Shown here: in pieces, positions 1-64,000 of the stretch
Layout of the letters: the number at the start of each line of letters is the position of its first letter
Numbering within the stretch: position 1 is the stretch's first letter
Assembly (NCBI GenBank): GCA_022695795.1
Contig: MU404137.1
Coordinates: 1 to 64,000 of the forward strand
Direction: 5' to 3'
Origin: Biscogniauxia marginata
Taxonomy: Eukaryota > Ascomycota > Sordariomycetes > Xylariales > Xylariaceae
DNA length: 64,000 bases
Made by a program: the position numbers and the translations under genes
The notes under the pieces: generated by a model
The model's input: only the letters and a program-made list of their open reading frames with translations
What the model was told of the DNA's origin: nothing
Databases searched by the model: none

Positions 1-176
1 AAATAAATAAATAAATAAATAAATATTTAATTATAATTAAACCCTTTTTATTATTAATATAATTTATATAAATATTAATTATCGCATGTAATTAATAACA
101 CCGCTTTTACCGCATTTTTTAAATTAGCTTCCTAGGAAGAGTAGTCAGGCGCTTGCGCCTGACAAACGATTACTAG

Positions 177-226
<50 letters not shown>

Positions 227-817
227 GCATATACTGAATCTTATAGATACCAATATTCCCATATGTTCCGAACGAATCCGATGCGACATCGATCAGATAA
301 GATGCAAGTCTGGAGCTTGTGCCCCGGGTAGAGTGTTCGATCGGCGATGGAACGGGACCCCACGTCAAAGAACCGGCCATAGGCTAGAACGCTGTAAGGT
401 TAAGTCGATCTCCCGGCTTTAGTGGGCTGGTACTTAGCGCTGTGACGTCAGGACCAGTAATATGGAAATCTAATCTACATGTAGATCTGGTATATCAAAT
501 AGGTTGGGTAGGAGGTACACCTAGGTACCCCCAGGTAGGTACAACCTTAATGGAAAGTTGTTTCAGTCACCCTTCCCGACAATGACGTGTTATATCATGT
601 ACCCGAACCGGGAAATGACAATACCCGCATGTGTTAAGTTCAAGTTACAGGTATGTAGTGTATTCAAAAGAGTTGAACGGTGTTTCTTTGTTCTCAACCC
701 GCGTGCTTATTTTACTTCCTCTATTATCGGGCTACGATTCGGAAACGAATTACATCTTTGTATACCCGACGCCCAACCTGCTAAGACGGGTTCATTATCT
801 ACAACTACACACCGACC
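1..817. other. Intergenic left edge: AT-rich start, TG microsatellite
   Basis: Bases 1-130 are strongly AT-rich and begin with AAAT tetranucleotide repeats. A TG dinucleotide run follows at about 189-220. Palindromic GGTACC-containing motifs lie at about 521-542. I see no coding gene here; the short open frames have no recognisable domain. The last 200 bases probably contain the promoter of the membrane protein gene that starts at 818. There are no telomeric TTAGGG repeats, so nothing suggests a chromosome end. Confidence 0.6.
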
Positions 818-1698
818 ATGGCGCCGGTGATATGGGGTCTCGACCTCGGCGAGATGAAGTGGTCCAAGTTCAAGTCGTCCTATATGTGGAACAACGAGTA
901 CCATCTACGAAGGACCAAGTTCATCGTCTACCAGTGCGCCATGATCTCCACCGTCGTTTCCGAGTCTTTGGGAACGGCCGCCCTGTCTAGTATAGTCATT
1001 CTTCGTTCTTTGGTGGTCCTTGCTTGAAAAGCCGCTGACGTGTCCACGCCATGCAGAGTACGTAGACCAACAAGCATACATAGAGTCCCACTCGGACTGG
1101 CGTGCCTCCGAGTTTAATAACGACTTTGTCGGTGCCGCGTCGTATAACATCTTCGTCGGGATATACGTCGCCACCATATTCGGCGCCGCTTTTTTCTTCG
1201 ACCTATTCTGGCCGGAGCGCCACGAGACCAAGCATGTCAAAATTGCTTGGAAGATATGCGGTATCCTAGCTTGTATCTTGACCCTCGCTTCCGCAATAGC
1301 CATGACGGTTAGATCAGCCCCAGTCTCGCCTCATTCCGGCCACCAATTAACATGCTTTCGTTATTCAGGTCATCGTTGCCAGGCGTTCCGCCCTCGTTTA
1401 TGCACTTCCAGGCTCTGGTTTAACACAGGCTGATGCGGACGACCTTTTGAAAGCCGCCGGCGGCCCTCCTACGAGATACAGACGGTATGCACATGCGATA
1501 GCGTCCGTAGTCTTCTTATGGATTGGGGTGGTGTCGACAATCGCCTCAGCGATTCTGCTCTGGAAATCGCAGGACCACATCTCCGCGTTCGGGCCCAAAT
1601 CAACACACGCCCGAGAAAAGCAGAGCCAGGGGGAAGATGTGGTGAAGAATTCTGAATCCGCCGCGGGAACGCTACCTTCGGCTAATCAAACACTGTAA
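818..1698 (+). CDS. Four-helix membrane protein, fungal, function unknown
   Basis: Model: 818-989, 1057-1307, 1369-1698, giving 250 residues. Intron 1 (67 nt, GTATAG..CAG) has a CTGAC branch site and intron 2 (61 nt) ends TTATTCAG. Both junctions keep the frame exactly (phases 1 and 0). The protein begins MAPVIWGLDLGEMKW and has four hydrophobic segments: about residues 35-57 (VYQCAMISTVVSE region), 77-100 (IFVGIYVATIFGAAFFFDLFW), 109-130, and 178-200 (SVVFLWIGVVSTIASAILLW). A hydrophilic tail rich in Lys, Glu and Ser follows. I do not recognise the family. It looks like a lineage-restricted integral membrane protein. The consistent splicing and hydropathy make it likely to be real, but no catalytic motif is visible and no function is proposed. 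Confidence 0.7.
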
Positions 1699-2365
1699 CA
1701 GTGCCAAGAATAGAACGGTAATTGTATAATAATGTACTTAGGATAAGAATAAGAATAATATAGGTACGAGTGAGCTAAGACTGTGACTTTATATCTCTTT
1801 CTAGCCCCTTTCCAGATATCTCATGTGTTTCAGGAGTCTTACAGCGTTGGGAACAAGAGGTATGGCAAGAATGGCCAGGAAGATTGATTAGGTGTGAAAG
1901 TCTTTCGCTTATGCATCCATAGCATTGTAGATACGAATTCTCCATCATTGGAAAGATAGGCTCTTATATCTTAGTTAGCCGTCATAATGAGCAAGACAAT
2001 TAGGTGTGTTCTAATTGATATACAGCCGTGACTTTATGTATATTACACCTAAGCCGCAATGCCTAAGGTAGCTTCATGGTTGAAAATGCAATATTGAACT
2101 TTCGGCACGCAGAGGTCTGCCAGACCGGGCCGGCCGGCTCTTGTGCCATAGGCGCCAGTCTTCCGTTTTGGAGTGAGGCTGGAAACCCGGTTTTTTAACG
2201 GAACCGGCGAGGACCCGAACTTTCTACTCATCTTGGAGTGGCAACGGTTGCAGTGTGTCATCACTCTAATCCGCCTTTCTCCCTATTAAGGATAATAGGT
2301 ACATTATTGATCATGACAATGCTGCCGCACCCCGACACTATCTGCTACGGCCTATCCACCTTCTA
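1699..2365. other. Intergenic, convergent 3' ends
   Basis: This lies between the plus-strand membrane protein gene and the minus-strand SDR relic. It presumably holds 3' flanks. A minus-strand open frame at 2049-2264 has no recognisable domain and was not called. Confidence 0.4.
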
Positions 2366-3041
2366 CTAAAGGTGGGCTGTCAACGTAATACCTGAGTCGA
2401 TACTCAGCCCGGTCCCATTGATATAGCTTGCCGATGGACTACACAGAAACACAATGTAATCAGCCACCTCTTCGGCTATAGCCGGTCGACGGAGCGGGGT
2501 GGCTGTGTTGACCCGTATGTGGTGTTTCATGCAATCCATAGCTGTTTAGAATTTGGAGCTTAGCAGTGTTTAAAGAAAAGGGGGCGGGGGTGAGGTGGTT
2601 TACCTGCAGACTTGGTAATCCCCACGACAGCATGTTTTGACGCGATATAGGGCGCCATACCTGGTGCAGCTATGTAGGAATTGATGGAGCCAAGATTCAT
2701 GATAGAACCCCTCCCTAGACTACGTGTGCCGTGGCGAGAGCTGGTGTACGTCAAAGGTTCCTGGCCGGACATGACCTTGGCAACTGCGCGAACACATAGC
2801 ATAGTACCTTTGATGTTGATGTCCATGATCTTGGAAAATACATCAATATTAACGTTGGGTGTTAGAGCTGGGGAGATATTCCCAATCTTGAGCAAGACAT
2901 CAGTTTGTGTATGCGGCCAAAGTGGCTCACAAACTCACCCCGGCACTGTTCACGCTGCGAGCTAAGCAGAGCAGGAAAGTTGCTGCTGCATACCCCGGTC
3001 ACAAGAGCGATACCACCATCGAGAGAGATTTTAGACGACAT
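2366..3041 (-). pseudogene. Short-chain dehydrogenase/reductase (SDR) relic with internal deletions
   Basis: Reading down from an ATG at 3041, the first 16 codons give a normal SDR amino end that finishes at VTG. The cofactor glycine motif and the next 60-70 residues that an SDR needs are absent. Recognisable sequence resumes at about 2950 with VNSAG, crosses a GTGAGT intron, then reads IGNISPALTP and the NIKG and active-site blocks (YIASK, about 2645). A further intron begins near 2606. The last exon carries EEVADYIVFLCSPSASYING and ends at a stop at 2366-2368, but the segment between HHIRVN and EEVAD is about 20-30 residues too short. The splice at the first gap cannot be made in frame. Intact classical SDRs of this type are about 270-290 residues; roughly 190 remain. 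Seen: two missing blocks and a broken frame. Inferred: a pseudogene produced by deletion. Confidence 0.7.
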
Positions 3042-4675
3042 TTCAATTTCAGGTAACCTTGATATTATCAGTAAATAAGAATAGGTACTGGGAAGGAAAT
3101 GGGGGAGGGGCCGTGTTTTTATTAGATTGCCTGTCCCTCCGTTAAGGTAAGGTGGTTAAGGTAAGGAGACATACGGTCTGTTGGTCCTTTGTGAAACACC
3201 AGCTGCATTTACTAGACATTGCCGCAGTCCCGCTCCTATAGGTCGATATTGTATCGTGTGTGCAATAACACTGTTGGCCCTGATATAAATGGTCATGTAA
3301 TTTCAATGCTCTTCTTGCAGCACCACTTCCTCGCTTGCACTTGCGGTTGTTCTTTCTAACCCTGCTTTTCATCAGCTACTACGATGCATTTCCCATGCCT
3401 TCATGGAATGGGAACGAATAGCAAGGTGAGTCTGTTGTTTCCCGAGTCCTATAGCAGAAACGATCCCCGAGTAAGCCCTAGGTGCGGCGTGCAGTCCCGG
3501 TAACCCGGCAATATTCCGAACCTACCTCCGGCTTACTGGTAAACGCTGGCCCCGAAGGACTAGTAGATAGTTATTAGATTTTCGCGTTCGAAACGACCAT
3601 AGTAACTTGCGCCCAGGACTCTCCTAGTCGCCTTTATGTTCGCAGCGCTTACTGGAACATTTACACAGGTAGTTAGCATGTTAGGGAAGATGGATGCTGC
3701 AGCTCTACTAGGAACCGAGATAGACTACGTTACTAGTAGAAGTCTAGGAAAGACGCGGCAACTTAGCGACGCTCCCAGTAGAACACCCTGAGGTGACGAC
3801 TGGTAGAGATAAAAAGTAAGAAATCAAGTACTCTGCTACTAGTCCCTAAAGTCTTGGAGTTACTAGTAGCTTCCCGTAAAAAATCTCGTTCCGTCCCGGT
3901 ACTAGTAGCCGCCCTGCCGGTTCGACCGGGAGAACGTGCCCTTACGGTCTTATTTGTCTAAACGACTACCGGTAACCGACTCCATGCTTTGGGATGGATC
4001 AGTGTTGGGTTAGTCCTTGGCACAAGCCACTGGCGGCAAGGCCAGGGTAGTAAGCAAGGCATATCTTCCGGGATCCTCGACTGCTCTCTTCGAGAGAAAA
4101 CGGTTGCCCGGCCCAGGCTGCAAAATGGAACACCGGCGCTTAGGACGCAAAAGGCGGTCGGGACCGGGTTTGCACTACTACAGAGTCGAGGTTAAATAAA
4201 AAGTAATATTCAATATTTTTTTTAAATGTTTTAATTATACGTCCATATATATTAAATTATAAAATTTATTAAAGAAAGATATATATACCTATATACCTAT
4301 ATAAGAAACAAAGGGAAGTATACATTATAAATTAGAATTTTAATGATAAAAAACAAAGACTACCTTGTAACTTGACAGCTGGCACTGACTGGTATTTGGA
4401 GGGGCAGCTGGAGACCGTCAGCTAAGTCCAGTACCTGCCACACTTCCATGTTTGATAAGCAGAAAGGTACGTACTCAGCCACACAAGCCCACCTTGCAAC
4501 GTCACAGCTTTTGTTAATCACTCGATCATTTCACGTTGGTCTGTCCAGTGAGCTTGCCGACACCAATAGGTAGAGACTAACCCACTATAGATGATCGATA
4601 CAAGGCGTCTGGTTCTAGAAAGGGGATTGCAAGGAATACCTACGAAATCCGGAGGGATATTCTTTGGTGGCAAAC
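3042..4675. other. Intergenic with ACTAGTAG cluster and AT-rich tract
   Basis: No gene is supported. Between 3559 and 3908 the octamer ACTAGTAG, or its reverse complement, occurs five times (see the repeat entry). A GC-richer piece at 3989-4199 has two overlapping short frames coding basic peptides that I do not recognise. Bases 4196-4360 are AT-rich and TA-dense, like repeat DNA after RIP. The final 150 bases should contain the ula1 promoter. Confidence 0.5.
3559..3908. repeat. Cluster of ACTAGTAG octamers
   Basis: Exact copies start at 3559, 3732, 3862 and 3901, with the reverse complement CTACTAGT at 3836. Related partial forms (TCCTAGTC, CTACTAGG) lie between them. An octamer is expected about once per 65 kb on each strand, so five in 350 bp is a clear local excess. 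Purpose unknown; remains of a transposable element or a protein-binding array are both possible. Confidence 0.6.
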
Positions 4676-6522
4676 ATGACTGAGATCGTGACAAGCCAAA
4701 CACCGCCAATCCTCCAGGGCCCGTCGGAGAAGGAGAAGAAGTATGATAGACAGCTCAGACTCTGGGCGGCCACGGGGCAAGCTGCACTCGAGTCGGCTAA
4801 TATCCTCCTTATAAACTCCGGTGCAGGCACTGTCGGCGTTGAAACCCTCAAGAATCTCGTGCTACCAGGCAAGCCATCTGACGTGCTGTTCGGATCAAAT
4901 GAAGTCCGACTAAACGTGGTGCAGGAATCGGCAAATTCACAATAGTAGACGATGCTGTTGTGAACGAGGCGGATCTGGGTGTTAATTTCTTCCTTGATGA
5001 GGACTCTCTGGGAAAGCTCCGATCGGAGTGCTGCACCAAACTCCTCCAGGAGCTGAACCCCGAGGTCCAAGGCGACTGGTTCCCCAAGAATGCAGTAAGT
5101 GAAACTCACCGTGTATAATGGACAAGAACCTTACAGCGTATGGCAGGGAAATCTCGATCTCGCGCGTGTCTTGGAGACCTCGCCTCTCTTCACCCTGATC
5201 ATGTATACAAACCCCATCGCAAGGGATAATCTTGCCACAATCGAAGCCTATGCCAATCAGCGCAAGATCCCGGTGGTTTCCATTCACTCTGCTGGGTTCT
5301 ACTCATACTTTCGCACCATTTTGCCTGGAACGTTCCCGATCGTTGATACCCACCCCGAGGTAGAGAAGACAACTGACCTCCGGCTTCTAAACCCCTGGCC
5401 CGAACTACTTGAGTTCGCACAGGAGATGACGAAAGATCTCGATGCCTTAGATGATCATGAACATGGCCACATACCGTATGTAGTCATCCTCCTTCACTGT
5501 CTAGAACAGTGGAGACAGTCGCACAACGGCGAAAATCCCACCAAGATTAAGAACAAGAGAGAATTCGGCAAATTCGTCTTGGCCAATTCGAGGACCAATA
5601 ACCCTGAGGGTGGCGAGGAGAACTTTCAGGAAGCCGCCGCCGCTATTAACAAGAACATCAAGATAGCGGAATTGGAATCCGGATTGGAGGAGGTGTTCAA
5701 CCATCAAGTTTCAGATGAGGTATTATTTTTTTGTCCACATCCAGAATGTGCTGGACAACTTGAAGCTGATGTTAACAGTTTGAACTAAATTCGGCATTCT
5801 GGGTCATTGCTAAGGCTATCAAGGAATTCTACCTTAAGCATGGCTCCCTCCCTCTGTCAGGAGCCTTACCCGATATGAAGGCCCAGTCGAGTGTCTACGT
5901 CAAACTGCAGAATATTTACAAAGCAAAGGCTCGGAAAGATTCTCAGGAAGTCCTTGCAATAGCAAGGGCCATCCCAGGTGGCAAAGATGTCGACCCTGCA
6001 GAGGTGGACTTGTTCTGTAAAAATTCTCGCTTCGTTAAGCTCATCAATGCAAGACCAACAGAACAGGATCTCAACCAAGTATATGGTACGTTTTAATTTA
6101 CCCAACCCCTAGGGGGTGTATGTTCGAGAAAATTAACGCCCTTCCTAGATGCTGAGAAGGCAAGCGATGCTGCAGCAGAGGCTATGAAGGTAGAGACCGG
6201 CGGCGCATTCAGTCTCCCGATGTCTAATTTCTTCATCTATCTTGCCCTTGCTGCGACCTCTCATAATCCCGCAGCAGCCGCGGACGAGATCGTGACAGTC
6301 ATTTCTAGCAAAATACCCAGTGCTGTCAACGACATGAGGGTTTTGCAGGCCGCCCAAGAAGTCGCGCGAGCTAGGGGCGGCGAACTTCACAACATTTCCG
6401 CTCTTACGGGCGGAATGGTGGCACAAGAGATAATCAAAATCATCACCAAGCAGTACGTCCCCATCGATAATACCTGCATATTCGACGGCATCAACAGCCG
6501 GTGCCAGGTACTTCGGCTATAA
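4676..6522 (+). CDS. ula1: NEDD8-activating enzyme E1 regulatory subunit (Ula1/APP-BP1)
   Basis: Regulatory half of the heterodimeric E1 that activates NEDD8/Rub1 for cullin modification; its partner is Uba3. Model: 4676-4868, 4925-5094, 5147-5719, 5779-6085, 6149-6522, giving 538 residues, the usual size for the family. The amino end has the E1 signature [20 protein letters not shown] followed by the pseudo-Rossmann strand [20 protein letters not shown]. The carboxyl end ([20 protein letters not shown], then [13 protein letters not shown]) matches the family ending. Intron 1 uses a GC donor (GCAAGC..TGCAG). It is needed to join LPG to IGKFTIVDD, and a GT alternative would break the frame. 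Introns 2-4 are ordinary GT-AG. The ATG at 4676 is the first in frame; the upstream extension has no ATG. Intron 2 could use another AG, so the residues at that junction are less sure. Confidence 0.93.
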
Positions 6523-9500
6523 GATGTGGGCCTGGGAAAGGCTACAAGTAGCAGAGAGAAAGGCTCTCATAGGCAAACCGCCCCGGAGTCCACCTTGTAG
6601 ATCCGGGCTTAATCATGGAGAAGTTGGGGATTTGTGGGGACTTTTATGAGCCTGGAAGCTTGGCACGACTTGACGATGTCACGCACTCACACCATCAATC
6701 TCCCCGGACGGGGAGGCAGAGACATTCATCGGACCGCAGGCCCTTGCAGTAACCTTATGGTCTGCACGTAGTCATTCCTCGTGGCCTGAAGGTATACGGC
6801 TTCGCTGACTATTACTACAAAAGTCTATCCAGCCGGCTGAATGAGGATAGTTTATGATGAATCTGGAGTACATGTGCATACGCTCTACGACCATTCGCAA
6901 CCATACAAGAAACAGAGATGGTCGTTCCTCACACGAGGCCAGCTCTGGGTCAGTGGAACGTGTTAGTTCGCCTTCTGCGTATGCATGCAATAAGTAGCCT
7001 TCTCGCTAAGCCCCAAGTGGATCGATCACCGTCCTTCAGGTACAGGACGAATACAATCCTCTTCTGTCTTCCTTTTTTTGTTCTTCCTAGAATTCTTTTT
7101 TCCATGTGCCATGTCTTAATTCCCTTCCCCTGCTGGGCAAAACGAGTTTCCACTTCCCACATAAAGAATTATGGTTGGCGGGTGCTAAAACATGCAATAT
7201 GCGCTGTCCTGCAATAGTAGTCTCCTCTTTAAGGGAGTCACATAGTCATATAATTTCTCCCCCCTGATATACCCTAAGTTAGATCCTTACCCCAAGTACC
7301 CCAACTTCACCATCTAGATCTCGGTCACACTTTGGCTGAAAGCGCGACGATCAACTTACCTATCAAAACCCCTTTTGGAGGGAGCAAGAAAGTGACGACC
7401 TCCTAAAGATGCCTCGCGAATTGTCTACAATTAAGCTAACTCGCCTCGATGCCATTGGACGGCTCTTCTTCGGCCAGCAGTTGTGCAACTAATACGTGCA
7501 CATTCATTAGGTCAGGTGAGCCATGTCCCTCTTTCGCTAACTGTCGTTTAGTGTCTTGGCTCGACTGAAGCGCAGGGGATTGCTCGGTTTAGATTTGGAG
7601 AGGTTGTGAATTGGACGACGAGACCCTTCGATAACCCTCTATATACGAAATTGGCAAGGATACGCAGATCGATGCGCGATACTTGTCCAGATTCGAGAGT
7701 ACTCCTCTGAGGCTAATATATTAAATGGCAAAATGTTAATCTAGCAACCAATGTAGCCGTCATTCCCCTCGACCTTGATTGGTATCCGGCTACTTGTACA
7801 TGATCTGGAAGACGTTCGGCCATACCTCGAAGACATCGGCCACACTAATACTGACCTGCATGTGCGCTTACAAGGTCACTACGGTACCTTACGAGTATCA
7901 TCGAGGCCGCCATAGGAAGGCGACCCGATGTGCACAAGAATCACGTGAAATAGTTGAAAATAGAGATCTCTATCGTCTTATTTGCATACGTCAATCGCTG
8001 CTGGCCCAATGTGGCGTTTGGCGTTTGGCCACTCATTGGGCGAGATTTGTTTCCCGACGACGACTTCATCATGGAGACGACGTCTTCTATTGGCGAGCTC
8101 CCACAAAATCAGCTGACCAGATGATATTAATGAAACTGAGCGCCAAAAGCCGCGCCTGGCCACCATCTTCACCAACATTTACGTACACCATCATCTACGC
8201 TCATGACCTAATTCAAATGGTCCAATACTTTCTCTAAGCCTTACTAGACACCAAGTCACTGGAAGACCGATCGAGATATGATGCGCACAAACTAGGGAAG
8301 TGAGTGCTGAACGTGTCGTCTTGGCGTAGCACTTTGGAACTCATAAAATGCCATCTTCCTTATTTTGTCCCATCAGTATCTAAATCCGGGCATACGGGGA
8401 CAAGAATAAACAAGCTTAATATGTCGTGCCCCTCTTGCAGAACAGGATTTACACGGGAGAGGATCTGCCAAGAAGACAACTCCAGTACCGAAACCGACCG
8501 TCGCTTTTCTTCGGCCTCTGCCTCGCCCCCAGGCGTCATGACATACTCATACGCACTCTAAATTCTCGACCGCATGCTTAAGCGAGAGGCGGACTGTCGC
8601 TACTACAAAATTCTATCATGTCAGCTGCTGCGTCGACTGCACTCCGCATTCCTGTACAACAGTCTCATGTTGCATCTTTCCAACCGAGGCAATGTGGGGT
8701 AAACTGGAAAGCCCCTTGACTGGTCGGACTGGATGTCGCTGATACGCAGGAACTAAGCCACGAGCCAAGAAACAGAGGGCTGGGGCTTCACGGTTGATTC
8801 GGACCAGAATGCGCATGGTCCCGGGACTCGAACCGGCTCGAGCGAGCGAGCTTCTACTACGTGCTAGTCTATTCTTAAGATGCCGCCCGGAGTGCATGTG
8901 AGGAGTTACCAAGTATACGTACATATACGTGATCGGATATGGAAAAGGGGGTTGCGAAGGACGGCCATTGGCTCATGATTTTGGACAATCTTCTACTCAT
9001 TTCATAATTGTTGACTGGAACGCCCGGTTCGGTAGGGTGTAAGAGGGATATCGTATCGTCTTATCTTGCAGGAGGACTGGAGACTACATTCTACTTATTA
9101 AGAGCTGCCAAGCCGAGTGCTTTATAATCTGGTATCTCCACCCCGAGCTGATGGCGATCAGGTTTGTTCGAGTATCCTAACTTGCACGAGTGAGTGCTTT
9201 GAAGAATATGCTACAGCGCAACATCTTCGTTCCGCCTTCATCTCACAACTTTCCATACCAAAGAAATGGTCGGCTCGATTAAAGTGCATTGAGCGGAGCT
9301 GGCCAACAGGCATTCTCGCCGGCCTGTAGGTCTTAGTTCCAAGATTTGGGCAGGGTACTACCACCATACCTCGAGGGCGGGTGAAGGCTAATATAGAGCG
9401 GTTCGGTTCTATTCGTGGTGGGAAATATGGGGTAACAAGGTATTACGCATATTCTGTATACCTATATGTGCCTGACTGACCTTGCGCGTGAAAAGTCTGC

Positions 9501-11098
9501 ACCTGCGACGTTGTGCATATTAAATCGAGGTCTTGGAAGGCTTGTGGCGGCATCTTGCACCTCATGTTTCCGCTCGCGACGCAGGAGAAACTCCTTCGTC
9601 TTTACGTAGTTGGTGTCTTGGGCCCCTCCTTCTCTTCGCGCCTGACGGCTCGCTGGCCGTCTCGCTCGCAGTCAAAAGAAATTATAGACCCCTGCCCTAT
9701 AGCACTTGTCCCGCAGGGTCCAAGTCTGACTGATCACTTCCCCATAGAATCCTTAGCAGATCTGGTGGGCACTTTCGCCATGTTTCGTTGTAACCCTTTT
9801 ACGGGTGATTTGCGAGTTCTGGCCGGACGATCTTGTAACTGTACGGAATCTGCGAAGAAAGGAAGGGATCGTGCGGTGTGTGTGCTGGTCGATACAAGAG
9901 AACTAACTATCTACCTAGCGGCTAGCAGGGGTCGACGGGATTTCCCTCCAGTGAGCCAGCCAGTGGGATCGTGAGTGCGGGCGCGGCCGAATTGTCCTTC
10001 TCCAAGTCTATTCCCTGTCATCACTGGATAATGCCAGGGGTCTCTCATGGCCTTCCGCGAGTCAGGCACGATGTAGAGGCATCTCATTCATCTCAACATT
10101 TGAGGACACTAAGTGGCACACCACACATATATACCTAGAGCATATCAGTAAAGATGCCGATTTAAATTTGCCCATCTTGCACATCTTGCCTCAATCAGTG
10201 AAGCCCTGGCTCCCTACTAGGCGGATCGTCTTCCCATGTTCGCAACTCTTGTCCGCTAGCTGCTAAGTAATCAAATGTCTTGTATCAACTAGAGGCGGAA
10301 TTAATTTACCGAATAGCCCGAAGCCTTGTCCTAGCTTGGCCGTGAACTGAAACACCGCCATAGCTGTCTTCTCGAATTCCCCTTTCACTTTATATGCTCA
10401 TCTCATGATTCCTGATAAGCATAGGGCTGTTATTCTAGGAGCTTCGATGGAATCTTGACCAGTCCTGAAATTATTGACGCCTTATACTCAAAACTTGACC
10501 CTTGACCTGCTACAGTACTATACATCATATCCTCCTAGCCCGTCCCCATGTATGGGTCTATGCCCTAGATCGTATGTCAATCATATATATTAGTTTAGTA
10601 TCTCGTGGCAAACATGTTAACCATGGCACGACGACACGGCATTGATCTTCAGATGCCCATGTTTCTTCCCTACCCCTGCTCTAAGAGGTTCTAGTACCTG
10701 TCTCTCCCTACCTAGCCAATGAACAATCATATTCTATAGCACTCAGTTGGAGGGTATACCCGATATGTTATATTCCCTTTTTGTTCCTGACCAAGCTAAC
10801 GCAGCATGGCTACTTACTCCACACAATCTATTCTCGACCCTTCATCTCCAGATTCTCCACGTCTCCACAGCGAGATGGCTGCAAGGCAATATCCTATATA
10901 AAGCTTCGCTATCTCCCACTGCGTCGGTCGTCGGCTGAGCCTATCCCCCCCACATCTATCTCTACGAACCGTTGATACTATAAGTTTGCCTCGGCAACTA
11001 TATATCTGCCCAACCGGCTCAGCTTTAGCTTCGTGTAACTTGATTTGTGTCATCGACTTCCTTCACCAACTCACTGAAGGGGGACGGCCTGAGCCAAA
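6523..11098. other. 4.6-kb gene-free stretch upstream of the regulator gene
   Basis: Base composition is ordinary and not AT-rich. Scattered short frames (for example 7779-8237 plus and 9513-9974 plus) show no domain, no consistent splicing and no recognisable protein. Part of the region probably serves as a long promoter and 5' leader for the Zn2Cys6 regulator that begins at 11099. Decayed coding sequence or a non-coding transcript cannot be excluded by eye. Confidence 0.5.
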
Positions 11099-13647
11099 AT
11101 GGCACCAAGCATCCCTATTCCCACTCAAGGTGGAATGTTCCACACATGTACGTCTCGTATGGACATGGTTGAGAAACAGTCTTGTTAACCGTCACTAGTC
11201 CAGGGAGTCACTCCTCGGAAACAGTCTACAGACTCGACAGAAGGTGCCAAGACGAACGGCAATAGCACAACTAAGAGGATCACAACACCTCATGCCTGTG
11301 CTGAATGCAAGCGCAGAAAGATGTATGTCTCGTACGCACTACATGAGACGAAGTTGATGACACTAACATGATTTCAGTCGGTGTGATGGTCAACAACCAT
11401 GTGGGCAATGTTTATCGAGCCGAGCCCCTAAACGATGCTTCTATGACAAGCACCGCCAGAGGGTGATTCCCTCAAGAAAGTAAGTCACTAGAATGACATA
11501 CCGTCAAGTATCATCTAACCACGTATAGGACCCTTGAGGCTTTATCCCAGTCCTTGGAGGAGTGCCGGTCGATCCTCAAGCGGTTATATCCCAACCATGA
11601 GATTCAGTCTCTACTACCCTTACCTCGCCAGGAGCTGCTGAGTCTCCTCGACCGCCCAATAAATGACTCCATTAACGGTCTACCATCACCGCCACTCCAT
11701 ACATCCTCCATTTCTGGCGACTATGGCTCTCCTGGAATGTCAGGATCCGAACAAGGCCTTTTGGAGCAAATGCCAAACCGCGGCACAGAATGGGACGAAG
11801 AGCGCCGAGGACGGGATCCGATTCCCGTTGAAGCAGACGATGTCAACGCGCTCTCCCTCTCGGTCGACCGCCAAGCATCATATCTAGGGGCTTCTTCTAT
11901 CAAAGCGGCGCTCATGGTGATGCTCAAGGTCCAACCGGGGCTCCGGAGTTCTCTCACGCCACCGCTTAACAGCGTCGAAATGGCGCATAACCTCCCAATC
12001 ATGAGACAAAAAGTCACAAACGCAAAGGAGCCACAAAGGGTGCCTTGGTCCTGGAAGGGCCAGACCTTGATCGACGCATATTTCAAGCGAGTCCACGTCT
12101 TCATCCCCATGCTCGACGAAGCATCTTTCCGCGCAGATTACCTTGAAGGCCAGAGGTTCGACGCACCGTGGCTGGCGCTTCTGAATATGGTCTTTGCCAT
12201 GGGCAGTATTGCTGCGATGAAGTCGGACGACTACAACCATCTCAACTACTACAGCCGTGCCATGGAATACCTGCCTATGGACTCGTTCGGCAGCAGCCAT
12301 ATCGAGACCGTTCAAGCTCTGGCCTTAATAGGAGGCTACTACCTACATTATATCAATAGGCCCAATATGGCTAACGCCGTTGTCGGCGCTGCGATCCGGA
12401 TGGCGAGCGCTCTCGGGCTCCACCGAGAAAGTCTGGCCCACGGCCCAACGGGCACCAGCAACGAAATCGCCGCAGCTGAGACACGAAGACGCACATGGTG
12501 GAGTCTGTTCTGTCTCGACACCTGGGCGACTACGACCATGGGCCGCCCCTCGTTCGGACGGTGGGGCCCGGCCATCAACATCCGACCCCCTGAGACTGGC
12601 ATCACGTCGGGTCGGGACTCAGCACAGTATGCAGGCATCCTGCCGCTGATCGAGAACATCAAGTTCTGCAAGATCGCCACCGCCATCCAGGACATGCTGG
12701 CCATCTCGCCACTTCTGCGCACCGAAGACCGCTGCAACCTGGACGGGCAGCTGGTCAACTGGTACAGCAACCTGCCGTGGCTCCTGCGGACGACGGACCC
12801 CTGCGCCGAGCCGCTCTACATGGCGCGCTGCATCATGAAGTGGCGGTACCAGAACCTGCGGATGCTGCTGCAGCGGCCCGTGCTCCTGAACCTGGCGAGC
12901 AGCGGGGCGTCGCACGCGGTCGAGCACGACATCGCGGCCATCGAGGCCTGCCGGGACCTCGCGAAGCAGACCATCGAGGACATCGCGCGCGAGTGGACGC
13001 GCAACCAGATGTCCGGCTGGAACGCGGTCTGGTTCCTCTACCAGGCGGCCATGATCCCGCTCGTGTCCATCTTCTGGCAGTGGGACAGCCCGCGCGTGCC
13101 CGACTGGCAGAAGCAGGTCGAGACCATCCTCGAGCTGCTCGAGGCCATGGAGGACTGGTCGCTCGCCGCCCGCCGCTCCCGCGAGGTCGTCTGGCGCATG
13201 TACGAGGCCTCGCGGCAGCTCGACACGGGCACCTCCGCCTCCCCAACCACTATGCAACAGCAGCAACAGCAGCAGCAGCAGCATCAACAGCGCCTGCAGG
13301 TCATCACCGCCGAGCACGGCGATATCCTGGGCCCGGCCCTGGCCGCCGCCGCCGATGGCTCGGACTTCCACATGTCTCCCATCGGCTTCGAGCCCGAGGG
13401 CGGCTTCGGCGGCATGATGAGCATGCTCGACCAGCACGGCCTCTGGGACCTCGACGGCATGCTCTGGGGCGTGTCGGGCGAGGAGTTCGAGTGGGCGCAG
13501 CAGCAGAACCTCCACGATGCCGGTAGCCTGCTCGGCCAGCTGGGCGGCGCTGGTGGCTGCGGCTTTGCTCCCGGACTGCATCTGGGTCCTGCGACGCCCG
13601 CGGGTGCGCCTGGCATGGAGGGCGCGGCGTTCTCTTTCGTTCACTGA
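11099..13647 (+). CDS. Zn2Cys6 transcription factor with polyglutamine tract
   Basis: A nuclear DNA-binding regulator. Model: 11099-11147, 11199-11322, 11378-11479, 11529-13647, giving 797 residues. All three introns are 49-55 nt, and the zinc cluster is assembled across introns 2 and 3. Its six cysteines are at about residues 50, 53, 60, 66, 69 and 78, in the standard C-X2-C-X6-C-X5-C-X2-C-X8-C spacing (ACAECKRRKIRCDG..). A linker with a predicted helix follows (SLEECRSILKRLYP), then a fungal-specific middle homology domain that contains RRRTWWSLFCLDTWATTTMG and GRPSFGRWGP. At about residues 668-682 there is a glutamine tract coded almost wholly by CAG. The carboxyl end is Gly, Met and acid rich, as in activation domains. 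The linker and FGRWGP block remind me of the plant-polysaccharide regulators of the CLR-1/ClrA group, but that is recollection and not proof, so no symbol is given. The GC content of the last exon is markedly higher than its surroundings. Confidence 0.9.
13252..13300 (+). repeat. CAG trinucleotide tract coding polyglutamine
   Basis: Mostly CAG codons, with single CAA and CAT interruptions, inside the last exon of the Zn2Cys6 factor. Pure CAG stretches are prone to length change by slippage. Confidence 0.85.
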
Positions 13648-16600
13648 CTGATTTGGATTCGATCGGTCTAATCACTTGAATGCATCATTATTATTACTAC
13701 CCATTACTATTGTTATCATCTACCTCTCTACGAATAATTATTCTTACTATGGGAACGACAACAACTTTTGCTACACCACTTACTCCTATTGCTACCACTC
13801 ATATTTTCCTTCTCCTTATAACGACGACGATGTTGATGATGACGATTGTATGAAATTTGGCGGCGGCGTTTTCCTTTAACGAATACTACCTTACCAACAT
13901 ACCCTCCTCAAAAGGGGAGGTAGTCCCCTCCCAAAAAAAATTAAGGACAAAATTATATCAATATTTCCCGAGACACAATGTAACTTACTTGCGCTTTGTA
14001 GCGATGCGGACCACGGTGATTGGCTAGTCTTGTACATACACTCCCACATTCCAGATATCCATACATATGCTCGGTTCCTATGTACATACAGATGCGTTTG
14101 CTGGCAACATGCACATGCATGGACTTTCTTTTCCTTTTCTCTTTTAGTCTCCCCTCTCCTCCCCTCTCCTTTTCTTATTTTTGTCTTAGCGTTGGGAGGG
14201 AAAAAAGGAACTTAAAGGGATATTCTCCACTTCACAGAGTCTTATGCGAGGCAAGGAGGGTACAAAGTCGACCTTTTTTTTCCCCTTTTATTTCCGTGTT
14301 TTCTGAATTCGAAGGGTTTACTTTTGCTCAGTGAATTATACTAGGGTAAGGTAGCGTCTGTTGGTTGATTGGTTATGTTTCATCGGCCATGATACCTCTT
14401 GGGTAGGACCTAGTGGGGCTAGTCTTGATGATCCTGCAATACACCGAGTTTAGAAAGAAGATTTATGTATCTGGGGGAGGGGTGTCTCGTTTTTCTTCTT
14501 TTTTTTTGCTTCAGTTGCGGGCCGGCGGCAGCGTGTACCCTAAGACACGGCTTAGCAGCCGTCGACATAGGGGGAGGGACTGATAAAATACAAAAACAGG
14601 GGTAGATTGAACCAATGAAATGAAATTCAGACTTGTCTATGTGCTACCGAATGCAAGTGTTAGGCGGGCATCTGGCATGAAGGCATGAAAGAGGAAAGGA
14701 AAGTATAATAAATGAAGTGTAACGGTGGCTTGTTGTTTTGCACGTATATAGTCCTATAAGATCCCTGGTTTTTTGATGGGTACGTTTGCTCATGCCAGAC
14801 AAACAGGGCAGAGAAAAAGGAATCAACATCGTTTAACTACGACAAGGGGCAAACTAAGCCTTATTGTTAGGTCAATCATAAGATACTCCAGGTCTCTGGT
14901 TTTCTCCTTGGACAGCTAGTCACATAATCCCTGACGTCTCCCGATTGCTTATACGCAAGAAGCATTAGAAGCTTTCTTGTCCCGGCTTTATCATTGTCTT
15001 GTTTTAACCCCCGAGGCTTAGAAGGACCTCAGATCCGAAAGGAATTGTGGATCTCTCGTCTCTGTACCCCAACTCAACTCCTATATTATCGATACTATCG
15101 ACAGTATTATAGGCACTTCTGACAGGGGGGTTCTCCTGGTAACTTCCCTCTATCGCCACTTTGTAGTTTGCTCTTCGTCTGTGCCTCCACGCCTTCAGCG
15201 ATCTGTCCTTTACAGAAACTACATTCAAGCACAATAGACCTCAATATATTCACTCTATAACTACTAGTCTATTCAAAACATTAAGTCATCTTGCCAACGA
15301 GACCCCGGTCATTTACCAGCGGACGGCATGGGAATATCTGTGTAGGAGATGACAATAAGTACCCCTTCCGTAATGTACATTCCTGCTCTAACTCAAATAT
15401 AGAAGGAGACTCCACGCATCGACGGGCGAGTGGGCCGCACGGGTAGACCGAAGATCCGGGGTTGAAAGAAAAGTTTGGTTGGTGCCTGGATATTATCGTC
15501 TATCATGAAACCTCACTACATGCCAGCACAGGGGTGAAGAAAAGAAGGGTCCTAAGAACCCATGGGGATCTGCGCGCCTTGTTCTCCTTGGTCCCAGTTC
15601 TTGACGATACGATAGTAAGCACCTAACCGCATGTATATTCAGTCACTACGAGTGTCATCTGGCTCCTCCTCGCCCAACGACAATAGTGTCCTAGGACCCC
15701 CTAGCTCTTGGAGGGTGTACGGGTTCGAGGCCGGACTGGAAGGAAATCTTGTACACATGATTTCAGATCGCATGGATTCCATCAAGCACAGACGAGATTG
15801 AAGAGACTACTTGACCCACGATGGAGTCTTCGAGACAGATGGCGGTATTATTTTGGGCGACAGGCCGACGAGACCAGGTGAAGAACAAGCGTGAAACTTG
15901 ATATGATAGGGGGCCAAAAATTGTCCGAACTCTGGGTCTGGACGGAAAAAGTTATTGTTTGTGGAGAGGCCAGGAGTCTAATGCGACATGTGGCTCTCTT
16001 CGTCTTTCACATATACACTCGCTAACTTACTATCTCCGCATGAACTAGTCCAGCGCTGCCTCTCGAGACGGGCTTTATTCCCTAGAGATTCCCGAGAGGA
16101 GGTTGGGGCATTTTTACGGATGTCTATTGGTCAATATCTAGAAAAAGAAAGCAGGAAGACGGAGAAACTAGAAAGAAGCATAAAGCACTCCCTGGGTAAG
16201 GTTGGTAGGACAAAAGAAGAGGCGTGCATGTATGTCTCTTCCCATGCCGTGTCGCGCATGTGCAAGGGCAATCAAACAATCTAATCAGAGGAAAAGGTAT
16301 GGGGGGCCCTGATGAATATGCAGAAAGGAACTGGGGTAATTTTTACGCGTTTACGATTGGACGCGATTTCTGGCCGAGATGGGCTCTCGCTTGCAATATG
16401 GACTTTCGGCCCGTAGCGAAAAGACTGGAGTCACAGGGTTCCTCTTCTTAAAGCCCATGCTGTCTCTCCTAGCCACTAACGTATCTGCTTCGCACGGGCT
16501 CACGCCTGATAACGCATCCCGAACACCTGTGTCACGATGTTACCCAAGTACCGCTATGCCTATCCCCCTGTCGATTACCTACCCTGAACTCGCCAAGATA

Positions 16601-19499
16601 CCTGGTGGATCGACCCCGTGCGGGGAAATCTAGACGACTGGGGAACTGGGGGGGCTATACTAGGCAGGAAAAGTGTCAAAATCTGACAGGTGACGGGAAG
16701 AAGCGAAGCATCGTCTTCTAAGGGTCAGAATACCTACCCGATCTTTTGGTGGAATGGGACGTGGGCAAATAGGGCTTCCCTCTGAAAAGCGGGGAGGATT
16801 GAGGAAGCTCATTGTTGGAGAAAAGTGTTATATTACATCACGATCAGTTATAGGGGATAGGGGAAAGGGAAAGTGGTAACACAAGATGGCTAACAACACC
16901 AAATATAGGGGTTTCCCCCTTATGCGGGCCACGACATTGACGACGCGGGATCCAAGAGATCGTTTCAGCGAGTGTTGCTGTCCTCCCCTAAAAGACCCAG
17001 ATGTGAGTCATGGTGCTTGTTCTATTCCTACGTTTTCTCGCCCCATTGTCCTCCATACGAAAAGCCCTCGTGTAGTACAGCTGCTGTCAACGGGACATTG
17101 CAGGGTCCATCCCAGGCTGCCGTACTTCTCGAGACGCAGGGCAGCCTGTCTGGCCACACCTCGATGTTAAATATCCGCTATGGAAGTGCACTGCAGGCGC
17201 CCGTGTGAAACTGTGGGGAGCCGGACCTACCTAGATGATGAATGATCTGACATAGGTATAGAACAAGACATATACCAGGGCTGAAGATTCTCTGGGAGCT
17301 GCAACGGCCACATGGCTGAAGAGTTGCTCGGGCCATACCCGCTCGTCACAGAGCGCTGCCACATCATAGCTCATCCCGGCGTCCCCTATGTCGTCACCCA
17401 TCTTGGCTCATCGGCTAGGCGAGATAAGTCCCGACGGGTCTTGTCGGCATATACCCGCAGTCCAAAATCTCTTAGAAATCTTGTTGTATGGGAAAGTCTA
17501 CGTGTCAGACACCCTAGGTAGCCCGTCACAGTGGTACAGTGATAAGGCTCGTCGGCAACGCGTCCGCAAAGGGGAACGTACATGGGCGGCGGTATTATAC
17601 GCCCAAAGATCGGCCGGGTGATAGAATATTCGTGCTGCGAGTCGTGTCTTAGGTGAACGGGAAGACGCCTACAAAGTCTTGGTACTGCGTTGAGACTGGT
17701 CAGCGTACGTCACGATATAGCCCCCATCATTAGCTCACTTATCCCAGCGTATATGTTCTGCACTAATAGGTATTAATTCGGCGCCGTGCAGGAGATGAGA
17801 GAAGGCAGCATTCTCTCATAGACTGCGTTTCCCCTTAACATTCTTATCGTTGTTCGTTGGGGGCAATCCATTCGAGATGTGTATGGTTAGACTCGGAAAA
17901 AATAAAAGGGGTGCGAGCTGGCTGACTAGCCGGCCGGCCTGCGTCACAGCATTGCAACCCATCGCGCCTCTCACCGACAGGTGAACAGGCACAACCCTCT
18001 CTCGGCCACATGGCTAGCCAAGCTTCGCTTAAGCACCCCATGTGATCAATCAAATAGAGCTTCAGTACTATAGGTCACCATATAGCTGTACCGGCCAACA
18101 ATGACCGTAGGCCGGCCACAGCTTAGGCACCATAGGCAATCCCGCAGACCTTAAGCAACTAACCTCAGTCAAGATGACTCTTATGATTTTTCTTTTCTTC
18201 ATAGTATTGCCAAAAACCAGCAAGGCTGAAAATGCCGTGTCAGCGCCGTACTCAGTTGATATAATAACTGTTAAAATATACGTGACGACATGCATGTGAG
18301 TTAAGTAAGAAAACAAGGCTTCGAAGCAATGACGGAGTTATTACACGTACCGGCGGCTACACCGAATCTTGAGTAAAGAAGCCTTATCCTGTCTAGAGTT
18401 CTGCCAAGTTGATGTTGGTAGCCGTTGCGATGTGGTATTGACTGTCGGCTCTCGCGACGCCTCTCCATCGGCAATTGACTGCGCTGGTACCCCAGATCAC
18501 CTGCCTAGCTGTCCCTTCGGCAAAGTATGGCGTTTTTCCTTCCTGCCGGCTGCCACGAGGTAAGCCTCCATTGCTACACATCTCAAGGGGGCAGAGCTGT
18601 AGGTATACCCCAGGTAGCAGCCCAGATCTGGTTCACTGCTACCTTTTGGGAAGCCTTGATTGACCCAATGTTAGAAGTTAAATTTGATAGGTGATAGAGA
18701 AAGCAAATCTTGTTATTATTACCCCCATTCCCAATAGAGTCATCTATTAACCGAGATGATGACATGTCACTCCAGTAAATTTGATCTCGCATGTTTCTAA
18801 ATACGCACATCGCCGCGATAGACATTCTAACGCTGCTAAATAAAATCTGACGGATCATTTGCGATATGGTGCATCGTGCCGTGAAAAGAGGGTGCAGCCG
18901 GTTCAATTGCATGCCTAATTAGCTAAACGCGTGTTCTATTACATGTAGTCTTTAGGCCTGTCATACTTCCCTACATAAACAATCAAGGGGGCGATTATTA
19001 ACAAAGCCTTGGATACGTAATAGATCTACGAGATTTCCTTAAGATGGTGGTTTTCTTAAGCAATTTCTAACGTAAGCTAAAGCAGTCGAAGAGGAGAGGA
19101 GGATTTATTTAGACTTGTTCTTATAATTAGAACGTTAGTCTATCTAGCCAATCCATATGTATGACGAATACGTAGTCCCAACACTCACTTTGTTTAAGAT
19201 ATGAGATCTACACACTAAGGAGGCCCAATAGTCTGGTTGGCTGGGTGCTATCAAAACGATGGCACCTAGCCTTCAAGTTTCCCGGTCTCGCCAATACCCA
19301 AAGATAAGGGCATTCGGCACAAAAAATTTCCCGTAGCCAGCTATATACCTAGTCGAGGTCTTATGTGTCTAGCTGTAATAGTAGAAGTCGTAGATAGGAG
19401 GCACTGTACATAGAAAGGACCTATCAAGACTTATAAAGAATCTATCCTTAACTAGAACTGTGTTTTATTGTCGTCTATGATGTATATCTTATGACATAA
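13648..19499. other. Gene-poor stretch, left part
   Basis: Begins with the 3' flank of the regulator gene (short TTATTA repeats, pyrimidine-rich tracts near 14120-14180). No open frame in either strand has a recognisable domain or a convincing intron pattern. Composition falls gradually from ordinary to AT-rich after about 18900. Nothing can be annotated with support. Confidence 0.5.
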
Positions 19500-21330
19500 C
19501 AAACTATATGCTACCTGCTAATTAAGCGTGTGCTTTTATAATTTATAATAAAAGAGTAAAGTTAAAATATAAATCAGTTTCTCCTTTGCGCACTAATTTT
19601 AATTTAAATGAACAATAAAGTGTTCTTATCATTTCATCTATATATGTCGTCTTGTATAACTCTTATGTGGTTTGGCATACTTTTAATCGTAATATGTTTC
19701 TCTAAACACTCTAGTTTTACAAGAAAGCTATTTTGTAAGTTAAGTGTAAAAGTGTCTTCCACGTGCAAATATTCATAAGGTGGATAGCGTCTATCTTACT
19801 GCCAACGTTTACCTAAATTAAGACGGCTTTGAAATTATATTGTTAAAGGGGTTCATACCTTTATATGAAGAGCTCACTGCCTTTATTATAAACTTCCTAC
19901 TTAAACTAAGCACACTTTTTACTACTATTTATAAGATATTTCTCTGTTAAAGTATAAATATAATAACCTCTTTTTTAATATCGATATAAGAAACTTTATA
20001 AATTTAATTAAATCACCGCTTATTATAAAAAACAACTAGAATAATTTAATAATAATATAATTAATAATATTTAAATTTAAAAACTTAAACTTTTTAAAGT
20101 AAAAAAACGAGATATACTTTTTAAAGTTATTAATTAAATCTTTTTAATAATAACTACTTATATATACTTATTATTTATAAAATATTATATATTTTAATCA
20201 TTTTTTAATAATATTAACAAAGGTAAAACTAGAAAAAAGATGAAAACGTCAATATATATAAGTACATTTAATAATAATAAAATATAATAACTTTTACCCG
20301 GTTAAGTTTAACTTAAAACGAAGTATTAACCTCGAAAAGCCATATAAAGTTGTCACTGAGGTAGGGCAAGCTAGGTACAACCAGTGTATTCCTATGGGGG
20401 AGGGATAAAGCAAGACAAACGCTTGCCTTATCCCAATGAAAGGGGAGAGAGGCTACCCTTATATACCTGCTACAGGTACGGTACGTGCTAGTAGCTTCCG
20501 TGACCCCTGCCTGTGACAAAAGTAAAAAAGAGGAACTATTATTAAAAGTAAGTTAGTTTTATTAATATGTAATACATTATAAAATCTAAGTAAATTAAAG
20601 ATAAATCTTATAATTTCTTATCACTTTTTCGTAACTTTATTATAAACTAGTTAAGTTATCGATTTTAACAAAATTTATTATGTTATAACATATTATTATA
20701 ATATGTTTAATATAGAATAAAGTAACAATGTAATTATTATATGAGGAACTAAAACTTCAACCACTTAAGGAGCTATGCCCTTTACATATAAAACACCTTT
20801 TTATCTTACTAGGTTATATCTTAATAGTAGTTTTATATCTCACACCGCATCTCTCAGAATATTAGTGCTGTTTATTACATTGATAAAGCAATCTCTTTTC
20901 TTAGTGTATGCTTTAAAAACACTGGCATGTGACGTTTGTAACGAAAGTATAACAAGCTCTAGTAGCAACTATCAAGAAGGCTACGATGTTCGTAGTTGTA
21001 CAAGTTAGATCAACTATTGCTCTGTAATTTTCAAGGGAAGTCAGTGAATTGCTGGTGCGGCGACGGCGATGTAGGGTGTTTTATAAGATGTAATAATGGG
21101 TCCTTTATAAAGAATTACTATAAAAGCTATAATGCTCAACAGGAAAAAGAGCAGAAGAAATAGTGAAAACAAGCTTTATAATTACTTAGTTATATTTAAA
21201 TTATTATATTATATATTTTTAAAAATAATATTAATATATAAATAAAAATGTTAAGTTTAAACGGGGTTTTAAAATTTTTATTAATTTTTATAAGAATATA
21301 AAAGACGTAAAATTTTAAATATATAAAGAG
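19500..21330. repeat. AT-rich block, probable RIP-mutated repeat DNA
   Basis: The sequence is dominated by A and T, with very frequent TA, TTAATA and TATATA and very few C or G, especially 19500-20320, 20520-20760 and 21170-21330. Neighbouring genes are GC-rich. Such isochore-like blocks in Pezizomycotina usually come from C-to-T repeat-induced point mutation of transposons. No transposase or reverse transcriptase can be read any more. Confidence 0.6.
20775..21163 (+). other. Possible small cysteine-rich ORF inside the AT-rich block
   Basis: A frame opens at 20775 with an ATG, runs through a hydrophobic stretch (ILVLFITLIKQSLFLVYA) and then CDVC before a stop at 21006. A second frame downstream codes NCWCGDGDVGCFIRC and ends at 21163. 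A GT..AG segment at 20998-21035 would join them in frame to give about 116 residues with six cysteines after a hydrophobic amino end. That intron would be only 38 nt, shorter than is usual in fungi, so this may be a mutated relic. The layout resembles small secreted cysteine-rich proteins; this is inference only. Confidence 0.2.
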
Positions 21331-21994
21331 CAGCATATTTATATGACTTCTAAGAAAAGATAGAAGCGAAGGGAAGACATATTACTATATAGCGTCAGTA
21401 AAGTGTTATAGTTTCATTTTAATATCTTTGAAAGTCGTTTTTACACTATATATCGATCTTCATAGCAGTCTTCTGCTCTCTCGATCAAAGTTGGCGCAAT
21501 TCATGATAATTAAGCTTAGAGGGTGTTCAGCGCCAATGAAAGTCACGTAGCTTAATATGAGTATAAGCCGTCTAGATTAACATAGATTATCAAGGCAAAA
21601 TTTTGGTAAAACGATGATTGTTTGCACTCAGTTAACCTAAAAGTCCAACACTGTTTATGTCAAACAATAAAAATGAGATACATATATAAGTACATGTAAC
21701 AGTAAGATCCTAATATTAAATGGAAAAAGAAACGAGCGAAAAGAGAAAGAGGCGATGCTCTCTTACCGCATGCAGATTGGTATTATAACCATCATACATA
21801 TCTGACCTTATTAATCGTAACAAACAAAAATAACAATGGATGTTGTTAAAAGTGAGAAAGAACAAAAAATCATTAATTCTGGGCTCAATCTCTTAATCGT
21901 GTTTCGTCCCATATCTAATCAGTATCCTCAAGAAGATTCCTGGCCTCGCAGCTCCGGCCCCGACTTACGCAATAGCACGGCGGACACGCCTCTT

Positions 21995-22669
21995 TCATCG
22001 TGCATGGCGTTCTCCATACGCGGCACCGCGAGGATATGAGTCAAATGTAGTGTATCTGTAGGCGAATTCCTCGTGGGCCTGCGGGTCCCGGATGTACGTC
22101 TCGAGGGCGACGGAGAGGTAATTGGACTTCTCCTCGTGCTTCGCGTTCTTCTTCTGCTTCCTGCTGCTGCTGCTGCTGCTGTTTTTGTTGTTGGCATCGA
22201 TATCGCTGATGAGGACACGGCTCGTCTGCCGGCTGTCTTCTGCGGTTCCGGTGTAGGCGTTGGCGGCGTAACCGTCTGTCATCGGCGTTGGGGTAAAGTA
22301 AAAGACTTGAACATCATTGGTGTTGGGATTGTGGAAATGGGTGTCTCTGCCGTGGAAAATAGGGCGGGACAGAGAGAGATCTTGATACGGGACTCCGATC
22401 CCACTGCCCGTGTGGAAGTAAGGCATGTGGGTATCGCATAGGTGAAAGTGCTGCAATTCCAAGCTCAACGGCTGTTGCTCTAATTTGGTTGGTTCCAGAA
22501 TGAGTCCATCTTGTGAGGACCAAGAGCCATCAGCCAGGGACCTATCACTATTAAACATGTTAGTGAGATAGCCTGCGTGTTTTTGTGGAAGAAGAATGTT
22601 GTCGGACACGTACGTTGGATCGGAGCCCCAAGTAGCCTCCACCGAGTCAGGAGATAGTGATAGTGGCAT
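21995..22669 (-). CDS. Hypothetical protein with poly-serine tract
   Basis: A single uninterrupted frame of 224 residues beginning MPLSLSPDSVEATWG. The composition is polar. There is a serine run near residue 165 coded by AGC repeats, followed by basic residues (RKQKKNAKHEEK). The carboxyl end (SVALETYIRDPQAHEEFAYR) could form a helix. There is no signal peptide, membrane segment or known motif. It stands alone at the right edge of the AT-rich block, with no neighbour within 4 kb on one side and 8 kb on the other. It may be an orphan gene, the last exon of a longer gene, or a chance frame. I do not recognise it. Confidence 0.35.
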   Translation of the reverse strand: MPLSLSPDSVEATWGSDPTYVSDNILLPQKHAGYLTNMFNSDRSLADGSWSSQDGLILEPTKLEQQPLSLELQHFHLCDTHMPYFHTGSGIGVPYQDLSLSRPIFHGRDTHFHNPNTNDVQVFYFTPTPMTDGYAANAYTGTAEDSRQTSRVLISDIDANNKNSSSSSSRKQKKNAKHEEKSNYLSVALETYIRDPQAHEEFAYRYTTFDSYPRGAAYGERHAR

Positions 22670-25600
22670 AGCCCCCTTATGAGAATAGCTGACAGGTGAA
22701 ATAATTATCAGATCTCAAGGAGGAAGGAGGGATTCAGGTTGTATAATCGCCGCTATGGAGGGTATTCCCAGTCTGAGATAGTTCTTGATGATTGTCGAGG
22801 AGAATATTAGTAGATATAATTATCTTAAGTGAGTACTGTGCTGAAGTCGACAAGCTGAGGGAGGGTTGGAAACAAAGAACTGTTGCTTATATTTGACGAT
22901 ACTCAATATGTAGTCAAACCCAGTACTTTATAAGCACAGAAAGGAGATAGAGGCAAATGGTTTGAAGCAAGGTAGGTAAGTGCAAGACCCTATATCAAAT
23001 AGGAGATAGATGATGAGGGAAGAAAAGAAGATATTGGTTTACAAGGCGAACTGAAGGAATCGACCCTTGCGAGCTCATCAGTTAATATAGGATATGTCTA
23101 CTTTTTCTACAGGCACCTCAGATCGGCAGGTTCCCGTTGTAAGGCTGGTATGACTGTAGCATACAGGAACCATGATAAAAGCAGATGGGAATGTGCTGTT
23201 TCGAGAGACAAACGATCGACCGTGATATGGAGGCCATGCATCTTGGGTTACACAGTGTTGAACTGGGCAGGGTATGTGTGCGTCTTGGAGTAGTGAGGCT
23301 GATGCAGGGGCCGTCGATTGGGAGACCAAATCAGCCTCTGGTTTCGAAGCCGATTTACCTGCACCGCATCATTGTCTGCAGGTTGAGTCCTACAAGTCTC
23401 TCAACGGCTGCTACGGTGGTCTGTTGATAATGATATCGTACGCCCGGTCTTTAATGTACAGCACTCGATATAGTAACAAGATCTAGGTACAAGAATGATA
23501 TTGCAGCCCATCGTCATTGGTTGGGATTTTCCTCGAGACACAGCCGTCTCCCCTGCATGATGATGCTAAATTTAAGACTCGACATTAATACCTCGGCGAT
23601 TCAGCGAAGTGTAGTATCGGTCCTCAACTATATGCCAGATCGAACTGTTTCACTAATCGGCATGCCCCATGGTGTTATAGACGCCACCGGCGGGTATAAC
23701 TATCCTTTTGGCAAGATCCGCTAGCCAAACTGCAGAATCATTTTCAATAAGTCAGATATGCAACAGCGCTAACGAACTTGATGAAGAGTCCTGCCGAAGC
23801 GGCTGGCTCCAAGCGCTTAATCTGGAGGTGTGTATAGTCTCAACCACATTCAAACGCGGGATGATATGGGGGAGAGTCCATCGGTCAGCTCTATCGAGGC
23901 TGCGGTTGGCTATTATTGGACCAAAAAGGAAAGGGGGGGTTCCTCAAATCCATGTAGTCCTCTTCCCGCACTGAGATATTATAATAATATATGACTACGT
24001 AGCATTGCAGACTACGCACATACATAGTATTAGGTCTATGAGGCTTGAGGATCGGAGTTGCCGACATGCATGAGAGATTAAGCACATGAAGAAAAACCAG
24101 CAATCCGCCCTCCTGCTATTGGCTAAGTTGTGCTGACCCCCTTCAGAAATGCAAGACATCATCACAGTGTAGTATCTGAATCTGTATATGGGCATTCTTA
24201 TTATCCGAAAACATCGGCTTAGCCCCCCAAACACCCCAAGAAAAGCAGCACAGCCGACCTCGAGGCTGTTGAGCCGTGGGTCTTCACGTTAGATTGCAGA
24301 TCTAAAACGACGATGAAAGTGGGTGTCAAGGCCATGTAAGACTCATCAGGTACGACCTCGTCGGATAGCAGAGCTGTAAGCGTTGAATTGCATGAATGAA
24401 TACCAACTCTCGCATTCCAATCAGTCTAGTATCGTGAAGGCGAGCTGGTCGAAGTAAACCGGTTAGTTTTCCATGTTATGTGACAGTAGGCTAGGTTGTT
24501 TCTAAGTCGAGAAGCTTGCATTCAACTGTAGAGATAAGAATGGCAAGAAATAGCCCAACCGAGTGAAGGGTAAGAATATCCAGAAGCCGAGGGCTGTCGG
24601 AGATGGTTCCGTAACTTATTAATCTGCACCCATCGTGATCACTGCCGACTTGGTTGGTGGGACAATGTCTCTGGTTAAGCCAACTCCCCGACGCCACGCC
24701 CCGCTTGTGTAAACGATAGAACCTATTTGTGTGCTAGGGACGAGGATATCTTGAGGTTAGTTTAGCTGGTATCTATAGTTAGAGAAAATTCTGTTTGGTG
24801 AGTCGATGGCGATACGCTACAGATCTAAATCAAGAATCGTGTATCACCCTAGGGGATTATAGGTTCTACAAGCATTCTCAGAGGGGAATTAGGACTTCAC
24901 ATCTAGCTCGGTTTACAAACTGCCACAGGCCGTATGAATTGTTATCAAAATCGAAATCGAGATCAGTCAAGATTTTTGCAAGCCGACACTTCCAGAACCG
25001 GAGGGGGGAAGAGGAACATTGAAACTTATCGATGTACTAGCCAGGGAAGATGGTCTAAGATAATGAGACCGGCCAGGGCATTTAGAAGCCTAACCATCAC
25101 AACCTGGAAAATTAATAGTGCTAATTGGCACAAAGTCAACGCCAAAACGCCTCACAAGTTCTCGATCTGGGCTTTTGGCTGAGACGTGAGGGGGCACATG
25201 ACTAGAAGTGGTATGTAAAGATAATCACACTAACAATGGTGATTAACCCAAGTAGTATACTCGGATCCAAACAGAGATATACCTATCTATGTATTCGTAG
25301 TTAGTACGGCCGCAAGAAGAAACTTAGTAGTGAATTGTCCAAGTTACCTTGGGGTGGAGGTTTTCGGCCGTTATCTGACATGCCTACCTAAGACTTACAT
25401 TACCTCCAGTCTCGACGAGGACTTCATAGAAGATGATCTGCCCCAAGACTGATGGACTTGGGTAAAAATAAAGATCTCTAGAGCAGGGACTGTAGGCCAG
25501 ATATCATATACGGAATCAAATATGTTGATTGCAATGGACGTTGAATTTACTTCATTCTAGCGTGTGTACCAAAAACAGTTAAAATAGACGAGTCCGAACT

Positions 25601-26584
25601 GGGGTTCGGATGCGGCTGAATACAATGCGGATGTTTGTGGGGAGTTGATACGATCTCCTTGCTAAATGGATCTACTCTCTTAGATCGATGCTACTGATGG
25701 AGCACGTCTAACTTATCTATCGTTTAGCCGGTTGTTACGTACGAAAACACCCCAGGAAATCTAGTAAGTATATGGAATCTAGTCCAAATAATCACCCAGT
25801 TTGAGATAAGTCTCTGTCTTTCCTATCATGCTAAAAGATTCGGTCTTTCAGATCGCAACTTGTTGCTATCAGACAAACTTGTCAAATCCAATGACGTCGT
25901 TGTAACCGTATGTTTTGGTGAAGACTGATCTCCCTTGCATCTAGGTGGAGTGGGGATGGCCAAGGAAGACGGGCCTAGATAAATCTGAAAAAGCAACCTA
26001 CGTAGTAGTTGGAACAAGAAAAGAGAGAAGCTTGTCAACTAGTGCTCGCCTCCCCTAATAAAGTATCGGTGCTAGTGTGATGAGCTGGCTTGCACACCGC
26101 TGTTGATTTGCTAACCGGGCCTAGCAAGCGAATGCGAGGTCGCATTGAGAAGCACCACTCAGCATCGCCTAATGCAACTGACAGTTATACCGACCGGCGA
26201 GCTACGGCCACAGCAAGATTGGCTGGCATCGTGTGATGGTCAAAAGTTGATCCACGAACAACCTCACTAGATCAAGTGAAGCTTTGGCGATAACCAAGTC
26301 CCATACCCTAGCCGGCTAATAAGTCCCGATCGAATTGAATAGTCTCCAGTTATGTCGGGCCTCAAAATGACTGATTTCGCATTGGCCTCGTTTGAAATTT
26401 TTTTTTTTGTCTTTGCTCCAGTTGGTGCACCTAGCTGTCAGTGCTCCATCTGTTTGTCAACATGAGCCTGGCATCAGACAAATATAAAACGATACGTATC
26501 ATAGTCGTCCTCTCGGGTATCAGGCAAGAGAAATCTTCGACTCGGGTGGCACCGTAATACGTTATATCACGTTGTCGAGTAAAC
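22670..26584. other. Gene-poor stretch, right part
   Basis: Composition is ordinary. Short frames at 23185-23486, 23521-23974 and 24795-25182 were examined; none has a domain or a believable splice pattern. The last few hundred bases are presumably the MFS transporter promoter. I see nothing else to support. Confidence 0.45.
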
Positions 26585-28472
26585 ATGGAGCAACCGGCTG
26601 TTGAATCTAGCAGGACTTCAAACGTTGAGGTCAAGCTCGAGCTCGAGCATGACCGACCCGAATTACCTTCATGGAATCTTGCGCTTTTGAGTCTCGGGTA
26701 CGTAATAGAGTCCTGTTATGTTGGTGATATCTAATTGACTCCCGGACAGCCTTGCGACTGGCCTTTTCCTGAGCTTTCTCGACTCCTCGATTGTGGCAAC
26801 GAGCCTCATATCGATAGGTTCCTATTTCGATGATTTAGAGGCCGTGAATTGGGTTGCGTTGGCATATACGTTATCATATCTTGGCTGTGCCGTGCTATTA
26901 GCTCGGATGTCCGATGTGATTGGCCGCCGCGATGCGTTCCTCTTCTCCTATATCATCTTCATAGCCTCCTCGATCGCCTGTGGCTTCGCACAGAATCTGC
27001 GACAACTGATAGCGTTCCGTGCAATCCAGGGGTTTGGAGGCTCAGGTTCGTGATGGATAAGCCTTGCTAGAATGTGGAATTGCTAATTATCCCAGGTCTC
27101 TATTCCATCACGATGATCATCTTCCCCGAGATCTTTCCCCCAAGGCTTCTGCCATTTTTCACAGCTACAATCGGTCTCGTCATCACGGTTTCCAGTGTTC
27201 TTGGCCCTGTGTTGGGTGGGTTATTGACGCATTATGCCAGTTGGCGTTGGGTATTTTGGATCAAGTATGGTATTCCCCTACCGTATATGCATTTTGACAA
27301 GGCTAACAAAGACCCGAGTGTGCCAATCGGGGCATTTTCTTTCGTATTATTCTACTCGATGTGGCCGAAATCTCGATACCTACCAGATCTCGAGCGACGG
27401 TCCTGGAAGGAACTCGATTATCTTGGCTCCTCCTTGCTGGTTGCTGCCGCAGTTTTGATAGTATTCTCGTTCCAGAATGCTGGCGGTCCTGTGGAACAAT
27501 GGTCCCAACCAATATTCCTTGCTCCTTTACTTGTCGGAGTGGCTGCTCTGCTTGGATTGTTTGCTTGGTCTATTTTCGTTGAGAAGAAATGGGGGGACAA
27601 GATGGCTGCGGCCCTTCCTATACGTCTTCTTCGCAACCACGTGTACGCTTCGGCTACGCTCAACACCATGCTTCTCGGCTTTCCATACATTTTGCTTGTT
27701 TATGCATTTCCGCAGAGACTGCAGGTGGTTAACGGCAAAGATCCCCTCATCGCCGGTGTCATGCTACTCCCAATGTTAGGATCTAGCGCAATAGGCACCG
27801 CCGTATCCGGCAAGATCAATGCAGGGAAGGACAGAACGTTTGTGACCCTGGTATTAGCCACCTGTCTGATGATGCTGGGCTGTGGGCTCTTGTCGACTCT
27901 CTCAAGCTCGTATGGCGTCGAACCTAAGGCGCTAGGTTTTCTAGTTTTCGTGGGCCTGGGGTTTGGAATGACCGTTTCAACGTCAACCATGCTTGCAGTA
28001 TTGCAGTCCTCCATTAGAGATCATGGTAAGCTCTCGTCCCATGGAACTGCGAAGCCGACACGCTAACGGGACAATAGCGACAGCTCAAGGGATAATGGCA
28101 CAAGTTCGAGTACTGGGAGGCAGTATTGGAATTGCAGCATCTTCGGCGATTCTAGGGGTAACTCTCCGGGAAAGGTTTGGGGGATCTGTACAGCTTCAAC
28201 AACTCTCCTCGCTTGAGGGGGGCGGCTCGGGGATGACACAGGACCAACTCATCGCAATCAGACAAGTATATTCCGATGCATTCAGTGAGGACATGAGAGT
28301 ATGCACAATTATTGCAGGAATTTCTATCCTCCTCACGTTTGGCACTTTTAGCCGAACACGCCTCAATGTCGCCGAGCGTAGACAGGAACAGATCCAGGAG
28401 GAGGTCAGACGAAGGAAAGCTGCCAGTGAGTCCAAGGCGCACCAACAGGCAGTTCTGAGTTCATTTCTATGA
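26585..28472 (+). CDS. MFS transporter, drug:H+ antiporter DHA2 (14-helix) type
   Basis: A plasma-membrane or vacuolar secondary transporter expected to export small molecules using the proton gradient. Model: 26585-26697, 26750-27045, 27096-27264, 27319-28025, 28078-28472, giving 559 residues, which fits the 14-helix group. A charged amino tail precedes helix 1 (FLSFLDSSIVATSLISIGSY). The loop 2-3 motif A is present as ARMSDVIGRRDAFL, and motif C in helix 5 as VLGPVLGGLLTHYASWRWVF. Intron 3 is 54 nt, a multiple of three, without a stop. It is recognised because its removal restores WINVPIGAFS, a standard block of this family, and it has a GCTAAC branch site. The carboxyl tail is basic and coiled. 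No biosynthetic gene lies nearby, so the substrate cannot be guessed from context. Confidence 0.92.
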
Positions 28473-29278
28473 ATGAAGAAGAGTCGTCGAGGAAACTGGC
28501 CAAAAAAAGTAATTATAAACAGCATACAATTCGAGCAAACACAAATTAGATATAGACTAGCTAGGGTCAGTACTTGATGCCGCAGGTCGGTTCGTGGTGT
28601 GTTCAGGTCTTGATCTAAGTAAATGGTATGTTGCATATATGTATATAGAGAGATCCACACATGTATTGTACTCATATATGCACTTAAGTAGATCTATTAC
28701 ATAAGGTTGTAATGTAGGTACCTACCTACATAAAATAGTATGCTGAGTTATCCAGTAATTGGAAATGGTTAAAGGTAATACGGAGGTACTTTACAGGGGT
28801 TGGGGTCCCTAACTCAATAAATTTACATAAGGCAATCCATGCGGGACATCCATTTAGGTAAGTTTGTACATATATACATATGTACCCAAGGTACCTTCGT
28901 ACCGGAGAAGACCCTTGTTGTCATTAACTCTAATTTGGCTGCTAATTTGGCGATAGCGTTACCTTATCTTACCAAGTTGTCCGACTTGACGATGTGAACC
29001 CGACACCTTTTTTTTATTTCAGTGGAATAACATAAAACATACCAGTAGTACACCGCAATATATCCGGTCCCGCCAATTCGATGCCGGGTCGTCTTTCCCC
29101 AGGCGCTTGATTGATCTGCTCTCCATCCATGGTTCCGTGAAGGCTTTTGGAGGCATTTCTATTTCATCGCTTTGCGGCGCGACCTTCGCGACTAGGCGTC
29201 GTCCTTTTTTTACCATCCACAGCTTCAATCTCCCCTCGCGTGCTCCTGTCGGCGCATAGCCGGCAGACTGCCCTACGA
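28473..29278. other. Intergenic, promoter side of the mannosyltransferase gene
   Basis: Contains a palindromic TAGGTACCTA-type motif near 28714-28729 and AAGGTACCTT near 28888. The mannosyltransferase frame is open upstream to 29147, but the first supported ATG is at 29279. Confidence 0.45.
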
Positions 29279-31142
29279 ATGCTGCCCTCCTACGCATCTT
29301 CTACCACATCCAAGATGATGTCGAGACATCATCACGCTGCCAATGGATATCCGCGAGGAAATACCTTCGACATCTCTCCTCACAGGTTCGCCGCCCCCTT
29401 TGCGTCTCCGGGATGTTGGTTCGTCTTTCTCCCGCTAACCTTGCGTCTGACAACTAGATTCCAGCCTCGAGCCTCGACCCCAGCGCATCGCCGAAGAAAA
29501 AACCTGTTAGTGCGACTCGGTATAACTGTCACTGTAATAACGCTGTTTGGGATTTTTGTCTGGCCAGGAAATGCTTCAGCAACTTCGATTTTCTCATTGG
29601 GCCTCATAAGTGGACATGATGATGTTCTGATGGACACCGTGCGCTACTATGATCTTTCCAATGTTCAAGGCACTGCTCGTGGCTGGGAAAGAGAGGAACG
29701 AATCTTGCTGTGCGTGCCGCTGAGAGACGCCGAACAACATCTGCCAATGATGTTCTCCCACTTGCGCAATTTCACCTATCCCCACCACCTTATCGATCTC
29801 GCCTTTTTGGTATCCGATTCGAAGGATCGAACGTTAGATCTCCTCGTGGAGAAACTAGAGGAGCTACAGGCTCACGAGGATCCGAAGCAGCCCTACGGAG
29901 AAATTTCTATCATCGAGAAGGACTTTGGCCAAAAGGTCAACCAGGACGTCGAGAGCCGCCACGGATTTGCTGCTCAAGCAAGTCGTAGAAAGCTGATGGC
30001 ACAGGCGAGGAACTGGCTGCTAAGCGCTACACTTCGTCCCCACCACTCGTGGGTCTACTGGAGAGACGTGGATGTCGAAACTGCGCCATTCACAATCCTC
30101 GAAGACTTGATGCGCCACAACAAGGACATAATTGTGCCAAGTAAGTCATTTCGAGTCTTAGTCCCGTTCAATTCCTTGCTAATCATAGTTATAGATGTAT
30201 GGCGACCACTGCCAGATTGGCTCGGTGGTGAGCAGCCGTATGATCTGAACTCATGGCAGGAATCCGAGACAGCCCTCGCTCTTGCCGATACCCTTGATGA
30301 AGATGCAGTGATCGTTGAAGGATACGCTGAGTACGCTACTTGGCGCCCCCATCTAGCCTATCTCCGCGATCCTTACGGAGACCCGGACATGGAAATGGAA
30401 ATCGACGGCGTCGGAGGAGTGAGCATTCTGGCTAAAGCGAGAGTGTTTAGATCCGGCGTCCATTTCCCAGCATTCAGTTTCGAGAAACATGCTGAAACAG
30501 AGGGTTTTGGAAAGGTCCGGTTTCTCTTGCCTCCTCCAGATAACTTCAGAATATGTGCTAACAGATACATAGATGGCTAAGCGAATGCAGTTTTCCGTCG
30601 TTGGTCTTCCACATTACACAATTTGGCATTTATACGAGCCCAGCGTAGACGACATTCGTCACATGGAGGTAAAAATTGGTCCTATAGTCATATTTGTATG
30701 CATCAAACCTTGGAGTGTTAGCTAATTCGATGCCTAGGAAATGGAACAAGAGCGGTTGGCCAAAGAAGCATTTGAGAAGGAAGCGGAAGAACGAGCGAAA
30801 AAGATTAAAGATGAGTTCGATGATACGAACAGTCAATGGGAGAAGGACAAGTCCGATATACAAAACTTGGCCAAAGAAGCATCCAAGGAACAAAAATCAA
30901 CCCCGAAGAAAGAGCCGAAAGCGGATTCCAAGAAGCCCTCAAGCCAAGACGAGGAAGATGATACCGCTCAAAACCCAGACGAAAAGGCCAGCCGAGGGTC
31001 GAAGAAGGGAAAGAACCAAGAACCAGAGGAGGAAGAGGATGAGGAGGAGGAAAATCAAGACACGAGGAAGGGCGGCGCAGCAGATGCTGGCAAGGCCAGG
31101 GAAAAGCCTCGGAAGAACAACCAGGTCAAGGCAGAGTCCTAG
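29279..31142 (+). CDS. Golgi mannan polymerase subunit, Mnn9/Anp1/Van1 family
   Basis: A type II Golgi membrane glycosyltransferase that extends N-glycan mannan with alpha-1,6-mannose, as part of a polymerase complex. Model: 29279-29385, 29458-30140, 30195-30514, 30573-30668, 30738-31142, giving 536 residues. A basic amino region (HRRRKNLLVRLG) precedes the single membrane anchor (ITVTVITLFGIFVW, about residues 60-75). The catalytic domain includes ILLCVPLRDAEQHLPMMFSH, the DSKDRT block, and the metal-binding WRDVDVETAP. The family end block is AKRMQFSVVGLPHYTIWHLYEPSVDDIRH. A carboxyl tail of about 130 residues is extremely charged and coiled, alternating Glu, Lys and Asp. Intron 1 (72 nt) is a multiple of three and stop-free; removing it joins ISPHR to FQPRAS. 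The tail and length are closer to Anp1/Van1 than to the shorter Mnn9, but I cannot tell which paralogue. Confidence 0.9.
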
Positions 31143-32180
31143 ACCACGTTCCCAGCAAGCTTTCGGAGAATATGATAGCTCCAAATACTCTTGATTCATT
31201 GGCAGTGGTGGCGTTAAAATAATCAGAGCTCATCGACTGAAGAAGGCGCACTTGGTATCTGCATACGTGGAAGAGAGAGAAAAAAGAAAGTCAGTAAGGT
31301 CAAGTGTACAATAAGAGGGCCATGGAAGGGATCATTTGGCTCTGGCGTTCTTGGTATTCAAGGCGGCGTGGGTGCATGATTACGAGGCATGGAATTTTGA
31401 AGCATAACAGTGGAATTGCACTCCAGTGAGTGCATAGACATGGCTTGAAGCCTACGTTGGTCGACCTGATTCTTCTTAAAATATGTGTAGCAATTCTCTT
31501 ACTAGCCAGATGCTGGCTCTTCTATGGCTATTTGGTAGCACCATAAAAGAAACATACGTGACGTTGGCGGTTGCTTGGCTGAATAATTATTTTGAATTGG
31601 ACTTTGCTCCCGGATTTTACCAAGACATAACAATAAGGTACCTGGTAGACAAAACGGAAAAGGGGTTGGGTCGCGGGTGTGTATAGTATCCCATTTAGGG
31701 GCTCATATGGCACACAGTGTGGTTTCGGTCCTTGTCGGGTGGCGGCAACTGGGGCCACGGTGGCTGCATCGGATAAACGCCCTTACCGATCTTCGCCATA
31801 AACTTTAAATTGGTAACAAAAAACGCTACTCCAGGGCTGCTAGCCTACCTAGGCTAGGGGACGGGATAAGGTTATGTTCAGTGAATTGATGCCAGGCCGG
31901 GGGCACCTGTAACAGGTATTCGACATTTCTAAGCTCCAATGAACACGCATACGATAAAGACTCCACAAGACCTCTACCTCATTACATATTCATATTTAAT
32001 GAATTCGTGGACGCACCCGACTACGTGCGACTGCGTCATTCGTTTGCGCTGCGTCTGTTGAAAACTAGACTTTGATCCAACAGCTGTCGGCAATCCTCTT
32101 CGAGCCCCCCTCCCTTTAATAGCTCCATTGCTTTCGTCCCGAGAGTAGCTATCGTCATAGCTGTCGCCGCAGAGGCGAGG
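31143..32180. other. Intergenic
   Basis: The 3' flank of the mannosyltransferase and promoter of the ARF-GEF gene. The small frame at 31483-31686 has no recognisable features. Nothing else is seen. Confidence 0.45.
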
Positions 32181-35100
32181 ATGAGTCGAGATGCGCATAC
32201 CAACGACACGATGGAAGCAGAACTCGCGGCCAGCCGGGCCAGCTTAGACGTTTCTCCACAGCTGGGCGCATCTATAAGTACCGTCGTGAACACCACCGGG
32301 CCACAATATAGGAGTCGCCCTGTCACTGTTGCCGTGGATCCAGTGTCTCTCGTGATTTCAGAATGCATAACCGTCACCTCGGCTATGCGAAAACATGCTC
32401 GCTGGGCAGGTTCATCGGTATCCTCGATCCTCGGCGGCAATCCGAATCCCATCCAACTTGGTCCTCCGAGTCCTCTTCTACGACCCGGAAGCAAAGGATC
32501 TGCTACTAGCGCGGGAGGAGATGGCACGCCAGACTTCGGCATCACGAACCGGTGGGGGCTACGAGGGAAGAAGGGAAGGAGCATGCAAGACAATCCATTG
32601 ATGGCAGGTTTCGGACGTCTTCGCCATGAGTTGTCCAGTTGCAAAGGTATGAAGAGGGCAAAGCGCGCAGCGCCGACCTGTACAAGTGCTAAATAAAGAT
32701 ACAGATATCCACGACTTCGATGCTCCAGCCCTCCTAAGCCCGTTTCTCCAAGTAATACAAGCCTCTTCAACGTCCGCTCCTATAACCATTCTCGCCCTGA
32801 AAGCGATCCGGAAATTCCTGTCCTATGGGTTTATTAGCCCCGGCTCTCCGCGCTTCCCGCTTGCCATGCAGTCTTTGTCGACAGCGATCACGCACTGCAG
32901 ATTTGAGGCTAGCGACTCCGCGCAGGATGAAGTTGTTCTACTCATGATTTTACACCTAATGGAGGATATGCTATCAGGTCCTGGTGGTACCTTGCTCAGC
33001 GACGAGAGTGTCTGCGAGATGATGGAAACCGGCCTGACCATGTGCTGCCAGTCACGGCTGTCCGAGCTTCTTCGGAGAACGGCCGAGGCGGCTATGATCC
33101 GAATGTGTCAGATCATCTTTGAGCACCTCAAGCACCTTGAGGTGGAGGCTGGGGACGATCTAGAGGCGCTCGACAACCAGACGAACGGGGAAATGGAGGC
33201 TGTCAAGATGGTGCCATCTGCGAACGGCGATAATATAATAGCGTCATCCGATGCACCCGTAAACGAGACGCGGCAGTCGTCAAGTTCGGAAAACACCACA
33301 AACGACGCAGAGGCGAGCTCTGCTGCGGAGCCCTCAGAGAATCCCGAGGCTCTTGATATTAAGCCATATTCGTTGCCATCAATGAAGGAACTGTTCAGGG
33401 TCCTCGTTGATCTATTAGACCCCCATGACAAGCAGCAAGGAGATACTATGAGAGTCATGGCGTTGCGCATTATCCACGTCGCGTTAGAAGTGGCTGGGCC
33501 ATCGATAGCAAGACATCCCGCACTGGCCGTGGTTGCCGAGGACCGTTTATGTCGCCACCTCTTTCAGCTTGTACGATCTGACAACATGGCCATTCTGCAA
33601 GAATCGCTCATCGTTGCTGGTACGCTATTAGAAACGTGCCGAGGAGTTTTGAAACTGCAGCAGGAGCTGTTCTTATCCTACCTTGTTGCGTGCTTACACC
33701 CCCCGGTCGAAATCCCACGAGAAGCAAATATTGACCCGTCTCTTTACGATGGAATTCCTCAACGGCCAACCACCGTCAAACCCCCGCCTTCCCAGGCCGG
33801 CAGCGGGAGGTCAACACCGGTTCCGGTTAAGGACCGGCAGAAGCTTGGTATGGAGGGCGGCGCCCGGAAGCCTGATGCTCGCCAGGCGATGGTCGAAAGT
33901 GTAGGAGCCCTGACGCGCATGCCAACCTTTTTAGTTGAGCTATTTGTCAATTATGATTGCGATGCGAACCGCGGTAACCTATGCGAGGATATGATTGGGC
34001 TTTTGTCGAGAAGTGCGCTGCCCGATTCGGCCACATGGAGCACAACAAGTGTCCCTCCTCTTTGTCTCGATGCCTTACTTGGCTTTGTGCAGTTCATCGC
34101 CGACCGTCTGGATGATGCCCCAGTGACAGATGGACTGCCAGACCAAGACATGCTCAGAGAACAGCGGCGGAGGAAGAAAATTATAATTAAAGGCGCAACC
34201 AAATTCAACGAGAAGCCAAAAGAAGGCCTTGGGTATCTTAAAGAGCAAGAAATCATTAACGAAGACCCAGTGACAGCTGCCAAGTTCCTGAGAGAGACCT
34301 CGAGGGTTTCCAAGGCAGTTCTGGGCGAGTTCCTCTCGAAGAAGGGCAACGATGAGTATCTCGAGGCATTCATGAATCTTTTCGATTTCTCCGGGAAGCG
34401 CGTTGACGAGGCAGTCCGGCAGCTATTGGAGAGCTTCCGTCTTCCCGGGGAGTCGCCGCTTATCGAGCGAATTGTGACCGCCTTCGCGAAGAAGTACTTC
34501 TCGACATCAGAAGGGGTAGCGAATGAGGATGCCATCTTCGTTCTCACGTATGCTATTATCATGCTGAACGTCGACCAGCATAGCCCCAAGCTTAACAGAC
34601 AAAAGCGTATGGAACTGTCAGACTTCGAACGCCAACTGCGCGGCGTGAACGGCGGTCAAGATTTTGGTGCCGAGTTCGTCCAGGCGACATTCGAAGCGAT
34701 AAGGTCCAACGAGATCATCCTCCCTGATGAGCACGATAATAAGCACGCTTTCGACTATGCTTGGCGAGAGCTCCTTCTTAAGACCGAATCTGCGGGGCCG
34801 CTGGTGCTCTGCAATACAAACATCTACGACGCCGATATGTTCGCAACAACCTGGAAGCCTATTGTTTCCACCCTCTCATATGTGTTCATGTCAGCAACAG
34901 ATGATGCCGTGTTTTCGAGAGTAGTCACAGGATTTGATCAGTGCGCACAAATCGCTTCGAGGTACGGAATCACAGAAGCATTAGATCGCATTATTCAAAA
35001 CCTTAGTTACATGACTACTCTAGACACAGAAGACCTTTCAAGCACGGCCCTCAACACGGAAGTAAAGGTCTCGGATGATAGTGATAGCGTCATGGTTAGC

Positions 35101-37337
35101 GAACTTGCCGTTAAGCTCGGCAGAGATTTTAAGGCCCAGCTAGCGACTCTTGTCTTATTCCGTGTTGTCAAAGGAAGCGAAGCTATTATTAATGATGGAT
35201 GGGAACATGTAAGTTATTTCAACGTCTATTTATTATTCAAAGCTAACTGCCCCAGATTGTTCGTATTTGGTTGAAATTATTTGTGAACTCGTTGATCCCT
35301 TCGTTCTTCAGCAATAACCCTGAACGGTTAAAGCTACCCAAGATTCCTCTCCATACGCCCTCTCAAGTCATAGATCGTGCAGCAAAAACCGCCGACACTG
35401 GGTTATTCTCGGCATTGTCGTCCTACATATCTAGTTATGCAGCTGATGATCCACCCGAACCATCATCCGAGGAGGTCGAGAGTTCACTGAGCACCGCCGA
35501 TTGCATCAAGGCTTGTGACCTGGAGAATGTCTTCACAAATATCTTGTAGGTCTTTTTTCGATACCAGATTCAGACTGTTACTCACCGTACGTAGGCGTTT
35601 ACCGCTAGATTCACTTCCACCTTTGATCGAAGCTCTATTAAATCAGCTTCCCGATGACGAGAGCTCGACGGTGCCGGTTATCACCGTGAAACCTGAGAGT
35701 ATGCCGTCGTCGCCTACAAGTGGACCTAAACCTACTTCTAAGAAGCCTACCTATGATCCTGCTGTGGTGTATATCTTAGAGTTTTGCACCGTCCTCGCAT
35801 TGAGAGACAGCGAGACGGTAGGGATTCTTGGCAAAGTGGTCGCGGAAGCTCTCCAAATGATTCTACGCGATTCCTCAAGGTATCACCCCATCCTTGTATC
35901 TCGGGCTGCCTACTACCAATTCAACGTATTGAAAGCTAGCTATGTGAGTGTTATTATGTACCCACTGCCACGAAACTTGCTGACAATCTAGGACCATGAC
36001 TTTGTGCGGGCGCCTGTGCTATTACATACGATATCTAGCTTTCCAAAGGAGACCCTCACGAAAACATCACAGCTAGTTTTGCAAGGTCTCAAGCTCTCTA
36101 TTGACCAACCAGGACCGCTTAGAAGTGAGATTATGACTTCTCCCGACTTTTGGCTTATATTACGCACGTTAGCGGGCAATCCCAACTCATCGCCTACCGT
36201 TTTCGAAATACTTGAAGGTGGTGTGTCCGGCACGCCTTCAGCGATCATCGCGGATAACTACGAGGCCGCAATCTCTCTGCTAAACGAGTACGCCACTGCT
36301 GCCAGGGTCGGTGCCGCAGTGGAGCAGAAGGGAGAGAGGAGACCGAGAAATGCTCGCCCGCCTAAGAAAGAGGCCCCAAGGTATATTGCTCAAGCTCACT
36401 AGGAGTATCGTTTTCTGACGATCTACAGCGAGAATGCGGTTGTCTCGCGAGGCGTGAAAGCTGTCAACCTCATATCCACTATGACAGCTCGCATTCCCCC
36501 CTTGATGAACCAGTCACACCTGGAAAGTAGCGAAGGTTCGTTTATACCCGATTTTCGAGGGTATGTTATAGTTGCTGACGGTTTTGTAGCCTGGTCTGCG
36601 TATTGGCTCCCAATCTTCCAGGCGCTGACAACACAGTGTACAAATCCATGCCGGGAAGTGCGCAGCTTGGCGTTTTCATCATTACAGAGGTCTCTGCTGT
36701 CACCAGAACTAACATGTAGCGACCATAAAGAGTGGACGGCTATCTTTGGCGAAGTCTTGTTTCCGTTAATTCACAGGTTGCTCAAGCCCGAAGTTTTTTC
36801 TTCTGATCGAGATGGCATGAGTGAGACCAGAGTTCAGGCTGCCTCTCTCCTTTGCAAGACATTCCTCCAGTATCTAGTACTTCTCTCCAAGTGGGATGGC
36901 ATGTTGGATCTCTGGTTGCAGATTATCGACATCATGGACAGGCTCATGAATAGTGGGCAGGGTGACAGTTTGGTAAGCACTCGTGATAATCTCTCGAAAG
37001 GTTTGTGGGATACTGATCCGGTTTACAGGAAGAGGCTGTGCCCGAAAACCTAAAGAATGTACTGCTATTCATGTCGAGCAGTGGCTATCTTGTACCCCCA
37101 AGCAAGGACCCATCGCAAGAGAACCTGTGGGTAGAAACGTGGAAGCGGATAGACCGGTTTCTGCCCGATCTGCGAAACGACCTGGCTCTAGAAGAAGAAC
37201 CCGTGCCAGCTTCAGAGAAGCCAGCACCTCAAGTGCCGGAAGCAGAAGCTCCAGCAGTTCAGGCAGATGAGAAAGAGAAGGAGGGGAAGCGAGAACAAGA
37301 GCAAGGGCAAGAGCAAGAACAAGCTACGGAGGCTTGA
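32181..37337 (+). CDS. gea1: Gea/GBF-type Sec7-domain guanine nucleotide exchange factor for ARF
   Basis: Activates ARF1-type GTPases on early Golgi membranes for COPI coat recruitment. Eight-exon model: 32181-32646, 32705-35208, 35256-35545, 35595-35943, 35992-36380, 36429-36535, 36590-36972, 37029-37337, giving 1598 residues, normal for fungal Gea proteins. The amino end holds the DCB region (ECITVTSAMRKHARWAGSSV). A HUS-like region follows around residues 460-600. The Sec7 domain spans about residues 655-850. The glutamic finger is in FRLPGESP (about Glu738), the residue that displaces magnesium and phosphate from ARF, and a later Sec7 block is AIIMLNVDQHSPKLNRQKRM. Downstream are the HDS helical repeats, including SAYWLPIFQALTTQCTNPCR. 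The last 60 residues are acidic and Gln rich. Introns 1-8 are all 47-58 nt. Intron 6 (36536-36589, 54 nt) is in frame and stop-free. All junctions close exactly. Confidence 0.94.
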
Positions 37338-37958
37338 GCGTAGAACGGCCGCCTGCCTAGTTACCTATATACGCATAATTGCTCCTCGCATATATGGACG
37401 ATGCCGTAGTAGAAGGCCGCATAATAACTTATGGAGGTTCAAGACAAGGCCGTATGCTTTCTACTGTGGCTGGATGGATGATCTGGAACGAGCCTTGTTT
37501 GTTGTATAATATAGGTTAGAAAGATATGGTCCTGAAGGAACGGTTGTTGCAACGAGTCGAAGCAAAAAGAATTAATAGAATATTATACCCCCCTAGCCAC
37601 CGTACGTACCTTTTTTGCTTGTAAGGTAGTGTCAAGATGTTGTGTTATCAGGTACATCCCGCTGTATTACTTATATGGTTGATTGAATAATCGGATTATT
37701 CACCTAAAAGGTACCTGATTATGTAATTAGCTGCAAGATCTTAATTGAGAGAACCCCACCAATAAAAGCAGACGCCAAAAAACGCGCCCCTTTTAATTGA
37801 AACGCGAAGAACGCGTCGAGCCAATCTCGACCTAACGACGACTTTTTGAGTCCCACTCGACTTTGCTGGTCTTGCACCCCTCAACTACAGCAGCAACAAC
37901 AACAATAACGCCTAATTAACCGCCGAGCTCGTCGCAACAACTCCAGTCACATTGCACC
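37338..37958. other. Intergenic, mcm4 promoter
   Basis: Contains the sequence AAACGCG and two ACGCG elements at about 37780-37815, of the kind bound by MBF-type cell-cycle factors (MCB-like ACGCG), about 150-180 bases upstream of the mcm4 ATG. This is a suggestive position for a replication gene; binding is not shown by sequence alone. Confidence 0.45.
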
Positions 37959-40900
37959 ATGGCGACACCAAGCGACGCCGGCTTCATCATGTCTGATGCT
38001 CCCTCGAGGGCTGGCGGTGCTACTCCTAAGCAGAGACAATTCCAACGAGGATCGTCAGCACGGCCTCGAGGACCGCCCTCCGAGAGTCTAGCAGCCCCGA
38101 GCGACGATGAGGGCGATGGATTCGCAGACGACCAGATCCCCGGCCGTCCAAGACGCCGTGACCCGGCAAATGTTCCTCGAGTAGAGGATAGAATCGGCAT
38201 AACCGTGCAAGAGCACTTTGAGAACTTCATCGAGGAGTGAGAACCTCTTGCCATCCGTAGCTATCGTGGGGGGGTCTGTGACTGATGATTAACTGCCAGG
38301 TTTATTGAGGATCCTGTCTCTTCCGGAGCACCGACTTCAAGCGCCGTCGCCACAGACAGGTTCTACGTCGCCCAGATCCATAACATGCGAGTCTATCAAC
38401 TCTCTACCTTCTACGTGAACTACAATCACGTCGCCTCCTTCCAGAATGGCGGTCTGGCGAACGCCATTAACACCCAATACTACCGATTACTCCCTTTCCT
38501 CACCAATGCCCTACATAACATGATCGCAAAGTACGAGCCACAATACTTTCGCGAACACCGACAGGCGACAACGTCGAGCGGCCAGACCACATCTGGCGCG
38601 AGCAATATTGGATCCGCCAGCCAGTCCGACTTGCAGGGCAGCAAGACGGCTAACCAACAAACCGACAAGCTCTTCGCCATTGCCTTCTACAACTTGCCGC
38701 TCGTGTCCCGAGTCCGCAGTCTACGGGCCAAGAATATTGGCCAGCTGCTTTCTATCTCCGGCACTGTCACGAGAACATCTGAGGTCAGACCCGAACTCTC
38801 GCTTGCAACCTTCACCTGCGAGGCCTGTCGGTCTGTCATTCCCAACGTCGAGCAGACATTCCGCTACACTGAACCTACACAATGCCCCAACGCCGAATGT
38901 GGAAACCGTCTGGCCTGGCAACTCGACATCAGGCAGAGCACCTTTGTCGACTGGCAAAAGGTACGCATCCAGGAAAATAGTTCCGAAATCCCTACGGGGA
39001 GCATGCCGCGGACGATGGACGTCATCATGCGAGGCGAGATCGTTGATCGTGCCAAGGCCGGAGAGAAGTGCATTTTCACCGGTGCCTTGATTGTAGTCCC
39101 GGATGTCAGCCAGCTGGGACTTCCGGGTGTCCGACCTACGGCGATTCGGGATGATCGGAATGCCCCACGCAGTAACGATGTTGGCGGCAGCGGAGTCTCG
39201 GGTCTCAAGTCGCTTGGTGTTCGTGATTTGACATATCGATTAGCATTCCTTGCCAACATGGTCACACCCGATACCTCCACTCCTGGCCAGTCCGCTAGCC
39301 GACAAGTTCACGAGATCACCAATTCTCTGACCCAGTCCTCTGCTGACACGACCGAGACTGTCGAGGAGGCCCAGAATGCAGTCCTAAACTCCATGGCGCC
39401 TAGTGAGATCGACGAACTGCGTGAGATGGTCCACAGTGACCACATTTACGCACGTCTGGTCAAGTCATTGGCACCAACTGTCTACGGACACGAGATTGTC
39501 AAAAAAGGAGTACTCCTACAGCTGATGTCTGGTGTCCACAAAACCACCCCTGAAGGCATGGAACTTCGTGGCGACATCAACATTTGTATCGTAGGCGACC
39601 CGTCGACCTCGAAATCTCAGTTCCTCAAGTATGTCTGCTCTTTCGCGCCGCGGGCAGTCTACACATCTGGAAAGGCCTCCTCGGCTGCCGGTCTCACGGC
39701 TGCCGTGATGAAAGACGAAGAAACGGGCGAGTTCACTATTGAGGCCGGTGCTCTCATGCTTGCAGACAACGGCATCTGTGCCATTGACGAGTTTGACAAG
39801 ATGGACATTGCAGATCAGGTTGCAATCCACGAGGCTATGGAACAGCAAACGATTTCCATCGCCAAGGCAGGCATTCAAGCTACGCTGAATGCCAGAACAT
39901 CAATCCTTGCCGCCGCGAACCCGGTAGGCGGACGTTATAACCGCAAAACGACCCTGCGCGCCAACATCAACATGTCAGCACCCATCATGTCCCGTTTTGA
40001 CCTGTTTTTCGTTATTCTTGACGAGTGTAACGAAGCCGTCGATCGCCATCTCGCCGAGCATATTGTGGGCCTCCACGCTTTACGAGACAGCGCTATTGAG
40101 CCCGAGTTCAGCACTGAATGCCTACAGCGATACATCCGCTTCGCGCGGACATTCCGGCCAGAGTTCACAGACGAGGCCAAGGAGCGGCTGGTCATCAAGT
40201 ACAAGGAGCTGCGCGCTGACGATGCACAAGGAGGCATCGGCAAGAATAGCTATCGTATTACGGTCCGACAGCTAGAAAGTTTGATCCGACTGTCAGAGGC
40301 GATCGCCAAGGCCAACTGTGTCGAGGAGATCGTGCCCGACTTTGTGGACGAGGCGTTTAACCTCCTGCGCCAGAGTATCATTTCCGTGGAGCACGACGAC
40401 GTAGAGATGGACGAAGAGGACGATGATACGCCCGAGGACTCGGCCGCGCTAATCGCCGCCGCAGACCAAGCTTCAGGCGCCGCACCGGTCCAGGACGAGG
40501 AGGGCGACGCGGAGATGGGTGAAGCAGATGCCGACGCCGGAGCTAGCGGCGCTGATGATGATGCCGCGGCTGCCCACCAGCAGCAGCGAAAGAAGACGGC
40601 CATCACGTACGAGAAGTATATCAGCATGGTGAACCTCATAGTGTCGCGTGTGAACGACGACGAAGCGGCGGGCGCCGGGGAGGGCGTCGACGGCGAAGAC
40701 CTCGTGCAGTGGTACCTCGAGCAGAAGGAAGACGAGCTCCAGGGCGAAGAGGATTATCATAACGAAATGAATATCGCAAGGATGGTGCTGAAGAAGATGG
40801 TCAAGGTATGTTCTAATCTACTCTACCCCTAACCCCCTCCCCCCCCTTTTTTATCTAATCTGTTGTAAATCAACTGTGGACCATTTGCTGACTTGGCGCG

Positions 40901-41046
40901 TAATACAGGACAATATCCTCATGGCGGTACGTGGCGAGGGACTCGCCGGGGAAGGTGGCGATGGGGCGGCTGGTGAAGGTGGACCCGCGGCCTCGCAGAA
41001 GGTCGTTTACGTATTGCACCCTAACTGTGCTGTGGAGGAGTATTGA
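37959..41046 (+). CDS. mcm4: DNA replication licensing factor Mcm4 (Cdc54)
   Basis: A subunit of the hexameric Mcm2-7 helicase, loaded at origins in G1 and the motor of the replication fork. Model: 37959-38236, 38300-40805, 40909-41046, giving 973 residues. A disordered Ser/Pro-rich amino tail (phosphorylation target in the family) precedes the MCM amino-terminal domain with the zinc site CEACRSV..CPNAECGN. The AAA+ core shows Walker A GDPSTSKSQFLKYV, Walker B ADNGICAIDEFDKM, sensor 1 ILAAANPVGGRYN and the arginine-finger block IMSRFDLFF. After a low-complexity acidic insert, the winged-helix carboxyl end (VVYVLHPNCAVEEY) comes from the last exon. Intron 2 is 103 nt with a long C/T tract. Upstream MCB-like ACGCG boxes are consistent with G1/S expression. 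Confidence 0.96.
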
Positions 41047-41908
41047 GGGGTTCGAGGTTTAGGGGTGAATGTTATCAAGTAATGTTGCGACATGATGCAT
41101 GGTATACATGACTTTGAAGGAAGGGCGGCTTTGGGGGGAAGGCGTATAGGAGTCGGTAATTTGATGCATATTATGAGTAACTGTGTCAAGATGAAGGGAT
41201 GTTGATTACATGCATATTACTACACATTCCGATGAATAAATGAGAGGGGGCCTAGGTTCTATGCATAGTCTTGCTTAGAGAGCGGGGGGGAACTCGATAT
41301 GACAGCGAAGAAACAAAAAGGGGGGGAGAGAATGAGAGAAAGCATTAATTGTCTTCTGATTGATGGATAAGGCACACCGGGTAGATAGATGCGGTGTAGT
41401 TGTTGGCTTGATCATGTCCCGAGCTCTAGGTAGGATGTGAATGGATGGAAATAAGATATGTACCCAAGGTGCATGTGTAATCAAAACTTGAGATACCTCC
41501 CTCCCTGTCTCTCTCTAGCGATAGTGTTCTTTCTTATCCTCGATATATATATATATCCATATTATTCTTCCTTCTACCTCCCTTTATTCGATTCGGACCT
41601 ATCTCCCCTTCTCGACGGGATGGCTGTAACAACGATCAAAGGACGTGAGTGAGTATTATACTGATAAACACATGCATAACAAACAACACGGATAACACAG
41701 GCCAGAAATTTAAGTACCCGTGGAAACACAAATTCGTTAAAGGGAAAGGAAAGAAGGGAAGTAAGGAGTAAGTAAATAGGGACAAGAAAAGAGTGCATTA
41801 AGTAAATATGAGTAGGCATGTGTTAATAGATGTATTCCAATGAAAGACTTGGAAAACAAGTTAAATGATTAATTAAAATGAACGAAAATGGATAATAAAA
41901 AGGATGCA
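41047..41908. other. Intergenic between mcm4 and tRNA-Gln
   Basis: The 3' flank of mcm4, followed by AT-leaning sequence with a short TA repeat near 41543-41556. No gene is seen. Confidence 0.5.
41897..41901 (-). terminator. RNA polymerase III terminator of tRNA-Gln
   Basis: TTTTT on the minus strand, starting eight bases after the discriminator base of the tRNA. Confidence 0.75.
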
Positions 41909-41996
41909 AGGCCACGCTGAGACTCGAACTCAGGTTGCCGGAATTTCTCAAACCTATGATCAAAATCCGGAGTGATAACCTCTACACTACGTAGCC
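41909..41996 (-). tRNA. tRNA-Gln (UUG anticodon) with 16-nt intron
   Basis: On the minus strand the sequence folds as a complete tRNA. The seven-base acceptor stem is GGCTACG with CGTGGCC (one G-T pair). The D arm is GTG..CAC with GG in the loop. The anticodon stem is CCGGA with TCCGG, the variable loop CAAC, the T arm CTGAG-TTCGAGT-CTCAG, and the discriminator U. The anticodon loop TTTTGA-T gives anticodon UUG. A 16-base intron (TCATAGGTTTGAGAAA) sits one base after the anticodon, the canonical 37/38 position. The mature length is 72 nt without CCA, and CCA is not encoded. A run of five T on the minus strand at 41897-41901 ends transcription by RNA polymerase III. Splicing would need the Sen endonuclease, whose Sen34 subunit is encoded at 54-55 kb. 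Confidence 0.93.
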
Positions 41997-42287
41997 GGAC
42001 GGAGTTAACCGGTTTGCCAGCTGGCAGTTTTATCGAGCTTTAAGACGTCGGTACCTGTTCTTGACAAATTAAGCTTAGCGCCGATGCCGCTTTCACGCAT
42101 CTAGGCTTGACTGATTACATTATCAGTTACGTATCTTAAGTACATGAGGTACCTTAGGTACCTAAGTTATATTTGTAAATATTTCTCAAATATTATTTCT
42201 CAAAATTTAAAAATTATAAAGAGACGAAACATACCTACTACATATTAGGTAGGTAGTAGATCTCACAGTCCAAAACCCCCCTTCGTC

Positions 42288-43122
42288 ATGGCGGTCCAGA
42301 TTTCTCTCCGATCTGCTGCATCTAGAGGTTCCCAAGGGCCTGCCTACGACGTCTTCGAGGAGATTTGTCCCGAAAGAAAGCACCCTACCTACCTACCTAC
42401 CTGGCGCTGCTCGGTGGTGATTATCGGCAACATTGCATTGCACCGCACGGGGAAGACTGCCTGCAGCTCGCGCGGGTCCCCGCGCCGTTCTTCTTCGTCC
42501 CGCCGGGAACCACGAGGGCCCTACGGTTCCGGCTGGCCCGAGGCGCTCGAGATTCATGCGCGCCTTCGAGCGTTGACGTCCGCGAGAACAACGTCGCTGG
42601 GGAGTGAGTTTGTCCTGCTGGAACCGCGCGGTTGTTCCGGCTGCCGGACACCGACCACCGTGTCGTCTTGGGCTGCAAACCTCTTTTCTCTCGTGCCCCC
42701 TCCCCAAAAGCCGCATGGCGGTCAGCTGCGGACTGCGTGACTTTTTTTTCGGACCGGGGACTGGGGATGTCGACGCGCACAGGCGCGATGTCGCCTGGTT
42801 GAATGCGCAGGTCGCGGGCTTCGAACAGTCGGACGTTCAAGATCGTGATTCTGTCGCATTTGGAAGCCCGTCGAAGGATGTGCGGGCTATAGAGCCGCGA
42901 GTCCGATCACCGGCGAGTTCTCGAAGGACCTATCGGGGAGGTGTGCTTTAGGAGCGCTAGAGTTAGGCCCTGGGCGTTCGGGCACACGCATTCATTACAA
43001 CTGCGACTTCGCGGCCGCGCGGGACGGTGGTGCCGGACCGTTGAGGCTGCTCGCGAACCAGAGGGGATATTACTTCGCCCAGGCTCCCGGGTTCGACGGT
43101 GAGAAGACAGTCGAGATATAAC
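42288..43122 (+). pseudogene. Calcineurin-like metallophosphoesterase, broken by many micro-tandem duplications
   Basis: Pieces of a metallophosphoesterase can be read in order but in all three frames: MAVQI at the ATG (42288), VFEE, the LLGGD metal site near 42405, FFFVPPG before a disrupted NHE motif near 42500, GWPEALEI, EFVLL, VAWLNAQVAGFEQSDV-like sequence near 42800, WAFGHTH near 42970 (the family's GHTH metal site), and a clean ending LLANQRGYYFAQAPGFDGEK with a stop at about 43122. Between these pieces the frame is shifted by short additions that copy the adjacent bases: CTG x2 at 42313, GCCT x2 at 42338, GAG x2 at 42357, GAAA x2 at 42372, CTAC x4 at 42385, GGT x2 at 42413, CATTG x2 at 42431, GAGT x2 at 42602, CATT x2 at 42989, plus single-base repeats. 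Substitutions in the conserved blocks are few. The gene cannot make a full protein as it stands. Confidence 0.8.
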
Positions 43123-44085
43123 GGAGAGGCAGGTAACTGGAGATAAAGTATTTGGAGTGTGTGGTCTGAGATGAGTCGGAATACGGGATTTCCCTACGCG
43201 TAGTATAAGTCGAGTCTCCTACGGAAGACAGACAAGCACATCGCTCCCACGCCGATCAGATGCGGGATCCTGGCCATCCCTGGTCGACTCAAGCACATCC
43301 TGGAGAGGAGGACCTAGGACTTAAACGGGGAAAGAGTCAAGTTCGGGTCGGATTCCCTTGCCTTGGCCGGGACGAGACTGCTGCGCAACGTATCGCGCAT
43401 CTGCAGCAATAAGTAGGTAGAGAGTCTCCGGCCTGCTTTCCAGCTGCGATCATCAGGCTCTGCGTTAACGTCTACCTCTGAGAGGAACCTTGCGAGCACG
43501 GCGTTGCAGTTTCTCCTGACCTCTAAGGGCCGTTCCTACTACTAATATCCGGATCTACGCGACTTCGCCGTCTGATTCACGTGATCCGAGCAAAGGGGCA
43601 GTAGCTCGTGAAACTCGAGCAGATTCGCCTGTAGCTAGCTATACGATCGTACCTCGACGGAGACCGTACGTGTGTGTGTGCGTGTGTGTGTGTGCGTGTT
43701 CTTGCGCGGCGAATAGGGGGCTGGCTTAACCGGATTCAATGAGCCCGTCATGGTTTCCAAGCTGTGCGGCACGCTCAAGATCGTGAGAGCGAGCTGTTAG
43801 GATCCCAGCCCTGGGCACTGGCGTCATCAGTTACGTTTCTTAGACGCCCGTGTCCGCAGACCGTTTTCCGGCCCTGGCAGCCCAGTGGGGGACCAGACGT
43901 CTTCAAACCGGATCGAGCAAAAGTCTAGTCGTCGCTCCCAGGCCCCTATATCTTTGCTGGAAGCGTATCTGCGTCGTCTATACGCGGGGGGTTCAGGGAA
44001 AGCGAACCCCAGAGGTTCTCTTGTGATGGCCTTGATCGGGTACATGGAGTACGTCGATGACGATGGGCTCTTGGACGCAAACTGA
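43123..44085 (+). other. Unidentified stretch with possible further decayed coding sequence
   Basis: Contains a GT/GC dinucleotide run at about 43671-43700. Downstream, short stretches look protein-like in more than one frame, for example NEPVMVSKLCGTLKIV near 43740 and LVMALIGYMEYVDDDG near 44030, separated by stops and frame changes. No family is recognised. By analogy with the adjacent phosphoesterase it may be a second damaged gene, but this is weakly supported. Confidence 0.3.
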
Positions 44086-45335
44086 ACCGACTTCCCGAGC
44101 CGCTCAAGACGTCATGCACAGAGCTAGGAGAGGAGAGGGGATGGGCTTTTCGTGGATGGTATACATATTCCTTTATTCCGTGCCGTGGGAGAACACATTT
44201 TTTACTGTTCCTTACCTACTCGGTACAGAACCCCCTACTCTGTTTCCTTTAAAGCTCCAACGATCCTTGGAGATGGATACAAATTATATACCTATGTTGC
44301 ACGCAAATATTATAGTGAGTGGATTAACCAGGTTGAATATATGCGTATTGTCGAGGTTTCTAGGCTGGCGGGTTTACAGGCGAGGTGATGTACATACCTA
44401 TAGTATAGCTCGGTAAAGATATCATTTACTTGATGTTACTCCGAAATCCGAAATAGGGGGGATAAGAGAGAGAGAGAGAGAGAAGGGGGGGGGGGAGGAG
44501 GCAGGATTGACAACTTCCATTCTTATCACAGCAACATAAGCACCGAGGTGACTTAGGTAGGTTCGTATTTACGAGATGTCTCACTACCAGGTAGATACGA
44601 AATAGAAAATGGGCGATTATAACGGGGAAAACCTACACGGGCATTGCGCTATATATTACATATAAACCTTCCCCGGAATAACTTGGATATACCTAAGGTA
44701 AGGTCCACTATATTTCTATAGGTACCTATCCCGCTTCGGAAATCCTATTCGGAAAAGTCTCGGATTGCTAGTGTAGCATGCAATTGATGAATGGCGGGGG
44801 CACGCACGCACGACATTTGGCGGGGTTCTTCTCTTTTTTCTACGGGACTCCATCTACTATACTAGGTACCTATTATCAACCCTTAGGCCGATGGCATCAT
44901 CGCTCTATCTCTACCTACCTACCTACCTCCATATAACTAACCAACTTACTTACCTACTTGTACATACCGGACTATCTCCATAATAGAAGAGCTGGAGAAA
45001 GAAAAAAAAAAGAAAAAAAAGGCAACAATTCCCTCCCTTACCTATATAAGTCGAAATTTCTATTCCCTTTTACTTTCCCCCCTTTTTGTTAAAAGACAAG
45101 CTATATGCGCCCCCTCCTCCCCAAACTCACCCTCCAGACCTCTTACTCTTACTCCTACTCCCGCTCCTACCACACCCGCACCCTAACAACCCCTCTAACC
45201 CGCACCCATACCCGCACTTATACCCGTACCACCACAAACCCTTCCCACCTCACCACCACCACCACCACCATCACCACCACTACCCCCATCTTCCATCCCC
45301 CAACCCAAACCCGAACCCGAACCCGAACCCGCACC
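44086..45335. other. Intergenic with GA/G tract and hexamer repeats
   Basis: A GA repeat followed by a G run lies at about 44467-44500. Palindromic TAGGTACCTA-type motifs occur near 44719 and 44862, and CTAC tandem repeats at 44911-44928. The part from 45105 is an open, low-complexity frame continuous with the SDR gene, with CAC/CAT repeats near 45255-45285 and ACCCGA hexamers at about 45306-45331. Confidence 0.5.
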
Positions 45336-46461
45336 ATGTCCACCGCAGCAGCAGCGGCGGCGTCCAAGCGCCTCGCCGGGAAGACCGTCCTGATCACGGG
45401 CGCCTCCTCCGGCATCGGGCGCAGCACGGCCTTCGAGTTCGCGCGCGCGGCGGCGCCGAGCGGCGGCGGCCTGAAGCTCGTCCTCACGGCGCGGCGCGTC
45501 GACGCGCTGAAGCAGGTCGCGGCCGACATCGCGGCCGAGGTCGGCGGCGCCGGCGCGGGAATCAAGGTGCACACGGTCGGGCTCGACGTCAGCAGGCCCG
45601 AGGAGGTGCGCGGGTTCGTGCGGGCGCTGCCCGAAGAGTTTCGTGACATCGACGTCTTGGTTAACAATGCGTGAGTTTATATTATTATTATTATTATCTT
45701 TTTATCATATTTTTCTTTTCCATATCTCGGTTTTAGTTTCGGAGGTCTGAGTTATATAACTTTAAACTACGGGGTCTCAGGGGGGGGAATGGGGGTGGTA
45801 GTTAGAGACAGAGAATATGCCGTGAACTATCAGTCCTACTATCTCCCTTTATACGTTTCTTTCCCACTAGAACAGCGATATATTATTTACTAACGACCCC
45901 CTAGCGGCCTAGTCAAGGGCGTGGCCAAGGCCCCCGAGATCGCCGAGGAAGACCTGAACATCATGTTCGCGACCAACGTGACGGGGCTGATCAACCTGAC
46001 GCAGGCGGTCCTGCCCATCTTCCTGAAGCGGCCCAACGGCGGCGCCGGCGACATTATCAACATCGGCAGTATCGCCGGCCGCGAACCCTACGTCGGCGGG
46101 AGCATCTACTGCGCCACCAAGGCCGCCGTCCGTAGCTTTACTGAGTCCCTGAGGAAGGAACTCGTCGCTACGAGGATTAGGGTTTTGGAGGTCGACCCTG
46201 GCCAGGTCGAGACGGAATTCTCTCTTGTGCGATTTAACGGCGATAAATCGAAGGCCGATGCTGTCTATGCGTAAGTCACTGGCCTAGAACTGAAATTATA
46301 TCGCTAATACAACGTTTAGAGGCGTCGAGCCTTTGACCCCAGACGATATTGCCGAGGTGGTGGTCTTCGTAGCTAGTAGAAGGGAGAATGTTGTGGTTGC
46401 CGACACCCTTATATTCCCCAGCCACCAAGCTAGCGCTACAGTCTTGCATAGGAAATCATAG
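45336..46461 (+). CDS. Short-chain dehydrogenase, YMR226C/serine 3-dehydrogenase-like
   Basis: An NADP-dependent oxidoreductase; the yeast relative acts on short-chain 3-hydroxy acids and similar alcohols. Model: 45336-45670, 45905-46270, 46320-46461, giving 280 residues. The Rossmann glycine motif is TGASSGIG (about residues 21-28) and the NNAG motif is assembled across intron 1. The catalytic serine is in INIGSIAGREPY, and Tyr180 and Lys184 are in YCATK. The carboxyl end (PSHQASATVLHRKS) is typical of the YMR226C group. Intron 1 is 234 nt, long for this genome, and carries ATT repeats. The frame is open upstream to another ATG at 45105, which would add 77 residues rich in Arg, Thr and Ser with no acids, like a mitochondrial presequence. 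I chose 45336 because homologues start near there. The coding GC is very high. Confidence 0.9.
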
Positions 46462-46715
46462 ATATCACAATTATGAGCGAGTATCGATGGATTCATATAT
46501 GATAAAACTTCAAGTAGAAAATGATTTGGGCAGGCTATGGAAGAAATATATGGTCAAGCATGCTAGGTCAGAGCCTAACTAGCAATAGTTACTATGACAG
46601 TCACATATTCAATACCTACCAATCGGACTACATGTGATAGGTGTTAGAACCTCTTTACGCGGGATATATCCTATAGACGTAGCCAGTTAGCATGGTTCCG
46701 CCCGAGCCTTGAGGG

Positions 46716-46722
46716 TATAAAA
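46716..46722 (+). promoter_or_regulatory. TATA-like box (TATAAAA)
   Basis: Perfect TATAAAA 109 bases upstream of the ATG at 46831, with a C/A-rich leader between. The position fits a promoter for the candidate small gene. Confidence 0.35.
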
Positions 46723-46830
46723 CGTGGGTGACATATCAAGTCAGGCAAACCAGTTTACTCATTCACATAGATCGGCCCCTAACTCTTCATCTCAAGACGA
46801 GACACAGAGGTCGGAAGCACGGAAGCCAAC

Positions 46831-47097
46831 ATGACACCTCTTGATAGACCCTCAGCTGAAGACCGAAGGACTACCAAGAAAGTAACTCCACAACCAATCA
46901 TCACCAGCCCCGAAGGACCAGCTCCGGTGCGGGAGAGTGGCTCGACCCATTGTGAGATAGTTGAATGGATAAACTATTTTCATCATAAAAGTTGGGCAAG
47001 AAGAGGGATGTGATGTTGACTTACAGTAGGAACATATAGCAAGGGGCAAGGGTCGAGGATGAGACAATGTTCAAATGCCTATACAACTGTCAGTTGA
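46831..47097 (+). CDS. Candidate small two-exon gene, hypothetical
   Basis: Exon 1 is 46831-46951; an intron runs 46952-47026 (75 nt, GTGAGA..TTACAG, GTTGAC branch); exon 2 is 47027-47097. The product would be 63 residues, hydrophilic, beginning MTPLDRPSAEDRRTTKK. A TATAAAA box lies at a reasonable distance upstream. There is no known motif and no signal peptide. It could equally be a chance frame or an untranslated transcript. I do not recognise it. Confidence 0.25.
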
Positions 47098-47956
47098 CAT
47101 ATCCCACGGTGGATAGTAAATTCAAGTAGCGAGAAGATGTCGGGTGCTTGCTTAATCAGAGTAAATATTTTGGTATATGGGTATCTTCACAGTGCTTCAG
47201 AAGCAGAACTGATTGAAAAAGTCTCATCATGTAAAAAGCTATAGGGTAGAAAAGGAGCATACACGAATTCACTGACCTGATATAAAGGTTCCTGGTAGCA
47301 ACAAAACGTCTAATCAATGGATGGATGGTATCACTAAAAGAATTATCAGTCGGCAACTCTGGAAAGGACATTTCATAAAATGAAGAGTTGCGTGAGGTGC
47401 TTCAGATGGTAGTGCATGTTTGTTCAGATGCTCAGGTGATCGCAAGAACTGTGGAAGTGAATTCATCAATAGCAGGGTATTGGTGGCCTGAGGGAAGAAG
47501 GGCAACAATCGGGCGCCGTGACATAGGATATAACTTACCAGGTAGGTAGGTAGATCTGGAGGGTAGACCTGATCACTAAAAAGTGCCGGTTAGGTACCTC
47601 TATAAATCAGACTTTCCATGTCCCTGAATATGTAACACCGAGACTGTATCGAGCGGATCCCGGGAGCAGAACACGTCGCGTGTCATGTGTCGGCATTAAC
47701 CAGATCTGTTACTTTGTGGGATGAACAAAGAAAGAAATTTTGGAGGTGAGGTTGAAGAAAATTATTTGAGAAGGAAATTTGGCTTTCTCTGGTCCGTGCA
47801 CTACCAGGGATCTGACAGCTGGCAAAGCGGGCTGGCGGGGAAATCTTTAGATGCAATTTTCGTAGCTTCGATAAAGCTCTCCCTCTAACCAAATAAATAA
47901 ATGCGTCTTCCAAGCAACAAGCAACCGAAGCTTCTGGGGCCAAGATTGGAATAGCT

Positions 47957-48893
47957 ATGGCCGACAGAAGACGAATAAATGGTCCCATAGGACCAACGGT
48001 GCCTCCTATTTACGATACACCTCCGCCCAAGTTTGTCGCAACCCGAAAGGCTGAAAATGCCATTCGGAAGATCTGTAAGTTAGGCCGAGATTGTATTGTT
48101 GGTTGGGTTGGGCCAAATTGCTGATAATGGCTGTCGGACAGTCTTGAAGACCGGAGTGACTCCGTCGGCATCTGGCTCCGCATACCTCGAACTCGAGAAC
48201 CCTTCCAACACTGGTCGTAGCAGTACAAGCCTGAAGCTGACTTGTACCGTCCACGGCCCTCGCGCTCTGCCACGATCCGCACCTTTCTCCCCTCACATCA
48301 TCCTGACCACCCATGTTAAATATGCGCCGTTCGCGACACGGCAAAGACGAGGCTACCTACGCGACTCGAGCGAAAGAGACTTGGGGGTTCACCTGGAGAC
48401 GGCGCTACGGGGAGCCATAATCGCAGATCGGTGGCCGAAGAGCGGAGTGGACATCATTGTCACCATTATCGAGGGAGACCAGGATCGCAATGCTCCCGAA
48501 AACCAGAAGGATGACGTCTGGGACATGATGAATGTCCTGAGTGGCTGCATCACCGTCGCTTCGGCCGCAATTGCAGACGCCGGCATCGATTGCGTGGACA
48601 CTGTCGCCGGGGGTGTCGCCGCACTGGTGGCCAAGGACGACAAAAGCCCGCCTTCAATCGTGCTCGATCCGGCAGTCGCAGAATACCAAAAGATATTTGC
48701 GGCGTGCTGTGTTGCTTACCTGCCAGCGAGAGACGAGGTGACCAATATTTGGTTCAAGGGCCAGTTGCCTGGCACGGATGGCATAGTATACAACAAGATG
48801 GTCGAGAGAAGTCTCGTCGCTTGTCGCAATGCCAACCGGGTTGTCGTCAAGGCCCTCGAAGAGACCGTTCGTCCGGGCCAAGACTCATCCTGA
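47957..48893 (+). CDS. mtr3: Exosome complex subunit Mtr3 (RNase PH-like)
   Basis: A non-catalytic ring subunit of the RNA exosome, which degrades and trims RNA 3' ends in nucleus and cytoplasm; it pairs with Rrp42. Model: 47957-48074 and 48142-48893, one intron of 67 nt, giving 289 residues. The amino end has the conserved start PPIYDTPPPK. An RNase PH fold follows: VTPSASGSAYLELEN (promoter of the beta sheet), TCTVHGPRALPRSAPFSPH, then GVHLETALRGAIIADRWPKS, TIIEGDQD, WDMMNVLSGCITVASAAIAD, and AGIDCVDTVAGGVAALV. As in other eukaryotic ring subunits the phosphorolytic arginine pattern is not intact, which fits a structural role. The ATG is preceded by a stop in frame, so the start is clear. 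Confidence 0.93.
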
Positions 48894-50074
48894 GCTGACT
48901 ACATCTTCCAAGGGTACAGGAACTACTCTAAAATGTCGCATCATTGGGCTAAACCAACCTAGGAGACCGAGAGTCCCGGTGAATCTAGACTTGTCAGAGA
49001 GGTATGGCGTAATGTCGAGAAATACAACCTACGTCTCCCTCTATGTCGGGACGTAGGCATTTGTCTTGCCAATTCCATGGGCCCACAGAATATACAATAG
49101 AGCTCTGAGGAGACAGGATGATCACCTCGTCGAAGATACCCCGATTTCGGAGGAAGCTATTGAGTCGGGAAGCGCGACACCTATATAAGACAGCCTCTGC
49201 TAGAGACTAAGGTGTAAGCTGCAGTCATCATAGCCCTACGCCTGAAGCTCGTTTTCTAGGCTTTGACGAGGTAGTAAGTCCCTGCACGGCGATAGTTATA
49301 TTACTCTGTTGTCGCGGGGTTTCAATGATCAAGGGGAGGGGGGGGAATGATCTCAGACGCGCATTGCCTACTAAGACTTACAACATTGGTAGGTACTTAC
49401 TGCAAGTGTTTAGCACACAGAAATGCAACGAACACCGTTGTAATAAATACTACTTCCAAAGAGACAATATTCTCTAGGTACCTAATAATAATAAAATCCA
49501 TTCAATGGTATTGGTAAATTACATACTTGAAGGTGAGCATGTAAACTAATTTAAGTGATGCCAAGGCGTTGATAGGTACCTAATTGCAGGTGCTGGGGCA
49601 CAGGTGACATTAGGTACTTGCATACCCACGCAGGTACTACCCACAGGTACATACTATAATCCTCTAATCTACCGCTTTCCCAAAGTGTTTATGGAGTATT
49701 TACCTGATTACGTTATGTATCTTCCAACAGCGATGGCATTTAAAGATACAGCTAGGTACATATGTACCTTCCTAATCATCCTGTCTCCCGTCATACGAAA
49801 TACAAGGCAGGCTTAACACCTAAAACCGCAAACCTCTCTTTTCCTACAACCCATAGGTACTCCAGGTACTCTCGAACTATCTATTTGTCACATCACAGGA
49901 TACGTGATGATGAACATGCGCCGCCGACCAATCGTGGCAGATTCAGGATTCTAGACATCCCATTCGCCCTCCACCGTCCGCTGCCCGCCGCCGTATCGCG
50001 CAACCTATCAGCCGATTCCCTCGTTCGTCGGACCCTCGGCCAGGCTCGCACTTGGACTTGGAGACCCCTGGACA
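48894..50074. other. Intergenic with dispersed GGTACC motifs
   Basis: TAGGTACCTA-like motifs occur near 49475 and 49572, and shorter GGTACT forms near 49390, 49605 and 49857. No gene is seen. The final 150 bases (purine/pyrimidine mixed, GC-rich) are the leader of the RING gene. Confidence 0.5.
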
Positions 50075-53073
50075 ATGGCCTCGCCGGGTGCTGCTGCTGT
50101 GCCGGCACCCACCGTCTTCGACCATCCCAGCGTTTGGCACAACCTCACCTCCTGGACCGTCCAGCACCTCAAGTCCTCCGTCAACGTCACGAGGTACGCC
50201 CCGTCCCTCGAAGACCTCATCCTAGCCGGGCCTAGGATGCTCACCAAGCTCGGCTCCATCATCTCCTTTCCCGACCCCGTCGACGGCTTTGGACAGCGCG
50301 TCATCCCCGATCCCACCGGCTCCGATTACTTCATAACCACCACCGCTTCCGAGATGACCGTCGAGGTCTCCGAGGTTGCCGCCAACCTCGCCAACGTGCT
50401 GGAGGACGACCAGGATCCCGCCGCCATGGTCTCCCGCTTCTCCATGGAGGGCGGAGCCAAGGGACTGGGAAGTGTATTCAGCTATGCTACGAGCAAGTGG
50501 GCTATATGCTGTATTGCCATGGTACGTCTCTCCGGTATGACAACGGGACAGGTTGGGAAGTGGTACAGCCCAGCTTCTTGGATCATACGTCCCTAGTCGC
50601 CTGTCCAGCCCGGCAATCCGACGCAACACGGGGTCTGATTGCTAACGACAAACCGAAACAGGCTATCATCCTGAATCGCACCCACATCTTCGCCGCGTCG
50701 AGACGGAGACTGCGTCTGACATGGCCCGTACGACTTCTACTCCGTTTCCTGCCCATCATCCTCTTCGTCACCCAAGCCCGGCAACTGCTGCAGTCGATCC
50801 AATGCCAGACCTCGCCCGACTTCGCCGAGATGCGCTGGGGCAATGCGACCAAGTCCTCGGAGCTCATGTTCGCCCATCCGGGAGGATATCTTCACAGTCT
50901 CAGCTCCGCCTTGTTGTTCGGCGCCACCGACTACGATAGCTGCCGTGCCGTTAACATGGTCCCCCCGGACAGCCACGATTTTTCCAACGAGCTGCGAGGC
51001 TCCCTATCACGGCTCTGGCCTCTATTCGGAACGCTCTGTCTAAGCCACTTTGTAGAGACCGTCTCTTGCGCCGTACAAGGGCGTCCAGTAGCCGTCGAGA
51101 CTGGCATGACGCTTTTCGAGCACTCGTTGGCCTTCGCCGAGGCCGATGCTGCAATTAGTAATCAGCTCGGCTGGGGTCTCTTTTCCGGTAGCAACACGTC
51201 TAGTAGCACTTTTCAACAGTCCTCCGGGGCTAACATTGCCATATCCCGGAGCATGATTATGAGACGGGTAAATACGCCGCCCGAGGTGCTCCTAGTGGCC
51301 TTTATATCGGCTATGAGCCATATCACGAGCCATACTTTGGGCGTCTTTGGTCTACAGAATAAGTTTCGACTATTCAGCACGGGGTTCTGGGCTATGTGTT
51401 TTATGGGAAGCCTCATGGTAGAAGCCTTCAACTTCTCGCTCGATGACCCCTCCAACATGGGACTCTTCAGATTCCCGACTGTATGCATCATAGGCTTCGT
51501 GCCTCACGTCATGGTGTTTATAGGCATCCTGACGTGCTTCTTTATATACTCGGTCGCTCTATTTCTGTCAGCCTTGGAGCCTCCAGACCAATCGAACGAT
51601 GGACGACCACTGAGCTTCCGAGAGCGAATAAGTCGAGCCCATGAGAATATGCAAGCCAATATTTCCCTCTCTGACATCCGTATATCGCGGGCGATGGATT
51701 TCTACACTGCTCTCCTAAGATTAGGCTTTGGTGTCATAACCATGGCAAGTGAGGCCGTATATCTCAACGAAGATCGGAATGTCAACCTAAAGCGGCACAC
51801 ATGGCTCGAGGAAGAGCGATACCGAGAGCTCGAGACACTGCGCATGCAGTGGGCCGGTCCGGGAATGGAGGCTACACGATATGACTCTGTTGGGACTATT
51901 GGCCTAGTTCCTGTCAAAGACGGTCAGGTCGGAGCTTCGAATGGGTACGCACGAGAGCGAGCCGCCCAGAAGGTACCAAAGTCTCGCATCAGTGACAGGC
52001 GGTCTAGGGATGGCGTCGGTGCCGCTGAACGTAGCTCTCGGTGGCTCCTAGCTCTAGAGTTTTTGATGAACATCAACCGACTCATACTACGTTGGGGCGC
52101 CGTAATTATGCTCAAGGGACTCGCGCGCATCGGCGTTAGACGGCAACCGTGGCTTCTGCTCTGGCTTTCTCGCTGGCCTCACCAAAGCAAAAAGGAAGAG
52201 AAGCAAGCCGGCGATAATGCAAAATCTCGTGGACCCGGCGGTAGAAACGGGAAGTACGCCATGCTCCTTAACGACGAGAATGCCGATGTCGAAGCTGAGG
52301 TGCGGCGACGGCTGAAGAGGTCGCCTGAGACTGCTAACCTTCCCGAAGAGGAGGTGGCTTCGCGACTATATGACACCTGGAAGAACGGCCAGCTCTGGGG
52401 AGGGGTTGACACGAGCGGCGACTGGGAACCTAACAACAGTGACGATGAATGGGATACGACAAGCATGATTCATAGCGTAATAGGAGATGAAGATAGCAAC
52501 GACCAAAGTCAGTGGGAAGACGAGGATGAGAATGAAGCCGACGGGCAGAGAACACCTACTCAACTCTCATTCTCTCGCGAAACGACACCCTTTGATCAGC
52601 CGATCGACATGAGCGACCTAGCCCGACTCTTGCACCCGACAAGCCCCGAGGAGCGTCGTGAAGCTCATGCTCTCGCGGCGCACCTAACCAGCGACCACAT
52701 CGTAACGCGGTCGCAGTACGCCCGCATGCAGCACAACCAGCGCGGCCGGCTCCTCCTGACCGCGGGCCGGCGCTCGCGGATAAGCGGCAACAAGCTGTCG
52801 GAAGAAGAGCAGGCGGAGCTCCTCGAGCAGCTGATCATCACGCGGCGGAGCGAAGCGGCGCGGGAGAGGGAGGAGAACGAAAACGAGAACGAGGAGGAGA
52901 GCGGCCCGCAGTGCGTGGTCTGCCACTCGGCGCCGCGCAAGATCATCGTCTGGCCGTGCCGCTGCCTCTGCCTCTGCGACGAGTGTAGGGTCACGCTCGC
53001 GATGAACAACTTCGACAAGTGCGTCTGCTGCCGCCGGGAGGTCATCAGCTTTAGTCGGATTTACGTGCCGTAG
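50075..53073 (+). CDS. Multi-spanning membrane RING E3 ubiquitin ligase, Asi1/Asi3-like
   Basis: Likely an inner-nuclear-membrane or ER ubiquitin ligase. In yeast the Asi complex removes mislocalised membrane proteins and the transcription factors Stp1 and Stp2. Model: 50075-50521 and 50662-53073, with an intron of 140 nt, giving 952 residues. About five hydrophobic segments are seen: around the exon junction (WAICCIAMAIIL), then RFLPIILFVTQ, EVLLVAFISAMSHITSH, STGFWAMCFMGSLMVEAF and PHVMVFIGILTCFFIYSVAL. A long acidic region follows, and a carboxyl-terminal RING at about residues 897-945: CVVC..WPCRCLCLCDEC..CVCCRREV. The usual RING histidine is replaced by cysteine, so all zinc ligands appear to be cysteines. 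The very last residues (SRIYVP) are conserved in such ligases in my recollection. Substrate unknown. Confidence 0.85.
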
Positions 53074-54117
53074 AACTAAACACTCTTCTTAAAAAGGGAA
53101 AGAAGAAGGGAAAAATGGAAAAGGGGTTGGGTCCCACGGTAGCATCGAAAGGGGGGTTTCGAGACCGTACAATATTCACTTGCTTCAATACGATAACAAA
53201 GTCGAACCAACAACAACAAAGTCGGATAGGAGATCACGGCTTGTCCTGTTTCTTTCCGGATTATTGTCGATATTGACTTGAAAATTTACACGAGGGAGAA
53301 GAGTGGAAGTAGCTTCGAGCATAGCATTTGAGCAGGGGAGGGTTTTTAAGGGGAGGAAGGGGGGGGCATTTTGATCTTTGTGGTACGGCGGAGGAGGGAA
53401 GGGTGAGGGTGAGGGCGGGTATGTTACCCCTTCACCATTACTATCACCATCACCATCGTATCACACACACCATGGAACCGGCGTTTTTTTTTTTTTTTTG
53501 CGAAGAACTTTTTTTTTCATCGCGGCATAGGGCAAGGGGAAAGGTTTCGAAAGCAAAGGAAAGGAAAGGAAAGGGGAGAGAGGGGGGGGAGGAGCAAAGG
53601 GAATCAAATTAGAGATAGGTAGGGTACAGAGAGGATCGACAACAGCAGAATCTTGAGTTGTGGTTTTTTTTTAGGGGGGCGTTTTTCTTTTCCCTCATCC
53701 CGGGTTTCGGGAAGGAATCTTATTTTCACGATTGACAGTTCAGCCATGTCATACCCATAGCATAGCATAGCATACTCACTAATGTTGAGCTGGGCTGATT
53801 TACCTGCCTGTCTGCTTAAACTACCTACCCAACCTAACCCTACTCTCTGTTTCTTATGTGGAGTGAGCATGGTAAGGTAGGTTGGTAGGTAGGTCAGGTC
53901 ATTTTATCATTTTGTATTGAATTTCAAGTGCGATGAAATGAATCTACTTCAAAGTCAAGAAATATATCAGCTATATGATGCTACTTAGGTAGGTATTCAC
54001 TAGGGCTTTTCACAATTATTGCGAATTTTGACATAGCACATGTAGCCTATTCGTGTTTAGGCAGCGTTGATTTCATCAGCTTTATAGTATCTGCTTTCTA
54101 TCTTTCTTCACGACAAC
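53074..54117. other. Intergenic with homopolymers and simple repeats
   Basis: Two convergent 3' ends. Contains G runs near 53360-53370 and 53582-53590, T runs near 53484-53518 and 53662-53672, AAAGG repeats near 53556-53575, CATAG tandem repeats at 53756-53770 and GGTAGGTAGGT near 53882. No gene is seen. Confidence 0.55.
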
Positions 54118-55200
54118 CTACATAGCCGCCCACTCGACGCAAAACGTCCTCACAGGGAGCGCGGGCGTAACTGCATCCGTGCTGCTCGTCCCGCTATCGG
54201 CATTATCATCGTCGTTGGTACGCGATGATTCCGAACTAGTAGTAGTAGTAGGAGTCACGGCCCCGCCGAGGAGGTACCCCTTCTTGACGTTGGTGCCGAG
54301 CCTGCCGCCCGTGACGACGTCAAGCATGCTGATCTCCTCGTCCCAGCCGACGTGGGCGGCCTGGAAGTGGCTGTGGAAGCGCAGCGGGTCGCCCGGGTAG
54401 ACGTTGTAGTCGCAGCCGAAGCGCAGGCCCGGCATCATGTAGTAGCCCTTGTCCTGGAGGTGGGCGTACAGGGGGTAGGAAGGGGGCAGGTTTTCGACGG
54501 CGCCGACTGCGAACGAGCTCGGGGGGAGATTTGCTAGCGTTGGTGTTTCTGACTCTGACGGTGGGGAAGGAGGGGGATGGGGAGCAGTAGGGGTTAGTAG
54601 CATGGTGCTGGTGGTTGTGGGAGTTACTATAAAGGCTTCAATTTCTGCTGCTGCTGGTATGGCCGCTTCGGGCTTAGGAGTACGGGGCGCGGGTGCAGAG
54701 TCGAAGAGACTGCTATCTTCTTCCTCTTTATCCTCTGTGCTCCCCTTCTCCTGCTCTATGGCATCCTCGCTAAACAAAACATATTCCTTTGGAGCCTTAT
54801 TTTTCTTCTTCCCTTGTTTTACTTTTGGCATAAACTGCTTCTTACTCTCTTCCGCTGCTAGTGCCGCCATCCTACCCTCGTTCTTAAGCGACTGTAGGTA
54901 CGCGCGCCGAGTGGATTCGTCAAGAGACGCGAGACGCGCGGGATGGAACGCCGCGTCGTCGAATATGTAGGCTACCTTCTTGTCAACGAGCACCTGCGCT
55001 TCTTCCGGCATCAGCTCCACCGGCAAGCCCATGAAGATGTTCTGCTGGGGATTCTGCGGTGTGGTCCCCACGAAGACGGAGCAGATATTATGGTGCCTGC
55101 GCAGGTACATGATGTCGTCGATATCAAAGAGAAGATATCGCCCTGCGACCTTGGAGATCCTCACGGGAGCGCGACCTGTGCTCGACGCCTCCATGGTCAT
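54118..55200 (-). CDS. sen34: tRNA-splicing endonuclease subunit Sen34 (catalytic)
   Basis: One of the two catalytic subunits of the Sen2-Sen34-Sen15-Sen54 endonuclease; it cuts the 3' splice site of intron-containing pre-tRNAs. A single exon of 360 residues. The amino domain reads VRISKVAGRYLLFDIDDIMY and LRRHHNICSVFVGTTPQNPQ, then GLPVELMPEEAQVLV. A variable, acidic and Pro/Thr-rich linker follows at about residues 125-240. The carboxyl nuclease domain holds DYNVYPGDPLRFHSHF and LGTNVKKGYLLGG. By spacing with the human enzyme, the catalytic triad is Tyr268, His276 and Lys307, and all three are present. Two ATGs lie six bases apart (55200 and 55194), so the start differs by two residues only. 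The gene is convergent with the RING gene and in tandem with elp4 upstream. Confidence 0.95.
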   Translation of the reverse strand: MTMEASSTGRAPVRISKVAGRYLLFDIDDIMYLRRHHNICSVFVGTTPQNPQQNIFMGLPVELMPEEAQVLVDKKVAYIFDDAAFHPARLASLDESTRRAYLQSLKNEGRMAALAAEESKKQFMPKVKQGKKKNKAPKEYVLFSEDAIEQEKGSTEDKEEEDSSLFDSAPAPRTPKPEAAIPAAAEIEAFIVTPTTTSTMLLTPTAPHPPPSPPSESETPTLANLPPSSFAVGAVENLPPSYPLYAHLQDKGYYMMPGLRFGCDYNVYPGDPLRFHSHFQAAHVGWDEEISMLDVVTGGRLGTNVKKGYLLGGAVTPTTTTSSESSRTNDDDNADSGTSSTDAVTPALPVRTFCVEWAAM

Positions 55201-55600
55201 GTACCAAGCAGTTGTTCTATCTAGTCATAAATCAGTCTCAAGCTCGATAGAGATTGCAACGAAAGAGCTTTGCGGATAATTGGACAATCATTGTTTTCCA
55301 GATGAAAGATTTGTCAACATGATTTTTTTTCAGGGGATTGACAGATATTGATTGGTGTAATCATTTGACCAGTTGATGCAAGAAAACGTATGTATTCAAA
55401 CTTACCTGCTGTTGTAGATGAAGTTGGCTGGAGTGTGGGAATTGGCAGCACGATTTGGAGATTGGAAATTTTTTAGAACGCGCCGTGGGGTTGACTACAG
55501 TGCGCTCGTGCGAATTATCAGCAACGCACACTGTATGTATGCAAACCCCCCCCCTTTAGAGCCATTTGCTTTTATCCCTCATACGAACCCTGCTAAATTA
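55201..55600. other. Intergenic between elp4 and sen34
   Basis: The sen34 promoter and the 3' flank of elp4, both on the minus strand. A C run lies near 55549-55556. Nothing else is seen. Confidence 0.5.
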
Positions 55601-56817
55601 TTAAAACTCGATACTGGTTTTACCAGAATCTGCGGGCTTTTGATCTTGTGTTTCGTCATCGGCAGGAGGAAGGTAGAACGGTTTGATGACCAGACCTTTC
55701 GACCGACTCAAGCTGAACGACTGATCATCATGAGCAGAATGACTGTCAGAGCCTCCGCCTTTCTCGTGGAAGATTGGTAGGCTATGCACTTTGAGCAGGC
55801 CCTGTACTTGATCTTCTGATTTTGAGTCCGACTTGGAGGCTGGCGGAGGCGCATGGACTGAATTAGACTGAAGTGGGATGAGCTCGAGCACGCCATCACA
55901 CAACAGTTCCATCCACCGCGTAAGACCAGTGGTCCGCGGGTATAACGAGAGCGGCAATGTTATTATCACGGTGAGTCTCGTTGGGTATTGTCTCAAGAGT
56001 GCTCTCAGCGCATGCAGAAATTGCAATACCTCCTGTGGCCGCGAAGAGGAGCTGGAGTACATGGTTGGCGAGAGAATACTCGGCACTATAACTCGATGGA
56101 TCCATGATGGTGGCGAACCAGCCAGCTTCGAACTAACTTCTTTGATGAAGAGCTTGAAAGGCGACTTAGATATATTCGGCTGAGGACCTAGACTGAGACC
56201 ACTCGTTGATGGATGAAACCCAATCTGACCCTTGACGTCACTAGGACTGAGTTTTTTGCTGAGGTCAAATGAATGGCAGAAGATAGAGGCAGAGCCTGTA
56301 GTGGAGCTGTTCTGTCTCTGTAGGGCCTCTCTATCTGGAATGGTTGTCAGAGTGTTATCTGGTTATATAGGCTTGCAACATTACCTCTTTGGGCATTAAC
56401 TGATGCTAGACTTTCATATCTCCAAGCGATTTTCATCTTATCACCAGTAGTCCCTTCTGATTTGTTAGATGATTTGGCGTCTGTTGAAAGACCTGGCAGT
56501 TCAACCCGCCAACCTTCATGCAGACCGAGTGCATGAATCTGATGGCCCTGAACTAGGCCTTCGGCAACGTAGTAGCGTAGCAACACGCCAGCAAAGTCGG
56601 TGGTGCCATGCTCTCCAATAAGAAGTGACGTGCCCAATGGCAGACCGGAATGCCCAGCAAGCAAATTGTCTAAAGATGCAGTTCCGGTCGAAGTTGTCGG
56701 TCGTCCGTCAACAGGAGACGGTCGAACGCCGGGGATGGGCGCGTTTTCAGTCTTGGATGCCGCCGACTGGGAAGAAGCAGAGCTGCTAATGACGGCATTC
56801 CTTTTCCTGAAAGACAT
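55601..56817 (-). CDS. elp4: Elongator complex subunit Elp4
   Basis: Part of the Elp4-Elp5-Elp6 RecA-like ring of Elongator, which makes the cm5 modification of uridine at tRNA wobble position 34. Model on the minus strand: 56817-56385 and 56334-55601, intron 50 nt, giving 388 residues. The amino end MSFRKRNAVIS is typical. The PAXNEB domain contains TSTGTASLDNLLAGHSGLPL, then LGTSLLIGEHGTTDFAGVLL and YYVAEGLVQGHQI. The second exon has SFDLSKKL, WIHRVIVPSILSPTMY, LHALRALLRQYPTRLTVIITL, and an ending block with HSLPIFHEKGGG and FYLPPADDE. The Walker A motif is degenerate, as in other Elp4 proteins. A start codon 54 bases upstream of 56817 is possible, but MSFRKRN is the family start. Confidence 0.93.
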
Positions 56818-57400
56818 TGCTTCAACTTCAGTGTCGAGGATAGAAGCCGAGCATGAAATAACAGGTGCCACAGATGAGTCTCTATGGCTACTCAGCCATT
56901 ACCCTGAGAGAGAGAGAGAGAGTATGTGTGTGCGTGTGATAGAGAGATATGAATAAAACCTAGAAGATTTTCAAGCGCACTGTACAAAATCACTAGGGTA
57001 TGCAGTTAGTGAGGTCTTTTTTCGTCTATCCGTAACAGCCCCGCCAATTACTAAGCTGAGGCAACCCCAATATGTGCACCGATTCTTCAGCATTGGCCCG
57101 TTTTTAAGTGCAGCAGAGCCGCAACAGATCCCCTGTAAATTGCAAGGCTTCACCGTCTTGAGCTCCCCGCCGTCACCATCCATTGTTACGCAGCTCAAAG
57201 AAAAGACGGGAAAAAGAAAAAAAGATTATACACTAATAAACTGCGCCGAGAACCGACACAATTGCGATACCTTCCTACGCGAAGCTCGACTCTCGACCAA
57301 CATAACGAATTAGGACCTCCCCGTCGCTTTTCCTCGGACGTCGCAACATCAACCAGGCAAGGAAAAGAGAAGAAGAAAAGAGAAAAGAGAAAAAAAAGAG
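56818..57400. promoter_or_regulatory. Divergent promoter region of elp4 and rpb8
   Basis: elp4 (minus) and rpb8 (plus) are transcribed away from each other from this 583-bp gap. It contains a GA repeat followed by GT/GC repeats at 56907-56939, and a purine-rich 5' leader (AAAGAGAAAAGAG-like) just before the rpb8 ATG. No TATA box is obvious. Confidence 0.45.
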
Positions 57401-58021
57401 ATGTCGAACCTAGCGGGCGACGCGCAGCTCTTCGAGGACGCGTTCACGATCACGGACGTGGACCAGAGCAAGTACGACCGCGTGGCGCGCCTGACGGCCC
57501 AGTCGACCGACAACCAGACCATGCTGCAGCTCGACGTCAACGTCGAGCTGTTCCCCTGCTTCCGCGGCGAGAGCCTGCAGGTCGTCCTGGCCACGAGCCT
57601 CTCCCTCGACGGCGGCGCCGGCGCCGGCGCCAACGGCGGGAGTGGTGGTGGTGACGACGGCCACCGCGAGCGCGGCTGGAAGGACGTCAAGGGCGGCGGC
57701 GAGTCCACCCTGGCCGACCTGTACGATTACGTCTGCCACGGCAAGATCTACAAGTTTGAGGACGGGACGGACGGGCAGACCATGTGAGCCTTTTCTATTT
57801 ATCCCCCCTATTATCCTGTCCTTCAATGGGCTTCTCTCTTGTATTTGTCCTATGTTTTGAATCTACAGCGAGAGAAAACCTATGTGCTAACGAACGGGTC
57901 GTGATCTGCCCGCAGCCGCGCGTACATCTCCTTCGGCGGGCTGTTGATGATGCTCGAGGGTCCCTATAAGAAATTGACCCCGTTGCGCGTCGACAACACC
58001 TACCTCCTAGTAAAGAAATGA
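57401..58021 (+). CDS. rpb8: RNA polymerases I, II and III shared subunit Rpb8
   Basis: A small OB-fold subunit common to all three nuclear RNA polymerases. Model: 57401-57783 and 57916-58021, intron 132 nt, giving 162 residues (yeast Rpb8 is 146). It begins MSNLAGDAQLFEDAFTITDV and DQSKYDRVARLTAQS, then LDVNVELFPC. The family ending is ISFGGLLMMLEGPYKKL followed by LRVDNTYLLVKK. Intron removal joins GQT to IRAYISFGG. A glycine/alanine insert (about residues 70-95) lengthens the acidic loop compared with yeast and is coded by very GC-rich sequence. The leader upstream is purine-rich. Confidence 0.95.
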
Positions 58022-58747
58022 TCCCGCCACCGCAGCGGCAGCAGACCCCCCCTATGGAGGGCACAAAAACAAATCTATCACAGAACGCCCACTCCACGAC
58101 TTCACGACGATTACGAAAGAATTTGGGAAAGGGGCGAAGATTGGAAAGGGACACGAGAGAGAGAGAGAGAGAGACGAAGAAAAGCTACGCAACAGCTTTG
58201 TGCCAGGTAGTCAGGGAGTGCAGTCAAAGCACCGAGTTATTCGTAGACCATTTCCGCGAATTTTTGGATGAGGTTTTCTAGACTACCACCTCCTAGCTAA
58301 AAGCAATGTGTTCCCTCCAAGATGTATGGTTACTAGGGCTAAGCTGCTCCCCAAAAAAAGAAGACGTAGCAGCTCGAGGAAGCTTGCTAAGACATGCTTA
58401 AGTGAAGGATTGGCGGGGGAAAAAGGGTACTTTAAATGTGTTATACATTTAAGGTGGAAGCTATACTGGCTTCTCTGTCTCGCCTCGAGATCATTTCACC
58501 ATCGTCTTCTCATAAATAGATATGATCGACAATCCGTCCCCCAGAGTGATAACATCTTTCAGCAGCTCGTTCTACCAACTAGCAGAGGCTAAGGCTCCTG
58601 TAGCTGTGCCTTTGTAATGTGATGTTTCGTTTTCGAGGCGACGCATTCAATTTTATCTTCCTTTCCCCCCCCTTTTCCCCTTTTCGAAATTATCCACGTC
58701 TCAGGTCCAAGTTCATGATTAGCCTCCCCAGCCTCACCTCATGATCC
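58022..58747. other. Intergenic, convergent 3' ends
   Basis: Between rpb8 and the Nudix gene. Contains a GA repeat at about 58157-58174 and a C run near 58665-58672. No gene is seen. Confidence 0.5.
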
Positions 58748-60166
58748 TCACTGTAGGACCTGGTGCGGACCGGGGAACGGCAGCTTGCGATGCATGCGGC
58801 GGACGATCTCGTCGAAGTCGGGCTCGTTCTCGCGCGTCAGCACGCCGTGGCGGACGAAGAAGTCGAGCACGATGAGCGCGCAGTTGGGCTTGAACTCGCC
58901 GCGGTCGAGGGCCTCGCGCACCTGCTCGACGGTCCAGAGGTGGAACTCGGCCACCTCACCGTCCTTGGGGGTCGGCGTCTCCCCCGCAGTAGGCTTGAGC
59001 TCGATCTCGTAGACCCACTGCATCTCCGGATAGATCTGCCCGGCCTCGCCCCCCACCCGCTCGTCCGTCACGTAGATGTACGTCACGATCCCCGTGTGCA
59101 CCACGCGCGAGCGCACGAGCGGCTCGGCGAGGTTCGCCTCCTCGTCTGCCTCGCGGATCATGCACTCGAGGGGGTCCTCGCCCGTCATCTAGAGGCGTGC
59201 AGGGTGTGTTAGGAGTTCGGTTTTCGATTAGAGAAATAGGGAGCGAGGCGGGGTGGAGGGGTCAAGAGTCATGATTCGCACTCAGGGGGGTTAAAAATAA
59301 ATACGGCCACGTACCAAGCCGCCTGCGACGGTATTGTCGAGCATATTCGGGTACGTAGACTTATCCGCCGCGCGACGTGGGACCCAGATCTTGATGCCGT
59401 GGCTCGCGGTATCGTCACGGACGTACCCCGTCATGTGCACGCCGTAACGCATGACGCCAAACATACCCGTGCCGCTCCGCTCGCCGCTGTACAGGATCTC
59501 GGTGTTGTTGCTGCCGTACACTGTAATAAACAAAAAAAAGGGGGGTCAATAATTAAATCACTTTTCTTAGCAAGAAACGATGGGGTATTTATGTCCCGAG
59601 AGCAGATTATCTCCCACTTTAGAAAAAATATAATGACAATCCTAAGACATCCATTACACCAAAAGGGATAGGTAGGTAGGTAGGTAAAGAATTAGATCCC
59701 GGGTCTTACATACCGGGCCACAGTTCGTCGCGCCAGCCACGCAAGACATCGAAGGTGCCGTGCTCACGCCAATAGGACATGACGGCGGCGACGAGCGCCG
59801 AGCGGCCGGCCTCGTCCGCGGGGCCCTCGAACGCGTGGACCGTCCGCGCCGACTCGTCGACGGCCACGGGGCCCCGGATCGCCTCGGGGACGGCCACGAG
59901 CTCCCGCACCGTCGACTCGAGCATGTAGCCCAGCGGCTTGCCGTCCTTCCACGTGAGCGTGTACAGCATCCGCGAGAGCGCCCGGAAGGCCTCGGGCTCG
60001 GCGTCTTCGTAGGGGAAGCTAGATTTAGGCAGGCGGCGTGGCGGCGGGCTTTGCTTAGCGGTCTAATATCTAGCTAATCGACCGGGCATGTATAATGCAT
60101 GTGAAGAACTTACGCGTCTGCCTCCTTCACGATGTCGAGATTGCTAAGGCGCTTCATCGTAGCCAT
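58748..60166 (-). CDS. Nudix hydrolase with DUF4743 domain, YJR142W-like
   Basis: Model on the minus strand: 60166-60114, 60018-59714, 59520-59315, 59188-58748, giving 334 residues. The amino DUF4743-type domain includes DGKPLGYML and WREHGTFDVLRGWRDELWP. Then comes VYGSNNTEILYSGERSGTGM. The Nudix box (G-X5-E-X7-REUXEEXGU) appears as AGGLMTGEDPLECMIREADE then EANL, with its catalytic glutamates present. The box is assembled exactly at intron 3. The related yeast protein YJR142W removes oxidised thiamine diphosphate analogues; annotation as a thiamine pyrophosphokinase in databases reflects a domain name. Introns are 95, 193 and 126 nt, longer than elsewhere. The frame is open 170 codons upstream of the ATG at 60166; that extension includes an ATG near 60590 and Ser/Arg-rich sequence, so a longer, mitochondrially targeted form is possible. 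Confidence 0.92.
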
Positions 60167-63100
60167 GGCTGCAGGACCGGCACCCGGCGGAGACCTCAGC
60201 TGACGTAGTTTGTGGTGGATGTGGGACACTGGGCTTGCCGACTTGGACGAATAGTTCCTAGGTGCTGCTGGCGAAGTGGGTGGTGGATAGTAGTGAGAGG
60301 TTCTCTCGGTGCTTGACACGATACCCTTCGCGCGCTGCAAACGGGTGACTTGCTGAGCCACTGGGTGAATCAACCAGTGATGAGTCTTGAAAGGGTGCGA
60401 GAGCTCTCTGGACAGTAGACTTGAGCAGTAGCAGGAGGAGGAAGAGTCCGAGGCCTTCTTGTAGAAGCTCCCCTGAGAAAGCCAGGAAGCACATGCAAAG
60501 AAGCTTTTGGCGGTTGCAACCGTTGGCCGCGCCTCTGCTTGAAGTCTGAGGCTAGTAACACTAATAGAGCAAGACCGACATCTTATTTGCATGCCCTCCT
60601 TCTTTCTGTTTCTCTTTCTTCCTTCAATTCCTCCCAGCTGAGTAGCCGCAGCCGATGCGCTCCTGCTGTGTTCTGCTTCTATCAAGGATATCGGTTAGGT
60701 CAATTGATGGCACCTGGTGGAGTAGAAAGTGACTAATAAGCGCACTTTGTTTGCATTCGCATTGGCTGTAAACGGGAAGCTACCAGGTAGGGTACGCCAG
60801 CATCTTCTGATGTCATATGCAGTCAATCAAAGCGGGAGCGACCTAACAGGTACCTAAGACGGGATGGAACTCTGATTCTGGTACGTCTCGGAAAATTATA
60901 GGCACCGGCTGTGGATGAGAGACAGTGGGTTTCTCATAAATACTCTACTACTTTTAACTTCCATCATCGCACCGCTTTCATTCTTCAACAGAGGTCACAT
61001 ATAATGAGACATCTAGGCTTAAGATAAGATAATACAGAGAATATGGACTAGTCCAAAAAGTGTTGCAACGTAAACTAGCTGAACACATATCTTTTCTTCT
61101 TTATTTTACAAGCGATTACCAGAAGGGGCACACGTACCGGTACATTATCAAGTCGCGAATAGTTACCTGCTTATTCTTTATTAATACAAACTATTGTGAA
61201 AACTTCAACCAAGAACCTCGGTGATATATGCCCACACATCATCTTATATTAACTTTTCGCTAATTCTTTCATATGCTTTAATGCCCGTCCTGTGTAAACA
61301 ACAAGATTGGGTTTGCTTGGTATTGCTGTGATATTAACTTATCTTACACACGAAGTATGAGATTGGGAAACCCCCCTTCGGACACACCTTGCTTCGTCTA
61401 GGAAGGGAATCTTGTTGTCTAAATTTTCTATGACTATCGGGAATTGACAGGCAGCTACACATAGCCCACTCGGATGGCGGTAAGCATTTCGCAGCTTTCG
61501 GTGCCTTCAATCAGAAATCTCGGCATCTCCTTGATGCGTGCGTGCTAGGCCACTGATTGTCGTGGTGGGGAGTTTCTCTATGCATCGTGCATCGTGAGAC
61601 TCGATTATCAAAACCTTACTACTCACAGTTTTATTTATTTCTTATTTCTTATACATCAGTCCTTTGTGACTTATAGAAAACTTACATAAGCATCAGATGT
61701 ATCATATGCAGTTTGATTTTGGTGTCAACAGATATGTATGCACTGTAACCAGAAGGATTTAATAAGTAGACTACTACTACATACGTTGCATTCAAAAGGC
61801 AATCTATTATGGAGTATCTAAAAGGCAGTATCTGTCTATTGCCGAGCAAATGATAGGTAGGGCTAGAAGCGTCGAATGAATGATAAAAACGTTACTAATA
61901 TGAACCATCACAGACATACCTTACCTGTAGATGGTTAGGATGGAGTAGAGCCGCGGTGCCCAACGGTCAGCTATACAGGTTGATTGTGGGTATCTGCAAG
62001 TCCTCACGATAAATCGGATCGATCCGGAGTTCCTCAGATTCTCTGATTGCGCATCAATTACCTTTTTTTATCCTGTCTAACGGAGGCAATCTGGATTTGG
62101 ATTGGGAACCTCAACCAGTCGTAAGAGCGATCATCGCCGGAAAAGCATTGGGATGGCAAGTCGACTTGTTAGGCAGAGCCGGATTACCTGAATAGTAGAG
62201 CTTCCAAATTGCCTTACAATTGACCAGATGTTTGGAAGAATTCATAGAATGCGGCCAGATTTATCTAAGCTCAAAGCGAGGTTGCAATATGTGTAGCCAA
62301 GGTATCATCGTTAACGGCGGCAATTCCTTATCAATCCGATATCCCAAAGGGGGTACGGTCGAGACCGTGATAGGGCTTGATGAAGTTGAGTTGCTCTCGT
62401 GCTGCAAGGCACTATTGCTGCACGGTCTTATACAGCAGTGTAAACTCGACTGGCGTTCTCTACAGTGTGCGCATAGCACACGTTCCTCGGACCCTACCCA
62501 TCACGAACCCCGGTAGCTATCCAATTACCCTCGAGATAGCCGAATGGTAGCGCAGGATGCGGTGTAGCAGTGGCATACAGAGTTAATTGGTCGGTTGTGC
62601 CTAATTTCTGCTAAGCATGGGCTTTATCTGAGACGAGACCCTAAGGAGAAAAGAGATGATAACCGAGTTCTGCACATACTAGGTATGTACATACACATGT
62701 GCATAGGTTAGAGAATCACTTCCGCGACCAGCAGGAGAAATTCGAACTCGGACGGAAGAACTGGCTTGTGACAAGCCACGAGTACATCCATAAGGCTGTT
62801 CGTATAAGTTAACCGAAAGAGGGAAGACTCCGAGAGCCACAATCAGGAACTGGATCAGACGTCAGCGAACACGAGGCATTCAAGACGAGACGAGACAATA
62901 CAAGAAATATGTAAAGTAGATTCGAGAAACGAACTACGTCACTGGTCGTCACTTGTTCTCGTGAATCAAACTCCCCCGTGATCTACGCCTAGTTTGATCA
63001 TTCCGGTGGGATTGGATTGAATTCCTTTGGGAGGGTGGGGGATTGCGGGATCAAAGGTTATTCTGACCACGGTGATTGAACGGTCTGAACAAGGGGGCCC

Positions 63101-64000
63101 CGAGGGTCTGGTCGCATGAAGGTTGGTTGCGATAGGGAGACCTTGGCCTTTTCATGCGTTATTATTAGCGAGTTCTACGAATACATACAGTAGTTTAGTC
63201 TAACACGGCTTGGCTTATCTTGAAGAAGAAAAAAAAGGAAAGAAAAGGATGACAGGATGAAAGTATCCAATGACGAAGTGAGTCGGCCCGTAACCATTGG
63301 CCCCTCCTCTTCTTACCTTACCATTTGTTTGAAACAAGACACTTTATAAAATGTGGCAGGTAACAACATCGAGATTTGTACAGATGTATCGCGAACTTGT
63401 TGCTGGCACACTGTACACTGTACATACGGAATAATGTACCTAAGTACCTATGTATGTATAATAAGTTTCCTATTTCATGTAAGTATGCGCGTGCAATGTG
63501 CACCTTCATAACTCCCTACATGGATTTAAATCAGCGTGTAATGCAGGGTTAAATTATCCAATTCAAAGGGTGCAAGTAGATAATATTCTGTGCATATTGA
63601 AGGCATGTGGAATGGAGATTTCCTGTAACTTTGGTTATCTCCTCGCTCTCCCCTTTCTCTTGGTTATTGAATGATAAGAACAAGGTACTGAGGTCTGTGT
63701 CAAGCTTGTTATTGGCACGGTGCTGAGGTGCTGTGGAATTTGATTGGAGGGGAGTATGACGTGGGTTCCGTTTCCAGGGCCCACTTGGCACCAAAAACCC
63801 TTACCCCCTGCCACACCCCCCCTCCCCCGTAAATAGTACATGCAGTTTGCGATCAGTGCCCAGCATGAGCTAGTGTCATGGGTACATTAAGCCCGTAGCG
63901 GACTTAGCTGACGACGACTTGGGTGCTGCGACGAGGGATCGCCTGTGGCTCTGACCATTCAGGTGCCTTTTAGGTTAGGACTGCTTTATTCAATGGATTT
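60167..64000. other. Right edge, no gene recognised
   Basis: The Nudix gene's upstream open frame reaches about 60685. Beyond it, none of the short frames (for example 62220-62516 plus, 63549-63841 minus) shows a domain, intron pattern or recognisable protein. Composition is ordinary to slightly AT-rich. GTACC motifs occur near 60849 and 63436. A longer gene cut by the window edge is not evident. Confidence 0.5.

Follow-up and report, generated by a model that had tools for sequence, protein, structure and literature searches.

In fungi related to the one studied here, repeat-induced point mutation (RIP) inactivates genes by acting on repeats and making C-to-T changes. A different spectrum has been tied to topoisomerase II mutants and tumours: as described in passages of a review (PMC11477040), trapped topoisomerase II gives rise to new duplications of 2-4 nt, some of 5 nt, which require end joining, and tumours with changed TOP2A carry deletions of at least 5 bp besides smaller ones, deletions that were not found in yeast. 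Here we analyse the first 64 kb of a 193,937-base contig (MU404137.1) of Biscogniauxia marginata (Xylariales), a fungus that lives in wood, hereafter the window, and in it a conserved gene whose reading frame is broken by an excess of short insertions, most of them exact tandem copies of neighbouring bases crowded into its 5' part, with few substitutions.

The family to which this gene belongs, about 266 aa in size, has intact members across many fungi, including Camillea tinctor, Annulohypoxylon, Durotheca and Hypomontagnella, and its conserved residues are found along the whole length of the broken gene, which has a GC content of 0.62 (Table 1). When an Annulohypoxylon protein was used as the query against the whole genome, the locus was the sole match, appearing as overlapping matches in two frames, and a DNA search of the genome for a second copy of the locus found none. 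With 29 insertions and 4 deletions, a single open frame for the enzyme is absent; the longest ATG frame spans 150 aa, an unremarkable length that 12.6% of simulations reach. The protein model deposited for B. marginata (240 aa), to which the locus is 100% identical in its first frame, probably does not correspond to a real protein. At 42288-43121, this model stitches together pieces of two frames.

Table 1. Coordinates of the broken gene, its parts and its surroundings in the window.
Feature	Position	Strand	Remarks
MCM6 open frame	38385..40832	+	815 aa; unbroken left neighbour
tRNA gene	41909..41996	-	Nearest conserved feature to the left, 292 bp upstream; Rfam tRNA 52.1 bits, whole by covariance model; ARAGORN
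Broken calcineurin-like metallophosphoesterase gene	42288..43121	+	Recognisable from ATG to TAA; frameshift-aware alignment covers 42288-43118
Zone with 28 of 29 insertions	42288..42864	+	First 577 bp; under an even spread, P about 3.5e-4
CTAC x4 array within the gene	42385..42400	+	12 nt of insertion by alignment
3' part of the gene	42865..43118	+	Last 254 bp; 1 insertion and 2 deletions
GC-rich island continuing past the broken gene	43123..44160		GC about 0.56, flanks about 0.41
Short-chain dehydrogenase exons	45105..46274	+	Nearest recognisable gene to the right, open; exons 45105-45674 and 45921-46274

The tRNA gene to the left is assigned by ARAGORN as Lys(ttt); by eye, it resembles a tRNA-Gln(TTG) with an intron. 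The GC-rich island to the right is without a long frame or recognisable gene, a six-frame scan of it gave no Pfam match, and its tandem-copy content is close to that of its shuffles; this stretch may represent a second dead gene. Comparison of one downstream frame with solved structures yielded a single match (E 0.67), which we took as none. Two pairs of short repeats were also seen, a 17-nt direct repeat, 94% identical, that flanks the broken gene (42122-42138 and 43826-43842), and a 16-nt pair at 42833-42848 and 43771-43786.

For the counting of insertions and deletions, we built a profile from 152 of 162 collected proteins (255-300 aa, with the deposited model of the window itself left out) and used a frameshift-aware codon alignment in which an insertion costs as much as a deletion. 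The locus scored 527 in this alignment, while none of 10 column-shuffled profiles exceeded -228 and none of 10 decoy regions exceeded -227, and the alignment is therefore not due to chance. When copies were given no credit (copy-blind), a gap cost of 7 yielded 28 insertions totalling 71 nt in 42288-43118, together with 4 deletions (15, 12, 10 and 1 nt). At a gap cost of 15 there were still 20 insertions and 4 deletions. Across all gap costs tried, with or without credit for copies, the insertions numbered 20-33 while the deletions were constantly 4, three of 10-15 nt and one of 1 nt. Copy-blind placement made 16 of 28 insertions exact copies, a count reached in none of 4000 draws from a null with a mean of 6.97; for insertions of at least 2 nt it was 4 of 15 (null 0.99, P 0.011). 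These counts are modest because neighbouring events get merged. In a copy-aware alignment, which credits exact copies as predictable, a gap cost of 9 gave 29 insertions, 26 of them exact tandem copies of neighbouring bases, with 28 of 30 at a gap cost of 7 and 29 of 33 at 5. By size, the 29 comprise 13 insertions of 1 nt, 3 of 2 nt, 5 of 3 nt, 6 of 4 nt, 1 of 5 nt and 1 of 8 nt, the last consisting of two 4-nt units; the copied unit is never longer than 5 nt. Exact copies account for 14 of the 16 insertions of at least 2 nt. At columns conserved at 90% or more, the residue is kept in 107 of 112 aligned (0.955), 5 of the 117 columns falling in deletions, and the aligned codons include no stop codon. 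The locus is no outlier in tandem-copy density alone (z 1.5 for 4-nt units, with 6 observed and 3.3 expected), and its signature is visible only through alignment.

These results bear on several claims of an earlier sequence-only reading of the locus. It had recognised a metallophosphoesterase from start to stop, with few changes in conserved blocks and nine named multi-base copies, and all of this was borne out: the alignment runs through the gene, conserved residues are kept, and each of the nine copies is present and lies within an insertion of the copy-aware alignment. Its description of micro-duplication without comparable deletions stands as regards the copies but must be amended for the three deletions of 10-15 nt, and the frame that it saw as broken throughout is indeed broken by 29 insertions, all but one of which are confined to the 5' zone. 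Of the comparisons that it had proposed, an alignment with intact homologues gave insertions far in excess of deletions and few substitutions, and 26 of the 29 insertions exactly copied their flanks.

Simulations were scored with the copy-aware alignment. Intact homologues retain 0.970 of the columns conserved at 90% or more (0.940-0.991, N=60), against 0.955 at the locus. The copy fraction was 0.26 (0.08-0.52, N=100) after 30 simulated random insertions and 0.92 (0.80-1.00, N=100) after 30 simulated tandem copies, the locus standing at 0.90; among insertions of at least 2 nt, the exact-copy share under random insertion was never above 0.36, compared with 14 of 16 at the locus. From a mixture of 15 random insertions and 15 deletions, the alignment recovered 11.4 insertions and 10.7 deletions (N=100). 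Thirty copies combined with 5, 10, 20 or 40 substitutions kept 0.948, 0.942, 0.918 and 0.867 of conserved columns, respectively (N=60 each), and 15 copies with 15 deletions and 60 substitutions left 0.81 of conserved residues. Set against the observed 0.955, this simulated retention implies that the substitutions since the loss of the gene probably number between 0 and about 10-20. The locus resembles simulations of 30 duplications with 0-10 substitutions and is unlike random insertions or balanced decay; its insertions outnumber its substitutions, which is the reverse of ordinary decay.

The single-base insertions have a composition of their own, as A or T accounts for 11 of the 13, the zone itself having an A+T content of 0.38; none of the 150 simulations with at least 8 such insertions reached this share. 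Apart from the CTAC array and one T run, copies of at least 2 nt stand just twice, which indicates that these repeats are new. A single step does not suffice for the CTAC array, whose unit falls in the ACCT class; among 4-nt tandem units, this class shows the strongest over-representation in the contig's non-coding DNA (64 against 13.3 expected, about five times). For 4-nt tandem units as a whole, this non-coding DNA holds 540 two-copy units against 371 expected (1.45 times), and units of 6, 7 and 8 nt are over-represented 1.66, 2.60 and 3.28 times; given this larger excess at 6-8 nt, the non-coding tandem excess alone does not indicate a short-overhang process.

Elsewhere in the genome, we compiled six family tables totalling 421 rows (metallophosphoesterase 22, HET 78, P450 111, dehydrogenase 19, kinase 137 and aldo-keto reductase 54); the candidates scored were 92 of 256 for P450, 19 of 251 for dehydrogenase and 123 of 204 for kinase. 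The genome scan for the same signature that the sequence-only reading had suggested found, by eye, no overlapping two-frame matches like those of the broken metallophosphoesterase among the 421 rows listed for the six families, a weak negative given that the 22-row metallophosphoesterase search missed the broken locus itself and that similarly broken genes could thus be missed. Two aldo-keto reductase relics were followed along their frames: L047 (C4:106800-107600) keeps one frame over 112 residues with no gap and 4 in-frame stops, and L048 (C11:176200-177000) keeps one frame over 71 residues with one gap and 2 in-frame stops, so common decay also occurs in this genome. L047 is similar to aflatoxin aldehyde reductases. 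Two further suspected pseudogenes (L037 and L041) were rejected because they read as genes with introns. A coding-potential model allowing frame changes had no power as a finder of shredded genes, scoring the locus like its own shuffles, and its candidate lists were therefore discarded. Eight GC-rich stretches without long frames were listed for C83 (the contig of the window) together with the initial 70 kb of C1; two of them (37811-38288 and 45801-46330) lie beside or inside known genes, and the six-frame Pfam scan covered the island next to the locus and five others. In these five, one match, to an oxidoreductase taken to be an intron-containing gene, exceeded the cut-off and two weak matches fell below it. 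At L029:2511-2609, a run of 99 N may be a scaffold gap. A literature search on this genome or on similar gene decay found nothing direct, which does not imply that such papers are absent.

We tentatively propose, at a probability of roughly 0.4, that the gene was lost recently through many small staggered double-strand breaks followed by fill-in and end joining. Many small breaks with short 5' overhangs would have struck the gene within a short time; each overhang would have been filled in and the ends joined, leaving a tandem copy of 1-5 neighbouring bases, and a few times the ends would have been trimmed instead, with the loss of 10-15 bases. The source of the breaks might have been trapped topoisomerase II, known for such a spectrum, and another staggered cutter is equally possible. 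Speaking against the proposal, the TOP2 gene reads open, with introns, and the one residue inspected, which by eye we take to match human K743, is still K. In favour of end joining are the 26 exact copies among 29 insertions, their short units, the mostly new repeats and the 107 of 112 conserved residues, together with deletions of 15, 12, 10 and 1 nt rather than a spread of 1-2 nt losses and a CTAC array of the ACCT class that a single step does not explain. The new copies of 2-4 (5) nt that mark the topoisomerase II and end-joining signature make up 14 of the 16 longer insertions, and the 13 one-nt insertions lie outside its definition. Other hallmarks of that signature are a hypercleaving topoisomerase II or a topoisomerase poison, and a dependence on Tdp1 and on end joining by Lig4 and Pol4. 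Several observations speak against end joining: these 13 of 29 lean towards A/T and fall outside the 2-5 nt described in passages of PMC11477040, so many hits in one gene are left unexplained while the other dead genes of the genome are spared, the tandem excess in the non-coding DNA of the contig is not confined to short units, and the tumour deletions of the topoisomerase II spectrum include smaller ones and went unseen in yeast. Among the mechanisms that the sequence-only reading had offered, staggered-cut fill-in with end joining fits the spectrum best, and plain slippage fits less well because most units of at least 2 nt stand just twice and hence are new repeats; nothing shows the targeting, silencing or diversification that it had also raised.

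End joining is only slightly favoured over a local fault of the assembly or consensus, and the two readings are nearly level; we regard such a fault as a serious possibility, while leaning against it. A few hundred bases built from too few noisy reads, with misaligned bases kept twice, would make an intact gene look shredded; that consensus building could double misaligned bases is our own, uncited inference. The edge of the damage is sharp and lies inside the gene, the conserved residues are all but intact, MCM6, the tRNA and the short-chain dehydrogenase as nearest conserved neighbours are whole, and the relics L047 and L048 are without the signature, all of which would suit a local fault, as would indel errors in early PacBio data about 15 times commoner than substitutions according to a passage of PMC4719071. 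However, a share of 14 of 16 exact 2-5 nt copies is unlike random base insertion, and the raw Neurospora crassa PacBio reads reported in a passage of PMC5964698 carry 2.9% insertions, 8.8% deletions and 5.0% substitutions, against 29 insertions to 4 deletions here. Three deletions of 10-15 nt beside just a single 1-nt deletion, and a many-step CTAC array that matches a repeat class common in this genome, likewise argue that the bases may well be real.

A shower of slippage, in which a single error-prone pass of synthesis (for example, repair synthesis after a break) recopied short stretches across the 5' part of the gene, is unlikely: it would account for 28 of 29 insertions clustering in 577 bp and for a single kind of change, but existing runs should then be favoured, yet most copied units stand twice, deletions would be expected about as often, and a literature search for such showers found no direct match. 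We give very little credence to a RIP-like process that, in fungi of this kind, inactivates chosen single-copy genes by 5' showers of micro-duplications via staggered breaks and fill-in. It is also very unlikely that chance or the alignment makes ordinary pseudogene decay look special here. Tandem copies are also in excess in the non-coding DNA of the contig and the locus is not outlying in raw copy density, as such decay would allow, but simulated balanced insertions and deletions come back balanced, a simulation with 60 substitutions keeps 0.81 of conserved residues against the 0.955 observed, and the aldo-keto reductase relics L047 and L048 stay in frame with stops. With 28-29 insertions against 4 deletions, few substitutions and simulations that differ, the view of the sequence-only reading that ordinary mixed decay does not fit is upheld, as is its view of RIP, given a single copy and few substitutions.

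Should the favoured reading of breaks and end joining be correct, the gene was inactivated almost exclusively by newly made tandem copies within a single short zone, and the locus would preserve, in the germ line of a fungus, a natural trace of breaks repaired by fill-in and end joining, opening the question of what gathers such breaks in one gene. Should an assembly fault be responsible, the locus illustrates how a fault of this sort can pass for a mutational signature and put a false gene model into databases. Compared with known systems, the locus shares with the de novo duplication signature of topoisomerase II (yeast top2 hypercleavage alleles and cancer ID17, as covered in passages of PMC11477040) fresh tandem duplications of short units, mostly no longer than 4-5 nt, few substitutions, and deletions of at least 5 bp, which that signature has in tumours. 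It differs in that its events crowd one gene in an apparently wild-type germ line where no topoisomerase II change is known, with 13 of 29 insertions being of one nt. With RIP it has in common a gene-inactivating process in fungi, but the locus is single copy, has a GC content of 0.62 and carries no stop in its aligned codons. The relics L047 and L048 are likewise dead copies of conserved enzymes, yet each keeps to one frame, L047 across 112 residues with 4 in-frame stops and L048 across 71 residues with 2. New here are the 5' clustering, the A/T lean of the 1-nt copies, and the in-frame decay of two other dead genes.
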